Shown here in pieces: positions 1 to 64,000 of a stretch of 64,000 nt of DNA; position 1 is the first letter of the stretch, and each line of letters starts with the position of its first letter. The translations under genes and the position numbers were made by a program. The notes under the pieces were generated by a model. It was not told the origin of the DNA and searched no databases. It saw nothing but the letters and a program-made list of their open reading frames with translations. The stretch covers positions 248,001 to 312,000 of the forward strand of contig NZ_FNCF01000005.1 of the NCBI RefSeq assembly GCF_900100695.1, written 5' to 3'. The DNA is from Klenkia brasiliensis (lineage in GTDB: Bacteria; Actinomycetota; Actinomycetes; Mycobacteriales; Geodermatophilaceae).

Positions 1-855
<855 letters not shown>

Positions 856-888
856 GCGCCGGGTCGGGCCCAGCGGTCTCGACCCCCT

Positions 889-934
889 GACGCACGACGG
901 CCCCGCACCGCCCGGTGCGGGGCCGTCGTGCGTC
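889..934. terminator. Bidirectional hairpin between ilvC and convergent gene
   Basis: A perfect 22-bp inverted repeat, arms 889-910 and 913-934, with only CC between them, so the real loop must open a pair or two. It lies between two convergent genes. There is no T-run on either side, so any intrinsic termination would depend on the stem alone or on Rho. Confidence 0.75.
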
Positions 935-939
935 CTGGC

Positions 940-1332
940 TCAGGCGGCCCAGGCACGCACCTCGGGCTTGCGGGTGAGCACCACGACCCCGACCGCCAGG
1001 CCCAGCAGCAGCACCGACAGGACGTCGAGGGTGCCGGCCACGGTGATCGCCAGCACCAGGTTCACCAGCCACACGACGACCAGCGCGACCCCGGCGAGCG
1101 CCAGCAGGCGGACGTCGACGCCGCGGTACAGGCGCACCGAGCCCAGGACGGTGGCCGCGGACAGCACCAGGTACAGCCCGCCGACGACGAAGCCCACCAG
1201 GCTGCCGGCGGCGAGCCCCAGGCTGAGGCCGTTGAGGCCGGGCAGCAGGCAGAACACCGCCTGCAGCGCGGCGATGGCCACCGCCGCGACCGCGGTGGGC
1301 GGTGGGCGGTGGCCGGCTGCGGGTCCGGTCAC
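940..1332 (-). CDS. Small membrane protein, function unknown
   Basis: 130 residues. After a short cytoplasmic start (VTGPAAGHRPPP) there are about four hydrophobic helices, and the protein ends in TRKPEVRAWAA. The GTG at 1332 was chosen because it lies 10 bp after the stop of the upstream gene (1343) and the longer frame before it is a shadow of that gene. I recognise no family motif. It probably forms a two-gene operon with the Tyr/Gln-rich membrane protein upstream; both look like tetraspan proteins of the DUF4190/DUF4064 style, but that is an impression only. Confidence 0.72.
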   Translation of the reverse strand: MTGPAAGHRPPPTAVAAVAIAALQAVFCLLPGLNGLSLGLAAGSLVGFVVGGLYLVLSAATVLGSVRLYRGVDVRLLALAGVALVVVWLVNLVLAITVAGTLDVLSVLLLGLAVGVVVLTRKPEVRAWAA

Positions 1333-1342
1333 GGTGCCGGGC

Positions 1343-2152
1343 TCAGCGACCGCGGCGCGCGCGGTGCGCGGCGAAGAACTGCGCCGAGGCCGGGATGCAC
1401 AGCAGCACCACGATGGCCACCGCCGCGGCGAAGAAGAGCAGGCTGACCACGACGTCGCCGCCGCTGGTCGAGCCGAACCCGTCGCCCAGGCTGGACAGGT
1501 TGCCGACCAGGCCGATGCCGGTGACCACGATGGAGATCGACCCGGCCACGACCAGCAGCACCCGGCTGCGCCCGGTGAGCGCCCAGACCGAGCCCCAGAT
1601 GGTGAGCACGGTCCAGGACAGCACCAGCAGGCCGACCACCACGAGCACGCCGGTGATCGCGCCGGCCGCACCGCCCACGACGGAGCCGAGACCGGGGATC
1701 TCGTCGTCGAGGCCGCCCGCGCCGGCCCCGGCGCCGGCGACGACCGCGCCGCCGATGAGCAGGCCGAAGGAGAACAGCACGCCGATCGCGCCGAAGATGA
1801 ACCCGAACACCGCCGAGGTGATCACCGCGCCCGGCTTCGACGGCGCCGCGGGGGCGTAGCCGTAGCCCTGCCCGTAGCCCTGGCCGTAGCCCTGCCCGTA
1901 GGGCTGCGCGTAGCCCTGGCCGTAGCCCTGGCCGTAGGGCTGCGCCGCGTACCCCTGCTGGCCGTACTGCGGGGTGCCGTAGGGCTGCTGCTGGTCGTGG
2001 GGTTGCTGCTGCCCGTAGGACTGCTGGTCGTAGGACTGCTGCCCGTAGGACTGCTGGTCGTAGGAGGACTGCTGGCCGTACGACGGCGGCTCGTACGACG
2101 AGCCGAACGGCGACGTCTCGGACCGACCCTGCTCGCCCTGCTGCTCGCTCAC
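1343..2152 (-). CDS. Membrane protein with Tyr/Gln/Gly-rich repeat N-terminus
   Basis: 269 residues from GTG 2152, preceded by GGAGGAG about 5 nt upstream. Residues 1-90 are low complexity: [10 protein letters not shown] units followed by runs of [10 protein letters not shown]. Residues about 100-260 contain four hydrophobic helices (for example [25 protein letters not shown]). Such Gln/Tyr/Gly tails in front of small membrane domains are common in actinobacteria and are assumed to be cytoplasmic and disordered. The gene is divergent from serA, 121 bp away, and is followed by another small membrane protein. I cannot assign a function. Confidence 0.8.
1857..2075 (-). repeat. In-gene imperfect tandem repeats encoding YGQ-rich tract
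   Basis: Short degenerate direct repeats (plus-strand forms such as gtagccctggcc and gtaggactgctg) recur through this stretch. They encode [10 protein letters not shown] and [10 protein letters not shown] units of the membrane protein on the minus strand. Copies differ at third positions, so the repeat appears to be kept at protein level. Confidence 0.7.
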
Positions 2153-2259
2153 TGCACTCCTCCGCGCGGGACCGGCGCACGACGGGTGCACCGGTGCTGA
2201 GCAGTCAGGATGGCGGGCGGCCGGGGGAGGGGCAAGCAGGCCCCCACCCGGACGGGTCC

Positions 2260-2265
2260 TAGGCT
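2260..2265 (+). promoter_or_regulatory. -10 hexamer TAGGCT of serA (leaderless type)
   Basis: TAGGCT ends 8 nt before the GTG start of serA at 2274. With the usual 6-8 nt between a -10 box and the transcription start, the mRNA would begin at or beside the start codon. No Shine-Dalgarno sequence fits in the gap. Confidence 0.6.
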
Positions 2266-2273
2266 GTGCCCCC

Positions 2274-3875
2274 GTGACCACCCCAGCGCCCGTCGTCCTC
2301 GTCGCCGAGGAGCTCGCCCCCAGCGCCCTGGAGGTGCTCGGCTCCGGGTTCGAGATCCGGCACGTCGACGGCGCCGACCGCGCGGCCCTGCTGCCCGCCC
2401 TCGCCGACGCCTCCGCCGTGCTGGTGCGCAGCGCGACGACCATCGACGCCGAGGCGCTGGCCGCCGCCCCCCACCTGAAGGTGGTGGCGCGCGCCGGCAT
2501 CGGCCTGGACAACGTCGACGTCCCCGCCGCCACGGCCCGCGGCGTCCTGGTGGTCAACGCGCCCACCTCCAACATCGTCAGCGCCGCCGAGCACGCCGTC
2601 GCGCTGCTGCTGGCCGCCGCCCGGCACATCCCGGCGGCCGACGCCTCCCTGCGCGAGGGCACCTGGAAGCGGTCGAAGTTCACCGGCGTCGAGGTCACCG
2701 AGAAGACCGTCGGCGTCGTGGGCCTGGGGCGCATCGGGGTGCTGGTGGCCCAGCGGCTGGCCGCCTTCGGCGTCACCCTCATCGCCTACGACCCCTACAT
2801 CCAGCCCGGCCGCGCCGCGCAGCTCGGCGTCCGGCTGGTGTCGCTGGAGGAGCTGCTCCGCGAGTCGGACTTCATCACCATCCACCTGCCCAAGACCCCC
2901 GAGACCCTCGGGATGATCGGGGCCGAGCAGCTGGCGCTGACCAAGCGCGGCGTGATCATCGTCAACGCCGCCCGCGGCGGGCTGGTCGAGGAGGCCGCGC
3001 TGGCCGACGCGCTGCGCTCGGGCCAGGTGGGCGCGGCCGGCATCGACGTCTACGCCAAGGAGCCCTGCACCGACAGCCCGCTGTTCGCGCTGCCCAACGT
3101 CGTGGTCACCCCGCACCTGGGGGCCTCCACCACCGAGGCGCAGGACAAGGCCGGGACGGCGGTCGCCCGCAGCGTCCGGCTGGCCCTGCAGGGCGACTTC
3201 GTGCCCGACGCGGTCAACGTCCAGGCCGGCGGCATCGTCGCCGAGGACGTCCGCCCGGGTCTGCCGCTGGCCGAGAAGCTCGGCCGGGTCTTCACCGCGG
3301 TCGCCGGCGGCCTCGCGCAGTCGGTCGAGGTGCAGGTGCTGGGCAAGATCGCCGAGTACGACGTCTCCGTCGTCCAGCTGGCCGTGCTGCGGGGGGTCTT
3401 CACCGACGTCGTCGAGGACCAGGTCTCCTACGTCAACGCCCCGCTGCTGGCCGAGGCCCGTGGGCTGGAGGTCTCGCTGACCTCGGACGTGGAGAGCCCG
3501 CACTACCGCAACCTGATCAGCGTGCGCGGCGCGATGGCCGACGGCACCGAGGTCACCGTCTCCGGGACCCTCTACGGCAAGAACCAGGTGCCCAAGCTGA
3601 CCGAGGTCATGGGCTTCGAGATCGACCTCGAGGCCAAGGGCTACCTGCTCTTCTTCACCTACGCCGACCGGCCCGGCGTCGTGGGCACCGTGGGTGCCGC
3701 GCTGGGTGCCGCCGGGATCAACATCGCCGGTGCCCAGGTCAGCCGCACCACCCAGGGCGGCGACGCGCTCATGGCGGTCACCGTCGACAGCGAGGTCACC
3801 GGTGAGCTGCTGGCCGACATCGCCGTCCAGATCGGTGCCCGCGAGGCCCGGTCGGCCGACCTGAACCCGACCTGA
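2274..3875 (+). CDS. serA: D-3-phosphoglycerate dehydrogenase
   Basis: Catalyses the first step of serine synthesis, 3-phosphoglycerate to 3-phosphohydroxypyruvate with NAD+. The 533 residues match the long actinobacterial form: catalytic domain, Rossmann core with GLGRIG at about 150-155, catalytic segments NAARGG and TPHLGAST, an intervening ASB domain, and a C-terminal ACT domain from about 455 ([18 protein letters not shown]) that binds serine for feedback control. The GTG start was chosen for its placement after the TAGGCT box. It is followed by a strong hairpin at 3895-3937, so it is probably monocistronic. Confidence 0.97.
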
Positions 3876-3894
3876 GCCGCCCGCACCCGTCCTC

Positions 3895-3937
3895 CACCGC
3901 GGCGCCGGTCCCCACCACGGGGACCGGCGCCGCGGTG
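3895..3937 (+). terminator. Terminator hairpin after serA
   Basis: 19-bp perfect stem (3895-3913 with 3919-3937) and a 5-nt loop ACCAC, 20 bp after the serA stop. There is no T-run. Confidence 0.75.
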
Positions 3938-4239
3938 CGTCCGGACCCAGGTCGCGGACGGCGGGCGGCCAGGTGGTTGCCAGCCGGGACTGGTTGAGCA
4001 CTGGTCCACTCGGCACCCGGAGCAACCTCGTTGACCCGGATGCGCGGGTGGTTGGGCCGACCACCGGGTCCGCGACCTCGCTGTCACACGCCCTGCGCCC
4101 AGCGCTCACAGACTCGGCACACGGACGAGGCGGGCTGGGCCGTTCGGGTCATGGTCCGAAGCGTTGCTCACGACCAGCGTTGGGCGGGTCCGGCGCAGAG
4201 CCGCGCCGGGACCTTCTCCCAACGCCGACAGGGGTGAAC
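3938..4239. other. 302-bp gap before the S8 protease; no gene seen
   Basis: The protease reading frame stays open through here but carries no protein-like sequence before the GTG at 4240, and a signal-type N-terminus begins just after it. The gap presumably holds the protease promoter and untranslated leader. I see no convincing -35/-10 pair, and no TANNNT box sits 6-8 nt before the start as it does for many neighbours. Confidence 0.5.
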
Positions 4240-7200
4240 GTGGTTCCCAGGACAACCACCTCCTCCGGGGAGGGACGCCACCGCGTCCTCGCCCGGGGCG
4301 GGATCGTCGCGATCGCGGCGGCCCTCACCATGACCGGGGGTGCCGGCGCTGCGCTGGCCTCACCGGCGGACATCGCAGCGCGCGCCGGGCAGGAGCAGAT
4401 CTCCCTCAGCCCGGACCAGCTGCAGCAGGTCCGCGACCAGCTCCAGGCACGCCAGGCCGGGACCCGGCCCGCAGGCCTGCCCGACAGCGGTCCGGCCTCG
4501 TTCTTCGTCGAGACCAGCACGCCCTCGACCTCGCAGGTCTACGCCGACGCCCTGCCCGGGTCCGGCGAGGCCGCCGCGGGGGCCGCGGCCGCCGCGGCCC
4601 AGCCGGCCGCCGAGGCCGCCGCCGCGGCAGTGGCGGCCGACCTGCCCGCCGTCGTGCCCGACGCGCAGGTGCTGTACACGACCTCGACGGTGCTCTCGGG
4701 CGTCGCGGTGCGCGCCGACGCCGCCGACTACGACGCGCTGGCCGCGCTGCCCGACGTCGTCGCGGTGCACCCGATCACCCCGAAGAAGGTGTCCAACAGC
4801 GGGGCCGCCGCCGTCGTGCAGGCCGTGCAGGCGTGGCAGGACCTCGGCAACACCGGCGAGGGTGTGTCCATCGGCATCATCGACACCGGCATCGACTACA
4901 CCCACACCGACTTCGGCGGCAGCGGCAGCGTCGACCAGTTCGACACGCTGCAGGCCTACGAGGCCCAGCCCGCCCCGGCCGGGGTCTTCCCCAACGCCAA
5001 GGTGGTCGGCGGGTACGACTTCGTCGGCGACAGCTACAACGCCGACCCCTCGAGCCCGGCCTACCAGCCCGTGGCCATGCCCGACCCCAACCCGCTGGAC
5101 TGCAACGGCCACGGCACCCACGTCGCCGGCACCTCGGCCGGCTACGGGGTCGACGCCGACGGCAGCACCTACACCGGTGGCTACACCGGCGGGGTGCCCG
5201 GCGACCTGCGGATCGGTCCGGGCATGGCTCCCGGCGCCGACCTGTACGCGCTGAAGGTCTTCGGCTGCGACGGCTCGACCGACGTGACCATGCAGGCGAT
5301 CGAGTGGGCGCTGGACCCGAACGGCGACGGCGACCCGAGCGACCACCTCGACGTCGTCAACCTCTCGCTGGGCTCGGACTACGGCCTGGCCGACGACGCG
5401 GACTCCATGGCCATCAACCGGGCCATGGAGCTGGGCATGCTGGCCGTGCTGGCCGCCGGCAACGCCGGGGACAGCTACGACATCGGTGGCTCGCCGGGCA
5501 ACGCCCCGCGCGGCATCGGCGTCGCGGCGAGCAACGACGGCTACGGCGTCTTCGACGGCTGGCAGGTCGTCTCGCCCGGGGGCCTGCTCGACGGCACCCG
5601 CCCGGGTCTGCGGTCGGTCGCCTACAGCGACACCGACGAGTCCGGCGCCACCAAGCCCGACGTGACCGGTGACCTGGTCTACGCCCCCGCGGGCAACACC
5701 GACGCCTGCGCGGCCCTGCCGGCCGGGTACGCGACCGGGAAGATCCTGCTGATCGAGGCCAACGGGTTCGCCTGCGGCTCGGTGGCGAAGGGCAACAACG
5801 CGATCGCGGCCGGCGCCGTCGGCTTCGTGATCATTGCCGACGACGACCTGCTCGAGACCGGCATCACCGGTGTCGCGCAGATCCCCGGCATCCTGGTGAC
5901 CGCCTCCGACGGCGGCGTCCTGCGCGACGCGGTCGCCGGCGGCGCGACCGTCACGGTCACCTTCGGGCCCAGCCTGAAGGACGCCGCAGCGTTCACCGAC
6001 CCCGACCAGGTGGACCTGCTCGCCTCGTTCAGCTCGCGGGGCGTCCGCCAGGAGGACGGCAGCAAGCCCGACGTGACCGCCCCGGGCGTGACCGTCTACT
6101 CCGCCGGCGTCGGCCAGGGCTCGGGCGGCGCCAGCCTCTCGGGCACCTCGATGGCCACCCCGGTCACCGCCGGCGTCACCGCGCTCATCCGCGCGGCGCA
6201 CCCCGAGTGGACGACCGAGGAGGTCAAGGCGGACCTGATGAACACCGCCACCCACGACCTGTACACCGGGCCCGGCCAGACCGGTGACCGGTACGGGCCC
6301 AACCGGGTGGGCTCGGGCCGCATCGACGCCGCCTCGGCCCTGCGCAACCAGGTCCTGGCGTACGCCGAGGCCGGGTCCGGCGTGGTGACGGCGTCCTTCG
6401 GCGTCGTCGAGGTCGACCAGGAGCAGTTCAGCGCCACCAAGACCATCACGGTGGACAACAAGGGCACCCGCGCCGCGGTCTACCGCGTCACCTACGACGC
6501 GCTGGTCCAGCAGCCCGGGGTCCGGTACTCGCTGTCCGCGCAGCGGCTGACCGTCCCGCCGGGCCAGAGCCGCACGGTGACGATCACCATGACCGCCACC
6601 CAGGACGACCTGCGCAAGGTCGCCGACCCGACCGTGGTCGTCGACGACGGCCGGCAGTTCCTCGGCGAGGCCAGCGGCCGCGTCGTGCTCACCCCGACCA
6701 ACAACCGGGGCGAGACGCTGCGGGTGCCGGTGCACGCCAACCCGAAGCCGTCCTCCACCCTGACGGCGACCCCGTCGGAGGACGGGTCGACCATCGGCCT
6801 GTCCGGCGAGGCCGTGGCCGACGGCGACCTGTTCGAGCCGACCAGCTACACCTCGCTGGTCAGCGCGTTCGAGCAGCTGGGCACCAGCCCGGAGATGCCC
6901 AAGTGCACCACCGAGCTGGTCAGCACCTGCTACAAGACCGAGCTCGAGCGGTCGGTCGACCTGGCCGGCGTCGGCGTCGCGTCGGACGCCCTGCAGTACG
7001 ACGACGCGGGCCTGTACTTCGCGGTCTCCGCGCACGGCAGGTACACCTCGGCGGAGACGGCCGTGAACTACGGCATCTTCATCGACACCAGCGGGGACGG
7101 CGTCTGGGACTACCAGGTCACCACCACCCGCATCGCCGACTACGACCTGCCGCTGGTCGTGGTCACCGACCGGGACTACAACCTGGTCGGGGCCGGCGAC

Positions 7201-7809
7201 GAGCCCTACGTCGCGCCGCTGAACCTCTACGACGGTCTCGTGGACACCAACGCCTACGACTCCGACGTGCAGGTCTTCGGGGTGCCGCTGTCGGTCCTGC
7301 CCGCGGACACCGGGCGGATCACCTTCGGCGTCCAGTCGGCCAGCTACAACGGCACGGTCGACGACGTGGGCACGGTCAGCACGCCGGCCGGGCCGGAGCT
7401 GGCGCCGCAGGCCATGAGCTTCGACCCGACCGCCCCGGGGCTGTCCTTCAGCACCGAGGACGGGACGGCGCTCATGGTCCCGGCGACCGACGGCACGCAG
7501 ATCGCCGTCACCCAGGACGCCGCGTCCTACGCCGCGGACACCGCGGTGGGCGGCGACAAGGGCGCCATGGTCGTGCTGAGCCACAACTCCAGCGCGGCCG
7601 GCCGCACCCAGTCGGTGCCGATCGCGCCCGCCGGGGGTGCCGACTCCACGGTCGTCACCGTCCCGCCGGCGGAGGAGGCGCCGGCGCAGCCGGCGCCCGA
7701 TGAGCAGGTGACCGAGCCGCCGGCCCCGCCGGCGACGGAGGCACCCGCGTCGGACGCCCCGGCGACGGACGCGCCCGCCACGGACCAGCCGGCGGACACC
7801 ACCGGCTGA
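4240..7809 (+). CDS. Secreted subtilisin-family (S8) serine protease with PA domain
   Basis: 1189 residues. GTG 4240 is preceded by AGGGG at a 5-nt gap; GTG 4234 is the alternative. A basic N-terminus, hydrophobic stretch (GIVAIAAALTMTGGAGAALA) and likely cut after ALA mark a Sec signal peptide. Then come an I9-type propeptide (about 90-185) and the S8 catalytic domain with Asp215 (IIDTGIDY), His291 (GHGTHVAG) and Ser637 (SGTSMATP). A protease-associated domain is inserted at about 470-580, followed by Fn3-like domains and a Pro/Ala/Thr/Glu-rich tail. There is no LPXTG and no C-terminal helix, so it is probably released. It resembles lactocepin/vpr-like proteases. Substrate unknown. Confidence 0.9.
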   Translation: MVPRTTTSSGEGRHRVLARGGIVAIAAALTMTGGAGAALASPADIAARAGQEQISLSPDQLQQVRDQLQARQAGTRPAGLPDSGPASFFVETSTPSTSQVYADALPGSGEAAAGAAAAAAQPAAEAAAAAVAADLPAVVPDAQVLYTTSTVLSGVAVRADAADYDALAALPDVVAVHPITPKKVSNSGAAAVVQAVQAWQDLGNTGEGVSIGIIDTGIDYTHTDFGGSGSVDQFDTLQAYEAQPAPAGVFPNAKVVGGYDFVGDSYNADPSSPAYQPVAMPDPNPLDCNGHGTHVAGTSAGYGVDADGSTYTGGYTGGVPGDLRIGPGMAPGADLYALKVFGCDGSTDVTMQAIEWALDPNGDGDPSDHLDVVNLSLGSDYGLADDADSMAINRAMELGMLAVLAAGNAGDSYDIGGSPGNAPRGIGVAASNDGYGVFDGWQVVSPGGLLDGTRPGLRSVAYSDTDESGATKPDVTGDLVYAPAGNTDACAALPAGYATGKILLIEANGFACGSVAKGNNAIAAGAVGFVIIADDDLLETGITGVAQIPGILVTASDGGVLRDAVAGGATVTVTFGPSLKDAAAFTDPDQVDLLASFSSRGVRQEDGSKPDVTAPGVTVYSAGVGQGSGGASLSGTSMATPVTAGVTALIRAAHPEWTTEEVKADLMNTATHDLYTGPGQTGDRYGPNRVGSGRIDAASALRNQVLAYAEAGSGVVTASFGVVEVDQEQFSATKTITVDNKGTRAAVYRVTYDALVQQPGVRYSLSAQRLTVPPGQSRTVTITMTATQDDLRKVADPTVVVDDGRQFLGEASGRVVLTPTNNRGETLRVPVHANPKPSSTLTATPSEDGSTIGLSGEAVADGDLFEPTSYTSLVSAFEQLGTSPEMPKCTTELVSTCYKTELERSVDLAGVGVASDALQYDDAGLYFAVSAHGRYTSAETAVNYGIFIDTSGDGVWDYQVTTTRIADYDLPLVVVTDRDYNLVGAGDEPYVAPLNLYDGLVDTNAYDSDVQVFGVPLSVLPADTGRITFGVQSASYNGTVDDVGTVSTPAGPELAPQAMSFDPTAPGLSFSTEDGTALMVPATDGTQIAVTQDAASYAADTAVGGDKGAMVVLSHNSSAAGRTQSVPIAPAGGADSTVVTVPPAEEAPAQPAPDEQVTEPPAPPATEAPASDAPATDAPATDQPADTTG

Positions 7810-7853
7810 CCCACCGCAGCACCACCTGAGCACCACCGGAGCACCACCGCACC

Positions 7854-7892
7854 CCGGCACCCCCCGCGACGCACGACCGCGGGGGGTGCCGG
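7854..7892 (+). terminator. Terminator hairpin after S8 protease
   Basis: 15-bp perfect stem (7854-7868 with 7878-7892), 9-nt loop, 45 bp after the protease stop and before the leuB promoter. No T-run. Confidence 0.7.
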
Positions 7893-7911
7893 TGCGTCCG
7901 GGCCCGGGCAC

Positions 7912-7917
7912 TAGCCT
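7912..7917 (+). promoter_or_regulatory. -10 hexamer TAGCCT of leuB (leaderless type)
   Basis: TAGCCT lies 8 nt before ATG 7926, so the predicted transcription start coincides with the start codon. Confidence 0.6.
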
Positions 7918-7925
7918 CTGAGCCC

Positions 7926-8948
7926 ATGCGCCTGGCAGTGATCCCTGGAGACGGCATCGGCCCCGAGGTGGTGGCCGAGGGCCTCAAGGTCCTGGGCGAG
8001 GTCGCCCCCGACGTGGAGGCCACCCACTACGACCTCGGCGCCGCGCGCTGGCGGCGGACCGGGGAACTGCTGCCCGACACCGTGCTCGACGAGCTGCGCG
8101 GCCACGACGCGATCCTGCTGGGTGCCGTCGGCGACCCCGGGGTGCCCGCCGGCATCCTCGAGCGCGGTCTGCTGCTCAAGCTGCGCTTCGAGCTCGACCA
8201 CCACGTCAACCTGCGCCCGGCCAAGCTCTACGACGGCGTCGAGAGCCCGCTGGCCGCCCCGGGCACCATCGACATGCTCTGCGTGCGCGAGGGCACCGAG
8301 GGCCCCTACACCGGCAACGGCGGGGTGCTGCGCCGGGACACCCCGCACGAGGTGGCCACCGAGGTCAGCGTCAACACCGCCTTCGGCGTGGAGCGGGTCG
8401 CCCGCTACGCCTTCGAGCGCGCCGTCGCCCGCCCGCGCAAGCACCTGACGCTGATCCACAAGACCAACGTGCTCACCCACGCCGGGTCGCTGTGGTCGCG
8501 CACGGTCGAGGAGGTCGCCGCGGAGTTCCCCGAGGTGACCGTGGCCTACCAGCACGTGGACGCGGCCTCGATGTTCTTCGTCACCGACCCGTCCCGGTAC
8601 GACGTGATCGTCACCGACAACCTGTTCGGCGACATCGTCACCGACGTCGCCGCCGCGGTCACCGGCGGCATCGGCCTGGCCGCCAGCGGCAACATCGACG
8701 CCTCGGGCACCCACCCGTCGATGTTCGAGCCGGTGCACGGCTCGGCCCCCGACATCGCCGGCCAGGGCATCGCCGACCCCACCGCCACCGTGCTGTCGGT
8801 CGGCCTGCTGCTGGACCACCTCGGCCGCACCGAGCAGGCCCGCAAGGTCAACGCCGCCGTCGCCTTCGACCTGTCCACCCGCGACACGGCGCAGCCGTTG
8901 CGCACCGCCGAGGTCGGCGACCGCTTGGCCGCCCTCGCCGGCGGCTGA
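7926..8948 (+). CDS. leuB: 3-isopropylmalate dehydrogenase
   Basis: Oxidises and decarboxylates 3-isopropylmalate to 2-ketoisocaproate in leucine synthesis; with CimA and LeuCD it can also act on 3-methylmalate to give 2-ketobutyrate for isoleucine. The 340 residues start [15 protein letters not shown] and include the dehydrogenase segment ending [26 protein letters not shown] and [21 protein letters not shown]. This is the short actinobacterial form. The start fits the TAGCCT box. It is followed by a hairpin at 8965-9005 and then the cimA leader, so leuB and cimA appear to be separately transcribed. Confidence 0.96.
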
Positions 8949-8964
8949 CGGCCCCCTGCACCCG

Positions 8965-9005
8965 ACCCCGCCCCGGGAGCTGCTCGACAGCTCCCGGGGC
9001 GGGGT
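8965..9005 (+). terminator. Terminator hairpin after leuB
   Basis: 18-bp perfect stem (8965-8982 with 8988-9005), 5-nt loop CTCGA, ending 2 nt before the predicted -10 box of the cimA leader transcript. No T-run. Confidence 0.75.
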
Positions 9006-9007
9006 GC

Positions 9008-9013
9008 CATCAT
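9008..9013 (+). promoter_or_regulatory. Possible -10 hexamer (CATCAT) for the cimA leader transcript
   Basis: CATCAT sits 8 nt before the leader-peptide ATG at 9022, the same geometry as the TANNNT boxes of neighbouring genes. It departs from TANNNT at the first base, so it is weak. If used, the leader peptide itself is translated from a leaderless mRNA. Confidence 0.35.
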
Positions 9014-9021
9014 CTGCGGCG

Positions 9022-9054
9022 ATGCACACCACCGGCACGATCATCATCACCTAG
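9022..9054 (+). CDS. Leader peptide with Ile-Ile-Ile, upstream of cimA
   Basis: Ten codons, M-H-T-T-G-T-I-I-I-T, then TAG. Three consecutive ATC codons sit near the end and three Thr precede or follow them. Isoleucine is the end product of the CimA route, and threonine is the alternative precursor of 2-ketobutyrate. The gene is followed within 60 bp by two hairpins, the second with a T7 tract. This is the layout of ribosome-mediated attenuation known for branched-chain amino-acid operons in actinobacteria. Function is inferred from codon content and position; no homology can be claimed for 10 residues. Confidence 0.65.
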   Translation: MHTTGTIIIT

Positions 9055-9083
9055 CGCGCAGTCACCCCCCCCCGACTGCGCGC
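9054..9083 (+). promoter_or_regulatory. Leader hairpin 1 of cimA attenuator
   Basis: 10-bp stem GCGCGCAGTC (9054-9063) with GACTGCGCGC (9074-9083). The loop is A followed by nine C (9064-9073). Its left arm begins on the last base of the leader-peptide stop codon, so a ribosome at the Ile codons or at the stop would cover it. It could act as a pause hairpin. Confidence 0.6.
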
Positions 9084-9085
9084 CC

Positions 9086-9112
9086 ACCTCCCGTACCCCG
9101 GGAGGTTTTTTT
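9086..9112 (+). terminator. Rho-independent terminator inside the cimA leader (attenuator)
   Basis: 8-bp stem ACCTCCCG (9086-9093) with CGGGAGGT (9099-9106), loop TACCC, followed by a run of seven T (9106-9112). It lies upstream of cimA in the sense direction, 33 bp before the GTG. It is the only hairpin with a real T-tract that I noticed in the window, which argues for a regulatory terminator. Confidence 0.75.
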
Positions 9113-9145
9113 GTGCCCGGACCCGTCCCCGCGAGGAGCACCCCC

Positions 9146-10732
9146 GTGACCAGCACGCCCGTCGAGGTCTTCGACACCACGCTGCGCGACGGCGCCCAGC
9201 GCGAGGGCATCACCTACTCCGTGGCCGACAAGCTCGCCGTCGCCCGGCTGCTGGACTCCGTCGGGGTCACCTACATCGAGGGCGGCTGGCCGGGCGCCCT
9301 GCCCAAGGACACCGAGTTCTTCGCCCGCGCCCGCACCGAGCTGCAGCTGCGGCACGCGGTGCTGGTCGCCTTCGGCGCCACCCGCAAGGCGGGCACCCGG
9401 GTCGAGGACGACGCCCAGGTGCGCGCCCTGCTGGACTCGCAGGCGCCGGTGGTCTGCCTGGTCGCCAAGAGCGACCCCCGCCACGTGCGCGACGCGCTGC
9501 GCACCACACCGGAGGAGAACCGGGCGATGGTGGCCGACACCGTGGCCTTCCTGGTCGGCCACGGCCGGCGGGTGTTCGTGGACTGCGAGCACTTCTTCGA
9601 CGGGTACGCCGCCGACCCCGACCACGGCGTCGCCGTCCTGCAGGCGGCCTTCGACGCCGGCGCGGAGGTCGGCGTCCTGTGCGACACCAACGGCGGCATG
9701 CTGCCCTCGGGCATCGGCCGGGTGGTCGCCGACGTGCGGGCCCGGGTCACCGGCCAGCTCGGCATCCACTGCCAGGACGACACCGGCTGCGCGGTCGCCA
9801 ACTCCCTGGCCGCCGTCGAGGCCGGGGTCACCCAGGTCCAGGGGACGGCGAACGGCTACGGCGAGCGCGCCGGCAACGCGAACACGTTCACCCTCATCGG
9901 CACCCTGGTCACCAAGATGGGCCTGCCCGTCGTCCCCGCCGAGTGCCTGCCCGAGCTCACCCGGGTCAGCCACGCGATCGCCGAGCTGGCCAACCTCACC
10001 CCCGACGACCACCAGCCCTTCGTCGGCGCCTCCGCGTTCGCGCACAAGGCCGGCCTGCACGCCAGCGCGATCAAGGTCAGCCCCGAGCTGTACAACCACC
10101 TGGACCCGGCGGTGGTCGGCAACGACATGCGCATCCTGGTCACCGAGATGGCCGGCCGGGCGTCGGTCGAGCTCAAGGGCCGCGAGCTGGGCGTGGACCT
10201 CACCGGCCAGGACGCCGCGGTCGGCCGGGTGGTCACCGCGGTCAAGGAGCGCGAGGCCCGCGGCTGGTCCTACGAGGCCGCCGACGCCTCCTTCGAGCTG
10301 CTGCTGCGCGGCGAGCTGCCCGACGCCCCGGCGCCGCTGTTCGAGCTGGAGAGCTGGCGGACCACCGTGGAGCACCGCACCGACGGGCAGGTGGTCAGCG
10401 AGGCCGTGGTCAAGGTCGGGCTGCCCGACGGCGACGGCGGGACCGAGCGCGTGGTCGCGGTCGGCGAGGGCAACGGGCCGGTGAACGCCCTGGACAACGC
10501 GCTGCGCGCCGCGCTGGTGGGCCGCTGGCCGCAGCTGGCCGACGTGGCGCTGAGCGACTACAAGGTGCGCATCCTGGGGTGGACCGGCGGCACCAGCGCC
10601 ACCACCCGGGTGCTGGTGGACACCGCGGACAAGGCGGGGGAGTGGACCACCGTCGGCGTGCACGAGAACGTCGTCGAGGCCTCCTGGCTGGCGCTGGTCG
10701 ACGCCCTCACCTACGCCGTGGTCAGCCGGTGA
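9146..10732 (+). CDS. cimA: (R)-citramalate synthase
   Basis: Condenses pyruvate with acetyl-CoA to citramalate, opening the threonine-independent route to isoleucine. 528 residues. The HMGL-like TIM barrel carries FDTTLRDGAQREG (catalytic Arg-Asp) and YIEGGWPGALPKD, which fits the citramalate-synthase family rather than LeuA, then GIHCQDDTGCAVANSLAAV, GTANGYGERAGN and AFAHKAGLHASAI. The C-terminal LeuA-type regulatory domain runs from about 380 (GNGPVNALDNALR). GTG 9146 follows GAGGAG at an 8-nt gap. It is preceded by the Ile leader and terminator. It overlaps the convergent VOC gene by 11 bp. Confidence 0.93.
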   Translation: MTSTPVEVFDTTLRDGAQREGITYSVADKLAVARLLDSVGVTYIEGGWPGALPKDTEFFARARTELQLRHAVLVAFGATRKAGTRVEDDAQVRALLDSQAPVVCLVAKSDPRHVRDALRTTPEENRAMVADTVAFLVGHGRRVFVDCEHFFDGYAADPDHGVAVLQAAFDAGAEVGVLCDTNGGMLPSGIGRVVADVRARVTGQLGIHCQDDTGCAVANSLAAVEAGVTQVQGTANGYGERAGNANTFTLIGTLVTKMGLPVVPAECLPELTRVSHAIAELANLTPDDHQPFVGASAFAHKAGLHASAIKVSPELYNHLDPAVVGNDMRILVTEMAGRASVELKGRELGVDLTGQDAAVGRVVTAVKEREARGWSYEAADASFELLLRGELPDAPAPLFELESWRTTVEHRTDGQVVSEAVVKVGLPDGDGGTERVVAVGEGNGPVNALDNALRAALVGRWPQLADVALSDYKVRILGWTGGTSATTRVLVDTADKAGEWTTVGVHENVVEASWLALVDALTYAVVSR

Positions 10733-11117
10733 GCGGATCGACCCGGGAGCGCAGCAGGCAGAACTCGTTGCCCTCCGGGTCGGCGAGCACGTGCCAGGTC
10801 ATGTCCTCGCTGACCGGCCCCTGACCGACGTCCACCGGGACGGCCCCGAGCTCCAGCAGCCGCTCGAGCTCGGCGGCCTGGTCGCGGTCGGTGGGGTTGA
10901 CGTCCAGGTGCAGCCGACGGCGGCCCGGGGTGGGGTCGGGGACCGCGACGAAGTCCAGCACCGGCACCGGGCCCTTCGCCGGCTGGCCGGGCGGGCCCAG
11001 GGTGACCACGTCGTCGTCGGTCTCCTGCACCTCCCACCCCAGCACCTGCGCCCAGAACCGGGCCAGCGCGGCGGGGTCGGAGCAGTTGACGACGACCGAG
11101 GTGATCCGGGCTGCCAT
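10722..11117 (-). CDS. VOC-family (glyoxalase/bleomycin-resistance fold) protein
   Basis: 131 residues. The N-terminal VVNCSDPAALARFWAQVLGWEV and C-terminal MTWHVLADPEGNEFCLL are typical of the VOC superfamily 'glyoxalase-like' group. Metal-binding positions are not all obvious (His in RRRLHLDV, Glu in GNEF). Substrate unknown. It overlaps the cimA 3' end by 11 bp tail to tail, and starts 54 bp from the divergent FAH gene. Confidence 0.85.
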   Translation of the reverse strand: MAARITSVVVNCSDPAALARFWAQVLGWEVQETDDDVVTLGPPGQPAKGPVPVLDFVAVPDPTPGRRRLHLDVNPTDRDQAAELERLLELGAVPVDVGQGPVSEDMTWHVLADPEGNEFCLLRSRVDPLTG

Positions 11118-11159
11118 GCCCGCGGATCATGGCCCCCCGCGTGCCCGCCCGCACATCAG

Positions 11160-11165
11160 TAGCCT
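11160..11165 (+). promoter_or_regulatory. -10 hexamer TAGCCT of FAH-gltX operon (leaderless type)
   Basis: TAGCCT is 6 nt before the GTG at 11172. No ribosome-binding site is possible between them. Confidence 0.6.
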
Positions 11166-11171
11166 CGACCC

Positions 11172-11975
11172 GTGCGCATCGTCCGTTACGCCTCACCCAC
11201 CGGCATGTCCTTCGGCGTCCTCGACGGCGACGGCCAGGTCGCCCAGATCGAGGGCCACCCCTTCGGCCAGATCAGCTTCACCGGCCAGCGGCACGCCGCC
11301 GCCGACGTCCGGCTGCTCTCGCCGATCCTGCCCAGCAAGGTGGTCTGCGTCGGCAAGAACTACGCCGACCACGTCGCGGAGATGAAGACCGGCGACGCGC
11401 CGAAGGAGCCGCTGCTCTTCCTCAAGCCCTCCACCTCGGTGATCGGCCCCGGTGACGCGATCCGCATCCCGCCGGGCAGCACCAACGTGCACCACGAGGC
11501 CGAGCTGGCCGTGGTCATCGGCGCGCGCGGCGCCCGGCACGTCACCGAGGAGCAGGCCGCGGCCAGCATCTTCGGCTACACGATCGGCAACGACGTCACC
11601 GAGCGCGACATGCAGCGCGCCGACAACCAGTGGACCCGGGCCAAGGGCTTCGACTCCTTCTGCCCGATCGGCCCCTGGATCGAGACCGACCTGCCCGGCA
11701 TCGGCAAGGACCCCGCCGACCTGCAGGTCACCTGCACCGTCGACGGCGAGCTGCGCCAGGACGGCCGCACCAGCCAGCTGCTGTTCGGCATCCCGACGCT
11801 GATCTCCTACATCTCCCAGGTCATGACGCTGCTGCCCGGCGACGTCGTGCTCACCGGCACCCCGGCCGGCGTCGGCCCGCTGCGCGCCGGTGGCTCGGTC
11901 ACCGTCGCCATCGAGGGCCTGGGCGAGCTGACCAACTCCGTCACCGGCGCGGACACGACGTCCACCGCCCGATGA
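11172..11975 (+). CDS. Fumarylacetoacetate hydrolase-family protein
   Basis: 267 residues. FAH-fold enzymes hydrolyse or decarboxylate beta-keto acids with a divalent metal. Seen here: [26 protein letters not shown] (metal-binding Glu), [26 protein letters not shown] and [15 protein letters not shown]. Family members include 2-hydroxyhepta-2,4-diene-1,7-dioate isomerase and acylpyruvase/oxaloacetate decarboxylase types, and the exact substrate cannot be read. It is the first gene of an operon with gltX (ATGA overlap), the same pair seen in mycobacteria, which suggests a general rather than catabolic role. Confidence 0.92.
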
Positions 11976-13450
11976 GCACCCCCGTCCGCACGCGCTTCTG
12001 CCCCTCGCCCACGGGCACGGTGCACGTCGGCGTCATGCGCGCCGCCCTGTTCAACTGGGCCTACGCCAAGCACACCGGTGGGCAGTTCGTCTTCCGCATC
12101 GAGGACACCGACGAGGCGCGCAACACCGAGGAGTCCTACCGCCACCTGCTCGACAGCCTGCGCTGGCTGGGCCTGGAGTGGGACGAGGGCCCCGAGGTCG
12201 GCGGCCCGCACGGCCCGTACCGGCAGTCCGAGCGCGGGGAGGTCTACCGCGACGTGCTGGCCGAGCTGCTCGAGGCCGGGCACGCCTACGAGTCCTTCTC
12301 CACCCCCGAGGAGGTCGCCGCCCGCCGGGTCGCCGCCGGGCAGGACCCCAAGCAGGGCTACGACGGCGCCGACCGGGAGACCACCGAGGCGCAGAAGGCC
12401 GCCTTCCGCGCCGAGGGCCGCCAGCCGGTGCTGCGGCTGCGGATGCCCGACACCGACCTGTCCTGGGACGACCTGGTCCGCGGCGAGGTCACCTTCGCCG
12501 CCGGTGCCGTCCCCGACTTCGTGCTCGCCCGGGCCGGCGGCCAGCCGCTGTACACCCTGGTCAACCCGGTCGACGACGCCCTGATGGGCATCACCGACGT
12601 GCTGCGCGGCGAGGACCTGCTCTCCTCCACCCCCCGCCAGCTCGCGCTCTACACCGCGCTCACCGACGTCGGCCTCGCCCAGGGCGCCCCCCGCTTCGGC
12701 CACCTGCCGCTGGTGATGGGCGAGGGCAACAAGAAGCTGTCCAAGCGCGACCCCACGTCCAACCTCGACCTCTACCGCGAGCGCGGCTTCCTGCCCGAGG
12801 GCCTGGTCAACTACCTGGCGCTGCTGGGCTGGGCGATCGCCGACGACCGCGACGTGTTCTCACCCGCCGAGCTGGTCGAGGCCTTCGACGTCCGCCGGGT
12901 CAGCCCCAACGCGGCCCGCTTCGACCTGAAGAAGGCCGAGGCGATCAACGCCACCCACCTGCGCGCGCTGCCGGTCGAGGAGTTCGTCGCCCGGGTCACC
13001 CCCTACCTGGCCGACGCGGGGCTGGTCGACCCCACCCCGACCCCCGAACAGCAGCGGGTGCTGGACACCATCGCGCCGCTGGCCCAGGAGCGCATGGTCG
13101 TGCTGTCGGAGGCGGTTGGCCTGCTGGGCTTCCTGTTCCGCGAGCAGCCCGAGTACGACGAGGCCGCGGTGGCCAAGCAGCTCACCGGCCCCGACGCCGT
13201 CGAGGTGCTCGACGCCGCCACGGCGGCGCTGACCGCCCTCCCGGAGTGGACGACGGAGGCCGTCGAGGCGGCGCTGAAGCAGGCGCTGGTCGAGGAGCTG
13301 GGCCGCAAGCCCCGCCAGGCCTTCGGCCCGGTCCGGGTGGCGATCAGCGGCCGGACCGTCAGCCCGCCGCTGTACGAGTCGATGGAGCTGCTGGGCCGCG
13401 AGGCCTCGCTGGCCCGGCTGGCCGCCGCCCGGGAGGTCGCGGCGCGGTGA
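11972..13450 (+). CDS. gltX: Glutamyl-tRNA synthetase
   Basis: 492-residue class I synthetase. The HIGH-type signature is in [12 protein letters not shown] near the N-terminus and the KMSKS-type loop is [11 protein letters not shown] at about 253. The C-terminal anticodon-binding helical domain ends in EVAAR. Actinobacteria usually lack GlnRS, so this enzyme would also charge tRNA-Gln for amidation by GatCAB. Both tRNA-Gln and tRNA-Glu genes lie 1.2 kb downstream. The ATG overlaps the FAH stop by 4 bp, and the next gene starts at its own stop (GTGA), giving a three-gene operon. Confidence 0.97.
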
Positions 13451-14616
13451 CCGGGCCGGGGTGGTCCTACGGCGGTCCGCCGCCCACGCGGCCCTGGGGT
13501 GCACAGCCCCAGGTGCCGCGGTCGTGGGTGCCCGCCCCGCCCCCGCCCGTCCTCCCGCCCCCGCCGGCCGCGGGACGGCCGGTCACCCCGCCCGGGGCGC
13601 CGCCCTTCGACACCCCGCAGCCCTACGCCTGGCTGATGCGCGCCCGCGACTGGGCGTGGTGGCGTCCGCTGCTGGGCCTGCTGCTGTTCGCCGTCCTGTA
13701 CGCCGTGGCCGCCGTCCTGGTGGTGTTCGTCGTGCTGCTGACCGGGGTGGTGCCGGTCGCCGACCTGCTCGACCTGGTCGACCCCGGTGTCCTGCTGCTC
13801 ACCAACGCCTCGCTGATCGTGGCCATCCCGATCGTCTGGGCGTCGTGGGCGGTCGCGCACGGCATGGGCCGGGGCTGGTCGGGCTCGGTCCGCGGACGCA
13901 TCCGCTGGCGGCTGCTGCGGCCGCTCACGTGGCGGGCGCTGGCCACCGTCGGCGTCGGCGTCGTGGTAACCATCGGCCTGTCGCTCATCGACGGGCCCGT
14001 CTCCGTCAGCGGGCCCGACGGCAGCTACGTCTGGCTGCTGGTCGTGGTCCTGCTGACCACGCCGCTGCAGTCGGCGGCCGAGGAGTTCGTCTTCCGCGGG
14101 TACCTCAGCCAGACCGTCGCGGCCTGGTTCCGGACCGAGCGCACCGGCGCGGTCGTCGCCGCCGTCGCGACCGCGGCGCTGTTCTCCGCCGCGCACGCCC
14201 CGCCCGACGTCCTCACGTTCTTCGACCGGTTCGTCTTCGGCCTGGCGGCCTCCTGGGTCACCCGGCTCACCGGCGGGCTGGAGGCGGCGATCGTGCTGCA
14301 CGCGGTCAACAACGTCGTGGTGTTCGTCCTGGCCGGGGCGCTGGGCGGTGACACCGGCACGGCGCTGCCGCTGTCCTTCGGCACCGCGCTGCTCATCACG
14401 CTGCTGGACGTGGTGGCGATGGGGGCCTACGTGTTGCTGGTGGCCCGGGCCCGGCGGACCCTGCAGCCGGAGCTGCGCAGCCCGGCGGTCGACCTGCGCC
14501 GGGCGCCGGTGGCCTGGCAGCCGACCTGGGTGCCGGCCCCGCCGCTGCCGCCGCAGGCACCGGTCGCCACCGCGCCCGAGCCCGACGCGCGGTGGTCCCG
14601 GGAGGGGGGTGCGTGA
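13447..14616 (+). CDS. CPBP-family intramembrane metalloprotease (Abi/CAAX-like)
   Basis: 389 residues. Residues 1-60 are a Pro-rich cytoplasmic leader; about eight hydrophobic helices follow. The CPBP active-site motifs are present: EEFVFRG (EExxxR), FSAAH and HAVNN (HxxxN). Family members are glutamic-type membrane proteases, some processing CAAX-like or bacteriocin substrates; the substrate here is unknown. The C-terminal tail is again Pro-rich. It is translationally coupled to gltX by a GTGA overlap. No gene is found between its stop and the tRNA pair. Confidence 0.88.
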
Positions 14617-14635
14617 ACGCCGTCCGGGCATCGGG

Positions 14636-14641
14636 TAGTGT
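14636..14641 (+). promoter_or_regulatory. Possible -10 box (TAGTGT) for the tRNA-Gln/Glu transcript
   Basis: TAGTGT lies 40 bp before the mature 5' end of tRNA-Gln, a fitting distance for a short 5' trailer. The -35 candidate GTGAAC (14613-14618) is poor. Confidence 0.35.
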
Positions 14642-14681
14642 CTCCGACGGCGCCGAGAGGCCCGCACAACAGCACAGCCCA

Positions 14682-14753
14682 TGGGGTATGGGGTAATTGG
14701 CAGCCCGACGGTTTCTGGTTCCGTTAGTCTAGGTTCGAGTCCTGGTACCCCAG
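14682..14753 (+). tRNA. tRNA-Gln (CTG)
   Basis: 72 nt. Acceptor stem TGGGGTA/TACCCCA, discriminator G. The anticodon loop TTCTGGT gives CTG; the anticodon stem ACGGT/TCCGT has one T-T mismatch at the loop end. T-arm CTAGG-TTCGAGT-CCTGG. No encoded CCA. It lies 44 nt upstream of tRNA-Glu and is likely cotranscribed with it. Confidence 0.95.
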
Positions 14754-14797
14754 CGAGGAACGCTCCACCTCCTCTGTACTATCTGCACTGAAGTTCT

Positions 14798-14870
14798 GGC
14801 CCCGTCGTCTAGCGGCCCAGGACGCCGCCCTCTCACGGCGGTAGCGAGGGTTCGAATCCCTTCGGGGCTA
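14798..14870 (+). tRNA. tRNA-Glu (CTC)
   Basis: 73 nt. Acceptor stem GGCCCCG/CGGGGCT with a G-T first pair, discriminator A. Anticodon stem CCGCC/GGCGG with loop CTCTCAC gives CTC. T-arm GAGGG-TTCGAAT-CCCTT. No encoded CCA. Same Gln-Glu pair order as in mycobacteria. Confidence 0.95.
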
Positions 14871-14876
14871 CACCAC

Positions 14877-14910
14877 GAGGACCCCCGGCCCACCAGGGCC
14901 GGGGGTCCTC
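14877..14910 (+). terminator. Terminator hairpin after tRNA-Glu
   Basis: 15-bp perfect stem (14877-14891 with 14896-14910), loop ACCA, 6 bp after the tRNA. No T-run. Confidence 0.75.
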
Positions 14911-14988
14911 CGCGTTGCACGTGCGTTGACGCCGCCTGCGCGGTGGGCTGTGATCGAGGTCTCACCCACCCTCAGCGCGGAGGCGTCC

Positions 14989-16167
14989 ATGAGCAGGCTC
15001 CGGTTCGGCATCTTCCTGGCCCCGTTCCACCCGGCCGGGGAGAACCCCACGACCGCGCTGCAGCGCGACCTCGAGCTCGTCGCCCACCTCGACCGGCTGG
15101 ACTACGACGAGGCCTGGATCGGGGAGCACCACTCCGCCGGCAGCGAGATCATCGCCTCGCCGGAGATCTTCATCGCGGCGGCCGCCGAGCGCACGAAGCG
15201 CATCAAGCTGGGCACCGGGGTGACCTCGATCAGCTACCACAACCCGCTCTGGGTGGCCGAGCGCATGGTGCTGCTGGACCACCTCACCCGCGGCCGGGTG
15301 ATGCTGGGCTGCGGGCCGGGCTCGCTGCCCACCGACTCGATGATGCTGGGCCTGGACCCCACGGCCACCCGGGAGCTGCTGGCCGAGAACCTCGACATCA
15401 TCATGCGGCTGCTGCACGGCGAGACGGTCACCGCGACCACCCGCACGCACACCCTCGTCGACGCCCGGCTGCACCTGCGCCCCTACAGCGAGCCGCTCTT
15501 CGACGTCGCCGTCGCCGCGGTCGCCTCGCCCACCGGCCCCCGGCAGGCCGGCACGCACGGCGTCGGGTTGCTGTCGGTGGGCGCCACGCTGTCGGCGGAC
15601 GGCTTCGACGCGCTCGCCCACCACTGGGGCGTGGTGGAGGAGCGGGCGGCGGCGCACGGGCAGACGGTGTCCCGCCGCGACTGGCGGCTGGTCGGGCTCA
15701 TGCACGTGGCCGAGACCCGGGAGCAGGCCTACGCCGACGTGCAGTTCGGCATCGAGCAGTGGTTCCGGTACTTCCAGAAGACCGCGGCGTTCCCGCAGAT
15801 GGCGGTCGAGGGCGGCGACGTCAAGGAGATGATCGACTTCATCAACGACGCCGGGATCGGTGCGATCGGCACGGTCGAGGACGCCCGCGCCCAGGTGCAG
15901 AAGCTGTGGGACCAGTCCGGCGGGTTCGGTGCGATGCTGCTGCTGGCGCACGAGTGGGCCAACCCCGAGGCCACCCGGCGCTCCTACGAGCTCATCGCCC
16001 AGCACGTGTTCCCGCACTTCCAGGGCGGCCAGGTCACCCATGCGCAGGCCACCCAGCAGGCCAAGGAGCGGGCCGCGGGCAAGCGCGAGGACTACGCGGC
16101 CGCCCAGTTGCAGGCGGTGGCGACGATGACCGAGCGCTACCAGGCCGAGGTCGCCGCGAAGGGGTGA
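14989..16167 (+). CDS. LLM-class flavin-dependent oxidoreductase (luciferase-like)
   Basis: 392 residues. ATG 14989 was chosen because GCGGAGG sits 6-7 nt upstream and the protein then opens with the canonical LRFGIFLAPFHPAGE. The TIM-barrel family segments are DYDEAWIGEHHSAGSE, KLGTGVTSISYHNPLWVAERMVLLDHLTRGRVMLGCGPG. The sequence resembles limonene 1,2-monooxygenase-type group A LLM enzymes that use reduced FMN. Use of F420 by other LLM members is possible, since cofC is encoded at 26408-27040, but group A types favour FMN. It sits upstream of an SDR gene, perhaps as a catabolic pair. Confidence 0.88.
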   Translation: MSRLRFGIFLAPFHPAGENPTTALQRDLELVAHLDRLDYDEAWIGEHHSAGSEIIASPEIFIAAAAERTKRIKLGTGVTSISYHNPLWVAERMVLLDHLTRGRVMLGCGPGSLPTDSMMLGLDPTATRELLAENLDIIMRLLHGETVTATTRTHTLVDARLHLRPYSEPLFDVAVAAVASPTGPRQAGTHGVGLLSVGATLSADGFDALAHHWGVVEERAAAHGQTVSRRDWRLVGLMHVAETREQAYADVQFGIEQWFRYFQKTAAFPQMAVEGGDVKEMIDFINDAGIGAIGTVEDARAQVQKLWDQSGGFGAMLLLAHEWANPEATRRSYELIAQHVFPHFQGGQVTHAQATQQAKERAAGKREDYAAAQLQAVATMTERYQAEVAAKG

Positions 16168-16169
16168 GC

Positions 16170-16229
16170 ACCCAGGGTTGAGCCCCCTGCGTCCGGGGGC
16201 ACCGAGCCCCCGGACGCGCCCACCCTGGG
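16170..16229 (+). terminator. Two-tier hairpin between LLM gene and SDR gene
   Basis: An inner 12-bp stem (16189-16200 with 16206-16217, loop ACCGA) is enclosed by an outer 8-bp stem (cccagggt at 16171-16178 with accctggg at 16222-16229). It lies directly after the LLM stop. It could end the first gene, or act on the SDR leader since the SDR start is 24 bp further on. Confidence 0.6.
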
Positions 16230-16252
16230 CGCGCAGACCTCGGGAGAAACTC

Positions 16253-17044
16253 GTGGACCTCGGCATCACCGGACGCACTGCCCTCATCACCGGAGCCGAC
16301 TCCGGCATCGGCAAGGAGACCGCCCGCCTCCTGCTCGCCGAGGGGGTGAAGGTGGTGATCAGCGACCAGGACGCCGAGGCCCTGGAGAAGGCCGCCGCCG
16401 AGCTCGGCGGCGACGTCACCGCGGTGGCCGCCGACCTCACCGACGCCGCCGACGTGGAGCGGCTGAAGGCGGCGGTCACCGAGGCCATCGGCGACCCGCA
16501 CATCCTGGTGAACGCGGCCGGGATCACCGGCGCCCAGGGCCTGTTCCACGAGATCGACGAGCAGGGCTGGCGGGACACCCTGGAGATCGACTTCTTCGCC
16601 GCGGTCCGGGTGGTGCGCGCCTTCGTCGACGGCATGCGGGCCAACGGCTGGGGCCGCGTCGTCCTGCTGGCCAGCGAGGACGCCGTCCAGCCCTACGTCG
16701 ACGAGCTGCCCTACTGCGCGGCCAAGGCCGCCGTCCTCTCGCTGGTCAAGGGGCTGTCGAAGACCTACGGCTCGGACGGCCTGCTGGTCAACGCGGTCTC
16801 GCCGGCGTTCATCGCCTCGCCGATGACGGACAAGATGATGGAGAAGCGGGCCGACGAGAACGGAACCAGCTTCGACGAGGCCGTGGAGTCCTTCCTGGAG
16901 GAGGAGCGGCCGGGCATGGAGCTGGGCCGCCGCGGCCGGGTCGAGGAGGTCGCCGCGGTCATCGCGTTCCTCTGCTCGGAGCGCGCCAGCTTCGTCAACG
17001 GCAGCAACTACCGGGTCGACAGCGGGTCGGTCTCGACGATCTGA
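16253..17044 (+). CDS. Short-chain dehydrogenase/reductase (SDR)
   Basis: 263 residues. GTG 16253 follows GGGAG at 6 nt, and the frame before it is intergenic hairpin sequence. Classical SDR motifs: TGADSGIGKE for NAD(P) binding near the N-terminus, NAAGI, catalytic Ser in LLASEDA and Tyr-Lys in PYCAAKAAVLSL, ending RVDSGSVSTI. The cofactor acidic residue after beta-2 (SDQDAEAL) suggests NAD(H). Substrate unknown. It follows the LLM oxidoreductase, so the two might act on the same alcohol or ketone. Confidence 0.9.
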   Translation: MDLGITGRTALITGADSGIGKETARLLLAEGVKVVISDQDAEALEKAAAELGGDVTAVAADLTDAADVERLKAAVTEAIGDPHILVNAAGITGAQGLFHEIDEQGWRDTLEIDFFAAVRVVRAFVDGMRANGWGRVVLLASEDAVQPYVDELPYCAAKAAVLSLVKGLSKTYGSDGLLVNAVSPAFIASPMTDKMMEKRADENGTSFDEAVESFLEEERPGMELGRRGRVEEVAAVIAFLCSERASFVNGSNYRVDSGSVSTI

Positions 17045-17062
17045 GTCGCGGCCGGGTGGGGC

Positions 17063-17076
17063 TGTTAACGTTCACA
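17063..17076 (+). promoter_or_regulatory. LacI-type operator at the galT start
   Basis: TGTTAACGTTCACA is a 14-bp near-palindrome (its reverse complement is TGTGAACGTTAACA, matching at 12 of 14) of the AACGTT-centred kind bound by LacI/GalR-family repressors. It ends 3 nt before GTG 17080 and contains TAACGT (17066-17071), which has -10 geometry (8 nt before the start). A repressor here would block the promoter directly. Confidence 0.65.
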
Positions 17077-17079
17077 ATC

Positions 17080-18153
17080 GTGATCAGCACCACCCGGCAC
17101 CTCGCGGACGGCCGCGAGATCGTCTACTTCGACGCCGTCCCCACGCCCCGGGAGGCCGTCGACCCGCGGGAGCTGCCGCCGGTGGCGACCGCCTCCCAGG
17201 TCCGCTGGGACCCGCTGCTGGGGGAGTGGGTGGTCATCGCCGCGCACCGGCAGACCCGCACCTTCCTGCCACCGGCCGACCAGTGCCCGCTGTGCCCCTC
17301 GACCCCGGGCCGGGCGACCGAGGTGCCCGAGGCCGACTACGAGGTCGCGGTCTTCGAGAACCGCTTCCCGTCGCTGTCCACCGAGGTCGACCGGGACGTC
17401 CCCGTGCACGCCGAGGGCAACCCGCTGGTGACGCTGCGGCCGGGGGAGGGGCGCTGCGAGGTCATCGTGTTCACCAGCGACCACGACCGGTCCTTCGCCG
17501 ACCTCGGCCGCGACCGCGCCCGACTGGTCGTCGATGCCTGGGCGCACCGCACGCAGGCGCTGTCCGCGCTGCCGGGCGTCGAGCAGGTCTACCTGTTCGA
17601 GAACCACGGCGAGGAGATCGGGGTGACGCTGTCGCACCCGCACGGGCAGGTCTACGCCTACCCGTTCCTCGCCCCCCGGGTGCAGCGCATCCTCGGGCAG
17701 GTGGGCGCCTACGAGGGCGACCTGTTCGCCGACGTGCTCGCCGCCGAGCGCTCGGGCCCGCGGGTGGTCGCGGCCAACGACCACTGGACGGCGTTCGTGC
17801 CGGCCGCGGCGCGCTGGCCGTACGAGCTGCAGCTGTTCCCGCACCGCCGGGTGCCCGACGTCGCCGCGCTGACCGACGAGGAGCGCGACGCCTTCGTCGA
17901 GGTGTACCTGGACGTGCTGGGCCGTTTCGCGCACCGGTTCGACGAGCCGATGAACTACATCTCCTCCTGGAACCAGGCCCCGGTGCACGCCGGGCGCGAG
18001 GAGTGGTGGCTGCACCTGCAGCTGTTCAGCTTCCGCCGCGCCCCCGGGAAGCTGAAGTACCTGGCCGGCTCGGAGTCGGGCATGGGTGCCTTCGTGTCCG
18101 ACACCTCGCCCGAGGGCGCGGCCGAGGCGCTGCGGGCGGTGGTCCTGCCGTGA
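17080..18153 (+). CDS. galT: Galactose-1-phosphate uridylyltransferase
   Basis: 357 residues from GTG 17080. The upstream in-frame GTG at 17056 was rejected because it would put the operator inside the gene. Transfers UMP from UDP-glucose to galactose 1-phosphate (Leloir pathway). Motifs: CPLCPS zinc-binding pair, FENHGEEIGVTLSHPHGQVYAYP with the catalytic HPH, and a second zinc-binding segment near YELQLFPHRRVPD, then SWNQAPVHAG and WLHLQLF. It is first in an operon with galK (GTGA overlap) and a methyltransferase. No galE is nearby. Confidence 0.96.
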   Translation: MISTTRHLADGREIVYFDAVPTPREAVDPRELPPVATASQVRWDPLLGEWVVIAAHRQTRTFLPPADQCPLCPSTPGRATEVPEADYEVAVFENRFPSLSTEVDRDVPVHAEGNPLVTLRPGEGRCEVIVFTSDHDRSFADLGRDRARLVVDAWAHRTQALSALPGVEQVYLFENHGEEIGVTLSHPHGQVYAYPFLAPRVQRILGQVGAYEGDLFADVLAAERSGPRVVAANDHWTAFVPAAARWPYELQLFPHRRVPDVAALTDEERDAFVEVYLDVLGRFAHRFDEPMNYISSWNQAPVHAGREEWWLHLQLFSFRRAPGKLKYLAGSESGMGAFVSDTSPEGAAEALRAVVLP

Positions 18154-19247
18154 GCACCTTCGACGAGGTCTTCGGCACCGCCCCCGAGGGCGTGTGGCAG
18201 GCGCCCGGCCGGGCCAACGTGATCGGCGAGCACACCGACTACAACGACGGCTACGTGCTGCCGGTGGCCCTGCCGCACCGGGTGCTGGCCTCGGTCGGCC
18301 GGCGCACCGACGGCCTGCTGCGCATCGCCTCGGTGCAGCAGCTCGGGTCGGTCGTGGAGCTGCCGATGGCCGAGGTGCGGGCCGGCAACCCGGCCGGCTG
18401 GGCCGGCTACGTGGCCGGCGTGGCCGAGCAGTTCGACCTGCCCGGCGGCCTCTCGGTGCTGGTGGACGGCGACGTCCCCGCCGGCGCCGGGCTGTCCTCC
18501 TCGGCGGCGGTCACCTGCTCGGTGGCGCTGGCGCTGCGCGACCTGCTGCGGCCCGAGCTGCCGGTCGACGCCCTGGTCGACGTCGCCCGGCGGGCGGAGA
18601 ACGACTTCGTCGGGGCGCCCACCGGGATCCTCGACCAGTCGGCGTCGCTGCTGTGCCAGGCCGGGCACGCGCTGTTCCTGGACACCCGTGACCGCAGCCG
18701 GCAGCAGGTGCCCCTGGACCTGGCCGCGGCCGGGCTGGCGCTGCTGGTGGTCGACACCGGCCACACGCACTCGCACGCCGACGGCGGCTACGGCGACCGG
18801 CGGCGGGAGTGCGAGGCCGCCGCGGCCGCGCTCGGCGTCCCCGCGCTGCGCGACGCCACCGTCGAGGACGTCGAGGGCATGGCCGACGAGCTGTTGCGCC
18901 GGCGCGCCCGGCACATCGTGACCGACAACGCCCGGGTGCTGGAGGTCGTGCGGATGCTGACCGACGGCGGCGACCCGCGGGCGATCGGCCCGGTGCTGAC
19001 CGCCGGGCACGTGTCGCTGCGCGACGACTTCGAGATCTCCACCCCCGAGCTGGACGCGGTGGTCGACACCGCCCTGGCCGCCGGTGCGCACGGCGCGCGG
19101 ATGGTCGGCGGCGGCTTCGGCGGGTCGGCGATCGTGCTGGTGGAGACCGGCGACCTGGAGGCGGTGACGGCCGCCGTCCAGCCGGCGGGTGGCAGCTACC
19201 GCACCTTCGTCGTCGTCCCCTCGCCGGGCGCGCACCGGGTCGCGTGA
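18150..19247 (+). CDS. galK: Galactokinase
   Basis: 365 residues. Phosphorylates galactose at C1 with ATP. GHMP-kinase motifs: GRANVIGEHTDYNDGYVLPVAL (galactokinase signature, about 20-40), PAGAGLSSSAAV (ATP loop, about 110) and MVGGGFGGSAIVLV near the C-terminus. The start codon overlaps the galT stop (GTGA), so the two are translationally coupled and presumably controlled by the operator before galT. Confidence 0.96.
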   Translation: MSTFDEVFGTAPEGVWQAPGRANVIGEHTDYNDGYVLPVALPHRVLASVGRRTDGLLRIASVQQLGSVVELPMAEVRAGNPAGWAGYVAGVAEQFDLPGGLSVLVDGDVPAGAGLSSSAAVTCSVALALRDLLRPELPVDALVDVARRAENDFVGAPTGILDQSASLLCQAGHALFLDTRDRSRQQVPLDLAAAGLALLVVDTGHTHSHADGGYGDRRRECEAAAAALGVPALRDATVEDVEGMADELLRRRARHIVTDNARVLEVVRMLTDGGDPRAIGPVLTAGHVSLRDDFEISTPELDAVVDTALAAGAHGARMVGGGFGGSAIVLVETGDLEAVTAAVQPAGGSYRTFVVVPSPGAHRVA

Positions 19248-19876
19248 CCGAGCTCGGCGACCTGCGCGCGTCCTACGACCGGGTCGCCGACGCCTACGTC
19301 GGGATGCAGGCCGGGGACCTCGGCGCGCACCCGTGGCTGCGGGCCGCGCTGGCCGCGTTCGCCGAGGAGGTCCGCGACCTGGGGCCGGTGCTGGACGTCG
19401 GGTGCGGCCCGGGGCAGGTGTCGGCGCACCTGGCCGGGCTGGGGGTGGACGTCTCGGGGGTCGACCTGTCCCCGCGCATGGTCGAGCACGCGCGCAGTGC
19501 CCACCCGCAGCTGCGCTTCGAGGTCGCCTCGGCCACGGAGCTCGGGCCCGCGCCCGGGTCACTGGGCGGGGTGCTGGCCTGGTGGTCGCTGTTCCACCTG
19601 CCGCGCGCGTCGGTGGCGTCGGTGCTGGCCGTGCTGGCTGAGGCGCTGGTGCCCGGCGGCCAGCTCGCGTGGGGCACCCACGTCGGGGACGGCGAGGTGC
19701 AGCGGACGGACGCCTACGGGGTCGAGGGCGTCGGGTGGACGACCTACCTGTGGCAGCCGCAGGAGATGGCCTCCGTGCTGGCGGGCGCCGGGCTCGAGCC
19801 CGTGGTGGAGCTCCGCCTCCCGCCGCTGTGGAGGGCCCGCCCGCAGGCCCTCCTCGTCGGCCGCCGCCCTCGCTGA
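19244..19876 (+). CDS. SAM-dependent class I methyltransferase
   Basis: 210 residues. VLDVGCGPGQVSAHLAGLGVDVSGVDLSPRMVEHAR is the SAM-binding motif I region at about 48-80; the rest fits the Methyltransf_11/25 fold. Substrate unknown. It overlaps galK by GTGA and is therefore third in the gal operon, though nothing suggests a role in galactose use. Followed by a bipartite hairpin that separates it from the convergent iclR gene. Confidence 0.88.
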   Translation: MTELGDLRASYDRVADAYVGMQAGDLGAHPWLRAALAAFAEEVRDLGPVLDVGCGPGQVSAHLAGLGVDVSGVDLSPRMVEHARSAHPQLRFEVASATELGPAPGSLGGVLAWWSLFHLPRASVASVLAVLAEALVPGGQLAWGTHVGDGEVQRTDAYGVEGVGWTTYLWQPQEMASVLAGAGLEPVVELRLPPLWRARPQALLVGRRPR

Positions 19877-19896
19877 CCCCCGGTCGACCGTCGTCC

Positions 19897-19940
19897 GACG
19901 CTCATCGACCACTCCGGGCCAGAAGTGGTCGCCGAGCGTC
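19897..19940. terminator. Hairpin between methyltransferase gene and iclR-type gene
   Basis: GACGCTC (19897-19903) pairs with GAGCGTC (19934-19940), and CGACCACT (19906-19913) with AGTGGTCG (19924-19931), giving a 15-bp stem with a 2x2 internal loop and a 10-nt loop. It is placed for bidirectional termination of convergent genes. A 14-bp perfect palindrome GCGTCAGCTGACGC (19936-19949) overlaps its right end. Confidence 0.55.
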
Positions 19941-19988
19941 AGCTGACGCCCGCCGGCGGGGCGGCCGGCGGGGCGGTCGGCGGGGCGG

Positions 19989-20702
19989 TCAGCGGGCGGT
20001 GCGGCCGATCGCGTGCGCGGCGTCGAGCACCGCGCCGACGACCTCCGGGCTCGGGCGGCGGCCCAGCCGCTCCACCGGCCCCGACACCGACACCGCGCCC
20101 AGCACCCCGCCGGCGCCGTCCCGCACCGGTGCCGACAGCGAGGCCACCCCGGGCTCGCGCTCGGCCACGCTGTGCGCCCAGCCGCGGCGGCGGACGTCCA
20201 GCAGTGTGCGGGCGGTGAAGGAGGCCGACTGCAGCAGCGGCGTGACCTCCTCGGCGGGCGCGAAGGCCAGCAGCGCGTGTGCCGCCGAGCCCGCTGTCAT
20301 CGGCAGCCGCGCACCCACCGGCACGGTGTCCCGGAGCCCGGTGAGCCGCTCGGCGGCGGCCACGCACACCCGCGCGGCGCCGTCGCGGACGTAGAACTGC
20401 GCGCTCTCGCCGCTGGCGTCGCGCAGGGTGACCAGGTGCCGGGTCGCGGCCTCGGCGAGCTGGTCGGCGCGGTCCCGGCTGCCCCGGCCGAGCTCGGCCA
20501 GCGCGGGGCCGGGCGCCCACGACCCGTCGGGACGGCGGCGCACGAGCCGGTGCCCCTCGAGCGCGACGGCGAGCCGGTGCGCGGTCGCCCGCGGCAGTCC
20601 GGTGCGCTCCACGAGCTCGGCGAGCGTGGCCGGGTCGTCGGCGACGGCGTGCAGGATCGAGACCGCTTTGTCCAGCACGCCGACGGGGTTAGGCTGTCCC
20701 AC
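19989..20702 (-). CDS. IclR-family transcriptional regulator (LtbR/NdgR-like)
   Basis: 237 residues from GTG 20702. The frame is open further to 20738, but that would run into the inverted repeat shared with leuC. The N-terminal winged helix is VGVLDKAVSILHAV...LAELVERTGLPRATAHRLAVALE, and the C-terminal IclR effector domain starts at about 75. Divergent placement beside leuCD is the same as for LtbR of Corynebacterium (represses leuB, leuCD and trp genes) and NdgR of Streptomyces. It probably controls leuCD and itself, with a leucine-related signal as effector; this is inference from context. Confidence 0.92.
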   Translation of the reverse strand: MGQPNPVGVLDKAVSILHAVADDPATLAELVERTGLPRATAHRLAVALEGHRLVRRRPDGSWAPGPALAELGRGSRDRADQLAEAATRHLVTLRDASGESAQFYVRDGAARVCVAAAERLTGLRDTVPVGARLPMTAGSAAHALLAFAPAEEVTPLLQSASFTARTLLDVRRRGWAHSVAEREPGVASLSAPVRDGAGGVLGAVSVSGPVERLGRRPSPEVVGAVLDAAHAIGRTAR

Positions 20703-20707
20703 GAGCT

Positions 20708-20713
20708 GATACT
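20708..20713 (+). promoter_or_regulatory. Possible -10 box (GATACT) of leuCD
   Basis: GATACT, preceded by T as an extended form TGATACT, is placed so that transcription would start inside the adjacent inverted repeat. No good -35 is seen. Confidence 0.4.
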
Positions 20714-20738
20714 TGCATCCCACTGAATGGGAATGCAA
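20713..20738. promoter_or_regulatory. Inverted repeat between iclR and leuC, likely IclR operator
   Basis: TTGCATCCCA (20713-20722) and TGGGAATGCAA (20728-20738) form a near-perfect inverted repeat around CTGAA, one arm having one extra base. It lies between the divergent iclR-type gene (start 20702) and leuC (start 20761), overlapping the expected leuC transcription start. It is a good candidate for the binding site of the adjacent regulator. Confidence 0.65.
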
Positions 20739-20760
20739 ACGAGCCGGAGGAGGCGCAGCC

Positions 20761-22173
20761 GTGGGACGGACCCTGGCGCAGAAGGTCTACGAGCAGCACG
20801 TGGTGCGACGCACCGAGGGCGAGCCGGACCTGCTCTACATCGACCTGCACCTGGTGCACGAGGTCACCAGCCCGCAGGCCTTCGACGGTCTCCGCGCGGC
20901 CGGGCGCACCGTCCGCCGGCCGGACCTGACCATGTCGACCGAGGACCACAACGTCCCCACCACCGACCTGCTGGCCCCCATCGCCGACCCGGTCAGCCGC
21001 GCGCAGGTCGAGGCGCTGCGGAAGAACACCGCGGAGTTCGGCATCCGGCAGGCGCCCATGGGCACCCGGGACCAGGGCATCGTGCACGTCATCGGCCCGC
21101 AGCTGGGCCTGACCCAGCCCGGCATGACCATCGTGTGCGGCGACAGCCACACCTCCACCCACGGCGCCTTCGGCGCGCTGGCCTTCGGCATCGGCACCAG
21201 CGAGGTCGAGCACGTGCTGGCCACCCAGACGCTGCCCCAGCGCCCCGCCAAGCAGATGTCGGTGCGGGTCGACGGCGAGCTCCCCGCCGGCGTCAGCGCG
21301 AAGGACATCATCCTGGCCGTGATCGCCGAGATCGGGACCAACGGCGGCCAGGGCCACGTCGTCGAGTACCGGGGCACCGCCATCGAGGCGCTGTCCATGG
21401 AGTCCCGGATGACGATCTGCAACATGTCGATCGAGGCCGGCGCCCGCGCGGGCCTCATCGCCCCCGACGAGACCACGTTCGAGTACCTGCGCGGTCGCGA
21501 GCACTCGCCGCAGGGCGCCGAGTGGGACGCCGCCGTCGCCGCGTGGCGCGAGCTGCGCACCGACGACGACGCCGAGTTCGACCGCGAGGTCGTCATCGAC
21601 GCCGCGTCGCTGACCCCCTACGTCACCTGGGGCACCAACCCCGGCCAGGGCCTGCCGATCAGCGGCGCGGTCCCCGACCCGGCCGACTTCGCCGACGAGA
21701 CCGACCGCCGGGCGGCCGAGGACGCACTGGCCTACATGGGCCTGACCGCCGGCACCCCGATGCGCGAGATCCCCGTCGACACCGTCTTCCTCGGCTCGTG
21801 CACCAACGGCCGCATCGAGGACCTGCGGGTGGCCGCCGAGCTGCTGCGCGGCAGGAAGGTCGCCGCCGACACCCGGATGCTCGTCGTCCCCGGCTCGATC
21901 GGGGTCAAGCAGCAGGCCGAGGCCGAGGGCCTGGACGCCGTCTTCACCGCCGCCGGTGCCGAGTGGCGGGGCGCGGGCTGCTCGATGTGCCTGGGCATGA
22001 ACCCCGACCAGCTGCAGCCCGGGGAGCGGTCGGCGTCGACGTCCAACCGCAACTTCCAGGGCCGGCAGGGCAAGGGCGGGCGCACCCACCTGGTCTCGCC
22101 CGCCGTCGCCGCCGCCACCGCCCTCACCGGGAAGCTCACCGCCCCGGCCGACCTGCAGGAGGTCAGTGCCTGA
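20761..22173 (+). CDS. leuC: 3-isopropylmalate dehydratase large subunit
   Basis: 470 residues. GTG 20761 follows GGAGGAGG at 7 nt. Aconitase-fold subunit carrying the 4Fe-4S cluster that isomerises 2- to 3-isopropylmalate with LeuD; the same enzyme can isomerise citramalate made by CimA. Motifs: [55 protein letters not shown] with the first cluster Cys, and [13 protein letters not shown] with the other two. TGATG overlap with leuD. LeuC length and order (leuC-leuD) are as usual. Confidence 0.97.
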
Positions 22174-22769
22174 TGGACGCCTTCACCACCCACACCGGCA
22201 CCGCCGCCCCGCTGCGCCGCAGCGCGGTCGACACCGACCAGATCATCCCGGCCGAGTACCTCAAGCGGATCACCCGCACCGGCTTCGAGGACGGCCTGTT
22301 CGTCGCCTGGCGCACCAACGAGCCGGACTTCGTGCTCAACAAGCCCGAGTACGCCGACGCCTCGATCCTGGTCGCCGGCCCCGACTTCGGCACCGGCTCC
22401 TCCCGCGAGCACGCCAACTGGGCTCTGCTGGACGGCGGCTTCCGGGTGGTGATCAGCCCGCGGTTCGCCGACATCTTCCGCAACAACTCGACCAAGTCCG
22501 GCCTGCTCACGGTGGTGCTGCCGGCCGAGGACGTCGCGGCGCTGCAGGACGCCTGCGAGGCCGACCCGGCGCTGCCGGTGACCGTCGACCTGGAGGCCCG
22601 GGAGGTCCGCTGGGCCGACCGGACCGTCGGGTTCGAGATCGACGACTACACCCGCTGGCGGCTGCTCGAGGGCCTGGACGACATCGGCCTCACCGAGCGG
22701 CACCTCGCCGACATCGACGCCTACGAGGCGCAGCGCCCCTCCTGGAAGCCGACCACCACCCCGGTCTGA
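22173..22769 (+). CDS. leuD: 3-isopropylmalate dehydratase small subunit
   Basis: 198 residues. Swivel domain completing the LeuCD active site. Seen: [20 protein letters not shown] near residue 20, [17 protein letters not shown] at about 70, and [18 protein letters not shown]. Its ATG shares one base with the leuC stop, so it is translationally coupled. No hairpin follows; the CopC-domain gene begins 58 bp later with its own ribosome-binding site. Confidence 0.97.
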
Positions 22770-22827
22770 CGGGAACCAGCAGGGCGGCGGGGGCGACTGC
22801 ACAGGTGACACCCAGGAGAGGACCCCT

Positions 22828-23424
22828 GTGACCCACCGCCCCCGCGCCCTGCTGCTCGGCCTGCTCGCCCTGCCGCTGTGGCTGCTCGGCGCCGGCAGCG
22901 CCGCCGCCCACTCCGGCCTGAGCAGCACCGCGCCCGCCGAGGGCGCCACGGTGACCGACCCGCTCGCGGCGGTCGTGCTCACCTTCAGCGGCACGGTCCG
23001 GGGCCCCGACGTCGTCGTCACCGGCCCGGACGGCGCCCCGGTGGGCACCGCGGCGGCCACCGCCGACGGCAGCGCCGTCACCGCCCCCGTCACCCCCACC
23101 GCGACCGGCGCGCACACCGTCACCTGGGCGGTCACCTCCGCCGACGGCCACCGGCTCGAGGGCAGCTACGTCTTCACCTACGCCGGCCCCGTGCCCACCA
23201 CCCAGGCGCCGACGACGACCCGGGCCCCCGTCACCCCGAGCGTCGCCCCGAGCGCCGCGCCGAGCCCGGCCGAGCCCAGCGAGGCCGCCGCCACCGCGCC
23301 CGAGGACGGGCCGAACCTGCTGGTGCGGGTCGTCCCGGTCCTGCTGGGCCTCGCCGTCGTCGGGGCGGTGGTGTGGCTGGTCCGGCGCCGTCAGGCGTCG
23401 GGGTCGGCGGGGAAGTCGCGGTAG
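22828..23424 (+). CDS. CopC-domain exported membrane-anchored protein
   Basis: 198 residues from GTG 22828, with AGGAGAGG at a suitable distance. The signal peptide ends in GSAAA, and the mature protein begins AHSGLSSTAPAEG, placing a His at position 2 as in copper-binding CopC proteins. The CopC beta-sandwich (about 28-120) includes VTWAVTSADGHRLEGSYVFTY, followed by a Pro/Thr/Ala linker and a C-terminal helix (LLVRVVPVLLGLAVVGAVVWLV) with RRR. Likely periplasmic-side copper binding. No CopD is adjacent. It overlaps the convergent NUDIX gene by 34 bp. Confidence 0.9.
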   Translation: MTHRPRALLLGLLALPLWLLGAGSAAAHSGLSSTAPAEGATVTDPLAAVVLTFSGTVRGPDVVVTGPDGAPVGTAAATADGSAVTAPVTPTATGAHTVTWAVTSADGHRLEGSYVFTYAGPVPTTQAPTTTRAPVTPSVAPSAAPSPAEPSEAAATAPEDGPNLLVRVVPVLLGLAVVGAVVWLVRRRQASGSAGKSR

Positions 23425-24314
23425 TAGTCGGCCAGCAGCCGGCCGGGCCGACCGCCCAGCACCCACACGCTGCCCTTCGCCGCCGGCGGCCACAGCGACC
23501 CCGTCGTGCCCGGGAACCGCACGCCCAGCGCCATCAGCACCGACGGGATCGCCCCGCCCTGGCTGCAGACCACCGTGACGCCGGGCCCGCGGCGCTGCTC
23601 CAGCCAGGCCTCCACCCGGTCGATGCCGGCCTGCGGGTCGTCGCCGAAGCCGTCCTCGCCCAGCTCCGGGACGCTGCCGACCTCCAGGCCCAGCGCCCGG
23701 GCCAGCGGGGCCATCGTCTGCGCGCAGCGCACCGGTGGCGCGGCGAGCACCTCGGTGGGGCCGAAGGCGGGGAGCACCTGCGCCAGCCGGGCGGCCTGCG
23801 CCCGGCCCCGGGCGTCCAGCGGGCGCTCGTCGTCCGGCCCGGCGAAGTCGCCGCGCTCCCCGGCGCTGGCGTGCCGGACCAGCAGCAGGCTGGGCGTGCG
23901 CGGCACGTCGGTGCGGGCCAGGTCGGCCAGCACCGCGGCGTCGTGCGGGTGGGTGACCAGCTGGGAGGCCTCCGGCACCGGCAGCCAGCGCAGCTCGTCG
24001 ACCTCGTCGTTGACCGCGAACTCACCGGCCACGTGCTGCATCGTCCAGTAGTCGACCCGCTTGGGGCCGTGCTTGTGGGCGTAGCGGGTCTGCACGCTGC
24101 GCCGCCCGACCGCCACGGCCAGCCCGGTCTCCTCGCCGACCTCGCGCACGGCGGCCTGCAGCGGGTGCTCCCCGTCGTCCAGCTTGCCCTTCGGCAGCGA
24201 CCAGTCGTCGTACTTGGGCCGGTGCACCACGGCGGTCTCCAGCACCCCGCCGGGGCCCGTCCGCCAGACGGCGCCGCCGGCGGCCGGCTGCAGGCGCTCA
24301 GCCAGCGAGCTCAC
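23391..24314 (-). CDS. mutT1: NUDIX hydrolase / histidine phosphatase fusion (MutT1-like)
   Basis: 307 residues in two domains. N-terminal NUDIX has [32 protein letters not shown] (GX5EX7REXXEEXGX, about 37-65). C-terminal histidine phosphatase has [15 protein letters not shown] (RHG-type, about 145), with the second His not checked. Mycobacterial MutT1 has this layout, sits beside ppk, and hydrolyses 8-oxo-dGTP and diadenosine polyphosphates. GTG 24314 lies inside the 3' end of ppk (17-bp overlap), so it is the last gene of a cofC-ppk-mutT1 minus-strand set. Confidence 0.9.
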
Positions 24315-26370
24315 CGGCCATGACCCGCGCCTGGAAGTCGTGCTCCCCGGTCTGCGTCCAGCGGCCGTCCGCGCCGAGCTGGAAGCTGCGGACGTCGTCG
24401 GCCATCGCGCCGTCGAACATCCGCTGCAGCTGGTCGGCGGCGTGCTGGTCGCCCACCCGGAGCAGGACCTCCACGCGGCGGTCCAGGTTGCGGTGCATGA
24501 GGTCCGAGCTGCCCAGCCACCACTCCGGCGTCCCGTCGTTGGCGACGTGGATGACCCGGGAGTGCTCCAGGAACCGGCCCACGATCGAGCGCACCCGGAT
24601 GTTCTCCGACAGGCCCGGCACCCCCGGCCGCAGCGCGCAGATGCCGCGGATCCACAGCTCCACCGGCACCCCGGCGGCCGAGGCCTCGTAGAGGGCGTCG
24701 ATCAGCTCCTCGTCGACGAGGGAGTTCACCTTGATCCGGATCCCGGACGGCCGGCCCTCGGCGGCGTGCCGCGCCTCGCGGCGGATCTTCTCCAGCAGCC
24801 CGGCCCGGATGCCGTGCGGGGCCACCAGCAGCGACCGGTAGGTGGTCTGCCGGGAGTAGCCGGTGAGGGTGTTGAACAGGTCGGTCAGGTCGGCACCGAC
24901 GCGCGGGTCGGCGGTCAGGATGCCGAGGTCCTCGTAGATGCGCGCGGTCTTGGGGTTGTAGTTGCCGGTGCCGATGTGGCAGTACCGCCGCAGGACGCCG
25001 TTCTCCCGGCGGACCACCAGCGCGGTCTTGCAGTGCGTCTTCAGGCCCACCAGGCCGTAGACGACGTGGCAGCCGGCGCGCTCCAGCGTCTTGGCCCAGC
25101 TGATGTTGGCCTCCTCGTCGAAGCGGGCCTTGATCTCCACCAGGACGACGACCTGCTTGCCGGCCTCGGCCGCCTCGATGAGCGCCTGCACGATCGGGGA
25201 GTCACCCGAGGTGCGGTAGAGGGTCTGCTTGATCGCCAGCACGTTCGGGTCGGCCGCGGCCTGCTCGATGAAGCGCTGCACGCTGGTGGCGAAGGAGTCG
25301 TAGGGGTGGTGCAGCAGCACGTCGCCCTCGCGCAGGGTGGCGAACACGCTCTTGGGGCTCTCGCCGTCGGAGAGCCGCGGGTGCGTGCCCGGCACGAAGG
25401 GCTCGTCCTTCAGCTCGGGCCGGTCCAGCCCGTACAGCGCCATGAGCGAGGCGAGGTCGAGCAGGCCCGGCACGTGCAGCACGTCGGTGGGGGACACCTC
25501 GAGCTCGTGCATGAGGACGTCGAGGATCTGCGGGTCCATCGAGTCGGTGACCTCGAGCCGGACGGCGGGGCCGAACCGGCGGCGCTGCAGCTCCCGCTCC
25601 AGCGCCTGCAGCAGGTCCTCGTCGCGGTCCTCCTCGACCTCGACGTCGGCGTTGCGGGTCACCCGGAAGACGTGCTGGTCGATGACGTCCAGGCCGGGGA
25701 ACAGCTGCCCGATGTGCGCGGAGATGAGGTCCTCCAGCGGCAGGTAGACCGACTGGTCGTCCTCGGTGTGCACCGGGACGAAGCGCGGCACGTTGTCGGG
25801 CACCTTGACGCGGGCGAAGCGCGGTGCCCCCGTCTCGGGGTCGCGCACCGACACCGCCAGGTTCAGCGACAGGCCCGAGATGTAGGGGAAGGGGTGCGCG
25901 GGGTCGACGGCCAGCGGGGTGAGCACCGGGAAGACCTGGTCGCGGAAGTACTCGCGCAGCCGCATCGACTCGCCGTCGCCGACCTGGTCCCAGTGCACGA
26001 TCCGGATGCCGTTCTCCTCCAGCCGCGGCAGCACGTCGTCGACGAAGACCCCGGCGTGCCGGGCGACGAGCTCCTGCGTGCGGTCAGAGATGCGCGCCAG
26101 CTGCTCGCGGATGGTCAGCCCGTCGGGGGAGCGGACGGTGAGACCGGTGCTCTGCCGGCGCTTGAGCCCGGCGATGCGCACCATGTAGAACTCGTCGAGG
26201 TTGCTGGCGAAGATCGCCAGGAACTTCACCCGCTCCAGCAGCGGGGCGCCCTCGTCCTCGGCCAGCTCCAGCACGCGGGCGTTGAAGTCCAGCCAGGACA
26301 GCTCCCGGTTCAGGAAGCGGTCGGGGTGCTGCGGGGCGGGGGGAGCCGTCTCGGTCGGCGTGTCGGGCAC
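24298..26370 (-). CDS. ppk1: Polyphosphate kinase 1
   Basis: 690 residues, typical for actinobacterial PPK1. Reversibly makes polyphosphate from ATP; membrane-associated in other species. N-domain [23 protein letters not shown] (about 19-41), head domain, then C1/C2 domains with [20 protein letters not shown] holding the catalytic His (about 463) and [13 protein letters not shown] 26370 was chosen because the N-terminus then matches the family, and the frame upstream is shadow of cofC. It is flanked by cofC (37 bp upstream) and the overlapping mutT1-like gene. Confidence 0.96.
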
Positions 26371-26407
26371 CCCGACATCTTGGCCTACGCCGGTGAACGG
26401 CCGGTGA

Positions 26408-27040
26408 TCACGCGCAGGCCGGGCGCAGCGCCGCCCGGGTGCGCGGTCCGGTGCCCAGCCGCTGGGCCTCGGCGAGGTGCGCGGGGGTGTCGACGTCGCG
26501 CCGCAGGCCCGGCCAGCCGCCGGGCAGGGCCACCGCCCCGGACGCCGTGTGCGCGGCCGCGGAGCCGGGCCCGAAGGCCGGCTCCAGGAGGCCGTCGGTG
26601 ACCGCCAGCAGCGTCGTCCCGGTGCCCTCGGCGTCGGCCACGAAGGACCGCCGGTGGGCGGCCGCGGCCCCCAGCGCGGCCGCGAGCTCGTCCGCGCGCA
26701 GCGCGGGCAGGTCCGAGTGCAGGGTCGCCACCAGCGGGTTCCCGGCGGCGGCGGCGCCGTGGCGGAGGGCGGCGTCCAGCCCCCCGGCCGGCGGGTCGGC
26801 CAGCACCCGGGCACCGGCCGCGGCGGCCACCGCCGCGGCGCGCGGGTCGTCGGTGACCACCCAGGCCGAGCCCACCGCGGCGCAGCCGGCCACCGCGTCG
26901 AGGGTGTCGCCCAGCATGGCCAGCACCAGGTCCTCGTGGGCAGCGCGGGTGCCGGTCGGGCCGAGCCGGGTCTTCGCCACGGCCAGCCGCTTGGCGGGGA
27001 CGACGACCGACCAGCGCTGCACGTCCCCACGCTCCCACAC
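26408..27040 (-). CDS. cofC: 2-phospho-L-lactate / phosphoenolpyruvate guanylyltransferase
   Basis: 210 residues. FbiD/CofC activates PEP or 2-phospholactate with GTP at the start of coenzyme F420 synthesis. Seen: [19 protein letters not shown] near residue 10, [57 protein letters not shown], and [16 protein letters not shown] near the end. The start could also be GTG 27022, which has a GGGGA-type site upstream. No other F420 gene is nearby, as in mycobacteria where this gene also sits alone beside ppk. Confidence 0.92.
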
Positions 27041-27092
27041 GGTGCCGGGTGAACTGTGGGTGAACGCCCTCGCCCCCGGCCCGACCAGGCCC

Positions 27093-27098
27093 TACGGT
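27093..27098 (+). promoter_or_regulatory. -10 hexamer TACGGT (leaderless type)
   Basis: TACGGT lies 6 nt before ATG 27105 of the small membrane protein gene. Confidence 0.5.
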
Positions 27099-27104
27099 GC
27101 GCCC

Positions 27105-27284
27105 ATGGTGGCTGCGGTCGTCGTCCTGGTGGTGGTCGCGCTGGTCGCCCTGCTGGTCCGGGGACTGCGGCGGCGCCGCGCCGGCTTCTACGCCGTCGAC
27201 CCCGGGGCGTCGCCGGGCGACGCCCGGGGCGCGGTCAACCGCCACTCCTGGATGCTGGGCGGGGGAGGCGGCGGGGGCGGCTGA
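27105..27284 (+). CDS. 59-residue single-helix membrane protein, function unknown
   Basis: The N-terminal helix [20 protein letters not shown] is followed by RRRR, then [32 protein letters not shown]. Positive-inside rule puts the N-terminus outside. It is supported as a real gene by the TACGGT box 6 nt before the ATG, G/C third-position bias, and a gap otherwise unexplained between cofC and the acyltransferase. The poly-Gly end is unusual. I recognise no family. Confidence 0.65.
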
Positions 27285-27328
27285 GCCGCGCGGCGCGGGT
27301 TGCTGCCGGTCGGTGCGGGGGAACGGGG

Positions 27329-27334
27329 CAGACT
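27329..27334 (+). promoter_or_regulatory. -10-like hexamer CAGACT before acyltransferase gene
   Basis: CAGACT ends 6 nt before GTG 27341, the leaderless spacing. It differs from TANNNT at the first base. Confidence 0.4.
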
Positions 27335-27340
27335 GACCGG

Positions 27341-28141
27341 GTGGATTCCGACGTCGCCCCGGGCAGCCGGTGGCCGCGCCGGCGGTGGCGGCCGCGCCCA
27401 CCGCTGACCTGGTCGCTGCGGATGTGCCTGTACGTGGTCTGGCCGGTCGCGGGCCTGCTCTACGACCTCCGGCTGCGGCACGCCGAGCGGATCCCGGCCA
27501 CCGGCGGCGTCCTGGTGGTCGCCAACCACGTGTCGGTGCTGGACCCGCTGGCCTGCGCGATGCTGCTCTACGACGCCGGCCGCGTGCCCCGGTTCCTCGC
27601 CAAGGACGCGGTGTTCAAGGGCCTGGCCGGCACCATCCTGCGGTCGGCCGGCCAGATCCCGGTGCACCGCGGCACCTCCGCGGCGCAGAGCTCCATGCGG
27701 GCCGCCGAGCAGGCGCTGGCCGACGGCGAGGCCGTGGTGATCTACCCCGAGGGCTCGGTCACCCGCGACCCCGACTGGTGGCCCATGCAGCCGCGCACCG
27801 GCGCCGCGCGCCTGGCGCTGACCAGCGACGCCGTCGTCGTCCCGCTGGCGCAGTGGGGCCCGCAGCGGGTGCACGACTACCACACCAAGCAGCTGCACCT
27901 GCGGCTGCGCACCCGGGCCGACTACCTGGTCGGGGAGCCGGTCGACCTCTCCGACCTGCGCGCCCAGGTGCGCGAGGGCCGGCCGATCACCGCCGACCTG
28001 CTGCGCGAGGCCACCGACCGGATGATGGGCCGGGTCCGCGCCCAGCTGGGCGAGGTCCGCGGCACCACCCCGCCGGTGGCGGTGCACCCGCGGCCGGGCC
28101 GCACCGCGGGCGACCTGCCCGGGTCGGCGGGCGCCGCGTGA
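27341..28141 (+). CDS. 1-acylglycerol-3-phosphate O-acyltransferase family (PlsC-like)
   Basis: 266 residues. Lysophospholipid acyltransferase fold: hydrophobic segment at about 30-45, the NHVSVLDPL box with catalytic His63 and Asp68 (HX4D), [19 protein letters not shown] and [10 protein letters not shown]. Acylates lysophosphatidate or a related acceptor at the membrane. It is first in an operon with gpsA (GTGA overlap), which supplies glycerol 3-phosphate, a coherent phospholipid pairing. The C-terminus is a Pro/Arg-rich tail. Confidence 0.92.
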
Positions 28142-29145
28142 CCCGCGCCGTGGCCCGGGCGGCGGTGCTCAGCGCGGGCAGCTGGGGGACGACGTTCGCC
28201 AAGGTGCTCGCCGACGCCGGCTCCGAGGTCACCCTCTTCGCCCGACGGCCCGAGCTCGCCGCCGCGATCACCGCCGACCGGGAGAACGCCGACTACCTGC
28301 CCGGCGTCCGGCTGCCCGACGGCGTCACCGCCACCGACGACGCCGCCCGGGCCCTGGACGGCGCGGACCTGGTGGTGCTGTCGATCCCGTCGCAGTCGCT
28401 GCGCGAGAACCTCGCCGACTGGGCCCACCTGGTGCCCGCCGACGCCACCCTGCTGTCGCTCATGAAGGGCATCGAGCTGGGCACCACGCGGCGGATGAGC
28501 GAGGTGGTCTGCGAGGTCACCGGCGCCCACCCCGACCGGGTCGCGGTGCTCAGCGGGCCCAACCTGGCCCGCGAGATCGCCGAGGAGCAGCCCTCGGCGA
28601 CGGTCATCGCCTGCGCCGACACCGACCGGGCCGAGGCCCTGCAGGCCGCCTGCCACACCCGCTACTTCCGGCCCTACACCAACCCCGACGTCGTGGGCTG
28701 CGAGCTGGGCGGGGCGGTGAAGAACGTCATCGCGCTGGCCGCCGGCGTGGCCGAGGGGCTCGGGTTCGGCGACAACACCCGGGCCTCCCTGATCACCCGC
28801 GGGCTCGCCGAGACCGCCCGGCTGGGCCAGGCGCTGGGCGCGGACCCGCTGACCTTCGCCGGGCTGGCCGGGCTGGGCGACCTGGTCGCGACCTGCTCCT
28901 CCCCGCTGTCGCGCAACCGCACGTTCGGCGAGCACCTGGGCCGGGGGATGAGCATCGAGGAGACGGTGGCGGCGACCCGGCAGACCGCCGAGGGCGTGAA
29001 GTCCTGCCGCTCGGTGCTGGACCTGGCCCAGGCCCACGGGGTCGACGTGCCCATCACCGAGGCCGTCGTCCGGGTGTGCCATGAGGGGGAGTCACCGGTG
29101 CAGATGGTGCGGGAGATCATGAGCCGGGAGGCCAAGAGTGAGTGA
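28138..29145 (+). CDS. gpsA: Glycerol-3-phosphate dehydrogenase [NAD(P)+]
   Basis: 335 residues. Reduces dihydroxyacetone phosphate to glycerol 3-phosphate for phospholipids. The cofactor motif [17 protein letters not shown] at the N-terminus is GxGxxG-like with Ser/Ala replacing the first Gly. Also [78 protein letters not shown] with catalytic Lys, and [15 protein letters not shown]. It overlaps the acyltransferase (GTGA) and the next gene by 8 bp. Confidence 0.96.
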
Positions 29146-30271
29146 GCTCGGCGACGGCACGCGGGTCGTGCGCGGCGGCGACGAGCCGGTCACCCCGGGG
29201 GCCCCGCTGCGGCCCTCGCCGGTGTTCGCCGCCCCGTACCACCTGGCCGAGGACCCCTACGCGACCGACTTCTACGCCCGGCCCGGCCACCCCACGCTGC
29301 GGGTGCTCGAGCGCGCGGTCGGGGACCTCGACGGCGGGGAGTGCCTGGTCTTCGCCACCGGCATGGCCGCCATCAGCGCCGCCGTCCTGGCCGTGGCCGG
29401 GGCGGGCGACCGGGTCGTGGTCCCCAGCGACGGCTACTACCAGACCCGGGCGTTCGGCGAGGGCGAGCTGACCCGGTTCGGCATCGAGGTGCAGCAGGTC
29501 CCGACGCTGCAGATCGCCGAGGTCGCCGCCCGCGGTGACCTCGACGGCGCGGCGTTCGTGCTGCTGGAGACGCCGTCCAACCCCGAGCTCGACGTCTGCG
29601 ACATCGCCGCCGTCGCCGCCGCCACCCAGGCCTCCGGTGCCGTGCTCGCGGTCGACAACACCACCGCGACCCCGCTCGGGCAGCGGCCGCTCGCGCTCGG
29701 CGCGGACCTGGTGCTGGCTGCCGACACCAAGGCCCTGACCGGCCACAGCGACCTGCTCATGGGGCACGTCAGCGCCGCGCGCACCGAGCGGGGGCGGGCG
29801 CTGCACACCCGCATCAAGGCCTGGCGCGACCGCACCGGCAACGGCCCGGGCGCCTTCGACGCCTGGCTGGCGCACCGGTCGCTGTCGACGCTGGACCTGC
29901 GGCTGGCCCGCCAGGCCACCACCGCGGCCGCCGTCGCCGACCTGCTCGCCGACCACCCGGCGGTCACCGGCGTCCGCTGGCCGGGTCGGCCCGGGGACCC
30001 CTCCTTCGAGCTGGCGTCCCGGCAGATGCTGCGGATGAACGGGGTGGTGTCGGCGACCCTGGCCGACGAGGCCGCGGTGCACGCCCTGGTGCGGGCCAGC
30101 GACCTCTGGCTGGCCGCGACCAGCTTCGGCGGCGTGCACTCCACCGTCGACCGCCGCGCGCAGTGGGGCGGGGACGCCGTCGCCGAGGGGTTCGTGCGGT
30201 TCTCCTGCGGCATCGAGGACACCGCGGACGTGGTCGCCGACCTCGCCCGCGCGCTGGACACGCTGGTCTGA
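29138..30271 (+). CDS. Cys/Met-metabolism PLP-dependent lyase (cystathionine gamma-lyase-like)
   Basis: 377 residues, fold-type I PLP enzyme. Seen: [91 protein letters not shown] with the PLP Lys in ADTKALTGH, and a C-terminal RFSCGIED. It belongs to the cystathionine gamma-lyase/synthase clan; exact reaction not decidable. GTG 29138 lies within the gpsA 3' end and the start has no good ribosome-binding site, implying coupling. In mycobacteria a similar gene also sits by gpsA. Confidence 0.9.
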
Positions 30272-30281
30272 CCCGGCCCGA

Positions 30282-30287
30282 TAGGGT
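30282..30287 (+). promoter_or_regulatory. -10 hexamer TAGGGT of ddl (leaderless type)
   Basis: TAGGGT ends 8 nt before ATG 30296, so the predicted mRNA begins at the start codon. Confidence 0.55.
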
Positions 30288-30295
30288 CGCCTGCG

Positions 30296-31411
30296 ATGAC
30301 CGAGACACGCAGGACCAGGGTCGCCGTCGTCTTCGGTGGACGGAGCGCGGAGCACGCCATCTCGTGCGTGTCCGCGGGCAGCGTGATGGCGGCGCTGGAC
30401 CCCGCCCGCTACGAGGTGGTGCCGGTCGGCATCACCCGCGAGGGCGGCTGGGTGCTGCACGACGGCGGGCCACTGGCCATCGAGGGCGGCCGGCTGCCCG
30501 AGGTCACCGGCGGGACGGCGGTCTCCCTGGTGGGCGACCCGGGCGGGCGCGGCCTGTCGGTGCTCGAACCCGGCGAGGCCTTCGGCCGGCTGACCGACGT
30601 CGACGTCGTGTTCCCCGTGCTGCACGGGGCCTACGGCGAGGACGGCACCATCCAGGGCCTGCTGGAGATGAGCGGCCTGCCCTACGTCGGCTCGGGCGTG
30701 TTCGCCTCCGCGGCGAGCATGGACAAGGAGTTCACCAAGAAGCTGCTCACCGCCGCCGGCATCGAGCAGGGCGACCACGTCGTGCTGCGCGACGCCGCCG
30801 GCGCGCTGACCACGGACCCGGCGGCGCTGACCCAGGAGCACCGCGACCGGCTGGGCCTGCCGGTGTTCGTCAAGCCCTCCCGCGCCGGCTCCAGCATCGG
30901 CATCACCAAGGTCGCCGACTGGGCCGACTTCGACGCCGCCGTGGCCACCGCCGCCGCGGTCGACACCAAGGTCGTGGTCGAGGCCGCCGTCCCGGGCCGC
31001 GAGGTGGAGTGCGGGGTGCTCGCCGGTGTCGGCGGCGGGCTGCCCGAGACCAGCCTGCCCGCCGAGATCCGGCTGCGCGCGGGCGTCGACTGGTACGACT
31101 TCGACGCGAAGTACCTCGACGACGCGGTGGACTTCGACGTCCCCGCCGACCTCACCCCCGAGCAGACGGCCGCGGTGCAGGAGGTCTCCCGCCGGGCGTT
31201 CCTGGCGCTGGACTGCCGGGGGCTGGCCCGGGTCGACTTCTTCCTGGGCACCGACCCGGCCACCGGTGCCGACCGGCTGGTCGTCAACGAGGTCAACACC
31301 ATGCCCGGCTTCACCCCCATCTCGATGTTCCCGCGGATGTGGGCCGCCTCCGGCGTGGACTACCCGACGCTGGTCGACCGGCTGGTGGCCGGCGCGCTGG
31401 CCGAGGGGTGA
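30296..31411 (+). CDS. ddl: D-alanine--D-alanine ligase
   Basis: 371 residues. Joins two D-Ala with ATP for peptidoglycan. ATP-grasp motifs: [84 protein letters not shown], and [20 protein letters not shown] with the Mg2+-binding Glu/Asn. Its own leaderless-type promoter separates it from the preceding lyase gene by 25 bp. Its stop overlaps the next gene (GTGA). Confidence 0.97.
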
Positions 31412-32052
31412 GCCCCTCCCGCGGCCTCCTGGTGCTGGTGTCGCTGGCCTCGCTGACGGGCTGCTCGGACGCGGTGCCCGGCTCGGCGACCTCGGCCGCC
31501 ACCGCGGACGTGGGCCCGCTGCCCGGCGCCGTCGACGGCCTCGGCGACCTGGTCGTCACCGACGTGCCGTCGGGGCGGCCCCAGGTGCCCGACGACGAGC
31601 TGGACCCGCCCGCCGGCCCCAAGTCCCTGGCCGACGTCGCCGGCTACGCCGAGGACGCCGACCGCGAGGAGCAGGTGCTCACCGAGTACGGCTACCGCTG
31701 GGGGTGGGAGCGCTTCTGGGGCGCCGACGAGGACCTGACGTCGGTCTTCGTCGACCAGTTCGAGGGCCCGGACGGCGCGGCCTCCTACGCCGACGACCTG
31801 GCCCGCAACGACACCGATTACTACGGCGGCAACCCCGACCGCGACCCCGAGCACCTGCCCGACGGCTGCGCGACGCTGACCGTCGAGGACCCCGCCGAGG
31901 ACACCCGGCTGACCGGGCCGGCCGCGTTCGCCTGGTGCGCGCACGGCCCGTTCACCGTCTCGGTCGCGGTCGTCTCCGCCGACACCGAGGACGCGCTCGC
32001 CCAGGTCGACGACCTCGTCGACCAGCAGCTGCAGCGCCTGCCCCGCGGCTGA
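31408..32052 (+). CDS. Lipoprotein of unknown function
   Basis: 214 residues. Signal sequence with lipobox LTGC (Cys19), then a Ser/Ala/Thr linker. The mature part is acidic ([47 protein letters not shown]) with conserved-looking Cys pair in GCATLTV and AWCAHGP that could form a disulfide. It probably sits on the outer face of the membrane. Coupled to ddl by GTGA. I do not recognise a family. Confidence 0.82.
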
Positions 32053-32062
32053 CCCCACCCAC

Positions 32063-32143
32063 CCGGTCACCCCGCAGCGGTGCGGTCACCTGGCGCGCAC
32101 CCGGTCAGGTGGCAGCGATGCGGTCGGTGCACGCGGTGACCGG
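32063..32143. other. Structured convergent intergenic segment
   Basis: CCGGTCACC (32063-32071) is an exact inverted match to GGTGACCGG (32135-32143), with further related copies in between (GCGGTCACC, CCGGTCAGG). It lies between the lipoprotein gene and the convergent ychJ-like gene. It could be a large hairpin or clustered sites; I favour a weak terminator function without strong support. Confidence 0.35.
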
Positions 32144-32188
32144 ATGGCTGGGCGGTGACCGCCTGCCCGCGCGCCGACCGGGCCGGGC

Positions 32189-32572
32189 TCAGGCGGTGGT
32201 GACGCCGTCCAGGTACACCCAGCGGCCCTCGACCCGGGTGAAGCGGCTGCGCTCCTGCTGGGCGCCCGCCTCGCCGTCGCGCCGGTAGGAGGCGCGGAAC
32301 TCCACCACGCCCTCGGCGGCCAGCAGCCCGCCGCCCTCGACCGCCAGGATCTCCAGGCCGGTCCAGCGGGTGTCGTCGTCCAGCTCCAGGTCGGCCGGGC
32401 GGGTGCGCGGGTGCCACGTGGCCAGCAGGTAGGCGGCGTCGCCGACGGCGAAGGCGCTGTACCGGGACCGCATCAGCGCCTCGGCGGAGGGTGCGGCGGC
32501 ACCGGCGTGCACCGGGCCGCAGCACTCGTCGTAGGTCAGCCCCGTGCCGCACGGGCAGCGCCGCGGGCTCAT
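32189..32572 (-). CDS. YchJ/UPF0225-family protein with SEC-C motif
   Basis: 127 residues. The N-terminus RRCPCGTGLTYDECCGPVHAG is the SEC-C zinc-binding motif (C-x-C...CC), followed by the YchJ core SAEALMRSRYSAFAVGDAAYLLATWHPRTRP of the NTF2-like fold. Function is not established in the family. The ATG overlaps the DUF3515 stop (ATGA), so it is third in a minus-strand AsnC-DUF3515-ychJ set. Confidence 0.9.
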   Translation of the reverse strand: MSPRRCPCGTGLTYDECCGPVHAGAAAPSAEALMRSRYSAFAVGDAAYLLATWHPRTRPADLELDDDTRWTGLEILAVEGGGLLAAEGVVEFRASYRRDGEAGAQQERSRFTRVEGRWVYLDGVTTA

Positions 32573-33336
32573 CCGGCGGGCTGCGGCTCGGTGAACGGGA
32601 TCGTCGCGGCGATGGTGGGGCTGAGGGCGGTGACCAGGGCAGCGTCGGTGCTCGACGGCACCGAGATCTGCACGGGCACCGTCCGGTCGACCCCGGTGAA
32701 CACGTTGACCGTCGGGTCGGTGGTGTCCACGAACCACTGCACGCCGTTGATCTCGATGAGCTGGGGGCCGCCGACGACGAAGCCTGCGGGGGCGTCGGCG
32801 CCGCAGACCAGCACCGACGCCGGGTCGCCCCAGGCGTAGACGTAGGGGGAGTCGGAGTCGACACGTCGACTCGTCTCCCCGACGACCTCCAGCGGCAGCT
32901 GGCTCATCAGCGCGGGGCAGGCGGCGTCGGCCTCGGGGGTGATCTCGGGGGTCTCGACCTCGACCGGGCTGTCGTCGCGCTGGCTGGGGGTGGCGCCGGA
33001 GACGTCGGCGACCGGGCCGTCGCCGGAGCCATCGTCCCCGCTGCCGGGGCCGAACAGCCGGATCAGCACGAGCAGCACCACGACCACCGGGACCGCGACC
33101 GCCGTCGCCACCAGCGCGGCGCGGCGGGTCGGGTCCGTCGTCCGGGGGGCCGGTGCCTCCCGTGCTTCCGTGGCCTCCGGTGCCTCCGGTGCCTCCGGTG
33201 CCTCCGGTGCCTCCGGTGCCTCCGGTGCCTCCGGTGCCTCCGGTGCCTCCGGTGCCTCCGGTGCCTCCGTGGCCTCCGGCGCCTCGTCGGGACCGGGGTC
33301 CGGCCCGTCGGGGGTGGTGCCCGGGTCGTTGCTCAG
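32569..33336 (-). CDS. DUF3515 membrane protein with (Glu-Ala-Pro)n repeat, probable CTG start
   Basis: 255 residues if it begins at CTG 33336; 180 if at GTG 33111. The in-frame stop is at 33372-33370, and no ATG, GTG or TTG occurs between it and 33111. CTG 33336 has GAGG 8 nt upstream. Predicted order: acidic start, 15 Glu-Ala-X triplets (residues 18-62), RTTDPTRRAAL, a membrane helix (VPVVVVLLVLIRLF), then the DUF3515 domain with LPLEVVGETSRRVDSDSPYVYAWGDP and VLVCG. Starting at GTG 33111 would drop the basic flank of the helix. DUF3515 genes commonly neighbour thiL in actinobacteria; function unknown. Confidence 0.8.
   Translation of the reverse strand: MSNDPGTTPDGPDPGPDEAPEATEAPEAPEAPEAPEAPEAPEAPEAPEAPEAPEATEAREAPAPRTTDPTRRAALVATAVAVPVVVVLLVLIRLFGPGSGDDGSGDGPVADVSGATPSQRDDSPVEVETPEITPEADAACPALMSQLPLEVVGETSRRVDSDSPYVYAWGDPASVLVCGADAPAGFVVGGPQLIEINGVQWFVDTTDPTVNVFTGVDRTVPVQISVPSSTDAALVTALSPTIAATIPFTEPQPAG
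33151..33285 (-). repeat. 9-bp tandem repeat encoding Glu-Ala-Pro triplets
   Basis: Fifteen 9-bp units in the minus-strand sense, ten of them identical GAGGCACCG (33178-33267) and the outer ones diverged (EAT, EAR). The unit is a multiple of three, so copy-number change would keep frame. Perfect central copies with decayed ends suggest recent slippage expansion. Confidence 0.92.
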
Positions 33337-33346
33337 GGGAGGGACC

Positions 33347-33580
33347 TCAGAGGTTGACGACCGGGCAGGTCAGGGTGCGGGTGATGCCGTCGACCGACTG
33401 CACCCGGGCCACGACCAGGCGGCCCAGCTCGTCGACCGAGCCGGCCTCGGCGCGGACGATGACGTCGTAGGGGCCGGTGACGTCCTCGGCCTTGGTGACG
33501 CCGGCGATGCCGCTGATGGTCTGGGCGACCGCGGCGGCCTTGCCGACCTCGGTCTGGATCAGGATGTAGGCGTGGACCAC
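33347..33580 (-). CDS. Single-domain Lrp/AsnC ligand-binding protein (RAM domain)
   Basis: 77 residues from GTG 33580, with GAGGAGG about 8 nt upstream. It has only the Lrp_AsnC C-terminal domain (AYILIQTEVGKAAAVAQTISGIAGVTKAEDVTGPYDVIVRAEAG), lacking the DNA-binding helix-turn-helix. Such stand-alone domains may bind amino acids or pair with full-length partners. Its stop overlaps the ribosome-binding site of the DUF3515 gene, so translation may be coupled. Divergent from thiL (83 bp). Confidence 0.9.
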   Translation of the reverse strand: MVHAYILIQTEVGKAAAVAQTISGIAGVTKAEDVTGPYDVIVRAEAGSVDELGRLVVARVQSVDGITRTLTCPVVNL

Positions 33581-33663
33581 AGCAGTTCCCTCCTCGGGCA
33601 GGACGTCGGCACCGCCGGTGGGCGGGCCGGACGGCAACGTACCCCAGCGCACCGGGGTGACCG

Positions 33664-34689
33664 GTGACGCGCCCCCGGCCGCACGGCCCCCGCACCGGCA
33701 CCGCCGACACCGTCGGGTCGGTCGGCGAGTTCGGCGTCATCGACCGGGTGGTCGCCCGGGCCGGCACGGCCGCCGCGGCCGAGGTCGGCCCCGGCGACGA
33801 CGCCGCGGTCGTGCGCGCCCCCGATGCCCGGGTGGTCGCCGCGTGCGACGTCCTGGTCGAGGGCCGGCACTTCCGGCGCGACTGGTCCTCGCCCGAGGAC
33901 GTCGGGCACAAGGCCGCCGCGGCGAACCTGGCCGACGTCGCCGCGATGGGCGCGGTGCCCACCGCGCTGCTGGTCGGCCTGGCCTGCCCCGCCGACACCC
34001 CCACCGCCTGGCTGGAGGGCGTGGCCACCGGCATGGCCGAGGAGTGCGCGCCGCACGGCGCCGCGGTGGTCGGCGGCGACACGGTCGCCAGCGCCCCCGG
34101 CAGCGACGCCGTGGTGCTGTCGGTGACCGCGCTCGGCGACCTGCAGGGCCGGGCGCCGGTCACCCGGGGCGGGGCCCGGCCGGGGGACGTCGTGGCGGTG
34201 GCCGGGCGGTTGGGCTGGTCGGCGTGCGGCTGGGCGGTGCTGCGCCGCGGGTTCACCTCCCCGCACGCCGCCGTCGCCGCGCACCGCCGTCCCGAGCCGC
34301 CCTACGCGGCCGGGCCGGCCGCCGCCGACGCCGGCGCCACCGCCATGTGCGACGTCAGCGACGGCCTGCTCGCCGATGCCGGGCACATCGCGGACGCCTC
34401 GGGCGTGGTGCTGCACCTGGACCGCGGCACGCTGGAGTCCTTCGTCGACCCGGCCGGGCCGCTGGCCCAGGTCGCCGCGGCGGTGGGCGGCAACCCGCTG
34501 GGCTGGGTGCTCACCGGTGGGGAGGACCACGCGCTGCTGGCCACCTTCCCGGCCGCGGCGGACCTGCCGGCCGGGTTCGTGCGCATCGGGGTGGTCGAGG
34601 ACGGCGCCCCCCGTGTGCTGGTCGACGGCGTCGGTGCCGCCGACGTCGCCGAGGGGCTGGGGGAGGGCGCCGGGCATGTCCACTTCTGA
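33664..34689 (+). CDS. thiL: Thiamine-monophosphate kinase
   Basis: 341 residues. Phosphorylates thiamine phosphate to thiamine diphosphate. PurM/AIR-synthase fold: GPGDDAAVV, VACDVLVEGRHFRRDWSSPEDVGHKAAAANLADVAAMGAVPTALLVGLACP, VVGGDTV, MCDVSDGLLADAGHIA and VLTGGEDHALLATFP. These match the Mg-ATP and substrate residues of ThiL. It starts a plus-strand operon; the acetyltransferase start lies inside its 3' end (14-bp overlap). Confidence 0.95.
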   Translation: MTRPRPHGPRTGTADTVGSVGEFGVIDRVVARAGTAAAAEVGPGDDAAVVRAPDARVVAACDVLVEGRHFRRDWSSPEDVGHKAAAANLADVAAMGAVPTALLVGLACPADTPTAWLEGVATGMAEECAPHGAAVVGGDTVASAPGSDAVVLSVTALGDLQGRAPVTRGGARPGDVVAVAGRLGWSACGWAVLRRGFTSPHAAVAAHRRPEPPYAAGPAAADAGATAMCDVSDGLLADAGHIADASGVVLHLDRGTLESFVDPAGPLAQVAAAVGGNPLGWVLTGGEDHALLATFPAAADLPAGFVRIGVVEDGAPRVLVDGVGAADVAEGLGEGAGHVHF

Positions 34690-35176
34690 GACCTCGACGC
34701 GGCTGGTGCTGCGGCCCGCCGGCTACGACGACCCGCAGGTGGCCGAGCTCGTCGAGGCCGTGCAGCAGGAGTACGTCGTCCGCTACGGCGGCCGCGACGC
34801 GATGGAGGTCGACCCGGCCGAGGTGCTGCCGCCGCGCGGCCTGCTGCTGGTGGCCGAGGTCGGCGGCCGGGCGGTGGGCTGCGGCGCCTGGCGGGTGCAC
34901 GCCCCGGGCACGGTGGAGGTCAAGCGGATGTACGTCGCGCCGCACGCCCGCCGTCAGGGTGTCGCGGAGACGGTGCTGTCCCGGCTGGAGGCCACCGCGG
35001 CCGCGGCCGGCCACCGGCGGGTGGTGCTCAACACCGGGGACAAGCAGCCCGAGGCGCTGGCGCTCTACGCGCGCGCCGGGTACACACCGGTCGCCGGGTA
35101 CGGCGTCTACGCCGACGCCCCCGGCGCGGTGTTCCTCGGCAAGCAGCTCGCCGTCGTCCCGGAGGAGGGGTCCTGA
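34676..35176 (+). CDS. GNAT-family N-acetyltransferase
   Basis: 166 residues. The acetyl-CoA motif A segment is VKRMYVAPHARRQGVAETVLSRLEATAAAAGHRRVVLNTG, then PEALALYARAGYTPVAGYG. Substrate unknown. ATG 34676 overlaps thiL; its stop shares one base with the ATG of the next gene, so thiL, this gene and the kinase-like gene are probably one transcript. Confidence 0.88.
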   Translation: MSTSETSTRLVLRPAGYDDPQVAELVEAVQQEYVVRYGGRDAMEVDPAEVLPPRGLLLVAEVGGRAVGCGAWRVHAPGTVEVKRMYVAPHARRQGVAETVLSRLEATAAAAGHRRVVLNTGDKQPEALALYARAGYTPVAGYGVYADAPGAVFLGKQLAVVPEEGS

Positions 35177-35820
35177 TGGGTGTCGTCACGGTGTCGGCCA
35201 CGTTCGGCTGCGGGGGCGCGGAGATCGCGCCGGCGGTCGCGCAGCGGCTGGGTCTGCCCTTCCACGACCGGGTCATCCCGGCGCAGGTGGCGCTGCGGCT
35301 CGGCGTGCCCGTCGAGGAGGCCGAGGCCGCCGACGAGAGCGTGGTGCGCGGCCTGTGGCGGGTGGTGGCGTCCCTGGGCTCGATGCCCGACCCCGTCGGC
35401 GGGGTGCTGCCCGACGCCGGCGTCCCCGACGAGCGCGCCTTCCGGCTGCAGACCGAGCGGGTGGTCACCGACATCGCCGACGGGGCCGGCGGCGTCGTCC
35501 TGGGCCGGGCCGCGGCGATGGTGCTGCGCGACCGGCCCGACGCCCTGCACGTGCGCCTCGACGGGCCGCCCGAGCGCCGGCTCGCGGCCGCCGTGGCCCA
35601 CCTGGGCCGCCCGGCCGACGAGGTGCGCCGCGAGCTGCAGGCCGCCGACCGGGCCCGCTCGGCCTACGTGCGGCACTACCACCGGTGCGACCCGGCCGAG
35701 GCGCGCCACTACCACCTGGTGGTCGACTCCACCGCCTTCGACCACGACCTGGTGGTCGACCTGGTGGTCGCCGCCGCGCGGGCGCGGGGGATCAGCGGGG
35801 AGCCAGCAGCGGGAGCATGA
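35176..35820 (+). CDS. Cytidylate kinase-like protein (Cytidylate_kin2 family)
   Basis: 214 residues. VVTVSATFGCGGAEIAPAVAQRLGLPFHDRVIP matches the Cytidylate_kin2 family, in which the P-loop region is Gly-rich but departs from strict GxxGxGK(S/T): here FGCGGAE lacks the Lys-Ser/Thr. DGAGGVVLGRAAAMVL and HVRLDGPPERRL follow. Nucleotide kinase activity is therefore uncertain. It overlaps the convergent tetR gene by 29 bp. Confidence 0.8.
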   Translation: MGVVTVSATFGCGGAEIAPAVAQRLGLPFHDRVIPAQVALRLGVPVEEAEAADESVVRGLWRVVASLGSMPDPVGGVLPDAGVPDERAFRLQTERVVTDIADGAGGVVLGRAAAMVLRDRPDALHVRLDGPPERRLAAAVAHLGRPADEVRRELQAADRARSAYVRHYHRCDPAEARHYHLVVDSTAFDHDLVVDLVVAAARARGISGEPAAGA

Positions 35821-36409
35821 CCCGGTCGACGACGTCGCGCACCAGGTCGTCGTCCAGCGGCCGGCCCAGCACCAGCCAGCGCTGCATGACCACCGCCGGG
35901 CCGGCCTCGCCGGCCACGGTGCCCAGCCGGGCGGGGTCGACCTCGCCCCGGGCGACCGCGGCGGTGAAGACCTGCACGAAGGCGTCCTCCCAGATGCCGG
36001 CCGACCCCGCGCGGAACGCCACGGCCAGGTCGGGCTCGTGCGGCAGCACGCCGACGACGGCGCGGGCGGCGGCGCCGACCGGGCCGTTCAGCGAGGCCAC
36101 CATGGCGCCGACGACCTCCAGCAGGTCCTCCCGCAGCGACCCGGTGGACGGCACGGTCACCTGGCCGCGGTCGGCCTCGGCGATGGTCTCGGCGACCATC
36201 TGCACCCGCGAGGACCAGCGGCGGTACATGCTCGCCTTGCCCACGCCGGCCCGGCTGGCGACGGCGTCCATCGACAGCCCGTCCCAGCCCCGCTCGGCCA
36301 GCAGCTCCAGGACGGCGGTGCGCACGGAGGAGTCCACGGCGGGGTCGCGGCGGCGGCCCGGACGGAGCGGGGCGTCGGGTTCGGGCTCGGGGTCACGGCG
36401 GAACTGCAC
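35792..36409 (-). CDS. TetR-family transcriptional regulator
   Basis: 205 residues from GTG 36409. The N-terminal helix-turn-helix is VRTAVLELLAERGWDGLSMDAVASRAGVGKASMYRRWSSRVQMV, and the C-terminal domain is of the TetR_C type (VVMQRWLVLGRPLDDDLVRDVVDRV). Ligand and targets unknown. TAGAGT (36421-36416) sits 6 nt before the start. No dedicated target gene is apparent beside it. Confidence 0.92.
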   Translation of the reverse strand: MQFRRDPEPEPDAPLRPGRRRDPAVDSSVRTAVLELLAERGWDGLSMDAVASRAGVGKASMYRRWSSRVQMVAETIAEADRGQVTVPSTGSLREDLLEVVGAMVASLNGPVGAAARAVVGVLPHEPDLAVAFRAGSAGIWEDAFVQVFTAAVARGEVDPARLGTVAGEAGPAVVMQRWLVLGRPLDDDLVRDVVDRVMLPLLAPR

Positions 36410-36415
36410 CGGTCG

Positions 36416-36421
36416 ACTCTA
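36416..36421 (-). promoter_or_regulatory. -10 hexamer TAGAGT of the tetR gene (leaderless type)
   Basis: Read on the minus strand, TAGAGT is 6 nt before GTG 36409. Confidence 0.55.
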
Positions 36422-36445
36422 GGGGTGAGCCCGCCCCGGACGCCG

Positions 36446-36478
36446 ACGACCCCGGCCGCCGAGGGCGACCGGGGTCGT
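36446..36478 (-). terminator. Hairpin after rpmB
   Basis: 10-bp stem (36446-36455 with 36469-36478) and 13-nt loop, 22 bp after the rpmB stop on the minus strand. No T-run. Confidence 0.6.
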
Positions 36479-36500
36479 TGGGGAGGTGCGGTGGTGCAGG

Positions 36501-36692
36501 TCAGGCGCGGGTGAGCTTCCCGGCCCGGATGCAGCTGGTGCAGGCGTTCACGCGCTTGCGCGTGCCGTTGCCGAGGACGGCCCGCACGGACTGGATGTTC
36601 GGGTTCCAACGGCGCGGCGTGCGGCGGTGCGAGTGGGACACCGACATGCCGAACCCGGGGCCCTTGCCACACACGTCGCAGACGGCAGCCAT
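36501..36692 (-). CDS. rpmB: 50S ribosomal protein L28
   Basis: 63 residues. [37 protein letters not shown] is the family signature. Four Cys in two pairs (CDVC, CTSC) mark the zinc-binding C+ form. Minus strand, monocistronic, with AGGAG about 8 nt before the ATG. TACAGT (36768-36763) upstream on the same strand is a possible -10 box, giving a leader of about 65 nt. Confidence 0.96.
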
Positions 36693-36820
36693 GGTCGATC
36701 ACTCCTGGAAGACAAGATTTCGTGGGCGCAGGGAACGAGCCACCCGCGCGGACAACTCGTCCACTGTAGCCGGTCGGCCCCGGCGCTGTCCGCCGGCCCC
36801 GGGGTGTCGGTGGCCACCGG

Positions 36821-36826
36821 TAGCCT
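36821..36826 (+). promoter_or_regulatory. -10 hexamer TAGCCT of DAK2-recG operon (leaderless type)
   Basis: TAGCCT ends 7 nt before GTG 36834. Confidence 0.55.
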
Positions 36827-36833
36827 CCGGCAC

Positions 36834-38477
36834 GTGCTCACGGCGCTGGACGACGCCGCGGTCGGCCGCTGGAGCCGCGCCGCCGCCGACGCGCTGCGCG
36901 CCTCCCGCGGGGAGCTCGACGACCTCAACGTCTTCCCCGTCCCCGACGGCGACACGGGCACCAACCTGCTGCTCACCGCCCGCGCCGCGGCCGACGCCGT
37001 CGGCGAGGGCGGCTCCGACGGCTCGGTCACCGGGTCGGTGTGGGCGCGGTGGGCGCGCGGCGCGGTGCTGGGTGCCCGGGGGAACTCCGGGGCCATCCTC
37101 GCCCAGCTGCTGCGGGGCCTGGCCGACGACCTCGCCGGCCGCGGGCCGGCCGACGGCGCCGCCGTGGCCCGCGCCCTGCTGCGTGCCGCGCGCGAGGCCT
37201 ACGCCGCGGTCGCCGAGCCCGCCGAGGGCACCTTCCTCACCGTCGCCCGGCGCAGCGCCGAGGCCGCGGCCGCCGCGGTCGAGGAGGGCCGGGCAGGGCT
37301 GGGCGAGGTGGTCCGCGCCGCCGCCGACGGCGCCCGCCGGGCGCTGCACGGCACCACCGACCAGCTGGCCGCGCTCCGCGACGCCGGGGTCGTGGACGCC
37401 GGGGGCGCCGGGTGGTGCGTCGTCCTCGACGCACTGGTCACCACCGTCACCGGAACCGAGCCCGACCGCCCGCCGCTGGCCCGCCGGTCCGGGCGGCGCG
37501 CCCGGGCGGTCCCCGCGCACCTGCACCAGCCGGCGGCCGACGCCGGCAGCGAGGTGCAGTTCCTGCTGGCCGACTCCGACGAGGAGGCCGTCGCCCGGCT
37601 GCGCACCGAGCTGGGGTGGCTGGGCGACTGCCTGGTCGTCGTGGGTGTGGACACCCCCACCGGCCGGGAGTGGAACGTCCACGTCCACGTGCACGACGTC
37701 GGCGCCGCGGTCGAGGCCGGCATCCGCGCCGGCCGGCCGCACTCCATCTCGGTCACCGCCCTCGCACCGGTGCAGGTGGCCCCGCCGGTCGCCGGGGCCC
37801 GCGCCGTGCTCGCGCTGGTGCCCGACGGGCCCGCGGCAGCCGGTGTCGCCGAGCTGCTCGGCGGCGAGGGCGTGCAGGTGCTCGGCGTCCCCGTGCCGCC
37901 CGAGCCCGACGACACCGGCGTCGCCGCCGAGGTGCAGGCCGCCGTCCGCACGGCCGTGCTCGGGGCCGGTGCGGCCGAGGTCGTGCTGCTGCCCGACCAC
38001 CCGGCCCTGGTCGGCCCGGCCGGCCGGGCCGCGGTGCAGGCCCGCGGCGAGGGCCGGGACGTGGCCGTGGTGCCCACGCGCTCCCCGGTGCAGGGCCTGG
38101 CCGCCGTCGCCGTCGCCGACCCCGGCCAGCGGTTCTCCGACGACGTCATCGCCATGACCGAGGCCGCGTCGGCGACCCGCTGGGCCGAGGTGGTGCTCGC
38201 CGAGCACGAGGCGCTGACCTCGGCCGGTCGCTGCCACCCCGGTGACGCCCTCGGCCTGGTCGAGGGCGAGGTCGTGGTCGTCGGCCCCGCCCAGCTGGCG
38301 GTCACCTGCGAGCTGCTGGACCGGCTGCTGGCCGGCGGCGGCGAGCTGGTCACCCTGGTCGGTGGCCGGCTGGCCGAGGCCGCCGCCACCCACCTGGCGG
38401 CCCGGCACCCCACGGTCGAGGTGGCGGTGCACCCGCTGGGCCCGGGCGCCCGCGCGCTGCTGGTCGGGGTGGAGTGA
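36834..38477 (+). CDS. DAK2-domain protein, FakA-like
   Basis: 547 residues. N-terminal DAK2 domain with DDLNVFPVPDGDTGTNLLLT (ATP/Mg-binding Asp cluster, about 27-46) and GARGNSGAILAQLLRGLAD, then a C-terminal DegV-like/DAK1_2 region (VVVLLPDHPALVG-type repeats; FSDDVIAMTEAA; TLVGG). This is the layout of fatty-acid kinase FakA, which phosphorylates fatty acids held by FakB. No fakB is in the window. It is next to recG, two bases apart, as in many Gram-positive genomes. Confidence 0.9.
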   Translation: MLTALDDAAVGRWSRAAADALRASRGELDDLNVFPVPDGDTGTNLLLTARAAADAVGEGGSDGSVTGSVWARWARGAVLGARGNSGAILAQLLRGLADDLAGRGPADGAAVARALLRAAREAYAAVAEPAEGTFLTVARRSAEAAAAAVEEGRAGLGEVVRAAADGARRALHGTTDQLAALRDAGVVDAGGAGWCVVLDALVTTVTGTEPDRPPLARRSGRRARAVPAHLHQPAADAGSEVQFLLADSDEEAVARLRTELGWLGDCLVVVGVDTPTGREWNVHVHVHDVGAAVEAGIRAGRPHSISVTALAPVQVAPPVAGARAVLALVPDGPAAAGVAELLGGEGVQVLGVPVPPEPDDTGVAAEVQAAVRTAVLGAGAAEVVLLPDHPALVGPAGRAAVQARGEGRDVAVVPTRSPVQGLAAVAVADPGQRFSDDVIAMTEAASATRWAEVVLAEHEALTSAGRCHPGDALGLVEGEVVVVGPAQLAVTCELLDRLLAGGGELVTLVGGRLAEAAATHLAARHPTVEVAVHPLGPGARALLVGVE

Positions 38478-38478
38478 C

Positions 38479-40686
38479 GTGCTGGACCTGGACACCCCGC
38501 TGGGCAAGGTGGTCGGCACCCGCACCGCCAAGGCGATGGCCGAGGAGCTGGAGCTGCACACGGTGCGCGACCTGGTGCGCCACTACCCCAGCCGGTACGC
38601 CCGGCGCGGGGAGATGACCCGGTTCACCGACCTCGAGGTGGGCGACCGCGTCACCGTGCTCGGCCAGGTGCGCAAGGTCGACACCCGCCCGATGCGCAAC
38701 CGCCGCGGCTCGCTGACCGAGGTCACCGTGGGCGACGGCGACGGCTCGATGCGGCTGGTCTTCTTCAACCACCGGCACGCCCGGCTCGAGGTCGGTGCCT
38801 GGGGGCTGTTCGCCGGCACGGTCGGCAGCTGGCACGGCCAGCTGCAGTTCAGCCACCCCGACTGCCAGGTCCTCGACGAGGCGACCGACGCCGAGGAGTG
38901 GGCCACCGCGATGCTGCCCATCTACCCGGCCAGCAAGAGCGTCTCCAGCTGGGTGGTGCAGAAGTCGCTCAAGCTCGTCCTCGGCGACCCCGCCGCGGCC
39001 GAGCAGCTGCTGGCCGCCGACCCGGTCCCGGCGCAGGTGCGCGCCCGGCACGGGCTGATGTCGCTGGCCCGGGCCATCTGGCTCAAGCACCACCCCGAGA
39101 CCCCCGACGACGTCGAGCAGGCCGACCACCGGCTCAAGTGGGACGAGGCCCTGGTCCTGCAGGTCACCCTCGCCGCGCGGCGCCGCGCCGCGGCCCTGGA
39201 GCCCGGCATCGCCCGGCCCCGCCGCACCGGCGGCCTGGCCGACGCCGTCGACGCGGCGCTGCCCTTCGAGCTCACGGCCGGCCAGCGGGAGGTCGGGGAG
39301 GCCCTCGCCGCCGAGATCGGCCGCGAGCAGCCCATGCACCGGCTGCTGCAGGGCGAGGTCGGCTCGGGCAAGACGGTGGTGGCGCTGCGGGCCATGGCCC
39401 AGGTCGTCGACGCCGGCGGGCAGGCCGCCCTGCTGGCGCCCACCGAGGTGCTCGCCGCGCAGCACGCGCGCGGCATCGGGGCCCTGCTGGGCCCGCTGGG
39501 CCGGGCCGGCGAGATCGACGGCGACCCCGCCGGCACCCGGGTCACCCTGCTCACCGGCTCGCTGCGCGCCGCCGCCCGCCGCGCCGCGCTGGCCGAGGTC
39601 GCCGACGGCCGCGCCGGCATCGTGGTGGGCACGCACGCGCTGCTGTCCGAGGGGGTGGACTTCGCCGACCTGGGCCTGGTGGTGGTCGACGAGCAGCACC
39701 GGTTCGGCGTCGAGCAGCGCGACCGGCTGCGCGCCAAGGGCACCCGGCCGCCGCACGTCCTGGTCATGACCGCGACGCCCATCCCGCGCACCGTCGCGAT
39801 GACCGTCTACGGCGACCTGGAGACCCTCACCCTGCGCCAGCTGCCCGCCGGCCGCGGCGGGGTGTCCAGCTCGGTGGTGCCGGTGGCCGAGAAGCCGGCC
39901 TGGCTGGACCGGGCCTGGGCCCGGGTGCGCGAGGAGGTCGCCGCCGGCCGGCAGGCCTACGTCGTCTGCCCGCGCATCGGCGACGACGAGGGGAAGGGCG
40001 CGACCGAGGGCCCCGACGGCCCCGACCCCGGCGACGGCGCCCCGCCGGAGACCGCGCAGACCTCCGACCGGCGCCCGCCGCTGGCCGTCCTCGACGTCGC
40101 CGAGGCGCTGGCCTCCGGTCCGCTGGCCGGCCTGCGGGTCGAGGTGCTGCACGGCCGGCTCACCCCCGAGGAGAAGGACGCCCGGATGCGGGCCTTCGCC
40201 ACCCGCGAGGTCGACGTCCTGGTCGCCACCACCGTCATCGAGGTCGGCGTCGACGTCCCCAACGCGACCGTCATGGTCGTGATGGACGCCGACCGGTTCG
40301 GGGTCAGCCAGCTGCACCAGCTGCGCGGGCGGGTGGCGCGCGGCAAGCACCCGGGGCTGTGCCTGCTGGTCAGCGAGTTGTCCACGTCGTCCTCCACCGG
40401 CACCCGGCTGGCCCAGGTGGCCTCGACCACCGACGGGTTCGAGCTGGCGCGGCTGGACCTGGAGACCCGCCGCGAGGGCGATGTCCTCGGGGCGGCGCAG
40501 TCCGGCCGGCGATCGGGGGTCAAGCTGCTGTCGCTGCTGCACGACGAGGAGCTCATCGCGGCCGCCCGCACCGAGGCCGCCGCGCTGCTGGAGACCGACC
40601 TGGGCCTGGCCGCCCACCCGGAGCTGGCCGCCGCCGTCGCGTCGCTGAACGCCGGTGACCGCGCCGACTGGCTCGAGCGGGCATGA
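38479..40686 (+). CDS. recG: ATP-dependent DNA helicase RecG
   Basis: 735 residues. Remodels stalled forks and branched DNA. N-terminal wedge/OB domain (about 40-140: TRFTDLEVGDRVTVLGQVRKVDTR), Walker A GEVGSGKTVVALRAM at about 294, DEQH box VVVDEQHRFGVEQRDRLR, MTATPIPRTVAMTVYGD, and helicase C with VATTVIEVGVDVPNATVMVV and QLHQLRGRVARG. An acidic, Gly/Pro-rich insertion (about 508-530) interrupts the helicase core, as in other actinobacteria. GTG starts 1 nt after the upstream stop; ATGA overlap with rsmD. Confidence 0.96.
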   Translation: MLDLDTPLGKVVGTRTAKAMAEELELHTVRDLVRHYPSRYARRGEMTRFTDLEVGDRVTVLGQVRKVDTRPMRNRRGSLTEVTVGDGDGSMRLVFFNHRHARLEVGAWGLFAGTVGSWHGQLQFSHPDCQVLDEATDAEEWATAMLPIYPASKSVSSWVVQKSLKLVLGDPAAAEQLLAADPVPAQVRARHGLMSLARAIWLKHHPETPDDVEQADHRLKWDEALVLQVTLAARRRAAALEPGIARPRRTGGLADAVDAALPFELTAGQREVGEALAAEIGREQPMHRLLQGEVGSGKTVVALRAMAQVVDAGGQAALLAPTEVLAAQHARGIGALLGPLGRAGEIDGDPAGTRVTLLTGSLRAAARRAALAEVADGRAGIVVGTHALLSEGVDFADLGLVVVDEQHRFGVEQRDRLRAKGTRPPHVLVMTATPIPRTVAMTVYGDLETLTLRQLPAGRGGVSSSVVPVAEKPAWLDRAWARVREEVAAGRQAYVVCPRIGDDEGKGATEGPDGPDPGDGAPPETAQTSDRRPPLAVLDVAEALASGPLAGLRVEVLHGRLTPEEKDARMRAFATREVDVLVATTVIEVGVDVPNATVMVVMDADRFGVSQLHQLRGRVARGKHPGLCLLVSELSTSSSTGTRLAQVASTTDGFELARLDLETRREGDVLGAAQSGRRSGVKLLSLLHDEELIAAARTEAAALLETDLGLAAHPELAAAVASLNAGDRADWLERA

Positions 40687-41237
40687 CGCGGATCATCGCC
40701 GGCGCCGCGGGCGGACGACGGCTCAAGGTGCCCACCTCCGGTGTGCGGCCCACCGGCGACCGGGCCCGCGAGGGCCTGTTCAACTCGCTGGGCTCGCTGC
40801 TGGACCTCGAGGGTGCGCGGGTGCTCGACCTGTACGCCGGCTCCGGCGCGCTCGGGCTGGAGGCGCTGTCCCGCGGGGCGGCCGACGTCGTGCTCGTGGA
40901 GAACGGGCCGCGGGTGCTGCCGGTGCTGCGGGCCAACATCGCCGCCGTCGGGCTGCCCGGGGCATCGGTGGTCGGCGGCTCGGTGCCCGCGGTCCTCGCG
41001 CACCCCGCCGCCGCGCCGTTCGACCTCGTGCTGGCCGACCCGCCCTACGCCGTGACCCCGGAGGCCGTCCTGGGCGTGCTCGACGCCCTGGTCACCCACG
41101 GCTGGCTGGCACCCGACGCCGTGCTGGTGGTCGAGCGGCCGGCCCGGGAGGACCCGTGGGAGTGGCCGACACCCCTGCGGGGACTGCGCGACCGCCGCTA
41201 CGGGGAGGCCCTGCTCCGGTACGGTCGCGCAGCGTGA
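40683..41237 (+). CDS. rsmD: 16S rRNA m2G966 methyltransferase RsmD
   Basis: 184 residues. TRIIAGAAGGRRLKVP and RPTGDRAREGLFNSL at the N-terminus, SAM-binding VLDLYAGSGALGLEALSRGA at about 47, and the DPPY catalytic motif (VLADPPYAV) near 120. Modifies G966 of 16S rRNA in the 30S subunit. It overlaps recG by 4 bp and precedes coaD by 7 bp, the usual rsmD-coaD pairing. Confidence 0.95.
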   Translation: MTRIIAGAAGGRRLKVPTSGVRPTGDRAREGLFNSLGSLLDLEGARVLDLYAGSGALGLEALSRGAADVVLVENGPRVLPVLRANIAAVGLPGASVVGGSVPAVLAHPAAAPFDLVLADPPYAVTPEAVLGVLDALVTHGWLAPDAVLVVERPAREDPWEWPTPLRGLRDRRYGEALLRYGRAA

Positions 41238-41244
41238 GGTCAGC

Positions 41245-41733
41245 ATGAGGAGAGCGGTCTGCCCGGGCTCCTTCGACCCGGTCACCAACGGGCACGTCGA
41301 CGTCATCACCCGGGCCGCGGCGCTCTACGACGAGCTGGTCGTGGCGGTGCTGGTCAACCCCGGCAAGGCCGGCCTGTTCGACGTCGAGGAGCGGATGGAG
41401 CTGCTGCGCGCGGCCACCGCGGGGCTGCCCAACGTCGTCGTCGACTCCTTCTCGGGGCTGCTGGTGAACTGGTGCCGCGAGCACGACGTGCCCGTCGTGG
41501 TGAAGGGCCTGCGCGCGGTGGGGGACTTCGAGTACGAGCTGCAGATGGCCCAGATGAACCGTGAGCTGGCCGGCGTCGAGACGCTCTTCGTGCCCACCGC
41601 GCCGCAGGTCGGGCACCTGTCCTCCAGCCTGGTCAAGCAGATCGCCGCGTTCGGCGGCGACGTCTCGCACCTGGTGCCGGCCGAGGTCAACACCCGGCTG
41701 GTGGCCCGGCGCGAGCGGGAGGGGGAGTCGTGA
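41245..41733 (+). CDS. coaD: Phosphopantetheine adenylyltransferase
   Basis: 162 residues. Fourth step of coenzyme A synthesis. CPGSFDPVTNGHVDVITRA carries the nucleotidyl-transferase TxGH-type motif (Thr-Asn-Gly-His), followed by VNPGKAGLFDVEERM, VVVKGLRAVGDFEYELQMAQMNREL and the C-terminal HLSSSLVKQIAAFGGDVSHLVP. Directly follows rsmD; its stop overlaps the sepIVA-like GTG. Confidence 0.97.
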   Translation: MRRAVCPGSFDPVTNGHVDVITRAAALYDELVVAVLVNPGKAGLFDVEERMELLRAATAGLPNVVVDSFSGLLVNWCREHDVPVVVKGLRAVGDFEYELQMAQMNRELAGVETLFVPTAPQVGHLSSSLVKQIAAFGGDVSHLVPAEVNTRLVARREREGES

Positions 41734-42419
41734 CCGAGGTGGTCTACCGGCTGTACGAGGTCGTCGACGAGCTGGCGTCGCTGATCGAGAACGCCCGCAG
41801 CGTGCCCATGTCCTCGTCCTGCATGGTCCCCCGCGACCACCTGCTGGACCTGCTGGACGACCTGCGCGAGGGGTTGCCCGAGGAGGTGCAGCAGGCCGGC
41901 GCCATCGTCGAGCAGCGCACCGAGATCCTCGAGCAGGCCCAGGCCGAGGCCGAGCGGCTCACCGGCCGCACGCGGACCGAGGCCGAGCAGGTGGTGGGCA
42001 CCGCCCGGCGGCAGCGCGACGAGCTCATCGGGACCGCCCGCCGCCAGCGCGACGAGCTCATCGCCCAGGCCCAGGCCGAGGTCGAGGACCTGCTCACCCG
42101 CGCCGAGGCCGAGGCCGACCGGATCCTGGCCGAGGCCGACCGGCAGCAGGCCGAGCTGGTCGCCGAGGGCCGCGCTCAGCAGGCGGCACTGGTCGCCGCC
42201 GGCCAGGCCGAGCACGACCGCCTGGTCACCGAGACCGAGGTCTACCGCGGCGCGGTCGACCGGGCCGACGAGCTGGGGGAGCAGACCGCCGCCGAGGTCG
42301 CCCGGATGCGCGCGGAGGTCGACGAGTACGTCGACAGCCGGCTGGCCGACTTCGGCACCACGCTGGGCCACATGCAGCGCTCCGTCGAGGCCGCCCGCGC
42401 CCAGCTGCGCCAGCCCTAG
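41730..42419 (+). CDS. DivIVA-like coiled-coil cell-division protein (SepIVA-like)
   Basis: 229 residues. A short N-terminal segment (VVYRLYEVVDELASLIENARSVPMSSSCMVPRDHLLDLLDDLREGLPEEV) is followed by a near-continuous coiled coil rich in Glu, Ala, Arg and Gln to the end. Mycobacterial SepIVA (Rv2927c) has the same position after coaD and acts in septation and polar growth. It contains an exact 11-residue duplication, GTARRQRDELI twice in a row (about 90-111), fitting a hendecad coiled coil. Coupled to coaD by GTGA. Confidence 0.88.
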   Translation: MTEVVYRLYEVVDELASLIENARSVPMSSSCMVPRDHLLDLLDDLREGLPEEVQQAGAIVEQRTEILEQAQAEAERLTGRTRTEAEQVVGTARRQRDELIGTARRQRDELIAQAQAEVEDLLTRAEAEADRILAEADRQQAELVAEGRAQQAALVAAGQAEHDRLVTETEVYRGAVDRADELGEQTAAEVARMRAEVDEYVDSRLADFGTTLGHMQRSVEAARAQLRQP

Positions 42420-42451
42420 GAGGCACCCGCCCACCCGACCGCGGGCTGGGG

Positions 42452-42457
42452 TAACCT
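42452..42457 (+). promoter_or_regulatory. Possible -10 box TAACCT of DUF177-rpmF-rnc operon
   Basis: TAACCT lies 70 bp before ATG 42528, so this would give a normal 5' leader of about 60 nt rather than a leaderless mRNA. Confidence 0.45.
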
Positions 42458-42527
42458 GGGCTGCTCCCGCATGCGCTGCCCTGCACGCCCCGCGGTGAGA
42501 ACCGACCCCGAGCACAGAGAAACCGTC

Positions 42528-43124
42528 ATGCCTGCTGCCTCCACGCCCCGTCGCGGCGCCGCGTCCACCGACGCCCGGCGCCCCGGTGGCGACCCCTGGA
42601 AGGTCGACCTGCGCGAGCTGGGTCGGCGCGCGGGGTCGATGCGTGACTGGGAGAAGACCGTGCCGGCGCCCGGGGGCTGGGGCGTGGAGATGATCGGCGT
42701 CCCCGAGGGCGCGCCGGTCGAGCTGCACCTGCGGCTGGAGTCGGTCATGGAGGGCGTGCTGGTCTCCGGCGACGTCGACGTGCCCGTCACCGGCCAGTGC
42801 GCCCGCTGCCTCGACCCGGTCGAGGACACCCTGCACCTGGACGTCCAGGAGCTCTACGCCTACGAGGGCAGCACCACCGAGGCCACCAGCGAGGAGGACG
42901 AGGTCCGCCGCATCGACGGCGAGCACCTCGACCTGGCCCCGCTGGTGCGCGACACCGTCGTCCTCACCCTGCCGCTCTCGCCCACCTGCACCCCGGACTG
43001 CTCGGGTCTGTGCGTCGACTGCGGCCAGCGGCTCGACGACCTCCCGGCGGACCACTCGCACGAGCAGCTCGACCCGCGCTGGGCCGGGCTCGCCGACCGT
43101 TTCACCCCATCGAAGGAGAACTGA
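42528..43124 (+). CDS. DUF177/YceD-family protein
   Basis: 198 residues. Family core: [15 protein letters not shown] at the N-terminus, [72 protein letters not shown]. Four Cys in the pattern CARC...[12 protein letters not shown] suggest metal binding. DUF177 proteins are linked to 23S rRNA accumulation in plants and bacteria, and nearly always precede rpmF, as here (2-bp gap). ATG 42528 was preferred over the in-frame ATG 42471 since no family sequence precedes it. Confidence 0.92.
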
Positions 43125-43126
43125 CC

Positions 43127-43306
43127 GTGGCTGTCCCGAAGAGGCGCATGTCGCGCTCGAACACCCGCTCGCGCCGTTCGCAGTGGAAGGCCACCGCGCC
43201 GACGCTCGCGCCGTGCCCGAACCGCGCCTGCGGGGAGCTCAAGCCGCCGCACCAGGCCTGCCCGACCTGCGGTCAGTACGACGGCCGCCAGACCATCGCG
43301 GTCTGA
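43127..43306 (+). CDS. rpmF: 50S ribosomal protein L32
   Basis: 59 residues. [22 protein letters not shown] is the family start, and [19 protein letters not shown] gives the zinc-binding Cys set (C+ form). GTG start with GAAGGAG about 9 nt upstream. Same transcript as DUF177 and probably rnc. Confidence 0.96.
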
Positions 43307-43331
43307 CCTGCCCGACCAGCACGACCACGAC

Positions 43332-44063
43332 GTGACCGGCGACCCCACCCCGGGTGGTGCCGAGCACGCCGCACAGGCCGCCGACTGGCTGCGCGACGCC
43401 CTGGGCGTCGAGCTGCCCGGCGGCCTGCTCGCGTTGGCCCTGACCCACCGGTCCTGGGCCTACGAGCACGGCGGCCTGCCCACCAACGAGCGGCTGGAGT
43501 TCCTCGGCGACTCCGTGCTCGGCCTGGTGGTCACCGACGAGCTCTACCGCAGCCAGCCGGACCTGCCCGAGGGCCAGCTGGCCAAGCTGCGGGCCTCGGT
43601 GGTCAACATGACCTCCCTGGCCGGTGTGGCGCGCTCCCTCGGCGACGGCGGCATCGGCGCGCACCTGCTGCTGGGCCGCGGCGAGACCGCGACCGGCGGC
43701 CGGGACAAGGACTCGATCCTCGCCGACGCGCTCGAGGCGCTGCTGGGGGCCATCCACCTCGGCTGCGGGCTCGAGGTGGCCGCGGCGATCGTGCACCGGC
43801 TGTTCGACCCGCTGCTGGTCGAGTCCGCGTCGCTGGGGGCCGGCCTGGACTGGAAGACCAGCCTGCAGGAGCTCGGCGCCGCCCAGGGCCTGGGCGCCCC
43901 GGTGTACCGGATCGAGTCCGAGGGCCCCGACCACGCCAAGACCTTCACCGCCACCGTGCTGCTGGCCGACCAGCCGCGCGGCGGCGGGCACGGCCGGACC
44001 AAGAAGGCCGCCGAGCAGATGGCCGCGCAGAACGCCTGGCGCGAGCTGTCCGGACGGAGCTGA
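43332..44063 (+). CDS. rnc: Ribonuclease III
   Basis: 243 residues. Cleaves double-stranded RNA, including rRNA precursors. Catalytic signature [21 protein letters not shown] near residue 52, the second acidic set [19 protein letters not shown], then a C-terminal dsRNA-binding domain ([37 protein letters not shown]). GTG start 26 bp after rpmF; mutM follows 6 bp later. Confidence 0.97.
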
Positions 44064-44068
44064 CGCAG

Positions 44069-44941
44069 GTGCCCGAGCTGCCCGAGGTCGAGGTGGTCCG
44101 GCGCGGCCTGGAGCGCTGGGTCGCCGGCCGCACCGTCGCCGCCGTCGAGGTGCTGCACCCGCGCGCGGTCCGCCGGCACCTCGAGGGCGCCGACCACTTC
44201 GTCGCCGACCTGACCGGCGCGACGATCACCGCGGCGCACCGGCGCGGCAAGTACCTGTGGTTGCCGCTGGCCCGCGACGGCGTCGCGACCGGCCGGGTGC
44301 TGGTCGGGCACCTGGGCATGAGCGGCCAGCTGCTGGTCGAGAAGCCCGACGAGCCCCGGGAGAAGCACCTGCGGGCCCGGTTCACCTTCACCGACGGCGG
44401 CCGGGAGCTGCGCTTCGTCGACCAGCGCACCTTCGGTGGGCTGGCGACCGAGGACGCCGGGCAGGACGGCCTGCCGGTCCGGGTCGCGCACATCGCGGTC
44501 GACCCGCTGGCCGACGACTTCGACGCCGACGCCTTCGCCGCCGCGCTGCGCCGCCGGCGCACCGAGGTCAAGCGCGCGCTGCTGGACCAGACCCTCATCG
44601 GCGGGGTCGGGAACATCTACGCCGACGAGTCGCTGTGGCGGGCGCGGCTGCACGGCGCCCGGCCCACCGACAAGCTGACCCGGCGCCAGGTCGACGACCT
44701 GCTGGAGGGCATCCGCGACGTGCTGGCCGAATCGCTGGCCCAGGGCGGCACGTCCTTCGACTCCCTCTACGTCGACGTCAACGGCCAGAGCGGGTACTTC
44801 TCCCGCTCGCTGGCCGTCTACGGCCAGCTCGACCGCCCGTGCCCGCGGTGCGGCACCCCGGTCCGCCGGGAGTCCTTCATGAACCGGTCCAGCTACAGCT
44901 GCCCCAGCTGCCAGCCCCGCCCGAGGGCCCGGCGCTCGTGA
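44069..44941 (+). CDS. mutM: Formamidopyrimidine-DNA glycosylase
   Basis: 290 residues. Removes 8-oxoguanine and Fapy lesions. Begins (M)[14 protein letters not shown], with catalytic Pro and Glu after removal of the initiator; has [38 protein letters not shown], and a C-terminal zinc finger [28 protein letters not shown] start. It overlaps acyP by GTGA. The rnc-mutM neighbourhood is conserved. Confidence 0.97.
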
Positions 44942-45207
44942 CCCGCCGGGTGGTCGCCCTGGTCTCCGGCGACGTGCAGGGCGTGGGCTACCGCTGGTTC
45001 GTCCGCGGCCAGGCCGGCCACCGGGGGCTGGCCGGGTCGGCGACCAACCTGCCCGACGGCCGGGTCGAGGTGGTGCTCGAGGGTCCCGACGACGACGTGC
45101 TCGCCGTGCTCGACGTGCTCACCGGGACGGCCGCGCCCGGGGCCCCGCGCGACGTGGCGCTCACCGACGAGGACTCGGTCGGTCTGCGCGGGTTCACCAC
45201 GGCGTGA
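44938..45207 (+). CDS. acyP: Acylphosphatase
   Basis: 89 residues. Hydrolyses acyl phosphates. The signature [43 protein letters not shown] contains the catalytic Arg (GYRWF) and Asn (ATNLPDG). It lies between mutM and smc, its usual actinobacterial place. Confidence 0.95.
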
Positions 45208-45252
45208 CGGAGATGACACACCCCTGACGCGGGCGGACCGCCGTCCGCCGCG

Positions 45253-45281
45253 TTGACCTGCGCCCCGGCGGCTGTCACCCT
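45253..45281 (+). promoter_or_regulatory. Possible promoter TTGACC-N17-CACCCT
   Basis: TTGACC (45253-45258) and CACCCT (45276-45281) are 17 nt apart, about 70 bp before the small coiled-coil gene at 45350. Confidence 0.4.
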
Positions 45282-45349
45282 GGCAGCAGTCCGCACCAGG
45301 CCGGTCCGCCCGGGTGCACCCCCCTCGTACGTGGAAGGCCGCTGTCGTC

Positions 45350-45544
45350 ATGGCCAAGGCCCTGTTCGGTTCCGTCGTCGCCCCCCGCGAGCTCCGGGCG
45401 GCGGAGGAGATCGCCGCCCTCCGGGGCCGCATCGCCCGGCTGGAGGCCGAGGTCGCGCAGCTGCGCGCCGAGCGCGACGACCGCATCGCCCGCGAGCTGC
45501 TCACGATGGCCGCACCCGCCTCGGAGCCCGCGCTCACCCATTGA
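45350..45544 (+). CDS. Small coiled-coil protein upstream of smc
   Basis: 64 residues. MAKALFGSVVAPRELRAAEE is followed by a heptad-like helix EEIAALRGRIARLEAEVAQLRAERDDRIARELL and a short tail. ATG 45350 is preferred to the in-frame start at 45314 because only from there does the sequence look protein-like, though the GGAAGG site is 11 nt away. From memory, short proteins beginning MAKALxG and containing a coiled coil are found in other actinobacteria; their role is unknown to me. A Zap-like or Smc-associated role would be speculation. Confidence 0.72.
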   Translation: MAKALFGSVVAPRELRAAEEIAALRGRIARLEAEVAQLRAERDDRIARELLTMAAPASEPALTH

Positions 45545-45571
45545 GCCACCCCGGCTGTCGGAGGTGATCGC

Positions 45572-45577
45572 TAGCCT
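45572..45577 (+). promoter_or_regulatory. -10 hexamer TAGCCT of smc (leaderless type)
   Basis: TAGCCT ends 6 nt before GTG 45584. Confidence 0.6.
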
Positions 45578-45583
45578 CCAGCC

Positions 45584-48500
45584 GTGCACCTGTCCAGCCT
45601 GACGCTCAAGGGCTTCAAGTCCTTCGCGTCGGCCACGACGCTGCGCCTGGAACCGGGCATCACCGCCGTCGTGGGCCCCAACGGCTCGGGCAAGTCCAAC
45701 GTCGTCGACGCCATCGCCTGGGTGCTCGGCGAGCAGGGTGCCAAGAGCCTGCGCGGCGGCAAGATGGAGGACGTCATCTTCGCCGGCACCGCCGGTCGCC
45801 AGGCCCTGGGCCGGGCCGAGGTGACGCTCACGATCGACAACGCCGACGGCGCGCTGCCCATCGACTACACCGAGGTGGCGATCACCCGCCGCATGTACCG
45901 CTCCGGGGAGAGCGAGTACGAGATCAACGGCGACAAGGTGCGGCTGCTCGACGTCCAGGAGCTGCTCAGCGACTCCGGCATCGGCCGCGAGATGCACGTC
46001 ATCGTCGGCCAGGGCCAGCTCGACGCCGTGCTGTCCGGCCGCCCCGAGGACCGCCGCGGGTTCATCGAGGAGGCGGCCGGGGTGCTCAAGCACCGCAAGC
46101 GCAAGGAGAAGGCGCTGCGGAAGCTCACCTCGATGCAGGCCAACCTCGACCGGCTGGCCGACCTCACCGTCGAGCTGCGCCGCCAGCTCAAGCCGTTGGG
46201 CCGACAGGCCGAGGTGGCCCGCCGCGCCGCCGGGATCCAGGCCGACCTGCGCGACGCCCGGCTACGGCTGCTGGCCGACGACCTGGTCGCGCTGCGCACC
46301 TCGCTGGCCGCCGACGTCGCCGACGAGACCGCCGCCCGCGAGCAGCGCGCCCGGGTCGAGGGGGAGCTGGCCGCCGCGACCGGCCAGCAGGCCGCACTGG
46401 AGGCGGCGCTGGCCGCCGACGCGCCCGCGCTCGCCGCTGCGCAGGACACCTGGTTCCGGCTGTCCACGCTGGGCGAGCGGTTCCGCAGCACCGCGCAGCT
46501 GGCCGCCGAGCGGCACCGGCACCTCACCGCCCCGGTCGCCGCACCGGCCGGCCGCGACCCCGACGCCCTCGACGAGGAGGCGGCCCGGGTCGAGGCCACC
46601 GAGGCCGAGCTCGCGGCGCAGCTCACCGCCGAGCGCGGCCGCCTGGCCGCGGCCACCGCCGCCCGCACCGAGCTCGACACCGCGCTGGCCACCGCCGAGC
46701 GCGAGCTCGTCGCCGCAGCCCGCGCGCTGGCCGACCGCCGCGAGTCCCTGGCCCGGCTGTCCGGCCAGGTCGCGGCGGCCCGCTCCCGGCAGACGGCGGG
46801 GGAGGCCGAGCTGGCCCGGGCGACCGAGGCGGCCTCGGGTGCCGCGGCCCGCGCCGAGGAGGCCGCCGCACGGCTCGCCGCGGCCGGCCCCGGCGCCCCC
46901 GACGACGACCCGGCCGACGCCCACGAGGACGCCGGCCCGCAGGTCCGCGAGCACGAGGAGGCCCGGACGGCGCAGGCCGACGCGGCCCGGGTGGTCGCCG
47001 AGCTCGCCGAGGCCGAGCGGGCCGCCGAGCGCGAGCGCGGCGCCGCACAGGCCCGCCGCGACGCCCTCGCCCTCGGGCTGGCGCCGGCCGACGGCGCGGC
47101 GGCGGTGCTGGCCGGGGCCGCCGGCGGCGCGCTGGGCGGGGTCACCGGTCCGCTGTCCGACCGGCTCGCGGTGCACCCCGGCGACGAGGTCGCGGTGGCG
47201 GCCGCGCTCGGCGGGTTGGCCGAGGCCGTCGTGGTCACCGGCCCGCGGGCCGCGGCCGACGCCCTGGCGCACCTCGCCGACACCGGCGGCGGCCGGGTGG
47301 GCCTGCTGGTCAGCGGTGCCCCGGGCGGCCGGGCCGCCGACCGCCCCGCGCTGCCCGCCGGCGCCCGGTGGGCGCTGGACCTCCTCGACGCACCCGACGA
47401 CCTCCGCCCGGCGCTGGCCCGCGCGCTCGAGGACACCGTGGTGGTCGCCGACCTCGCCGCCGCGGTCGCCCTGGTCACCGCGCACCCCGGGCTGCGTGCG
47501 GTCACCGCCACCGGCGACCTGCTGGGCGCCGACCGAGCCGCCGGCGGCCAGCCCGACGCCCCGTCCGGCCTGGAGGTCCGCGCCCGCGTCGACGCCGCCG
47601 ACGGCGAGCTGGGCCGGGCCACCGCGCACGCCCACGACCTCGCCGCGCAGCTCGCGGCCGCCCGCGAGGCGCACCGGCTGGCCGGCGTCCGGGTCGAGGA
47701 CGCCGCCACCGCCCGTCGGGCCGCCGAGCGGGAGCGCGCCGCCCGCGACCGCGCCCTGGCCGAGCTGCGGGCCGACCTCCGTTCGGCGACGGCCGAGGCG
47801 CAGCGCGCTGACGCCGCCCGGGTCCGCGCCGAGCAGGGGCTCGAGCAGGCCGAGGTCGCCGTCGCCGAGCTGGCCGGACGGCTCGCGGCTGCCGAGGCCG
47901 AGCCGGTGCCCGACGAGCCCTCGCCGCACGAGCGCGACCGGCTGCGGGCCGAGGTCGCCGTCCTGCGCACCACCGAGACCGAGGCCCGGCTGGGCGTCCG
48001 GACGGCGGAGGAGCGGGCCCGGTCGCTGCACGGCCGGGCGGAGTCGCTGCGCCGGCAGGCACGGTCCGAACGGGCCGCCCGCGAGCGCGCCGAGCAGACC
48101 CGCCGGACCCGGGCCCGCGGCGCCGAGGTGGTCGCGCAGGTGCGGGCCGGCGCCGAACGGGCGCTCGAGCTGCTGCAGGGCTCGCTCGCCCTCGCCGTCG
48201 CCGAGCGCGACGCCCTGGCGGCCGCGCGCACCGGGCGGGAGGCCGAGCTGCTCGCTGTCCGCACCCGGGTGCGGGAGCTGACCGCCGACCTGGACCGGCT
48301 GACGTCGGAGGTGCACCGCGACGAGGTGGCCCGCGCCGAGCAGCGGCTGCGGATCGGGGCGCTGGAGACCCGGGCGGTCGAGGAGCACGGCATCGAGCTC
48401 GACCAGCTCGTCGCCGAGTACGGCCCGGCCGCGCCCGTGCCGCCGACCGCGCCGCAGCTGGCCGCCGCCGAGCAGGCCGGCGACCCGCCGCCGGAGCCGG

Positions 48501-49165
48501 TGCCCTACGTGCGGTCGGCGCAGGAGCGGCGGGCCGCGCGTGCCGAGTCCGACCTGGCGGCGCTGGGCCGGGTCAACCCCCTGGCACTGGAGGAGTTCGC
48601 CGCGCTCGAGGAGCGCAGCGCCTTCCTCACCACCCAGCTGGAGGACCTGCGGGCCACCCGCCGGGACCTGCTCACCGTCGTCCGGGAGGTCGACGACCGC
48701 ATCCACGAGGTGTTCGCCGCGGCCTTCGCCGACGTGCAGCGCGAGTTCGTCGAGGTCTTCCAGACCCTCTTCCCGGGCGGGGAGGGACGGCTGACCCTGA
48801 CCGACCCCGACGACATGCTGACCACCGGGGTGGAGGTCGAGGCGCGGCCACCGGGGAAGAAGGTCAAGCGGCTCTCGCTGCTGTCCGGCGGCGAGCGGTC
48901 GCTGACCGCCGTCGCGCTGCTGGTGGCCATCTTCCGGGCGCGGCCCTCGCCGTTCTACGTGCTCGACGAGGTCGAGGCCGCCCTCGACGACGTCAACCTG
49001 GGCCGGCTGCTGACCCTGGTGGAGCAGCTGCGCGGCACGTCGCAGCTGATCGTCATCACCCACCAGAAGCGGACGATGGAGATCGCCGACGCGCTCTACG
49101 GCGTCTCGATGCGCGGCGACGGCATCACCGGGGTGATCTCCCAGCGGCTGCGCCCGGCCGGCTGA
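45584..49165 (+). CDS. smc: Chromosome segregation protein SMC
   Basis: 1193 residues. Condensin ATPase that organises and segregates the chromosome with ScpAB. N-terminal head: LTLKGFKSFA and Walker A GPNGSGKS (31-38); long Ala/Arg/Glu-rich coiled coils at about 160-500 and 660-1030; hinge at about 505-650 (GGVTGPLSDRLAVHPGDEVAVAAALGG); C-terminal head with LLSGGERSLTA signature (about 1099) and FYVLDEVEAALDD Walker B (about 1124). GTG 45584 fits the TAGCCT box and the family N-terminus. It ends 3 bp before a convergent gene. Confidence 0.97.
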   Translation: MHLSSLTLKGFKSFASATTLRLEPGITAVVGPNGSGKSNVVDAIAWVLGEQGAKSLRGGKMEDVIFAGTAGRQALGRAEVTLTIDNADGALPIDYTEVAITRRMYRSGESEYEINGDKVRLLDVQELLSDSGIGREMHVIVGQGQLDAVLSGRPEDRRGFIEEAAGVLKHRKRKEKALRKLTSMQANLDRLADLTVELRRQLKPLGRQAEVARRAAGIQADLRDARLRLLADDLVALRTSLAADVADETAAREQRARVEGELAAATGQQAALEAALAADAPALAAAQDTWFRLSTLGERFRSTAQLAAERHRHLTAPVAAPAGRDPDALDEEAARVEATEAELAAQLTAERGRLAAATAARTELDTALATAERELVAAARALADRRESLARLSGQVAAARSRQTAGEAELARATEAASGAAARAEEAAARLAAAGPGAPDDDPADAHEDAGPQVREHEEARTAQADAARVVAELAEAERAAERERGAAQARRDALALGLAPADGAAAVLAGAAGGALGGVTGPLSDRLAVHPGDEVAVAAALGGLAEAVVVTGPRAAADALAHLADTGGGRVGLLVSGAPGGRAADRPALPAGARWALDLLDAPDDLRPALARALEDTVVVADLAAAVALVTAHPGLRAVTATGDLLGADRAAGGQPDAPSGLEVRARVDAADGELGRATAHAHDLAAQLAAAREAHRLAGVRVEDAATARRAAERERAARDRALAELRADLRSATAEAQRADAARVRAEQGLEQAEVAVAELAGRLAAAEAEPVPDEPSPHERDRLRAEVAVLRTTETEARLGVRTAEERARSLHGRAESLRRQARSERAARERAEQTRRTRARGAEVVAQVRAGAERALELLQGSLALAVAERDALAAARTGREAELLAVRTRVRELTADLDRLTSEVHRDEVARAEQRLRIGALETRAVEEHGIELDQLVAEYGPAAPVPPTAPQLAAAEQAGDPPPEPVPYVRSAQERRAARAESDLAALGRVNPLALEEFAALEERSAFLTTQLEDLRATRRDLLTVVREVDDRIHEVFAAAFADVQREFVEVFQTLFPGGEGRLTLTDPDDMLTTGVEVEARPPGKKVKRLSLLSGGERSLTAVALLVAIFRARPSPFYVLDEVEAALDDVNLGRLLTLVEQLRGTSQLIVITHQKRTMEIADALYGVSMRGDGITGVISQRLRPAG

Positions 49166-49168
49166 CCC

Positions 49169-49411
49169 TCAGCGCGTCGGCCTCCGCCAGGTCTGCGCGT
49201 GCGCGTCCTGGCTCCGCGGGGTGGCTCCGCCCATCACCTGCTGGCTGCTGCGCCGCAGGGTCTCCAGCTTCCGGCCCCGCGCGTCCGCGCCCATCGCGGC
49301 ACCCGTGTGCGGGGTCGCCCCGCGGCGGCGGGCGTCACGGTCGTACCGCCAGCCCACCGCCAGGCACACGCCGACCACCAGACCGAGCACCGTCCACACG
49401 AGCCAGGCCAC
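49169..49411 (-). CDS. 80-residue membrane-anchored protein, function unknown
   Basis: An N-terminal helix (AWLVWTVLGLVVGVCLAVGW) is followed by RYDRDARRRGATPHTGAAMGADARGRKLETLRRSSQQVMGG, basic and probably disordered. GTG 49411 has GGGAGG about 7 nt upstream. It begins 33 bp after the nuclease-like gene on the same strand, so the two may be cotranscribed. No family recognised. Confidence 0.72.
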   Translation of the reverse strand: MAWLVWTVLGLVVGVCLAVGWRYDRDARRRGATPHTGAAMGADARGRKLETLRRSSQQVMGGATPRSQDAHAQTWRRPTR

Positions 49412-49444
49412 CGCAGCACCTCCCGGTAGGGGAACCGCAGCGTC

Positions 49445-50203
49445 TCACAGCTCCAGGTCGACCTGCAGCGGGTGGTGGTCCGAGCACGCCGACCCGTCCA
49501 GCACGGCGGCGGCGCGGACGCCCACCTCGGGGGAGACCCACACCTGGTCGATGCGCACCCGGGGCCGGCGCGCCGGGTGGGTCAGCCCCTGCTCACGCTT
49601 CCACAGCTGCCAGCGGCGGCCCTGGTCGGCGCGGGCGCCCGCCCGGGACCACGCGTCGGCCAGCCGGCTGCGCAGCGGCACCAGCTCGGCCGCGCCGGGG
49701 CCGCAGTTGAGGTCGCCGACCACCACGGCCGGCCGGCCCGGCGGGGGCAGCAGGTCGACCAGCGCCTGGGCCTGCGCCGCGCGGGAGCGGGCCGCGTCGC
49801 TGGACAGGTGGGTGGCCACCACGCGCAGCGCGCCGTCCCCGGTGACCAGGTCCGCCCGCAGCGCGGCCCGCGGCTCGCCGGTCCCGGGGAGGGGCACCGC
49901 GGCGTCGTCGGCCACCGGCAGCCGGGTGAGCAGCGCGTTGCCGTAGCGGGCGGCGGGCCGGTCGCCCGGGCGCGCCTTCTCGATCGCCGAGGCCCACAGC
50001 AGCTCGCGGTCCAGGGCCCGGGCCAGCAGCTCGGCCTGGTCGACGCCCTCGCTGCGGGCGCCGAAGTGCCGGTCCACCTCCTGCAGGCAGACCACGTCGG
50101 GGTCGGCGTCGGCCAGCACCGCGGCGATGCGGGCCAGGTCGTGCCGGCGGTCGTCGCCGACCCCGTGGTGGATGTTGAAGGTGACCAGGCGGACGGACGT
50201 CAC
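49445..50203 (-). CDS. Endonuclease/exonuclease/phosphatase-family protein
   Basis: 252 residues. DNase I-like fold: VRLVTFNIHHGVGDD with catalytic Asn, VVCLQEVDRHF with metal-binding Glu, VVATHLSSD, VVVGDLNCGP with Asp-Asn, and the final SDHHPLQVDLEL with catalytic Asp-His. Members cleave DNA, phosphoinositides or other phosphodiesters; substrate not readable. No signal peptide, so cytoplasmic. GTG 50203 with GGTGGGG upstream. Confidence 0.92.
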   Translation of the reverse strand: MTSVRLVTFNIHHGVGDDRRHDLARIAAVLADADPDVVCLQEVDRHFGARSEGVDQAELLARALDRELLWASAIEKARPGDRPAARYGNALLTRLPVADDAAVPLPGTGEPRAALRADLVTGDGALRVVATHLSSDAARSRAAQAQALVDLLPPPGRPAVVVGDLNCGPGAAELVPLRSRLADAWSRAGARADQGRRWQLWKREQGLTHPARRPRVRIDQVWVSPEVGVRAAAVLDGSACSDHHPLQVDLEL

Positions 50204-50254
50204 GCACCCCACCTTCCCAGGCGGGATGCGCCGCGGCGCTGTTGCATGGGGTGC

Positions 50255-51139
50255 ATGCGCATCTTCTTCACCGGCGGCAGCGGCAAGGCCGGCCACCACG
50301 TCGCCCCGTTCCTCGCCGAGCAGGGCCACGAGGTCACCAACGCCGACCTCGCCCCGCTGGGCCACGACGGCATCGCCGACCTGCGCGTGGACCTCACCGA
50401 CCTGGGCCAGGTGTACTCGGCGCTGGCCGGTGCGGCCCGGGCGTCGGAGCTGGAGGGGGCCTCGGTGCCCGCCTACGACGCGGTCGTGCACTTCGCCGCG
50501 ATCCCGGCGATCCTGCTGTCGTCGGACGCCACCACCTACGCCACCAACATCCTGAGCACCTACAACGTGCTGGAGGCCGCGACCCGCCTCGGCATCGGCA
50601 AGGTCGTGTTCGCCTCCTCCGAGACCACCTACGGCATCTGCTTCGCCCAGGGCGAGCGCAAGCCCCTGTACGTGCCGGTGGACGAGGAGCACCCCACCGT
50701 GCCCGAGGACTCCTACGCGATGAGCAAGGTGGCCGGCGAGACCACCGCCCGGTCGTTCCAGGCCCGGTCGGGTGCCGACGTCTACGGGCTGCGGATCAAC
50801 AACGTCATCGAGCCGCACGAGTACGAGCAGCTGTTCCCCGCGTTCCTGCAGGACCCGGCGCTGCGCCGGCGCAACCTGTTCGCCTACATCGACACCCGCG
50901 ACCTGGGCCAGATGGTGCAGCGCTGCCTGACCACCAACGGCCTGGGCTACGAGGTGTTCAACGTGGCCAACGCCGACATGTCGGTGGCCGTCACCACCGA
51001 CGAGGTGCGGGAGCGGTTCTACGCCGGGGTGGAGCAGCGCCGGCCGATGGGCCCGGACGAGACCTTCTACTCCATCGACAAGGCCCGCCGGCTGCTCGGC
51101 TACGAGCCGCAGCACTCCTGGCGCGACGTGCTGGGGTAG
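50255..51139 (+). CDS. NAD-dependent epimerase/dehydratase (extended SDR)
   Basis: 294 residues. MRIFFTGGSGKAGHHVAPFLAEQGHEVTNAD is a GxxGxxG nucleotide-binding motif in slightly altered form (GGSGKAG). Catalytic Ser-Tyr-Lys: SSETTYGI and DSYAMSKVAGE. The fold is that of UDP-sugar epimerases, but the substrate cannot be told; a UDP-glucose 4-epimerase role for the distant galTK is not supported by sequence. An in-frame ATG at 50246 (MGC-) is possible. Divergent from the nuclease gene by 51 bp. Confidence 0.88.
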   Translation: MRIFFTGGSGKAGHHVAPFLAEQGHEVTNADLAPLGHDGIADLRVDLTDLGQVYSALAGAARASELEGASVPAYDAVVHFAAIPAILLSSDATTYATNILSTYNVLEAATRLGIGKVVFASSETTYGICFAQGERKPLYVPVDEEHPTVPEDSYAMSKVAGETTARSFQARSGADVYGLRINNVIEPHEYEQLFPAFLQDPALRRRNLFAYIDTRDLGQMVQRCLTTNGLGYEVFNVANADMSVAVTTDEVRERFYAGVEQRRPMGPDETFYSIDKARRLLGYEPQHSWRDVLG

Positions 51140-51144
51140 GCCCC

Positions 51145-52782
51145 TCAGGCCAGCTCGGTGTCCAGCACCCGGGTGAACACCGGGCTGCCGTCGTCGGCCC
51201 GGCTGGTGGCCCACAGCCGGAAGCGGGCACCGCGGCCGCTGAGCACCAGCTCGCCGAGCTCGTTGCCGAAGAACGGCCCGGCCTGCTTGGCCCACTCCAG
51301 GCCGGTGCGCCGGACCCGCGCGGCCTTGGTGACGGAGCCGGTGAGCGCCCGGGCCCACCGGCTCCAGCCGATCCGGAAGCCCACCTCGATGGCGTGCGGT
51401 GCCTGGTTGTGCAGCGGGGAGACCGTCAGCTGGTGCACCCGGCTGCGCAGCCCGCCGGGGGAGACCAGCTCGGCGGCGTAGGCGTGGTGCACGTCGCCGG
51501 AGAGCACGAGCACGGTGGACGGCGCCCGGCCGGACTCCCCGCGGGCCAGCGACACCAGCACCCGGCCCAGCCGCTCGAAGGACTGCCCGAACGCCGCCCA
51601 GTGCTCGAGGTCCGCGGCCTGCCGCAGCTTCTCGGCCAGCCGGCCGAGCAGCTTGCCGTGGTGCCGGACGGCGAGGGTCTCGTTCCAGCGCTCCACGTCG
51701 TGGATGGCGTGCGGCAGCAGCCACGGCAGCGAGGTGCCGACCAGCACGTGCTCCACGCCGTCCGCCACGGCCTCGCGCAGCGCCTGCTCCACCCAGGTGA
51801 ACTCGGCGTCGTCGAGGATCTGCCGGTCGTGCTCGGCCAGCACCCGGCCGGCCCGGCTGTCGACCATCACCAGCCGCACGTGGTCCCAGTGCCGCACGTA
51901 GCTCCACCGGAACGCGGTGGGGTCGCCGTCGGCGCCCTCGGCCATCGCGGTGAGCATCGGGCCGGCGTCCTCGACGCCCTGCATGGCCTGCCAGGTGTCG
52001 TTGGCCGCGAGCTCGGCCGGGGACAGGTTGCCCAGGTGCTGGTGGACCCAGTAGCTGGTCAGCCCGCCGGTGATCCGGGTGCGCCACCACGGCTCGCGCT
52101 CGATCGTGGCCCGCCAGGCCGCCGAGGTGTTCCAGTCGTCGATCATCTCGTGGTCGTCGAAGATCATCGACGACGGGATCGTGGACAGCAGCCAGCGCAC
52201 CTCCGGGTCGCCCCAGGACTCCCGGTACAGCCGGGTGTAGTCCTCGAAGTCCGCCGCCTGCGGGCCCGGCGGCAGCGACAGGTCGCGGCGGCCGGCCATC
52301 CAGGCCTGGGTGAGCGGGGTCGTCTCGTCGGCGTAGACCTGGTCGCCGAGCAGCACGAGCGCGTCGGGCCACTCCTGCTCCGGGGTCCCCGCCAGCTGCA
52401 GCGCGTAGCAGTCCAGCGCGTCGGGCGGGATGCCGTCGCGGGCGTCGGCCGAGGCGGGGGTGGCGTACCGGCAGGAGCCGAACGCGATCCGGAAGGGGCC
52501 CGGCCCGCCGGGGGTGCGGATCCGGCTGGGCGGGAACGCCGAGCGGGCCGGCGGCCAGACGGGGACGTCGTCCAGGTGCACCTCGTAGGGCGTCGTGCTG
52601 CCCGGCGCCAGCCCCTCGACGACCACGAGGGCGTAGTGGTGGCCCTGCACGCAGAAGGTGCGCGCGGTGGCGTCCAGCACCCGCACCGTGCACGGCCGGT
52701 CGGTCTCCACCCACACCGTGGCCGACACCGGGTCGACGTGGCGCAGCAGCGGACCCAGGACCAGGCGCGGCGTCGACGGCAC
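51145..52782 (-). CDS. PhoD-like alkaline phosphatase/phosphodiesterase family
   Basis: 545 residues. N-terminal beta domain (LVLGPLLRHVDPVSATVWVETDRPC), then the metallophosphatase core: IAFGSCRYATP, ALVLLGDQVYADE, SSMIFDDHEMIDDWNTS, VLVGTSLPWLLP, VLVLSGDVHHAYAAEL. These hold the Asp, Asn and His metal ligands of PhoD. No signal peptide or Tat motif is visible from GTG 52782 (GTG 52806 is an alternative), unlike classical secreted PhoD, so it may act in the cytoplasm. Convergent with the epimerase gene (5-bp gap) and divergent from ftsY. Confidence 0.88.
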   Translation of the reverse strand: MPSTPRLVLGPLLRHVDPVSATVWVETDRPCTVRVLDATARTFCVQGHHYALVVVEGLAPGSTTPYEVHLDDVPVWPPARSAFPPSRIRTPGGPGPFRIAFGSCRYATPASADARDGIPPDALDCYALQLAGTPEQEWPDALVLLGDQVYADETTPLTQAWMAGRRDLSLPPGPQAADFEDYTRLYRESWGDPEVRWLLSTIPSSMIFDDHEMIDDWNTSAAWRATIEREPWWRTRITGGLTSYWVHQHLGNLSPAELAANDTWQAMQGVEDAGPMLTAMAEGADGDPTAFRWSYVRHWDHVRLVMVDSRAGRVLAEHDRQILDDAEFTWVEQALREAVADGVEHVLVGTSLPWLLPHAIHDVERWNETLAVRHHGKLLGRLAEKLRQAADLEHWAAFGQSFERLGRVLVSLARGESGRAPSTVLVLSGDVHHAYAAELVSPGGLRSRVHQLTVSPLHNQAPHAIEVGFRIGWSRWARALTGSVTKAARVRRTGLEWAKQAGPFFGNELGELVLSGRGARFRLWATSRADDGSPVFTRVLDTELA

Positions 52783-52830
52783 GGCGCCCAGCTTGGCCCA
52801 CCGCACCGGGTGGTGCCCAGTCCGGGCTGG

Positions 52831-52836
52831 GAGACT
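52831..52836 (+). promoter_or_regulatory. -10-like hexamer GAGACT of ftsY (leaderless type)
   Basis: GAGACT ends 7 nt before ATG 52844. Same hexamer and spacing as at proS. It departs from TANNNT at the first base. Confidence 0.4.
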
Positions 52837-52843
52837 GGTGTGC

Positions 52844-54040
52844 ATGGAGTTCGTGATCATCGCCGTCGCGGTCGTCGTCGTCGCGCTGCTGGTCGGGGTG
52901 GGCCTGCTGGTCGGCCGCGGCCGCCGGACGACCCGGCTGGACGAGGGCACCACCGCCCCGACCCTCACCCGGCCCCGCCCGGGCGACGACCGGTCCACGA
53001 CCCCGCCCACCACGCCGCCCACCACGGTGCCGCCGGTCGGCACCGAGGACCTCGCCGTCCCCCCGGTGCAGCTGCCCCCGGCCGAGCCCGAGCCGGGGCT
53101 CACCTTCGACGTGCCGCCACCCTCGGCCGGCCGGCTGGTCCGGCTGCGCAGCCGGCTGGCGCGCTCGCAGTCCTCGCTGGGCCGCGGCCTGCTCACCGTG
53201 CTCTCGCGGGAGAAGCTGACCGAGGACGACTGGGAGGAGATCGAGGAGACCCTGCTGGCCGCCGACGTCGGCGTCGCCGCCACCACCCAGATCGTGCAGC
53301 GGCTGCGCACCCAGTCGATGGTGCTGGCCACCGGCGACGGGACGGCGCTGCGCGAGCTGCTGGTCTCCGAGCTCACCGCCGTCCTCGGCCCGGACCTGGA
53401 CCGCTCGCTGGCCACCGACCGGGAGCTGGACCGGCCCGCCGTCGTCCTCGTGGTCGGGGTCAACGGCGCGGGCAAGACCACCACCTGCGGCAAGATCGCC
53501 CGGGTGCTCGTCGGCGACGGGCGCAGCGTGCTGCTGGGCGCCGCGGACACCTTCCGCGCCGCCGCCGCCGACCAGCTGGAGACCTGGGGCGAGCGGGTCG
53601 GCGTGCCCACCGTGCGCGGGCCCGAGGGCGGGGACCCCGCGTCGGTGGCCTTCGACGCGGTCCGGACCGGCCGCGAGGCCGACGTCGACGCCGTGCTGGT
53701 CGACACCGCCGGCCGGCTGCACACCAAGCTCGGCCTGATGGACGAGCTGGGCAAGGTCAAGCGGGTGGTGGAGAAGCAGAGCCCGGTCGACGAGGTGCTG
53801 CTGGTGCTCGACGCCACCACCGGCCAGAACGGCGTGGTGCAGGCCCGCGTCTTCACCGAGGCGGTCGCGGTCACGGGGGTGGTGCTGACCAAGCTCGACG
53901 GCACCGCCAAGGGCGGCATCGTGGTCTCGGTGCAGCGCGAGCTGGGCATCCCGGTGAAGCTGGTCGGGCTGGGGGAGGGCGCCGACGACCTGGCCCCGTT
54001 CGAGCCCCGCGCCTTCGCCGAGGCGCTCGTCGGCGGCTGA
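52844..54040 (+). CDS. ftsY: Signal recognition particle receptor FtsY
   Basis: 398 residues. Docks SRP-ribosome complexes at the membrane. N-terminal helix (EFVIIAVAVVVVALLVGVGLLVG, residues 2-24) with a Thr/Pro-rich linker (actinobacterial FtsY is membrane-anchored), then N domain (about 105-180) and G domain: GVNGAGKTTTCGKIA (about 204), DTFRAAAADQLE, VDTAGRLHTKLGLMDEL and TKLDGTAKGG. The order smc-ftsY is conserved, but five genes separate them here. It ends 12 bp from the convergent nickel permease gene. Confidence 0.97.
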   Translation: MEFVIIAVAVVVVALLVGVGLLVGRGRRTTRLDEGTTAPTLTRPRPGDDRSTTPPTTPPTTVPPVGTEDLAVPPVQLPPAEPEPGLTFDVPPPSAGRLVRLRSRLARSQSSLGRGLLTVLSREKLTEDDWEEIEETLLAADVGVAATTQIVQRLRTQSMVLATGDGTALRELLVSELTAVLGPDLDRSLATDRELDRPAVVLVVGVNGAGKTTTCGKIARVLVGDGRSVLLGAADTFRAAAADQLETWGERVGVPTVRGPEGGDPASVAFDAVRTGREADVDAVLVDTAGRLHTKLGLMDELGKVKRVVEKQSPVDEVLLVLDATTGQNGVVQARVFTEAVAVTGVVLTKLDGTAKGGIVVSVQRELGIPVKLVGLGEGADDLAPFEPRAFAEALVGG

Positions 54041-54052
54041 GCGGCGGCCGGG

Positions 54053-55144
54053 TCAGGCGGAGAAGCGCTCCTCGACCCGGCCCCAGCGCCAGACGGCCAG
54101 TGCCGCGCCCCAGGTCAGCACGAACAGCGCGACGATGCCGAAACCCACGTAGTCCAGGTCCCACGACGCCAGCCAGGCCAGCGGGCCGCTGTCGATGCCG
54201 AACCGCTCGACGAGCAGGCCGACGAGCACCAGCGAGCCGACACCCAGCGCGACGGTCACCGACAGCGCGGTCACCGTCAGGTTGTAGAAGACCTTGCGCA
54301 CCGGCTTGACCAGCGCCCAGCCGTAGGCGCGGGTCATCAGCACGCCGTCGGCGGTGTCGAACAGGCTCATCCCGGCCATGAACAGCACCGGCAGCACGCA
54401 GATGGCGTACCAGGGCAGCACGAACGCCGCGGACCCGGCGATGAGCACCAGCAGGCCGACCTGGGTGGCGGTGTCGAAGCCCAGGCCCATGAGCAGGCCG
54501 ACCGGGTAGAGGTGCCAGGGCTTGGAGACCCGGCGGGTGAACCGGCCGAGCACCCGGGCCATGAACCCGCGGTTGTGCAGGTGGTGCTCCAGCGCCGCCT
54601 CGTCCAGCTCGCCCGATCGCATCCCGCGCAGCACCTTGGCGATGCCGACCACGGCGACCAGGTTCATGCCGCCGATGACCAGCAGGAAGGCGCCGGCGAC
54701 CAGGGTGCCGACCAGGCCGAGCACGGACGCCGCACCGGAGTCGCCGTCCTGGATGACGCCGGCGACGGACTGCACGCCCAGCGCCAGCAGCACGCTGGCG
54801 ACCAGCACGACCGACGAGTGGCCCAGGGAGAACCAGAACCCGGTGCCGACGGCGGGCGTGCCGTCGCCGACCAGCTTGCGGGTGGTGTTGTCGATGACCG
54901 CGATGTGGTCGGCGTCGAAGGCGTGCCGCACGCCGAGCAGGTACGCGGTCAGCCCGACGCCCACGCCGAGCACGCCGGCGCTGCCCAGGTCCAGCCGCTG
55001 CGGGGCCACCGCGAACAGCAGCACGCCCCAGCCGAGCACGTGCAGCCCGACGACGACGGCGGCCATGGTGGCGATGCTGCGCTTGTCGCGGCGGCTGAAG
55101 CCCCGTGCCGGGACGGCGAGGGGGGCGGGCGCGGTGGTGGTCAC
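54053..55144 (-). CDS. NiCoT-family nickel/cobalt permease
   Basis: 363 residues with about eight membrane helices. Family signature RHAFDADHIAVIDN (HX4DH metal motif in helix II), FSLGHSSVV, LGFDTATQVGLLV and GMSLFDTADGVLM are all present. It takes up Ni2+ or Co2+ for urease, hydrogenase or B12 enzymes; none of these is encoded here. Start GTG 55144 with TAGGGT 6 nt upstream, and a 17-bp palindrome beside that box. Confidence 0.95.
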   Translation of the reverse strand: MTTTAPAPLAVPARGFSRRDKRSIATMAAVVVGLHVLGWGVLLFAVAPQRLDLGSAGVLGVGVGLTAYLLGVRHAFDADHIAVIDNTTRKLVGDGTPAVGTGFWFSLGHSSVVLVASVLLALGVQSVAGVIQDGDSGAASVLGLVGTLVAGAFLLVIGGMNLVAVVGIAKVLRGMRSGELDEAALEHHLHNRGFMARVLGRFTRRVSKPWHLYPVGLLMGLGFDTATQVGLLVLIAGSAAFVLPWYAICVLPVLFMAGMSLFDTADGVLMTRAYGWALVKPVRKVFYNLTVTALSVTVALGVGSLVLVGLLVERFGIDSGPLAWLASWDLDYVGFGIVALFVLTWGAALAVWRWGRVEERFSA

Positions 55145-55150
55145 GGCCGG

Positions 55151-55156
55151 ACCCTA
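55151..55156 (-). promoter_or_regulatory. -10 hexamer TAGGGT of nickel permease gene (leaderless type)
   Basis: On the minus strand TAGGGT is 6 nt before GTG 55144. Confidence 0.55.
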
Positions 55157-55173
55157 GTGCGAGCTCCTCGCAC
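55157..55173. promoter_or_regulatory. Palindrome next to the nickel permease -10 box, possible operator
   Basis: GTGCGAG-CTC-CTCGCAC is a perfect 7+7 inverted repeat touching the TAGGGT box. A second palindrome GCTCG-CTG-CGAGC lies at about 55194-55206. Placement fits a repressor of the permease (for example a Nur- or NikR-type metal sensor), but neither sequence matches a consensus I can quote. Confidence 0.5.
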
Positions 55174-55209
55174 CTGCACAGGGGTCGCAACAAGCTCGCT
55201 GCGAGCCGT

Positions 55210-55225
55210 GCAACACGGCCGGAAC
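55210..55225 (+). promoter_or_regulatory. Upstream GlnR-like half box
   Basis: GCAAC-N6-GGAAC fits the a-b pair of the GlnR consensus gTnAC-n6-GaAAC at 4 of 5 and 4 of 5 positions, counting the n as free. It lies 42 bp (four helical turns) upstream of the fuller box. Confidence 0.4.
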
Positions 55226-55251
55226 ACGGGGCCGCGACACGCGGAGCGGAG

Positions 55252-55289
55252 TTCACCGGTGCGAAACACGTCCGGACCGTGGGCGGAAC
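55252..55289 (+). promoter_or_regulatory. GlnR box upstream of amtB-glnK-glnD
   Basis: TTCAC-N6-GAAAC-N6-GGACC-N6-GGAAC, in exact 11-bp phase, matches the actinobacterial GlnR consensus gTnAC-n6-GaAAC-n6-gTnAC-n6-GaAAC (GAAAC perfect, the others with one or two departures). It sits 78-115 bp before the amtB start, a normal activator position. amtB is a classical GlnR target in Streptomyces and mycobacteria. Confidence 0.7.
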
Positions 55290-55353
55290 ACGGCTGCCGC
55301 ACTGTCTACGGCGACCGACCCCCAGCCCCCGGCCGATGGCCGACGACCCCTGA

Positions 55354-57042
<1,689 letters not shown>

Positions 57043-57057
57043 TCGCCGCACCCGTCC

Positions 57058-57100
57058 CGTCGGCCGGGGTGGTGGGACCCCCCCACCGCCTCGGCCGACG
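57058..57100 (+). terminator. Hairpin between glnK and glnD
   Basis: CGTCGGCCG (57058-57066) pairs with CGGCCGACG (57092-57100), and the interior is largely complementary (GGTGGTGGG with CCCCACCGCC). It lies between glnK and glnD and may lower glnD expression relative to amtB-glnK. No T-run. Confidence 0.55.
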
Positions 57101-57130
57101 CCGTTCCCGGCCCGCCCCGACCACGACGAG

Positions 57131-59467
57131 GTGATCCCCCTGGCACACCCGGCACCCACCCCCGACGAGCTGGCCGCCCTGTCCCGCGCGGAGCGGGTCG
57201 CGGCCCTGGACGGCTGGCTGAGCGCCCTGCTGGCCGACGCCGTCCCCGCCGGCGCCCGGACCGGGGTCGCGCTGGCCGCGGTCGGCAGCCTCGGCCGCCG
57301 GGAGCCGGCGCCCTACGGCGACCTGGACCTGGTGCTGGTGCACGACGGGCGGCGCGGGATCGGCCAGGTCGCCGACGCGGTCTGGTACCCGGTCTGGGAC
57401 GCCGGGCACAAGCTCGACCACTCGGTGCGCACCGTGGCCGAGGCCGCCGCGGTCGCCGGGGACGACGTCAAGGCCGGCCTGGGCCTGCTCGACGTCCGGC
57501 TGGTGGCCGGCGACGCCGAGCTGGTCGCCGCGCTGCGCTCGGCCACCCTGGGGAGCTGGCGGCAGCGGGCCTCCCGGCTGCTGCCGGACCTGCGGGAGCT
57601 GCGCCGGGCCCGGGCGCGCACCGTCGGGGAGCTGGGGTTCCTGCTCGAGCCCGACCTCAAGGAGGCCTACGGCGGCCTGCGCGACGGCCAGGTGCTGCGC
57701 GCCCTGGCCCTGGCCCAGCTGGTCGACGAGCCGCCGGCCGACGCGGGGGAGGCCTACGCGTTCCTGGTCGACGTCCGCGACGAGCTGCGCCGACGCACCC
57801 GCCGGGCCGGGGACGTGCTCGTCCGCCAGGAGCAGGCCGGGGTGGCGGCCGCCCTGGGGCTGGACGACGACGACGTCCTGCTGCGCCGGGTGAGCCTGGC
57901 CGGCCGCCGGCTGGCGTTCGTCGTGGACGAGGCCTGGCGCCGGGTGGACGCCGCCCTCGTCCGCCGCCCCCGGGCCCGCTACCGGCGGGTGCGCCGCGAG
58001 CCGCTGGCCGAGGGCCTGGTCCGGCAGGGCGACGAGGTCGTGCTCGCCCGGGACGCCAAGCCCGCCGCCGACCCCGGCCTCGTGCTGCGCGGCGCCGCCG
58101 CGGCCGCGCACGCGGACCTGCTGCTGTCCCCGTACACGCTCAAGGTGCTCGGGGCGCACTCCCCGCCGCTGCCCGAGCCCTGGCCCGCCGAGGTGCGCTG
58201 GTCGTTCCTGCGGCTGCTGGCCAGCGGGCGCAGCGCCGTCCCGGTGGTCGAGCAGCTGGACCAGGAGGGCCTGCTGGTCCGCATGCTCCCCGAGTGGGAC
58301 CACGTGCGGTCGCTGCCGCAGCGCCACCCGTGGCACCGGTTCACCGTGGACCGGCACCTGGTGGAGGCGGCCTCGGCGGCCGCCGAGCTGACCCGCGACG
58401 TCGACCGGCCCGACCTGCTGCTGGTCGGTGCGCTGCTGCACGACATCGGCAAGGGCCACCCCGGCGACCACTCCGAGGTCGGTGCGGTCATCGTGCGGGA
58501 GATGGCCACCCGGATGGGGTTCGCCGCCCCCGACGTGGCGATGCTCGTGGCGATGGTGCGCTGGCACCTGCTGCTGCCCGACGTCGCCACCCACCGCGAC
58601 CTGGACGACCCGGCGACCATCGACCGGGTGGTCGAGGCGATCGGCGCCGACCCCGCCCTGCTGCAGCTGCTGCACGCGCTGGCCCAGGCCGACGGCGCGG
58701 CGACCTCCACCTCGGCGTGGTCGCCGTGGAAGGCCCACCTGGTGGCCGCGCTGGTCGGCCGGGTCGCCGCGCGGCTGGGGTCGGCCGCCGTCCCCGAGCC
58801 GGTGCTCGAGCCCAGCGACCCGCTGGTCACCGCGCCCGCACCGGAGATCCCCGGCCCGACCCGCCCGGTCACCGTCGGCGTGGAGGACGTCGCCGACGGC
58901 CAGCAGGTCACCATCGGCGCCCCCGACCGGCCCGGCCTGTTCGCCCTGTGCGCGGGCGTGCTGGCGCTCAACCAGCTCGACGTGCGCGCCGCGCGGGTCA
59001 CCGTCGAGGCCGGCCACGCCACCTCGGTGTTCGCCGTCCGGCCGCGGTTCGGCCGCGCCCCGGTGCCGGGCATCCTGGCCGACGGCGTGCGGGCGGCGAT
59101 GGAGGGCACCCTGCCGCTGGGCGAGCGCCTCGCGCAGCGGGAGCGCGACTACAGCCAGGACACCGCGCGGGGGGCGCCGCCGCGGGTCGCCTGGTTCGAC
59201 GCGGAGGCCACCGGCGCGGCCAACACGCTGGTGGAGGTGCGGGCCACCGACCGGGCCGGCCTGCTGTACCGGCTGACCGCGGCGCTGGCCGCCGAGGGGC
59301 TGGACGTGCGCGGCGCGACGGTGGAGACCCTGGGCGCGGACGCCGTCGACGCCTTCTACCTGGCCGACCCCTCGGGCACCCCGGTCGACGAGGGCCAGCG
59401 GGAACGGGTCGCCGCCTCGCTGCTGGCCGCGGCCGCCGGCACCGCACCCGACCCGGCCGCGCGCTAG
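57131..59467 (+). CDS. glnD: PII nucleotidyltransferase/-removing enzyme GlnD
   Basis: About 778 residues from GTG 57131. GAGGTGA (57128-57134) sits where it would serve CTG 57140 (Leu-Ala-His-Pro), so the true start may be CTG. Domains: nucleotidyltransferase GSLGRREPAPYGDLDLVLVHD (about 51), a helical PII-contact region, an HD domain GALLHDIGKGHPGDHSEVGAV (about 433), and two ACT domains (about 593 and 700) that sense glutamine. Actinobacterial GlnD adenylylates rather than uridylylates PII. Its target glnK is upstream. Confidence 0.95.
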   Translation: MIPLAHPAPTPDELAALSRAERVAALDGWLSALLADAVPAGARTGVALAAVGSLGRREPAPYGDLDLVLVHDGRRGIGQVADAVWYPVWDAGHKLDHSVRTVAEAAAVAGDDVKAGLGLLDVRLVAGDAELVAALRSATLGSWRQRASRLLPDLRELRRARARTVGELGFLLEPDLKEAYGGLRDGQVLRALALAQLVDEPPADAGEAYAFLVDVRDELRRRTRRAGDVLVRQEQAGVAAALGLDDDDVLLRRVSLAGRRLAFVVDEAWRRVDAALVRRPRARYRRVRREPLAEGLVRQGDEVVLARDAKPAADPGLVLRGAAAAAHADLLLSPYTLKVLGAHSPPLPEPWPAEVRWSFLRLLASGRSAVPVVEQLDQEGLLVRMLPEWDHVRSLPQRHPWHRFTVDRHLVEAASAAAELTRDVDRPDLLLVGALLHDIGKGHPGDHSEVGAVIVREMATRMGFAAPDVAMLVAMVRWHLLLPDVATHRDLDDPATIDRVVEAIGADPALLQLLHALAQADGAATSTSAWSPWKAHLVAALVGRVAARLGSAAVPEPVLEPSDPLVTAPAPEIPGPTRPVTVGVEDVADGQQVTIGAPDRPGLFALCAGVLALNQLDVRAARVTVEAGHATSVFAVRPRFGRAPVPGILADGVRAAMEGTLPLGERLAQRERDYSQDTARGAPPRVAWFDAEATGAANTLVEVRATDRAGLLYRLTAALAAEGLDVRGATVETLGADAVDAFYLADPSGTPVDEGQRERVAASLLAAAAGTAPDPAAR

Positions 59468-59474
59468 GCCTGGA

Positions 59475-59480
59475 TACCCT
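59475..59480 (+). promoter_or_regulatory. Possible -10 box TACCCT of ffh
   Basis: TACCCT lies 37 bp before GTG 59518, giving a short leader with GAGGAC as a possible ribosome-binding site. Confidence 0.45.
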
Positions 59481-59517
59481 GGGGAGCCCCTGGTTCCACC
59501 GCTGCTGAGGACGTGTT

Positions 59518-61038
<1,521 letters not shown>

Positions 61039-61041
61039 GCC

Positions 61042-62121
61042 GTGCACCTGTCGGGGGTGCTGCTGCCCGAGGGGGAGCAGCGCGACCTGTGGGTGCGCGA
61101 CGGGCGGATCACCTTCGAGCCGGTCCCGGGGGCCGAGACCGTCTCCCGGGGCGGCTTCGTGCTGCCGGGGCTGGTCGACGCGCACTGCCACGTCGGGATC
61201 GCGCGCGGCGGCGGGCCCGTCGCCGACCTCGCGGCCGCCCGCGAGCAGGCGCGGGTCGAGCGGGACGCGGGGGTGCTGCTGCTGCGCGACTGCGGCTCGC
61301 CGGTGGACACCCGCGCGCTGGACGACGACCCCGAGCTGCCCCGGATCCTGCGCGCCGGACAGCACGTGGCCCGCGAGCGGCGCTACCTCCCGGGCCTGGC
61401 CGTGGAGGTCGAACCCGCGTCGCTGGCCGACGAGGTGCGCACCCAGGCCCGCCGCGGCGACGGCTGGGTGAAGCTGGTCGGTGACTGGATCGACCGCGGC
61501 GTGGGCGACCTGGGCCCGCTGTGGCCCGACGACGCGCTGGCCGAGGCGATCGCCGCCGCGCACGCCGAGGGTGCCCGGGTCACCGCGCACACCTTCGGCA
61601 CCGACGCCCTGCCCGGGCTCGTCCGGGCCGGCATCGACTGCGTGGAGCACGGCACCGGCCTGACCGAGGACCTCATCGGGGAGATGGCGGCGCGCGGCAC
61701 GGCCGTCGTCCCCACGCTGGTGAACGTGGCGCACTTCCCCGGCTTCGCCGCGGCGGGGGAGGCGAGGTTCCCCTCCTACGCCTCGACGATGCGCCGGCTG
61801 CACGCCTCGTCGGGCGCGGTGGTGCGGGCGGCGTACGAGGCCGGGGTGCCGGTCTTCGCCGGGACCGACGCCGGCGGGGGCATCGACCACGGCACGATCG
61901 CCGAGGAGGTCCGGGCGCTGCACGCCGCCGGGCTGCCGGTCGAGGCCGCACTGGCCGCCGCGTCCTGGGCCGCCCGGGAGTGGCTGGGCCTGCCCGGCCT
62001 GGTCGAGGGGGCGCCGGCCGACCTGGTGGTCTACGACCGCGACCCCCGCGCGGACCTCGACGCCCTCGCGCGTCCGCAGCTGACGGTGCTCCGCGGCCGG
62101 GTGGTCACCCCCGCCCGGTGA
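61042..62121 (+). CDS. Amidohydrolase-family protein
   Basis: 359 residues. Metal-dependent hydrolase fold: [18 protein letters not shown] (HxH-type metal site), [10 protein letters not shown] with a possible carboxylated-Lys equivalent, [40 protein letters not shown] (catalytic Asp) and the typical end [17 protein letters not shown]. Substrate unknown; imidazolonepropionase/prolidase-like clan. Begins 4 bp after ffh (GTG 61042), as in mycobacteria. Confidence 0.9.
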
Positions 62122-62164
62122 CCGGCCCCGGGAAACCGGTCGCAGGAGGGCGGGGGAGGGCTGG

Positions 62165-62170
62165 GAGACT
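62165..62170 (+). promoter_or_regulatory. -10-like hexamer GAGACT of proS (leaderless type)
   Basis: GAGACT ends 6 nt before GTG 62177. Confidence 0.4.
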
Positions 62171-62176
62171 GCCCCC

Positions 62177-63925
62177 GTGCTGTTGCGGATGTCCACCCTG
62201 TTCCTGCGCACCCTGCGCGACGACCCGGCCGACGCCGAGGTCCCCAGCCACCGCCTGCTGGTGCGGGGCGGCTACATCCGCCGGGCCGCGCCCGGCGGGT
62301 TCACCTGGCTGCCGCTGGGGTGGCGGGTCTACCGCAACGTCGAGCGCGTCGTCCGCGAGGAGATGGACGCGATGGGCGCGCAGGAGGTGCACTTCCCGGC
62401 GCTGCTGCCCCGCGAGCCCTACGAGGCCACCGGCCGCTGGACCGAGTACGGCGACAACCTGTTCCGCCTGCAGGACCGCAAGGGCGCCGACTTCCTGCTC
62501 GGCCCCACCCACGAGGAGATGTTCACCCTCCTCGTGAAGGACCTCTACGGGTCCTACAAGGACCTGCCCCTGTCGATCTACCAGATCCAGACCAAGTACC
62601 GGGACGAGGCACGGCCGCGGGCCGGGCTGTTCCGCGGCCGTGAGTTCGTGATGAAGGACAGCTACTCCTTCGACGTCGACGACGCCGGCCAGGACGCCTC
62701 CTACGCCGCGCACCGCGAGGCCTACACCCGCATCTTCGACCGGCTGGGCCTGGAGTACGTCATCGTCTCGGCCACCTCCGGGGCGATGGGCGGCTCCCGG
62801 TCGGAGGAGTTCCTGCACCCCACCGCGGTCGGCGAGGACACCTTCGTCCGCTCGCCCGGGGGGTACGCCGCCAACGTCGAGGCGGTCACCACCGTCGCGC
62901 CCGCGGAGATCCCCGTCGACGGCCTGCCGGCCGCGCACGTCGAGGACACCCCCGACACCCCGACCATCGAGACGCTGGTCGCCGTCGCCACCGAGCTGTT
63001 CCCCGACGCCGGCTACACCGCCGCCTCGACGCTGAAGAACGTCGTCGTGCAGCTGCGCCACCCCGACGGCACCGCCGAGCCGCTGGTCATCGGCATCCCC
63101 GGCGACCGCGAGGTCGACACCAAGCGGCTGGAGGCCCAGGTCTCCCCGGCCGAGGTCGAGCCCTTCACCGACTTCGCCGCGCACCCGGCGCTGGTCAAGG
63201 GCTACATCGGGCCGCAGGTGCTCGGTGCCGACAGCGACTCGGGCATCCGCTACCTGGTCGACCCCCGGGTGGTCATCGGCAGCCGCTGGATCACCGGGGC
63301 CAACGAGGCCGGCAAGCACGTCTTCGACCTCGTCGCCGGCCGGGACTTCACCTGGGACGGCACCGTCGAGGCCGCCGAGGTGCGCGCCGGCGACCCCGCC
63401 CCCGACGGGTCCGGCCCGCTGGAGCTGGCCCGCGGCGTGGAGATGGGCCACGTGTTCGCCCTCGGCCGCAAGTACGCCGACGCCCTGGACCTCAAGGTGC
63501 TCGACGAGAACGGCAAGCTCGTCACGGTCACCATGGGCTCCTACGGCATCGGCGTCTCCCGCGCGGTGGCCGCGATCGCGGAGTCCACGCACGACGAGCT
63601 CGGCCTGGTCTGGCCGCGCGAGGTCGCCCCGGCCGACGTGCACCTGGTCGCCACCGGCAAGGACGCAGCGGTGTTCACCGCGGCCGAGGCCCTCGCCGGC
63701 GAGCTGGTCGCCGCCGGGCTGACCGTGCTCTACGACGACCGGCCCAAGGTCAGCCCCGGCGTGAAGTTCAAGGACGCCGAGCTGCTCGGGATGCCGACCA
63801 TCGTCACCGTCGGCCGCGGCCTGGCCGAGGGCGTGCTGGAGCTGCGCGACCGGGCCACCGGCGACCGGCAGGACATCCCCGTCGACGGCGCCGCCGCCGC
63901 GGTGCTGGCCGCCGTCAGGGGCTGA
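62177..63925 (+). CDS. proS: Prolyl-tRNA synthetase (bacterial type)
   Basis: 582 residues, class II synthetase. [36 protein letters not shown] (motif 1), [28 protein letters not shown] (motif 2), the editing insertion (about 225-385: [30 protein letters not shown]), [17 protein letters not shown] (motif 3) and the C-terminal anticodon-binding domain. The family often begins near [18 protein letters not shown], so the ATG at 62189 is an alternative, but GTG 62177 fits the GAGACT box. Overlaps the next convergent gene by 11 bp. Confidence 0.96.
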
Positions 63926-64000
63926 CCCGCTCCACCAGCTCCACCTCGAAGCCGTCGGCGTCCTCCAGGTAGGCCGCCCGGTGGTCGGGCCCACCGGCGA
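63915..64000 (-). CDS. VOC-family protein, C-terminal fragment (cut by window end)
   Basis: Minus-strand frame ending at TGA 63917-63915. The 27 visible residues include [21 protein letters not shown], typical of the last strand of VOC/glyoxalase-like proteins (D-P/A-D-G-xx-xE-LVE with metal-binding Glu). The rest lies beyond the window. Tail-to-tail overlap with proS. Confidence 0.75.

Follow-up and report, generated by a model that had tools for sequence, protein, structure and literature searches.

In the trp, his, thr and ilv attenuators of enterobacteria, the position of the ribosome on sensor codons chooses between the terminator and readthrough. We propose that the leader of cimA described here is decided in the same way, although, unlike those systems, it has no third segment that pairs with the terminator, is probably leaderless and carries hairpins that abut.

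The actinobacterial ilvB leaders of Corynebacterium, Mycobacterium and Streptomyces, as described in PMC1262725, PMC10272879, PMC11857589 and PMC13236596, share with the cimA element a peptide of branched-chain codons, a hairpin at or over its end, an intrinsic terminator and an isoleucine-pathway gene; the cimA element differs in its target and in a sensor made of Ile alone. For the C. glutamicum ilvB leader, a three-hairpin model has been described in which antiterminator and terminator overlap, whereas no such overlap was found in the cimA element. The S. lividans leader peptide IlvL (MRTRILVLGKRVG) is reported to be leaderless (PMC8079986). The actinobacterial leuS leaders (PMC1262725; S. 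lividans LeuL2, PMC8079986) likewise carry Leu codons in a short leader, with a hairpin abutting a terminator in three leuS loci of this analysis, but they sense Leu and serve a tRNA synthetase, and PMC1262725 terms them classical attenuators with antiterminator hairpins. The LEU element before leuA is also an actinobacterial leader with sensor codons ahead of a related enzyme gene; according to PMC1262725 it uses a pseudoknot near the Shine-Dalgarno box and has no terminator, whereas the cimA element has one.

No published cimA attenuator was found in the literature searched, as represented by titles and the beginnings of abstracts, which agrees, within that literature, with the first-pass annotation of this DNA. 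In the available portion of the PMC1262725 survey, no conserved structures are reported before amino acid pathway genes other than those for Trp, Cys, Leu and the ileS T-boxes, and the corresponding portion of the PMC8079986 re-annotation gives eight S. lividans leader peptides, none of them for cimA. At the gathering score, Rfam yields two tRNAs in the window and no T-box or other family at the cimA leader; at E up to 5, the region 8900-9250 gives nine sub-threshold matches, and the leaders of eight relatives give no match. Within these searches cimA is a new target, and the element probably has a non-overlapping two-hairpin design, the ilvB and leuS relatives being already known as leaders whose mechanism is either unclear or ascribed to three hairpins.

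The leader between leuB and cimA

The window, the 64-kb stretch of DNA analysed here, contains the element between two genes whose earlier identification is borne out by profile searches: the protein encoded 5′ of it scores 582 bits against the 3-isopropylmalate dehydrogenase (leuB) profile NF002898 (cut-off 393), and that encoded 3′ of it exceeds, with 589 bits, the cut-off of 450 of the citramalate synthase profile (Table 1). The short reading frame with three ATC codons, the 10-bp hairpin that begins on its stop codon and the 8-bp hairpin followed by seven T, all described in the first-pass annotation, are found exactly as stated.

Table 1 Features of the cimA leader region, in window coordinates
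Feature	Position	Strand	Basis or remark
Extended -10-like element, TGC CATCAT	9005..9013	+	By eye; about 7-8 nt upstream of leader ATG
Leader ORF MHTTGTIIIT (10 codons), stop TAG	9022..9054	+	Sequence read directly
Leader start ATG	9022-9024	+	Sequence read directly
Putative sensor codons, three consecutive Ile ATC	9040-9042, 9043-9045, 9046-9048	+	Sequence read directly
Leader stop TAG, its G being the first base of hairpin 1	9052..9054	+	Sequence read directly
Hairpin 1, 10 bp, -18.8 kcal/mol	9054..9083; arms 9054-9063, 9074-9083	+	Sequence and folding
Hairpin 1 loop ACCCCCCCCC, C-rich	9064..9073	+	Pairing with terminator 3′ arm possible, one C.A mismatch
Gap between hairpin 1 and terminator, 2 nt	9084..9085	+	Sequence
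Intrinsic terminator hairpin, 8 bp, -13.8 kcal/mol	9086..9106; arms 9086-9093, 9099-9106	+	Sequence, folding, covariation
U tract, seven T	9106..9112	+	Sequence read directly
Shine-Dalgarno-like GAGGAG of cimA	9133..9138	+	By eye
cimA, citramalate synthase, proposed regulated gene	9146..10732; start GTG 9146-9148	+	TIGR00977, 589 bits, E 5e-177

The cimA leader is an exact observation and not a product of chance. Folding of the leader RNA had been suggested as a check in the first-pass annotation; the 141-nt RNA 9008-9148 folds much more stably than shuffled versions of it, none of 200 reaching its stability (z = -5.48). When both strands were scanned for hairpins (8 bp or more) placed 0-2 nt upstream of a terminator of at least 7 bp, a single site was returned in the window, the cimA leader, and such an abutting pair was absent from 40 first-order Markov sequences of window length, scanned on one strand each. 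A covariance model of relatives that included the cimA leader itself also placed its best window match there (101 bits, E 1.4e-24), the runner-up reaching only E 0.21.

Among the 97 leaders recovered from the Geodermatophilaceae (the family set, see below), the -10-like region has T at position -13 relative to the ATG in 78 and at position -8 in 54, its commonest form being TGC TTTACT N7 ATG. This element suggests a transcript start at or next to the leader ATG, i.e. a leaderless leader ORF; leaderless starts are described as frequent in the actinobacterial group by PMC4633059 and PMC8079986. Between leuB and the leader lies a perfect 17-bp inverted repeat (8966-9004, 5-nt loop, no T run) that spans the expected -35 region; it recurs in part in two close relatives (L002 and L003) and was not seen in the other genera inspected. 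The stretch 9113-9120 directly behind the T run is kept within the family, reading CGTGTTCGGG in numerous relatives, and shows partial complementarity to the leader. A pairing of the leader GGCACGA with the post-T-run TCGTGTC, seen in a single-sequence fold, is doubtful: by eye it is broken in several relatives, for example by TTTTC or CATGTC forms, and the post-T-run stretch is not conserved outside the family.

Conservation, distribution and agreement of codons with the downstream gene

Matches to cimA (E <= 1e-100) occur in 102 of 112 Geodermatophilaceae genomes, at 103 places, of which 102 upstream regions were examined; one match starting at residue 140 was dropped (G040), and one of the retained regions has almost no upstream DNA (G069). 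The element, selected by the string TAGCGCGC alone and accompanied by a leader ORF upstream of it, is kept in 97 of these 102 regions, three of the 97 segments being duplicates of others. One of the five exceptions lies at a contig end, and in the other four a cimA with no such leader follows closely on the preceding gene, either directly behind leuB or after a short gap. Ile codons number two to four in every one of these leaders (234 ATC and 21 ATT in total), and 94 of the 97 have Ile two codons ahead of the stop. Leader length is 8-11 codons at 93 loci, 15 at three and 20 at one. The first-pass annotation had named non-conservation of the leader ORF or of its Ile codons in relatives keeping cimA as the outcome that would speak against it; the opposite is observed, and, as it had proposed to ask of related genera, conservation of the Ile codons and both hairpins extends well past the genus.

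R1, a covariance model based on 64 Geodermatophilaceae sequences, has matches in 162 of 249 order genomes, in 51 of 68 genera (E <= 0.01; Geodermatophilaceae members included), and in 148 of 296 genomes of the class, in 66 of 115 genera (E <= 0.001); in one family of the order (f8) matches are absent or marginal. Among 80 named cimA loci chosen by their protein alone, 59 match R1 on the coding strand just upstream of the gene, including loci of Micromonospora, Amycolatopsis, Pseudonocardia, Nakamurella, Cellulomonas, Kribbella and Nonomuraea, as well as 16 of 17 from Streptomyces. The remaining 21 loci (upstream sequence is missing for two) show neither an R1 match nor a parsed terminator, and these loci, together with the roughly half of the class genomes that lack a match, weigh against the Ile attenuator as an explanation. 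R1 contains leader columns, and Ile conservation in loci selected by it is partly built in; the fair sets for this property are the family set, chosen by TAGCGCGC only, and the named set. Citramalate synthase is the entry to the threonine-independent isoleucine route, and would gain a dedicated Ile sensor in much of the actinobacteria, Streptomyces among them.

The element is found before other genes as well. For 108 further loci taken for comparison (39 + 29 + 40, several of them chosen as a genome's second match), tblastn and profile searches identified the downstream gene as cimA in 88, ilvB in 15, leuS in three and an ACT-like gene in two. The genome under study itself has a second copy, found by R1 before ilvB (L153, contig C8 245207-245327, 2.7 kb to the left of the window), whose leader reads VLRSALLVVID from a GTG start; the first bases of the window lie inside ilvC. 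Seven family genomes have no cimA leader, three of them without a cimA match at E <= 1e-100 and four with cimA but no leader before it. The covariance model finds no copy before cimA in any of these, and in all seven its matches lie elsewhere, seven before ilvB and one before leuS. That one sequence-structure model recovers the matching layout in the same genomes, at 15 ilvB and three leuS loci of the comparison and at seven and one in the loss control, places the ilvB and leuS copies in the same set as the cimA leader. The first-pass annotation had included neither the ilvB copy next to the window nor the leuS copies elsewhere.

The leader codons change with the gene. All 13 ilvB leaders read, out of 15 loci (L243 and L256 were left out of the codon reading), carry runs of the LLVVI, LLVIV, ILVL or LLLVI type, the leuS leaders carry LLL at three of three loci read, and the cimA leaders carry Ile. 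Leu-only leaders of the same layout were also noted before leuS at L236, L238, L241 and L349. In the 112 loci compared beyond the family set used first, the leader frame holds 2.11 Ile per 7 codons, and the other two frames 0.02 and 0.19. The presumed sensor codons therefore match the downstream gene, Ile for cimA, Leu/Val/Ile for ilvB and Leu for leuS. An ordinary terminator behind leuB would be nothing unusual, but Ile codons retained in 97/97 family leaders and confined to one frame across the class, in an element that follows cimA, ilvB and leuS and not leuB, contradict a plain terminator with a chance ORF and no Ile sensing, and leave that reading scarcely credible.

Hairpin geometry and the search for an antiterminator

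Covariation was assessed in a structure-blind alignment of 71 sequences, obtained from 73 non-redundant ones by removing two with a long leader and a long loop (L092 and L226); the non-redundant set was drawn up without Streptomyces loci L222-L225 and without any locus for which no hairpin was parsed, and a 100-base dummy (L184) was left out. Pairing holds in 92% of the cells of these 71 sequences and falls to 42-55% when the partners are slid, while 134 cells are changed on both sides vs 36.5 in shuffles. Both-side changes affect six pairs of the terminator and 6 of the 10 pairs of hairpin 1, whose four basal pairs are invariant. In an all-against-all scan of the 73 non-redundant sequences the top signals are the stacks of hairpin 1 and the terminator, and no third stacked covarying helix appears in the scanned columns, which exclude the loop centres.

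Two distances are kept across the class: that from the Ile codons to hairpin 1 and that between the hairpins. Of 105 loci that do not belong to the family set, 74 have a last Ile codon that starts 8 nt upstream of hairpin 1, a count biased by taking the leader frame as that with most Ile codons; the three-frame comparison at 112 loci is free of this bias. The stop codon lies at -4 to -2 nt relative to hairpin 1 in 67/105 loci and at +7 to +16 nt, i.e. inside it, in 37/105. With gaps of up to 30 nt permitted free of penalty, hairpin 1 and the terminator are 0-2 nt apart in 95/97 loci of the family, in 67/88 of the other cimA loci and in 40/59 of the named ones; the best hairpin does not abut in 2/97, 21/88 and 19/59, partly because Streptomyces insert about 60 nt in hairpin 1. 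In six Streptomyces loci (L276, L282, L289, L291, L293 and L341) this insert lies within hairpin 1 and the base of the hairpin still abuts the terminator; the leader of L276 reads MLSFAMIIGSRRAGPQ by eye.

Nested folding gives no base-pair switch in the window, the terminator keeping P >= 0.995 whether the modelled ribosome sits on Ile7, Ile8, Ile9 or the stop codon. Its mean P while hairpin 1 is free is 0.999 over the 97 loci of the family and 110 from elsewhere; with the whole 5′ arm of hairpin 1 covered, the mean is 0.849 in the family (n = 97) and 0.977 in the others (n = 110), and values below 0.5 occur at 14/97 and 2/110 loci, because the C-rich loop then competes. The element has the leader ORF with end-product codons and the intrinsic terminator between leader and gene that mark an attenuator, and no antiterminator sharing bases with the terminator was found; it would work like an attenuator, though not of the classical three-segment kind. 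With no third helix in 73 sequences, a terminator P near 1 and loops that vary freely outside the family, the first-pass annotation was right that no classical antiterminator overlaps the terminator. Its overall reading stands as regards an Ile-codon leader and a terminator dedicated to cimA, and does not stand as regards pairing of the C-rich loop as a general mechanism.

Proposed mechanism and alternatives

Based on the above data, we propose that the cimA leader is an isoleucine-responsive, ribosome-mediated transcription attenuator, belonging to an actinobacterial set whose other members stand before ilvB and leuS, and we assign this reading, with the cycle that follows, a probability of about 0.7. 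Transcription would start at the leader ATG, and a ribosome would load on the 5′ end of the RNA. With ample Ile-tRNA, the ribosome would pass the Ile codons to the stop and cover the 5′ arm of hairpin 1; in the absence of this hairpin the terminator would close, and transcription would end near 9112. When Ile-tRNA is scarce, the ribosome would stall on the Ile codons just upstream, so that hairpin 1 could form and, standing 0-2 nt away, keep the foot of the terminator stem open in the RNA polymerase exit channel, allowing cimA to be transcribed. A further role of hairpin 1 may be to pause the polymerase, giving the ribosome time to catch up. Since the stop codon lies inside hairpin 1 in many families, a fed ribosome must enter and open the hairpin, and a starved one would get no more than a short way in.

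Formation of hairpin 1 is the one feature that starvation would alter in every family. The sense of this switch follows from two considerations: cimA should be on when isoleucine is short, and hairpin 1 would form on the Ile stall, so that it must favour readthrough. Readthrough on starvation would also agree with the model published for M. tuberculosis ilvB1, where, as PMC13236596 describes, the leader RNA is about 120 nt long and changing LVVI to AAAA abolishes induction, the reporter staying low. PMC1262725 cites, on the other side, codon changes in the S. coelicolor ilvB leader that had no effect. Ile attenuation of cimA is well supported by the comparison of loci, and cimA is probably on only when isoleucine is short.

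How hairpin 1 acts on the terminator we infer from geometry. In the absence of a third covarying helix and of a thermodynamic switch, abutment is the only conserved link between the two. At the release point the terminator foot would be at the mouth of the exit channel, and a second duplex 0-2 nt away should clash with it; the review PMC12288461 describes a NusA-widened channel that takes one hairpin duplex plus one single strand. Several points count against the proposal. The terminator P of about 1 at every ribosome position in the window leaves the steric step resting on geometry, and abutment is missing from the best hairpin of the minority of loci counted above. Where the 5′ arm is wholly covered, the freed C-rich loop of the 14 family loci competes with the terminator in the opposite sense. 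With the ribosome at the last Ile codon, its edge is expected in the first 4-5 nt of hairpin 1, which would weaken the hairpin, and the invariant basal pairs go beyond what pairing alone explains. Only tentatively, and with less confidence than even odds, do we extend the steric step to a class-wide design in which antiterminator and terminator have no base in common, the starvation hairpin would block terminator closure by its bulk, and a swap of sensor codons would retarget the element to Ile for cimA, Leu/Val/Ile for ilvB or Leu for leuS.

Hairpin 1 might instead be mainly a pausing hairpin of the his/trp type, stalling RNA polymerase about 9-11 nt downstream (at a C|G of the terminator arm) to await the ribosome, with timing or an unseen factor tuning termination. 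A leaderless leader needs such a wait for its ribosome, pauses are described as lasting longer when a duplex stands 11-12 nt behind the RNA 3′ end (PMC12288461), and the distance from hairpin to CG is, by eye, nearly constant at 8-10 nt. This constancy is not independent evidence, however, because the terminator stem relies on those very bases, and pausing alone would leave a rise in readthrough on Ile shortage unexplained; we regard it as unlikely.

Also unlikely, in our view, is a loop-terminator antiterminator, in which hairpin 1 would use its C-rich loop (a copy of the terminator 5′ arm, mostly ACCUCCCC among the relatives) to pair with the terminator 3′ arm (GGGGGGU/GGGAGGU), either as an H-type pseudoknot with hairpin 1 standing or as a nested helix with its 5′ arm covered, the ribosome position deciding. 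The Corynebacterium ilvB-II motif has been proposed to set its P1 loop against the terminator likewise (PMC10272879), and such a pairing is possible in the Geodermatophilaceae cimA leaders: the first-pass annotation had pointed to it, and at least 5 complementary nt are present in 88 of 97 family loci (median 7), with one mismatch left in the window. It does not hold generally, since only 55 of 110 loci elsewhere reach 5 nt (median 4.5), and outside the family the loops differ freely in sequence and in length. Loop edges show no covariation with the terminator (loop centres lie outside the scan columns), and the nested form would favour readthrough with the ribosome at the stop, which is the wrong sense. 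The C-loop pseudoknot was dropped as a general mechanism on account of the free loops in order and class sequences, and is kept here as a rival.

The invariant base of hairpin 1 (9054-9057/9080-9083, GCGC pairs) could alternatively be the contact of a regulator that binds the hairpin sequence as DNA or RNA, the leader ORF being only an addition. The pairs above this base covary freely, which is unexpected for a sequence read-out, and the sensor codons change with the gene; we consider such a site very improbable.

Under the proposed attenuator, the near-zero gap bears on how the ilvB and leuS leaders could switch without overlapping parts, and it predicts that a few inserted bases would break the switch. 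The element would then be a small, swappable amino-acid-responsive part.

At two loci (L248 and L249), an Ile-codon leader with abutting hairpins precedes a small protein of about 105 residues, which has a weak ACT-domain match below the Pfam cut-off and may be a further member of the regulon.
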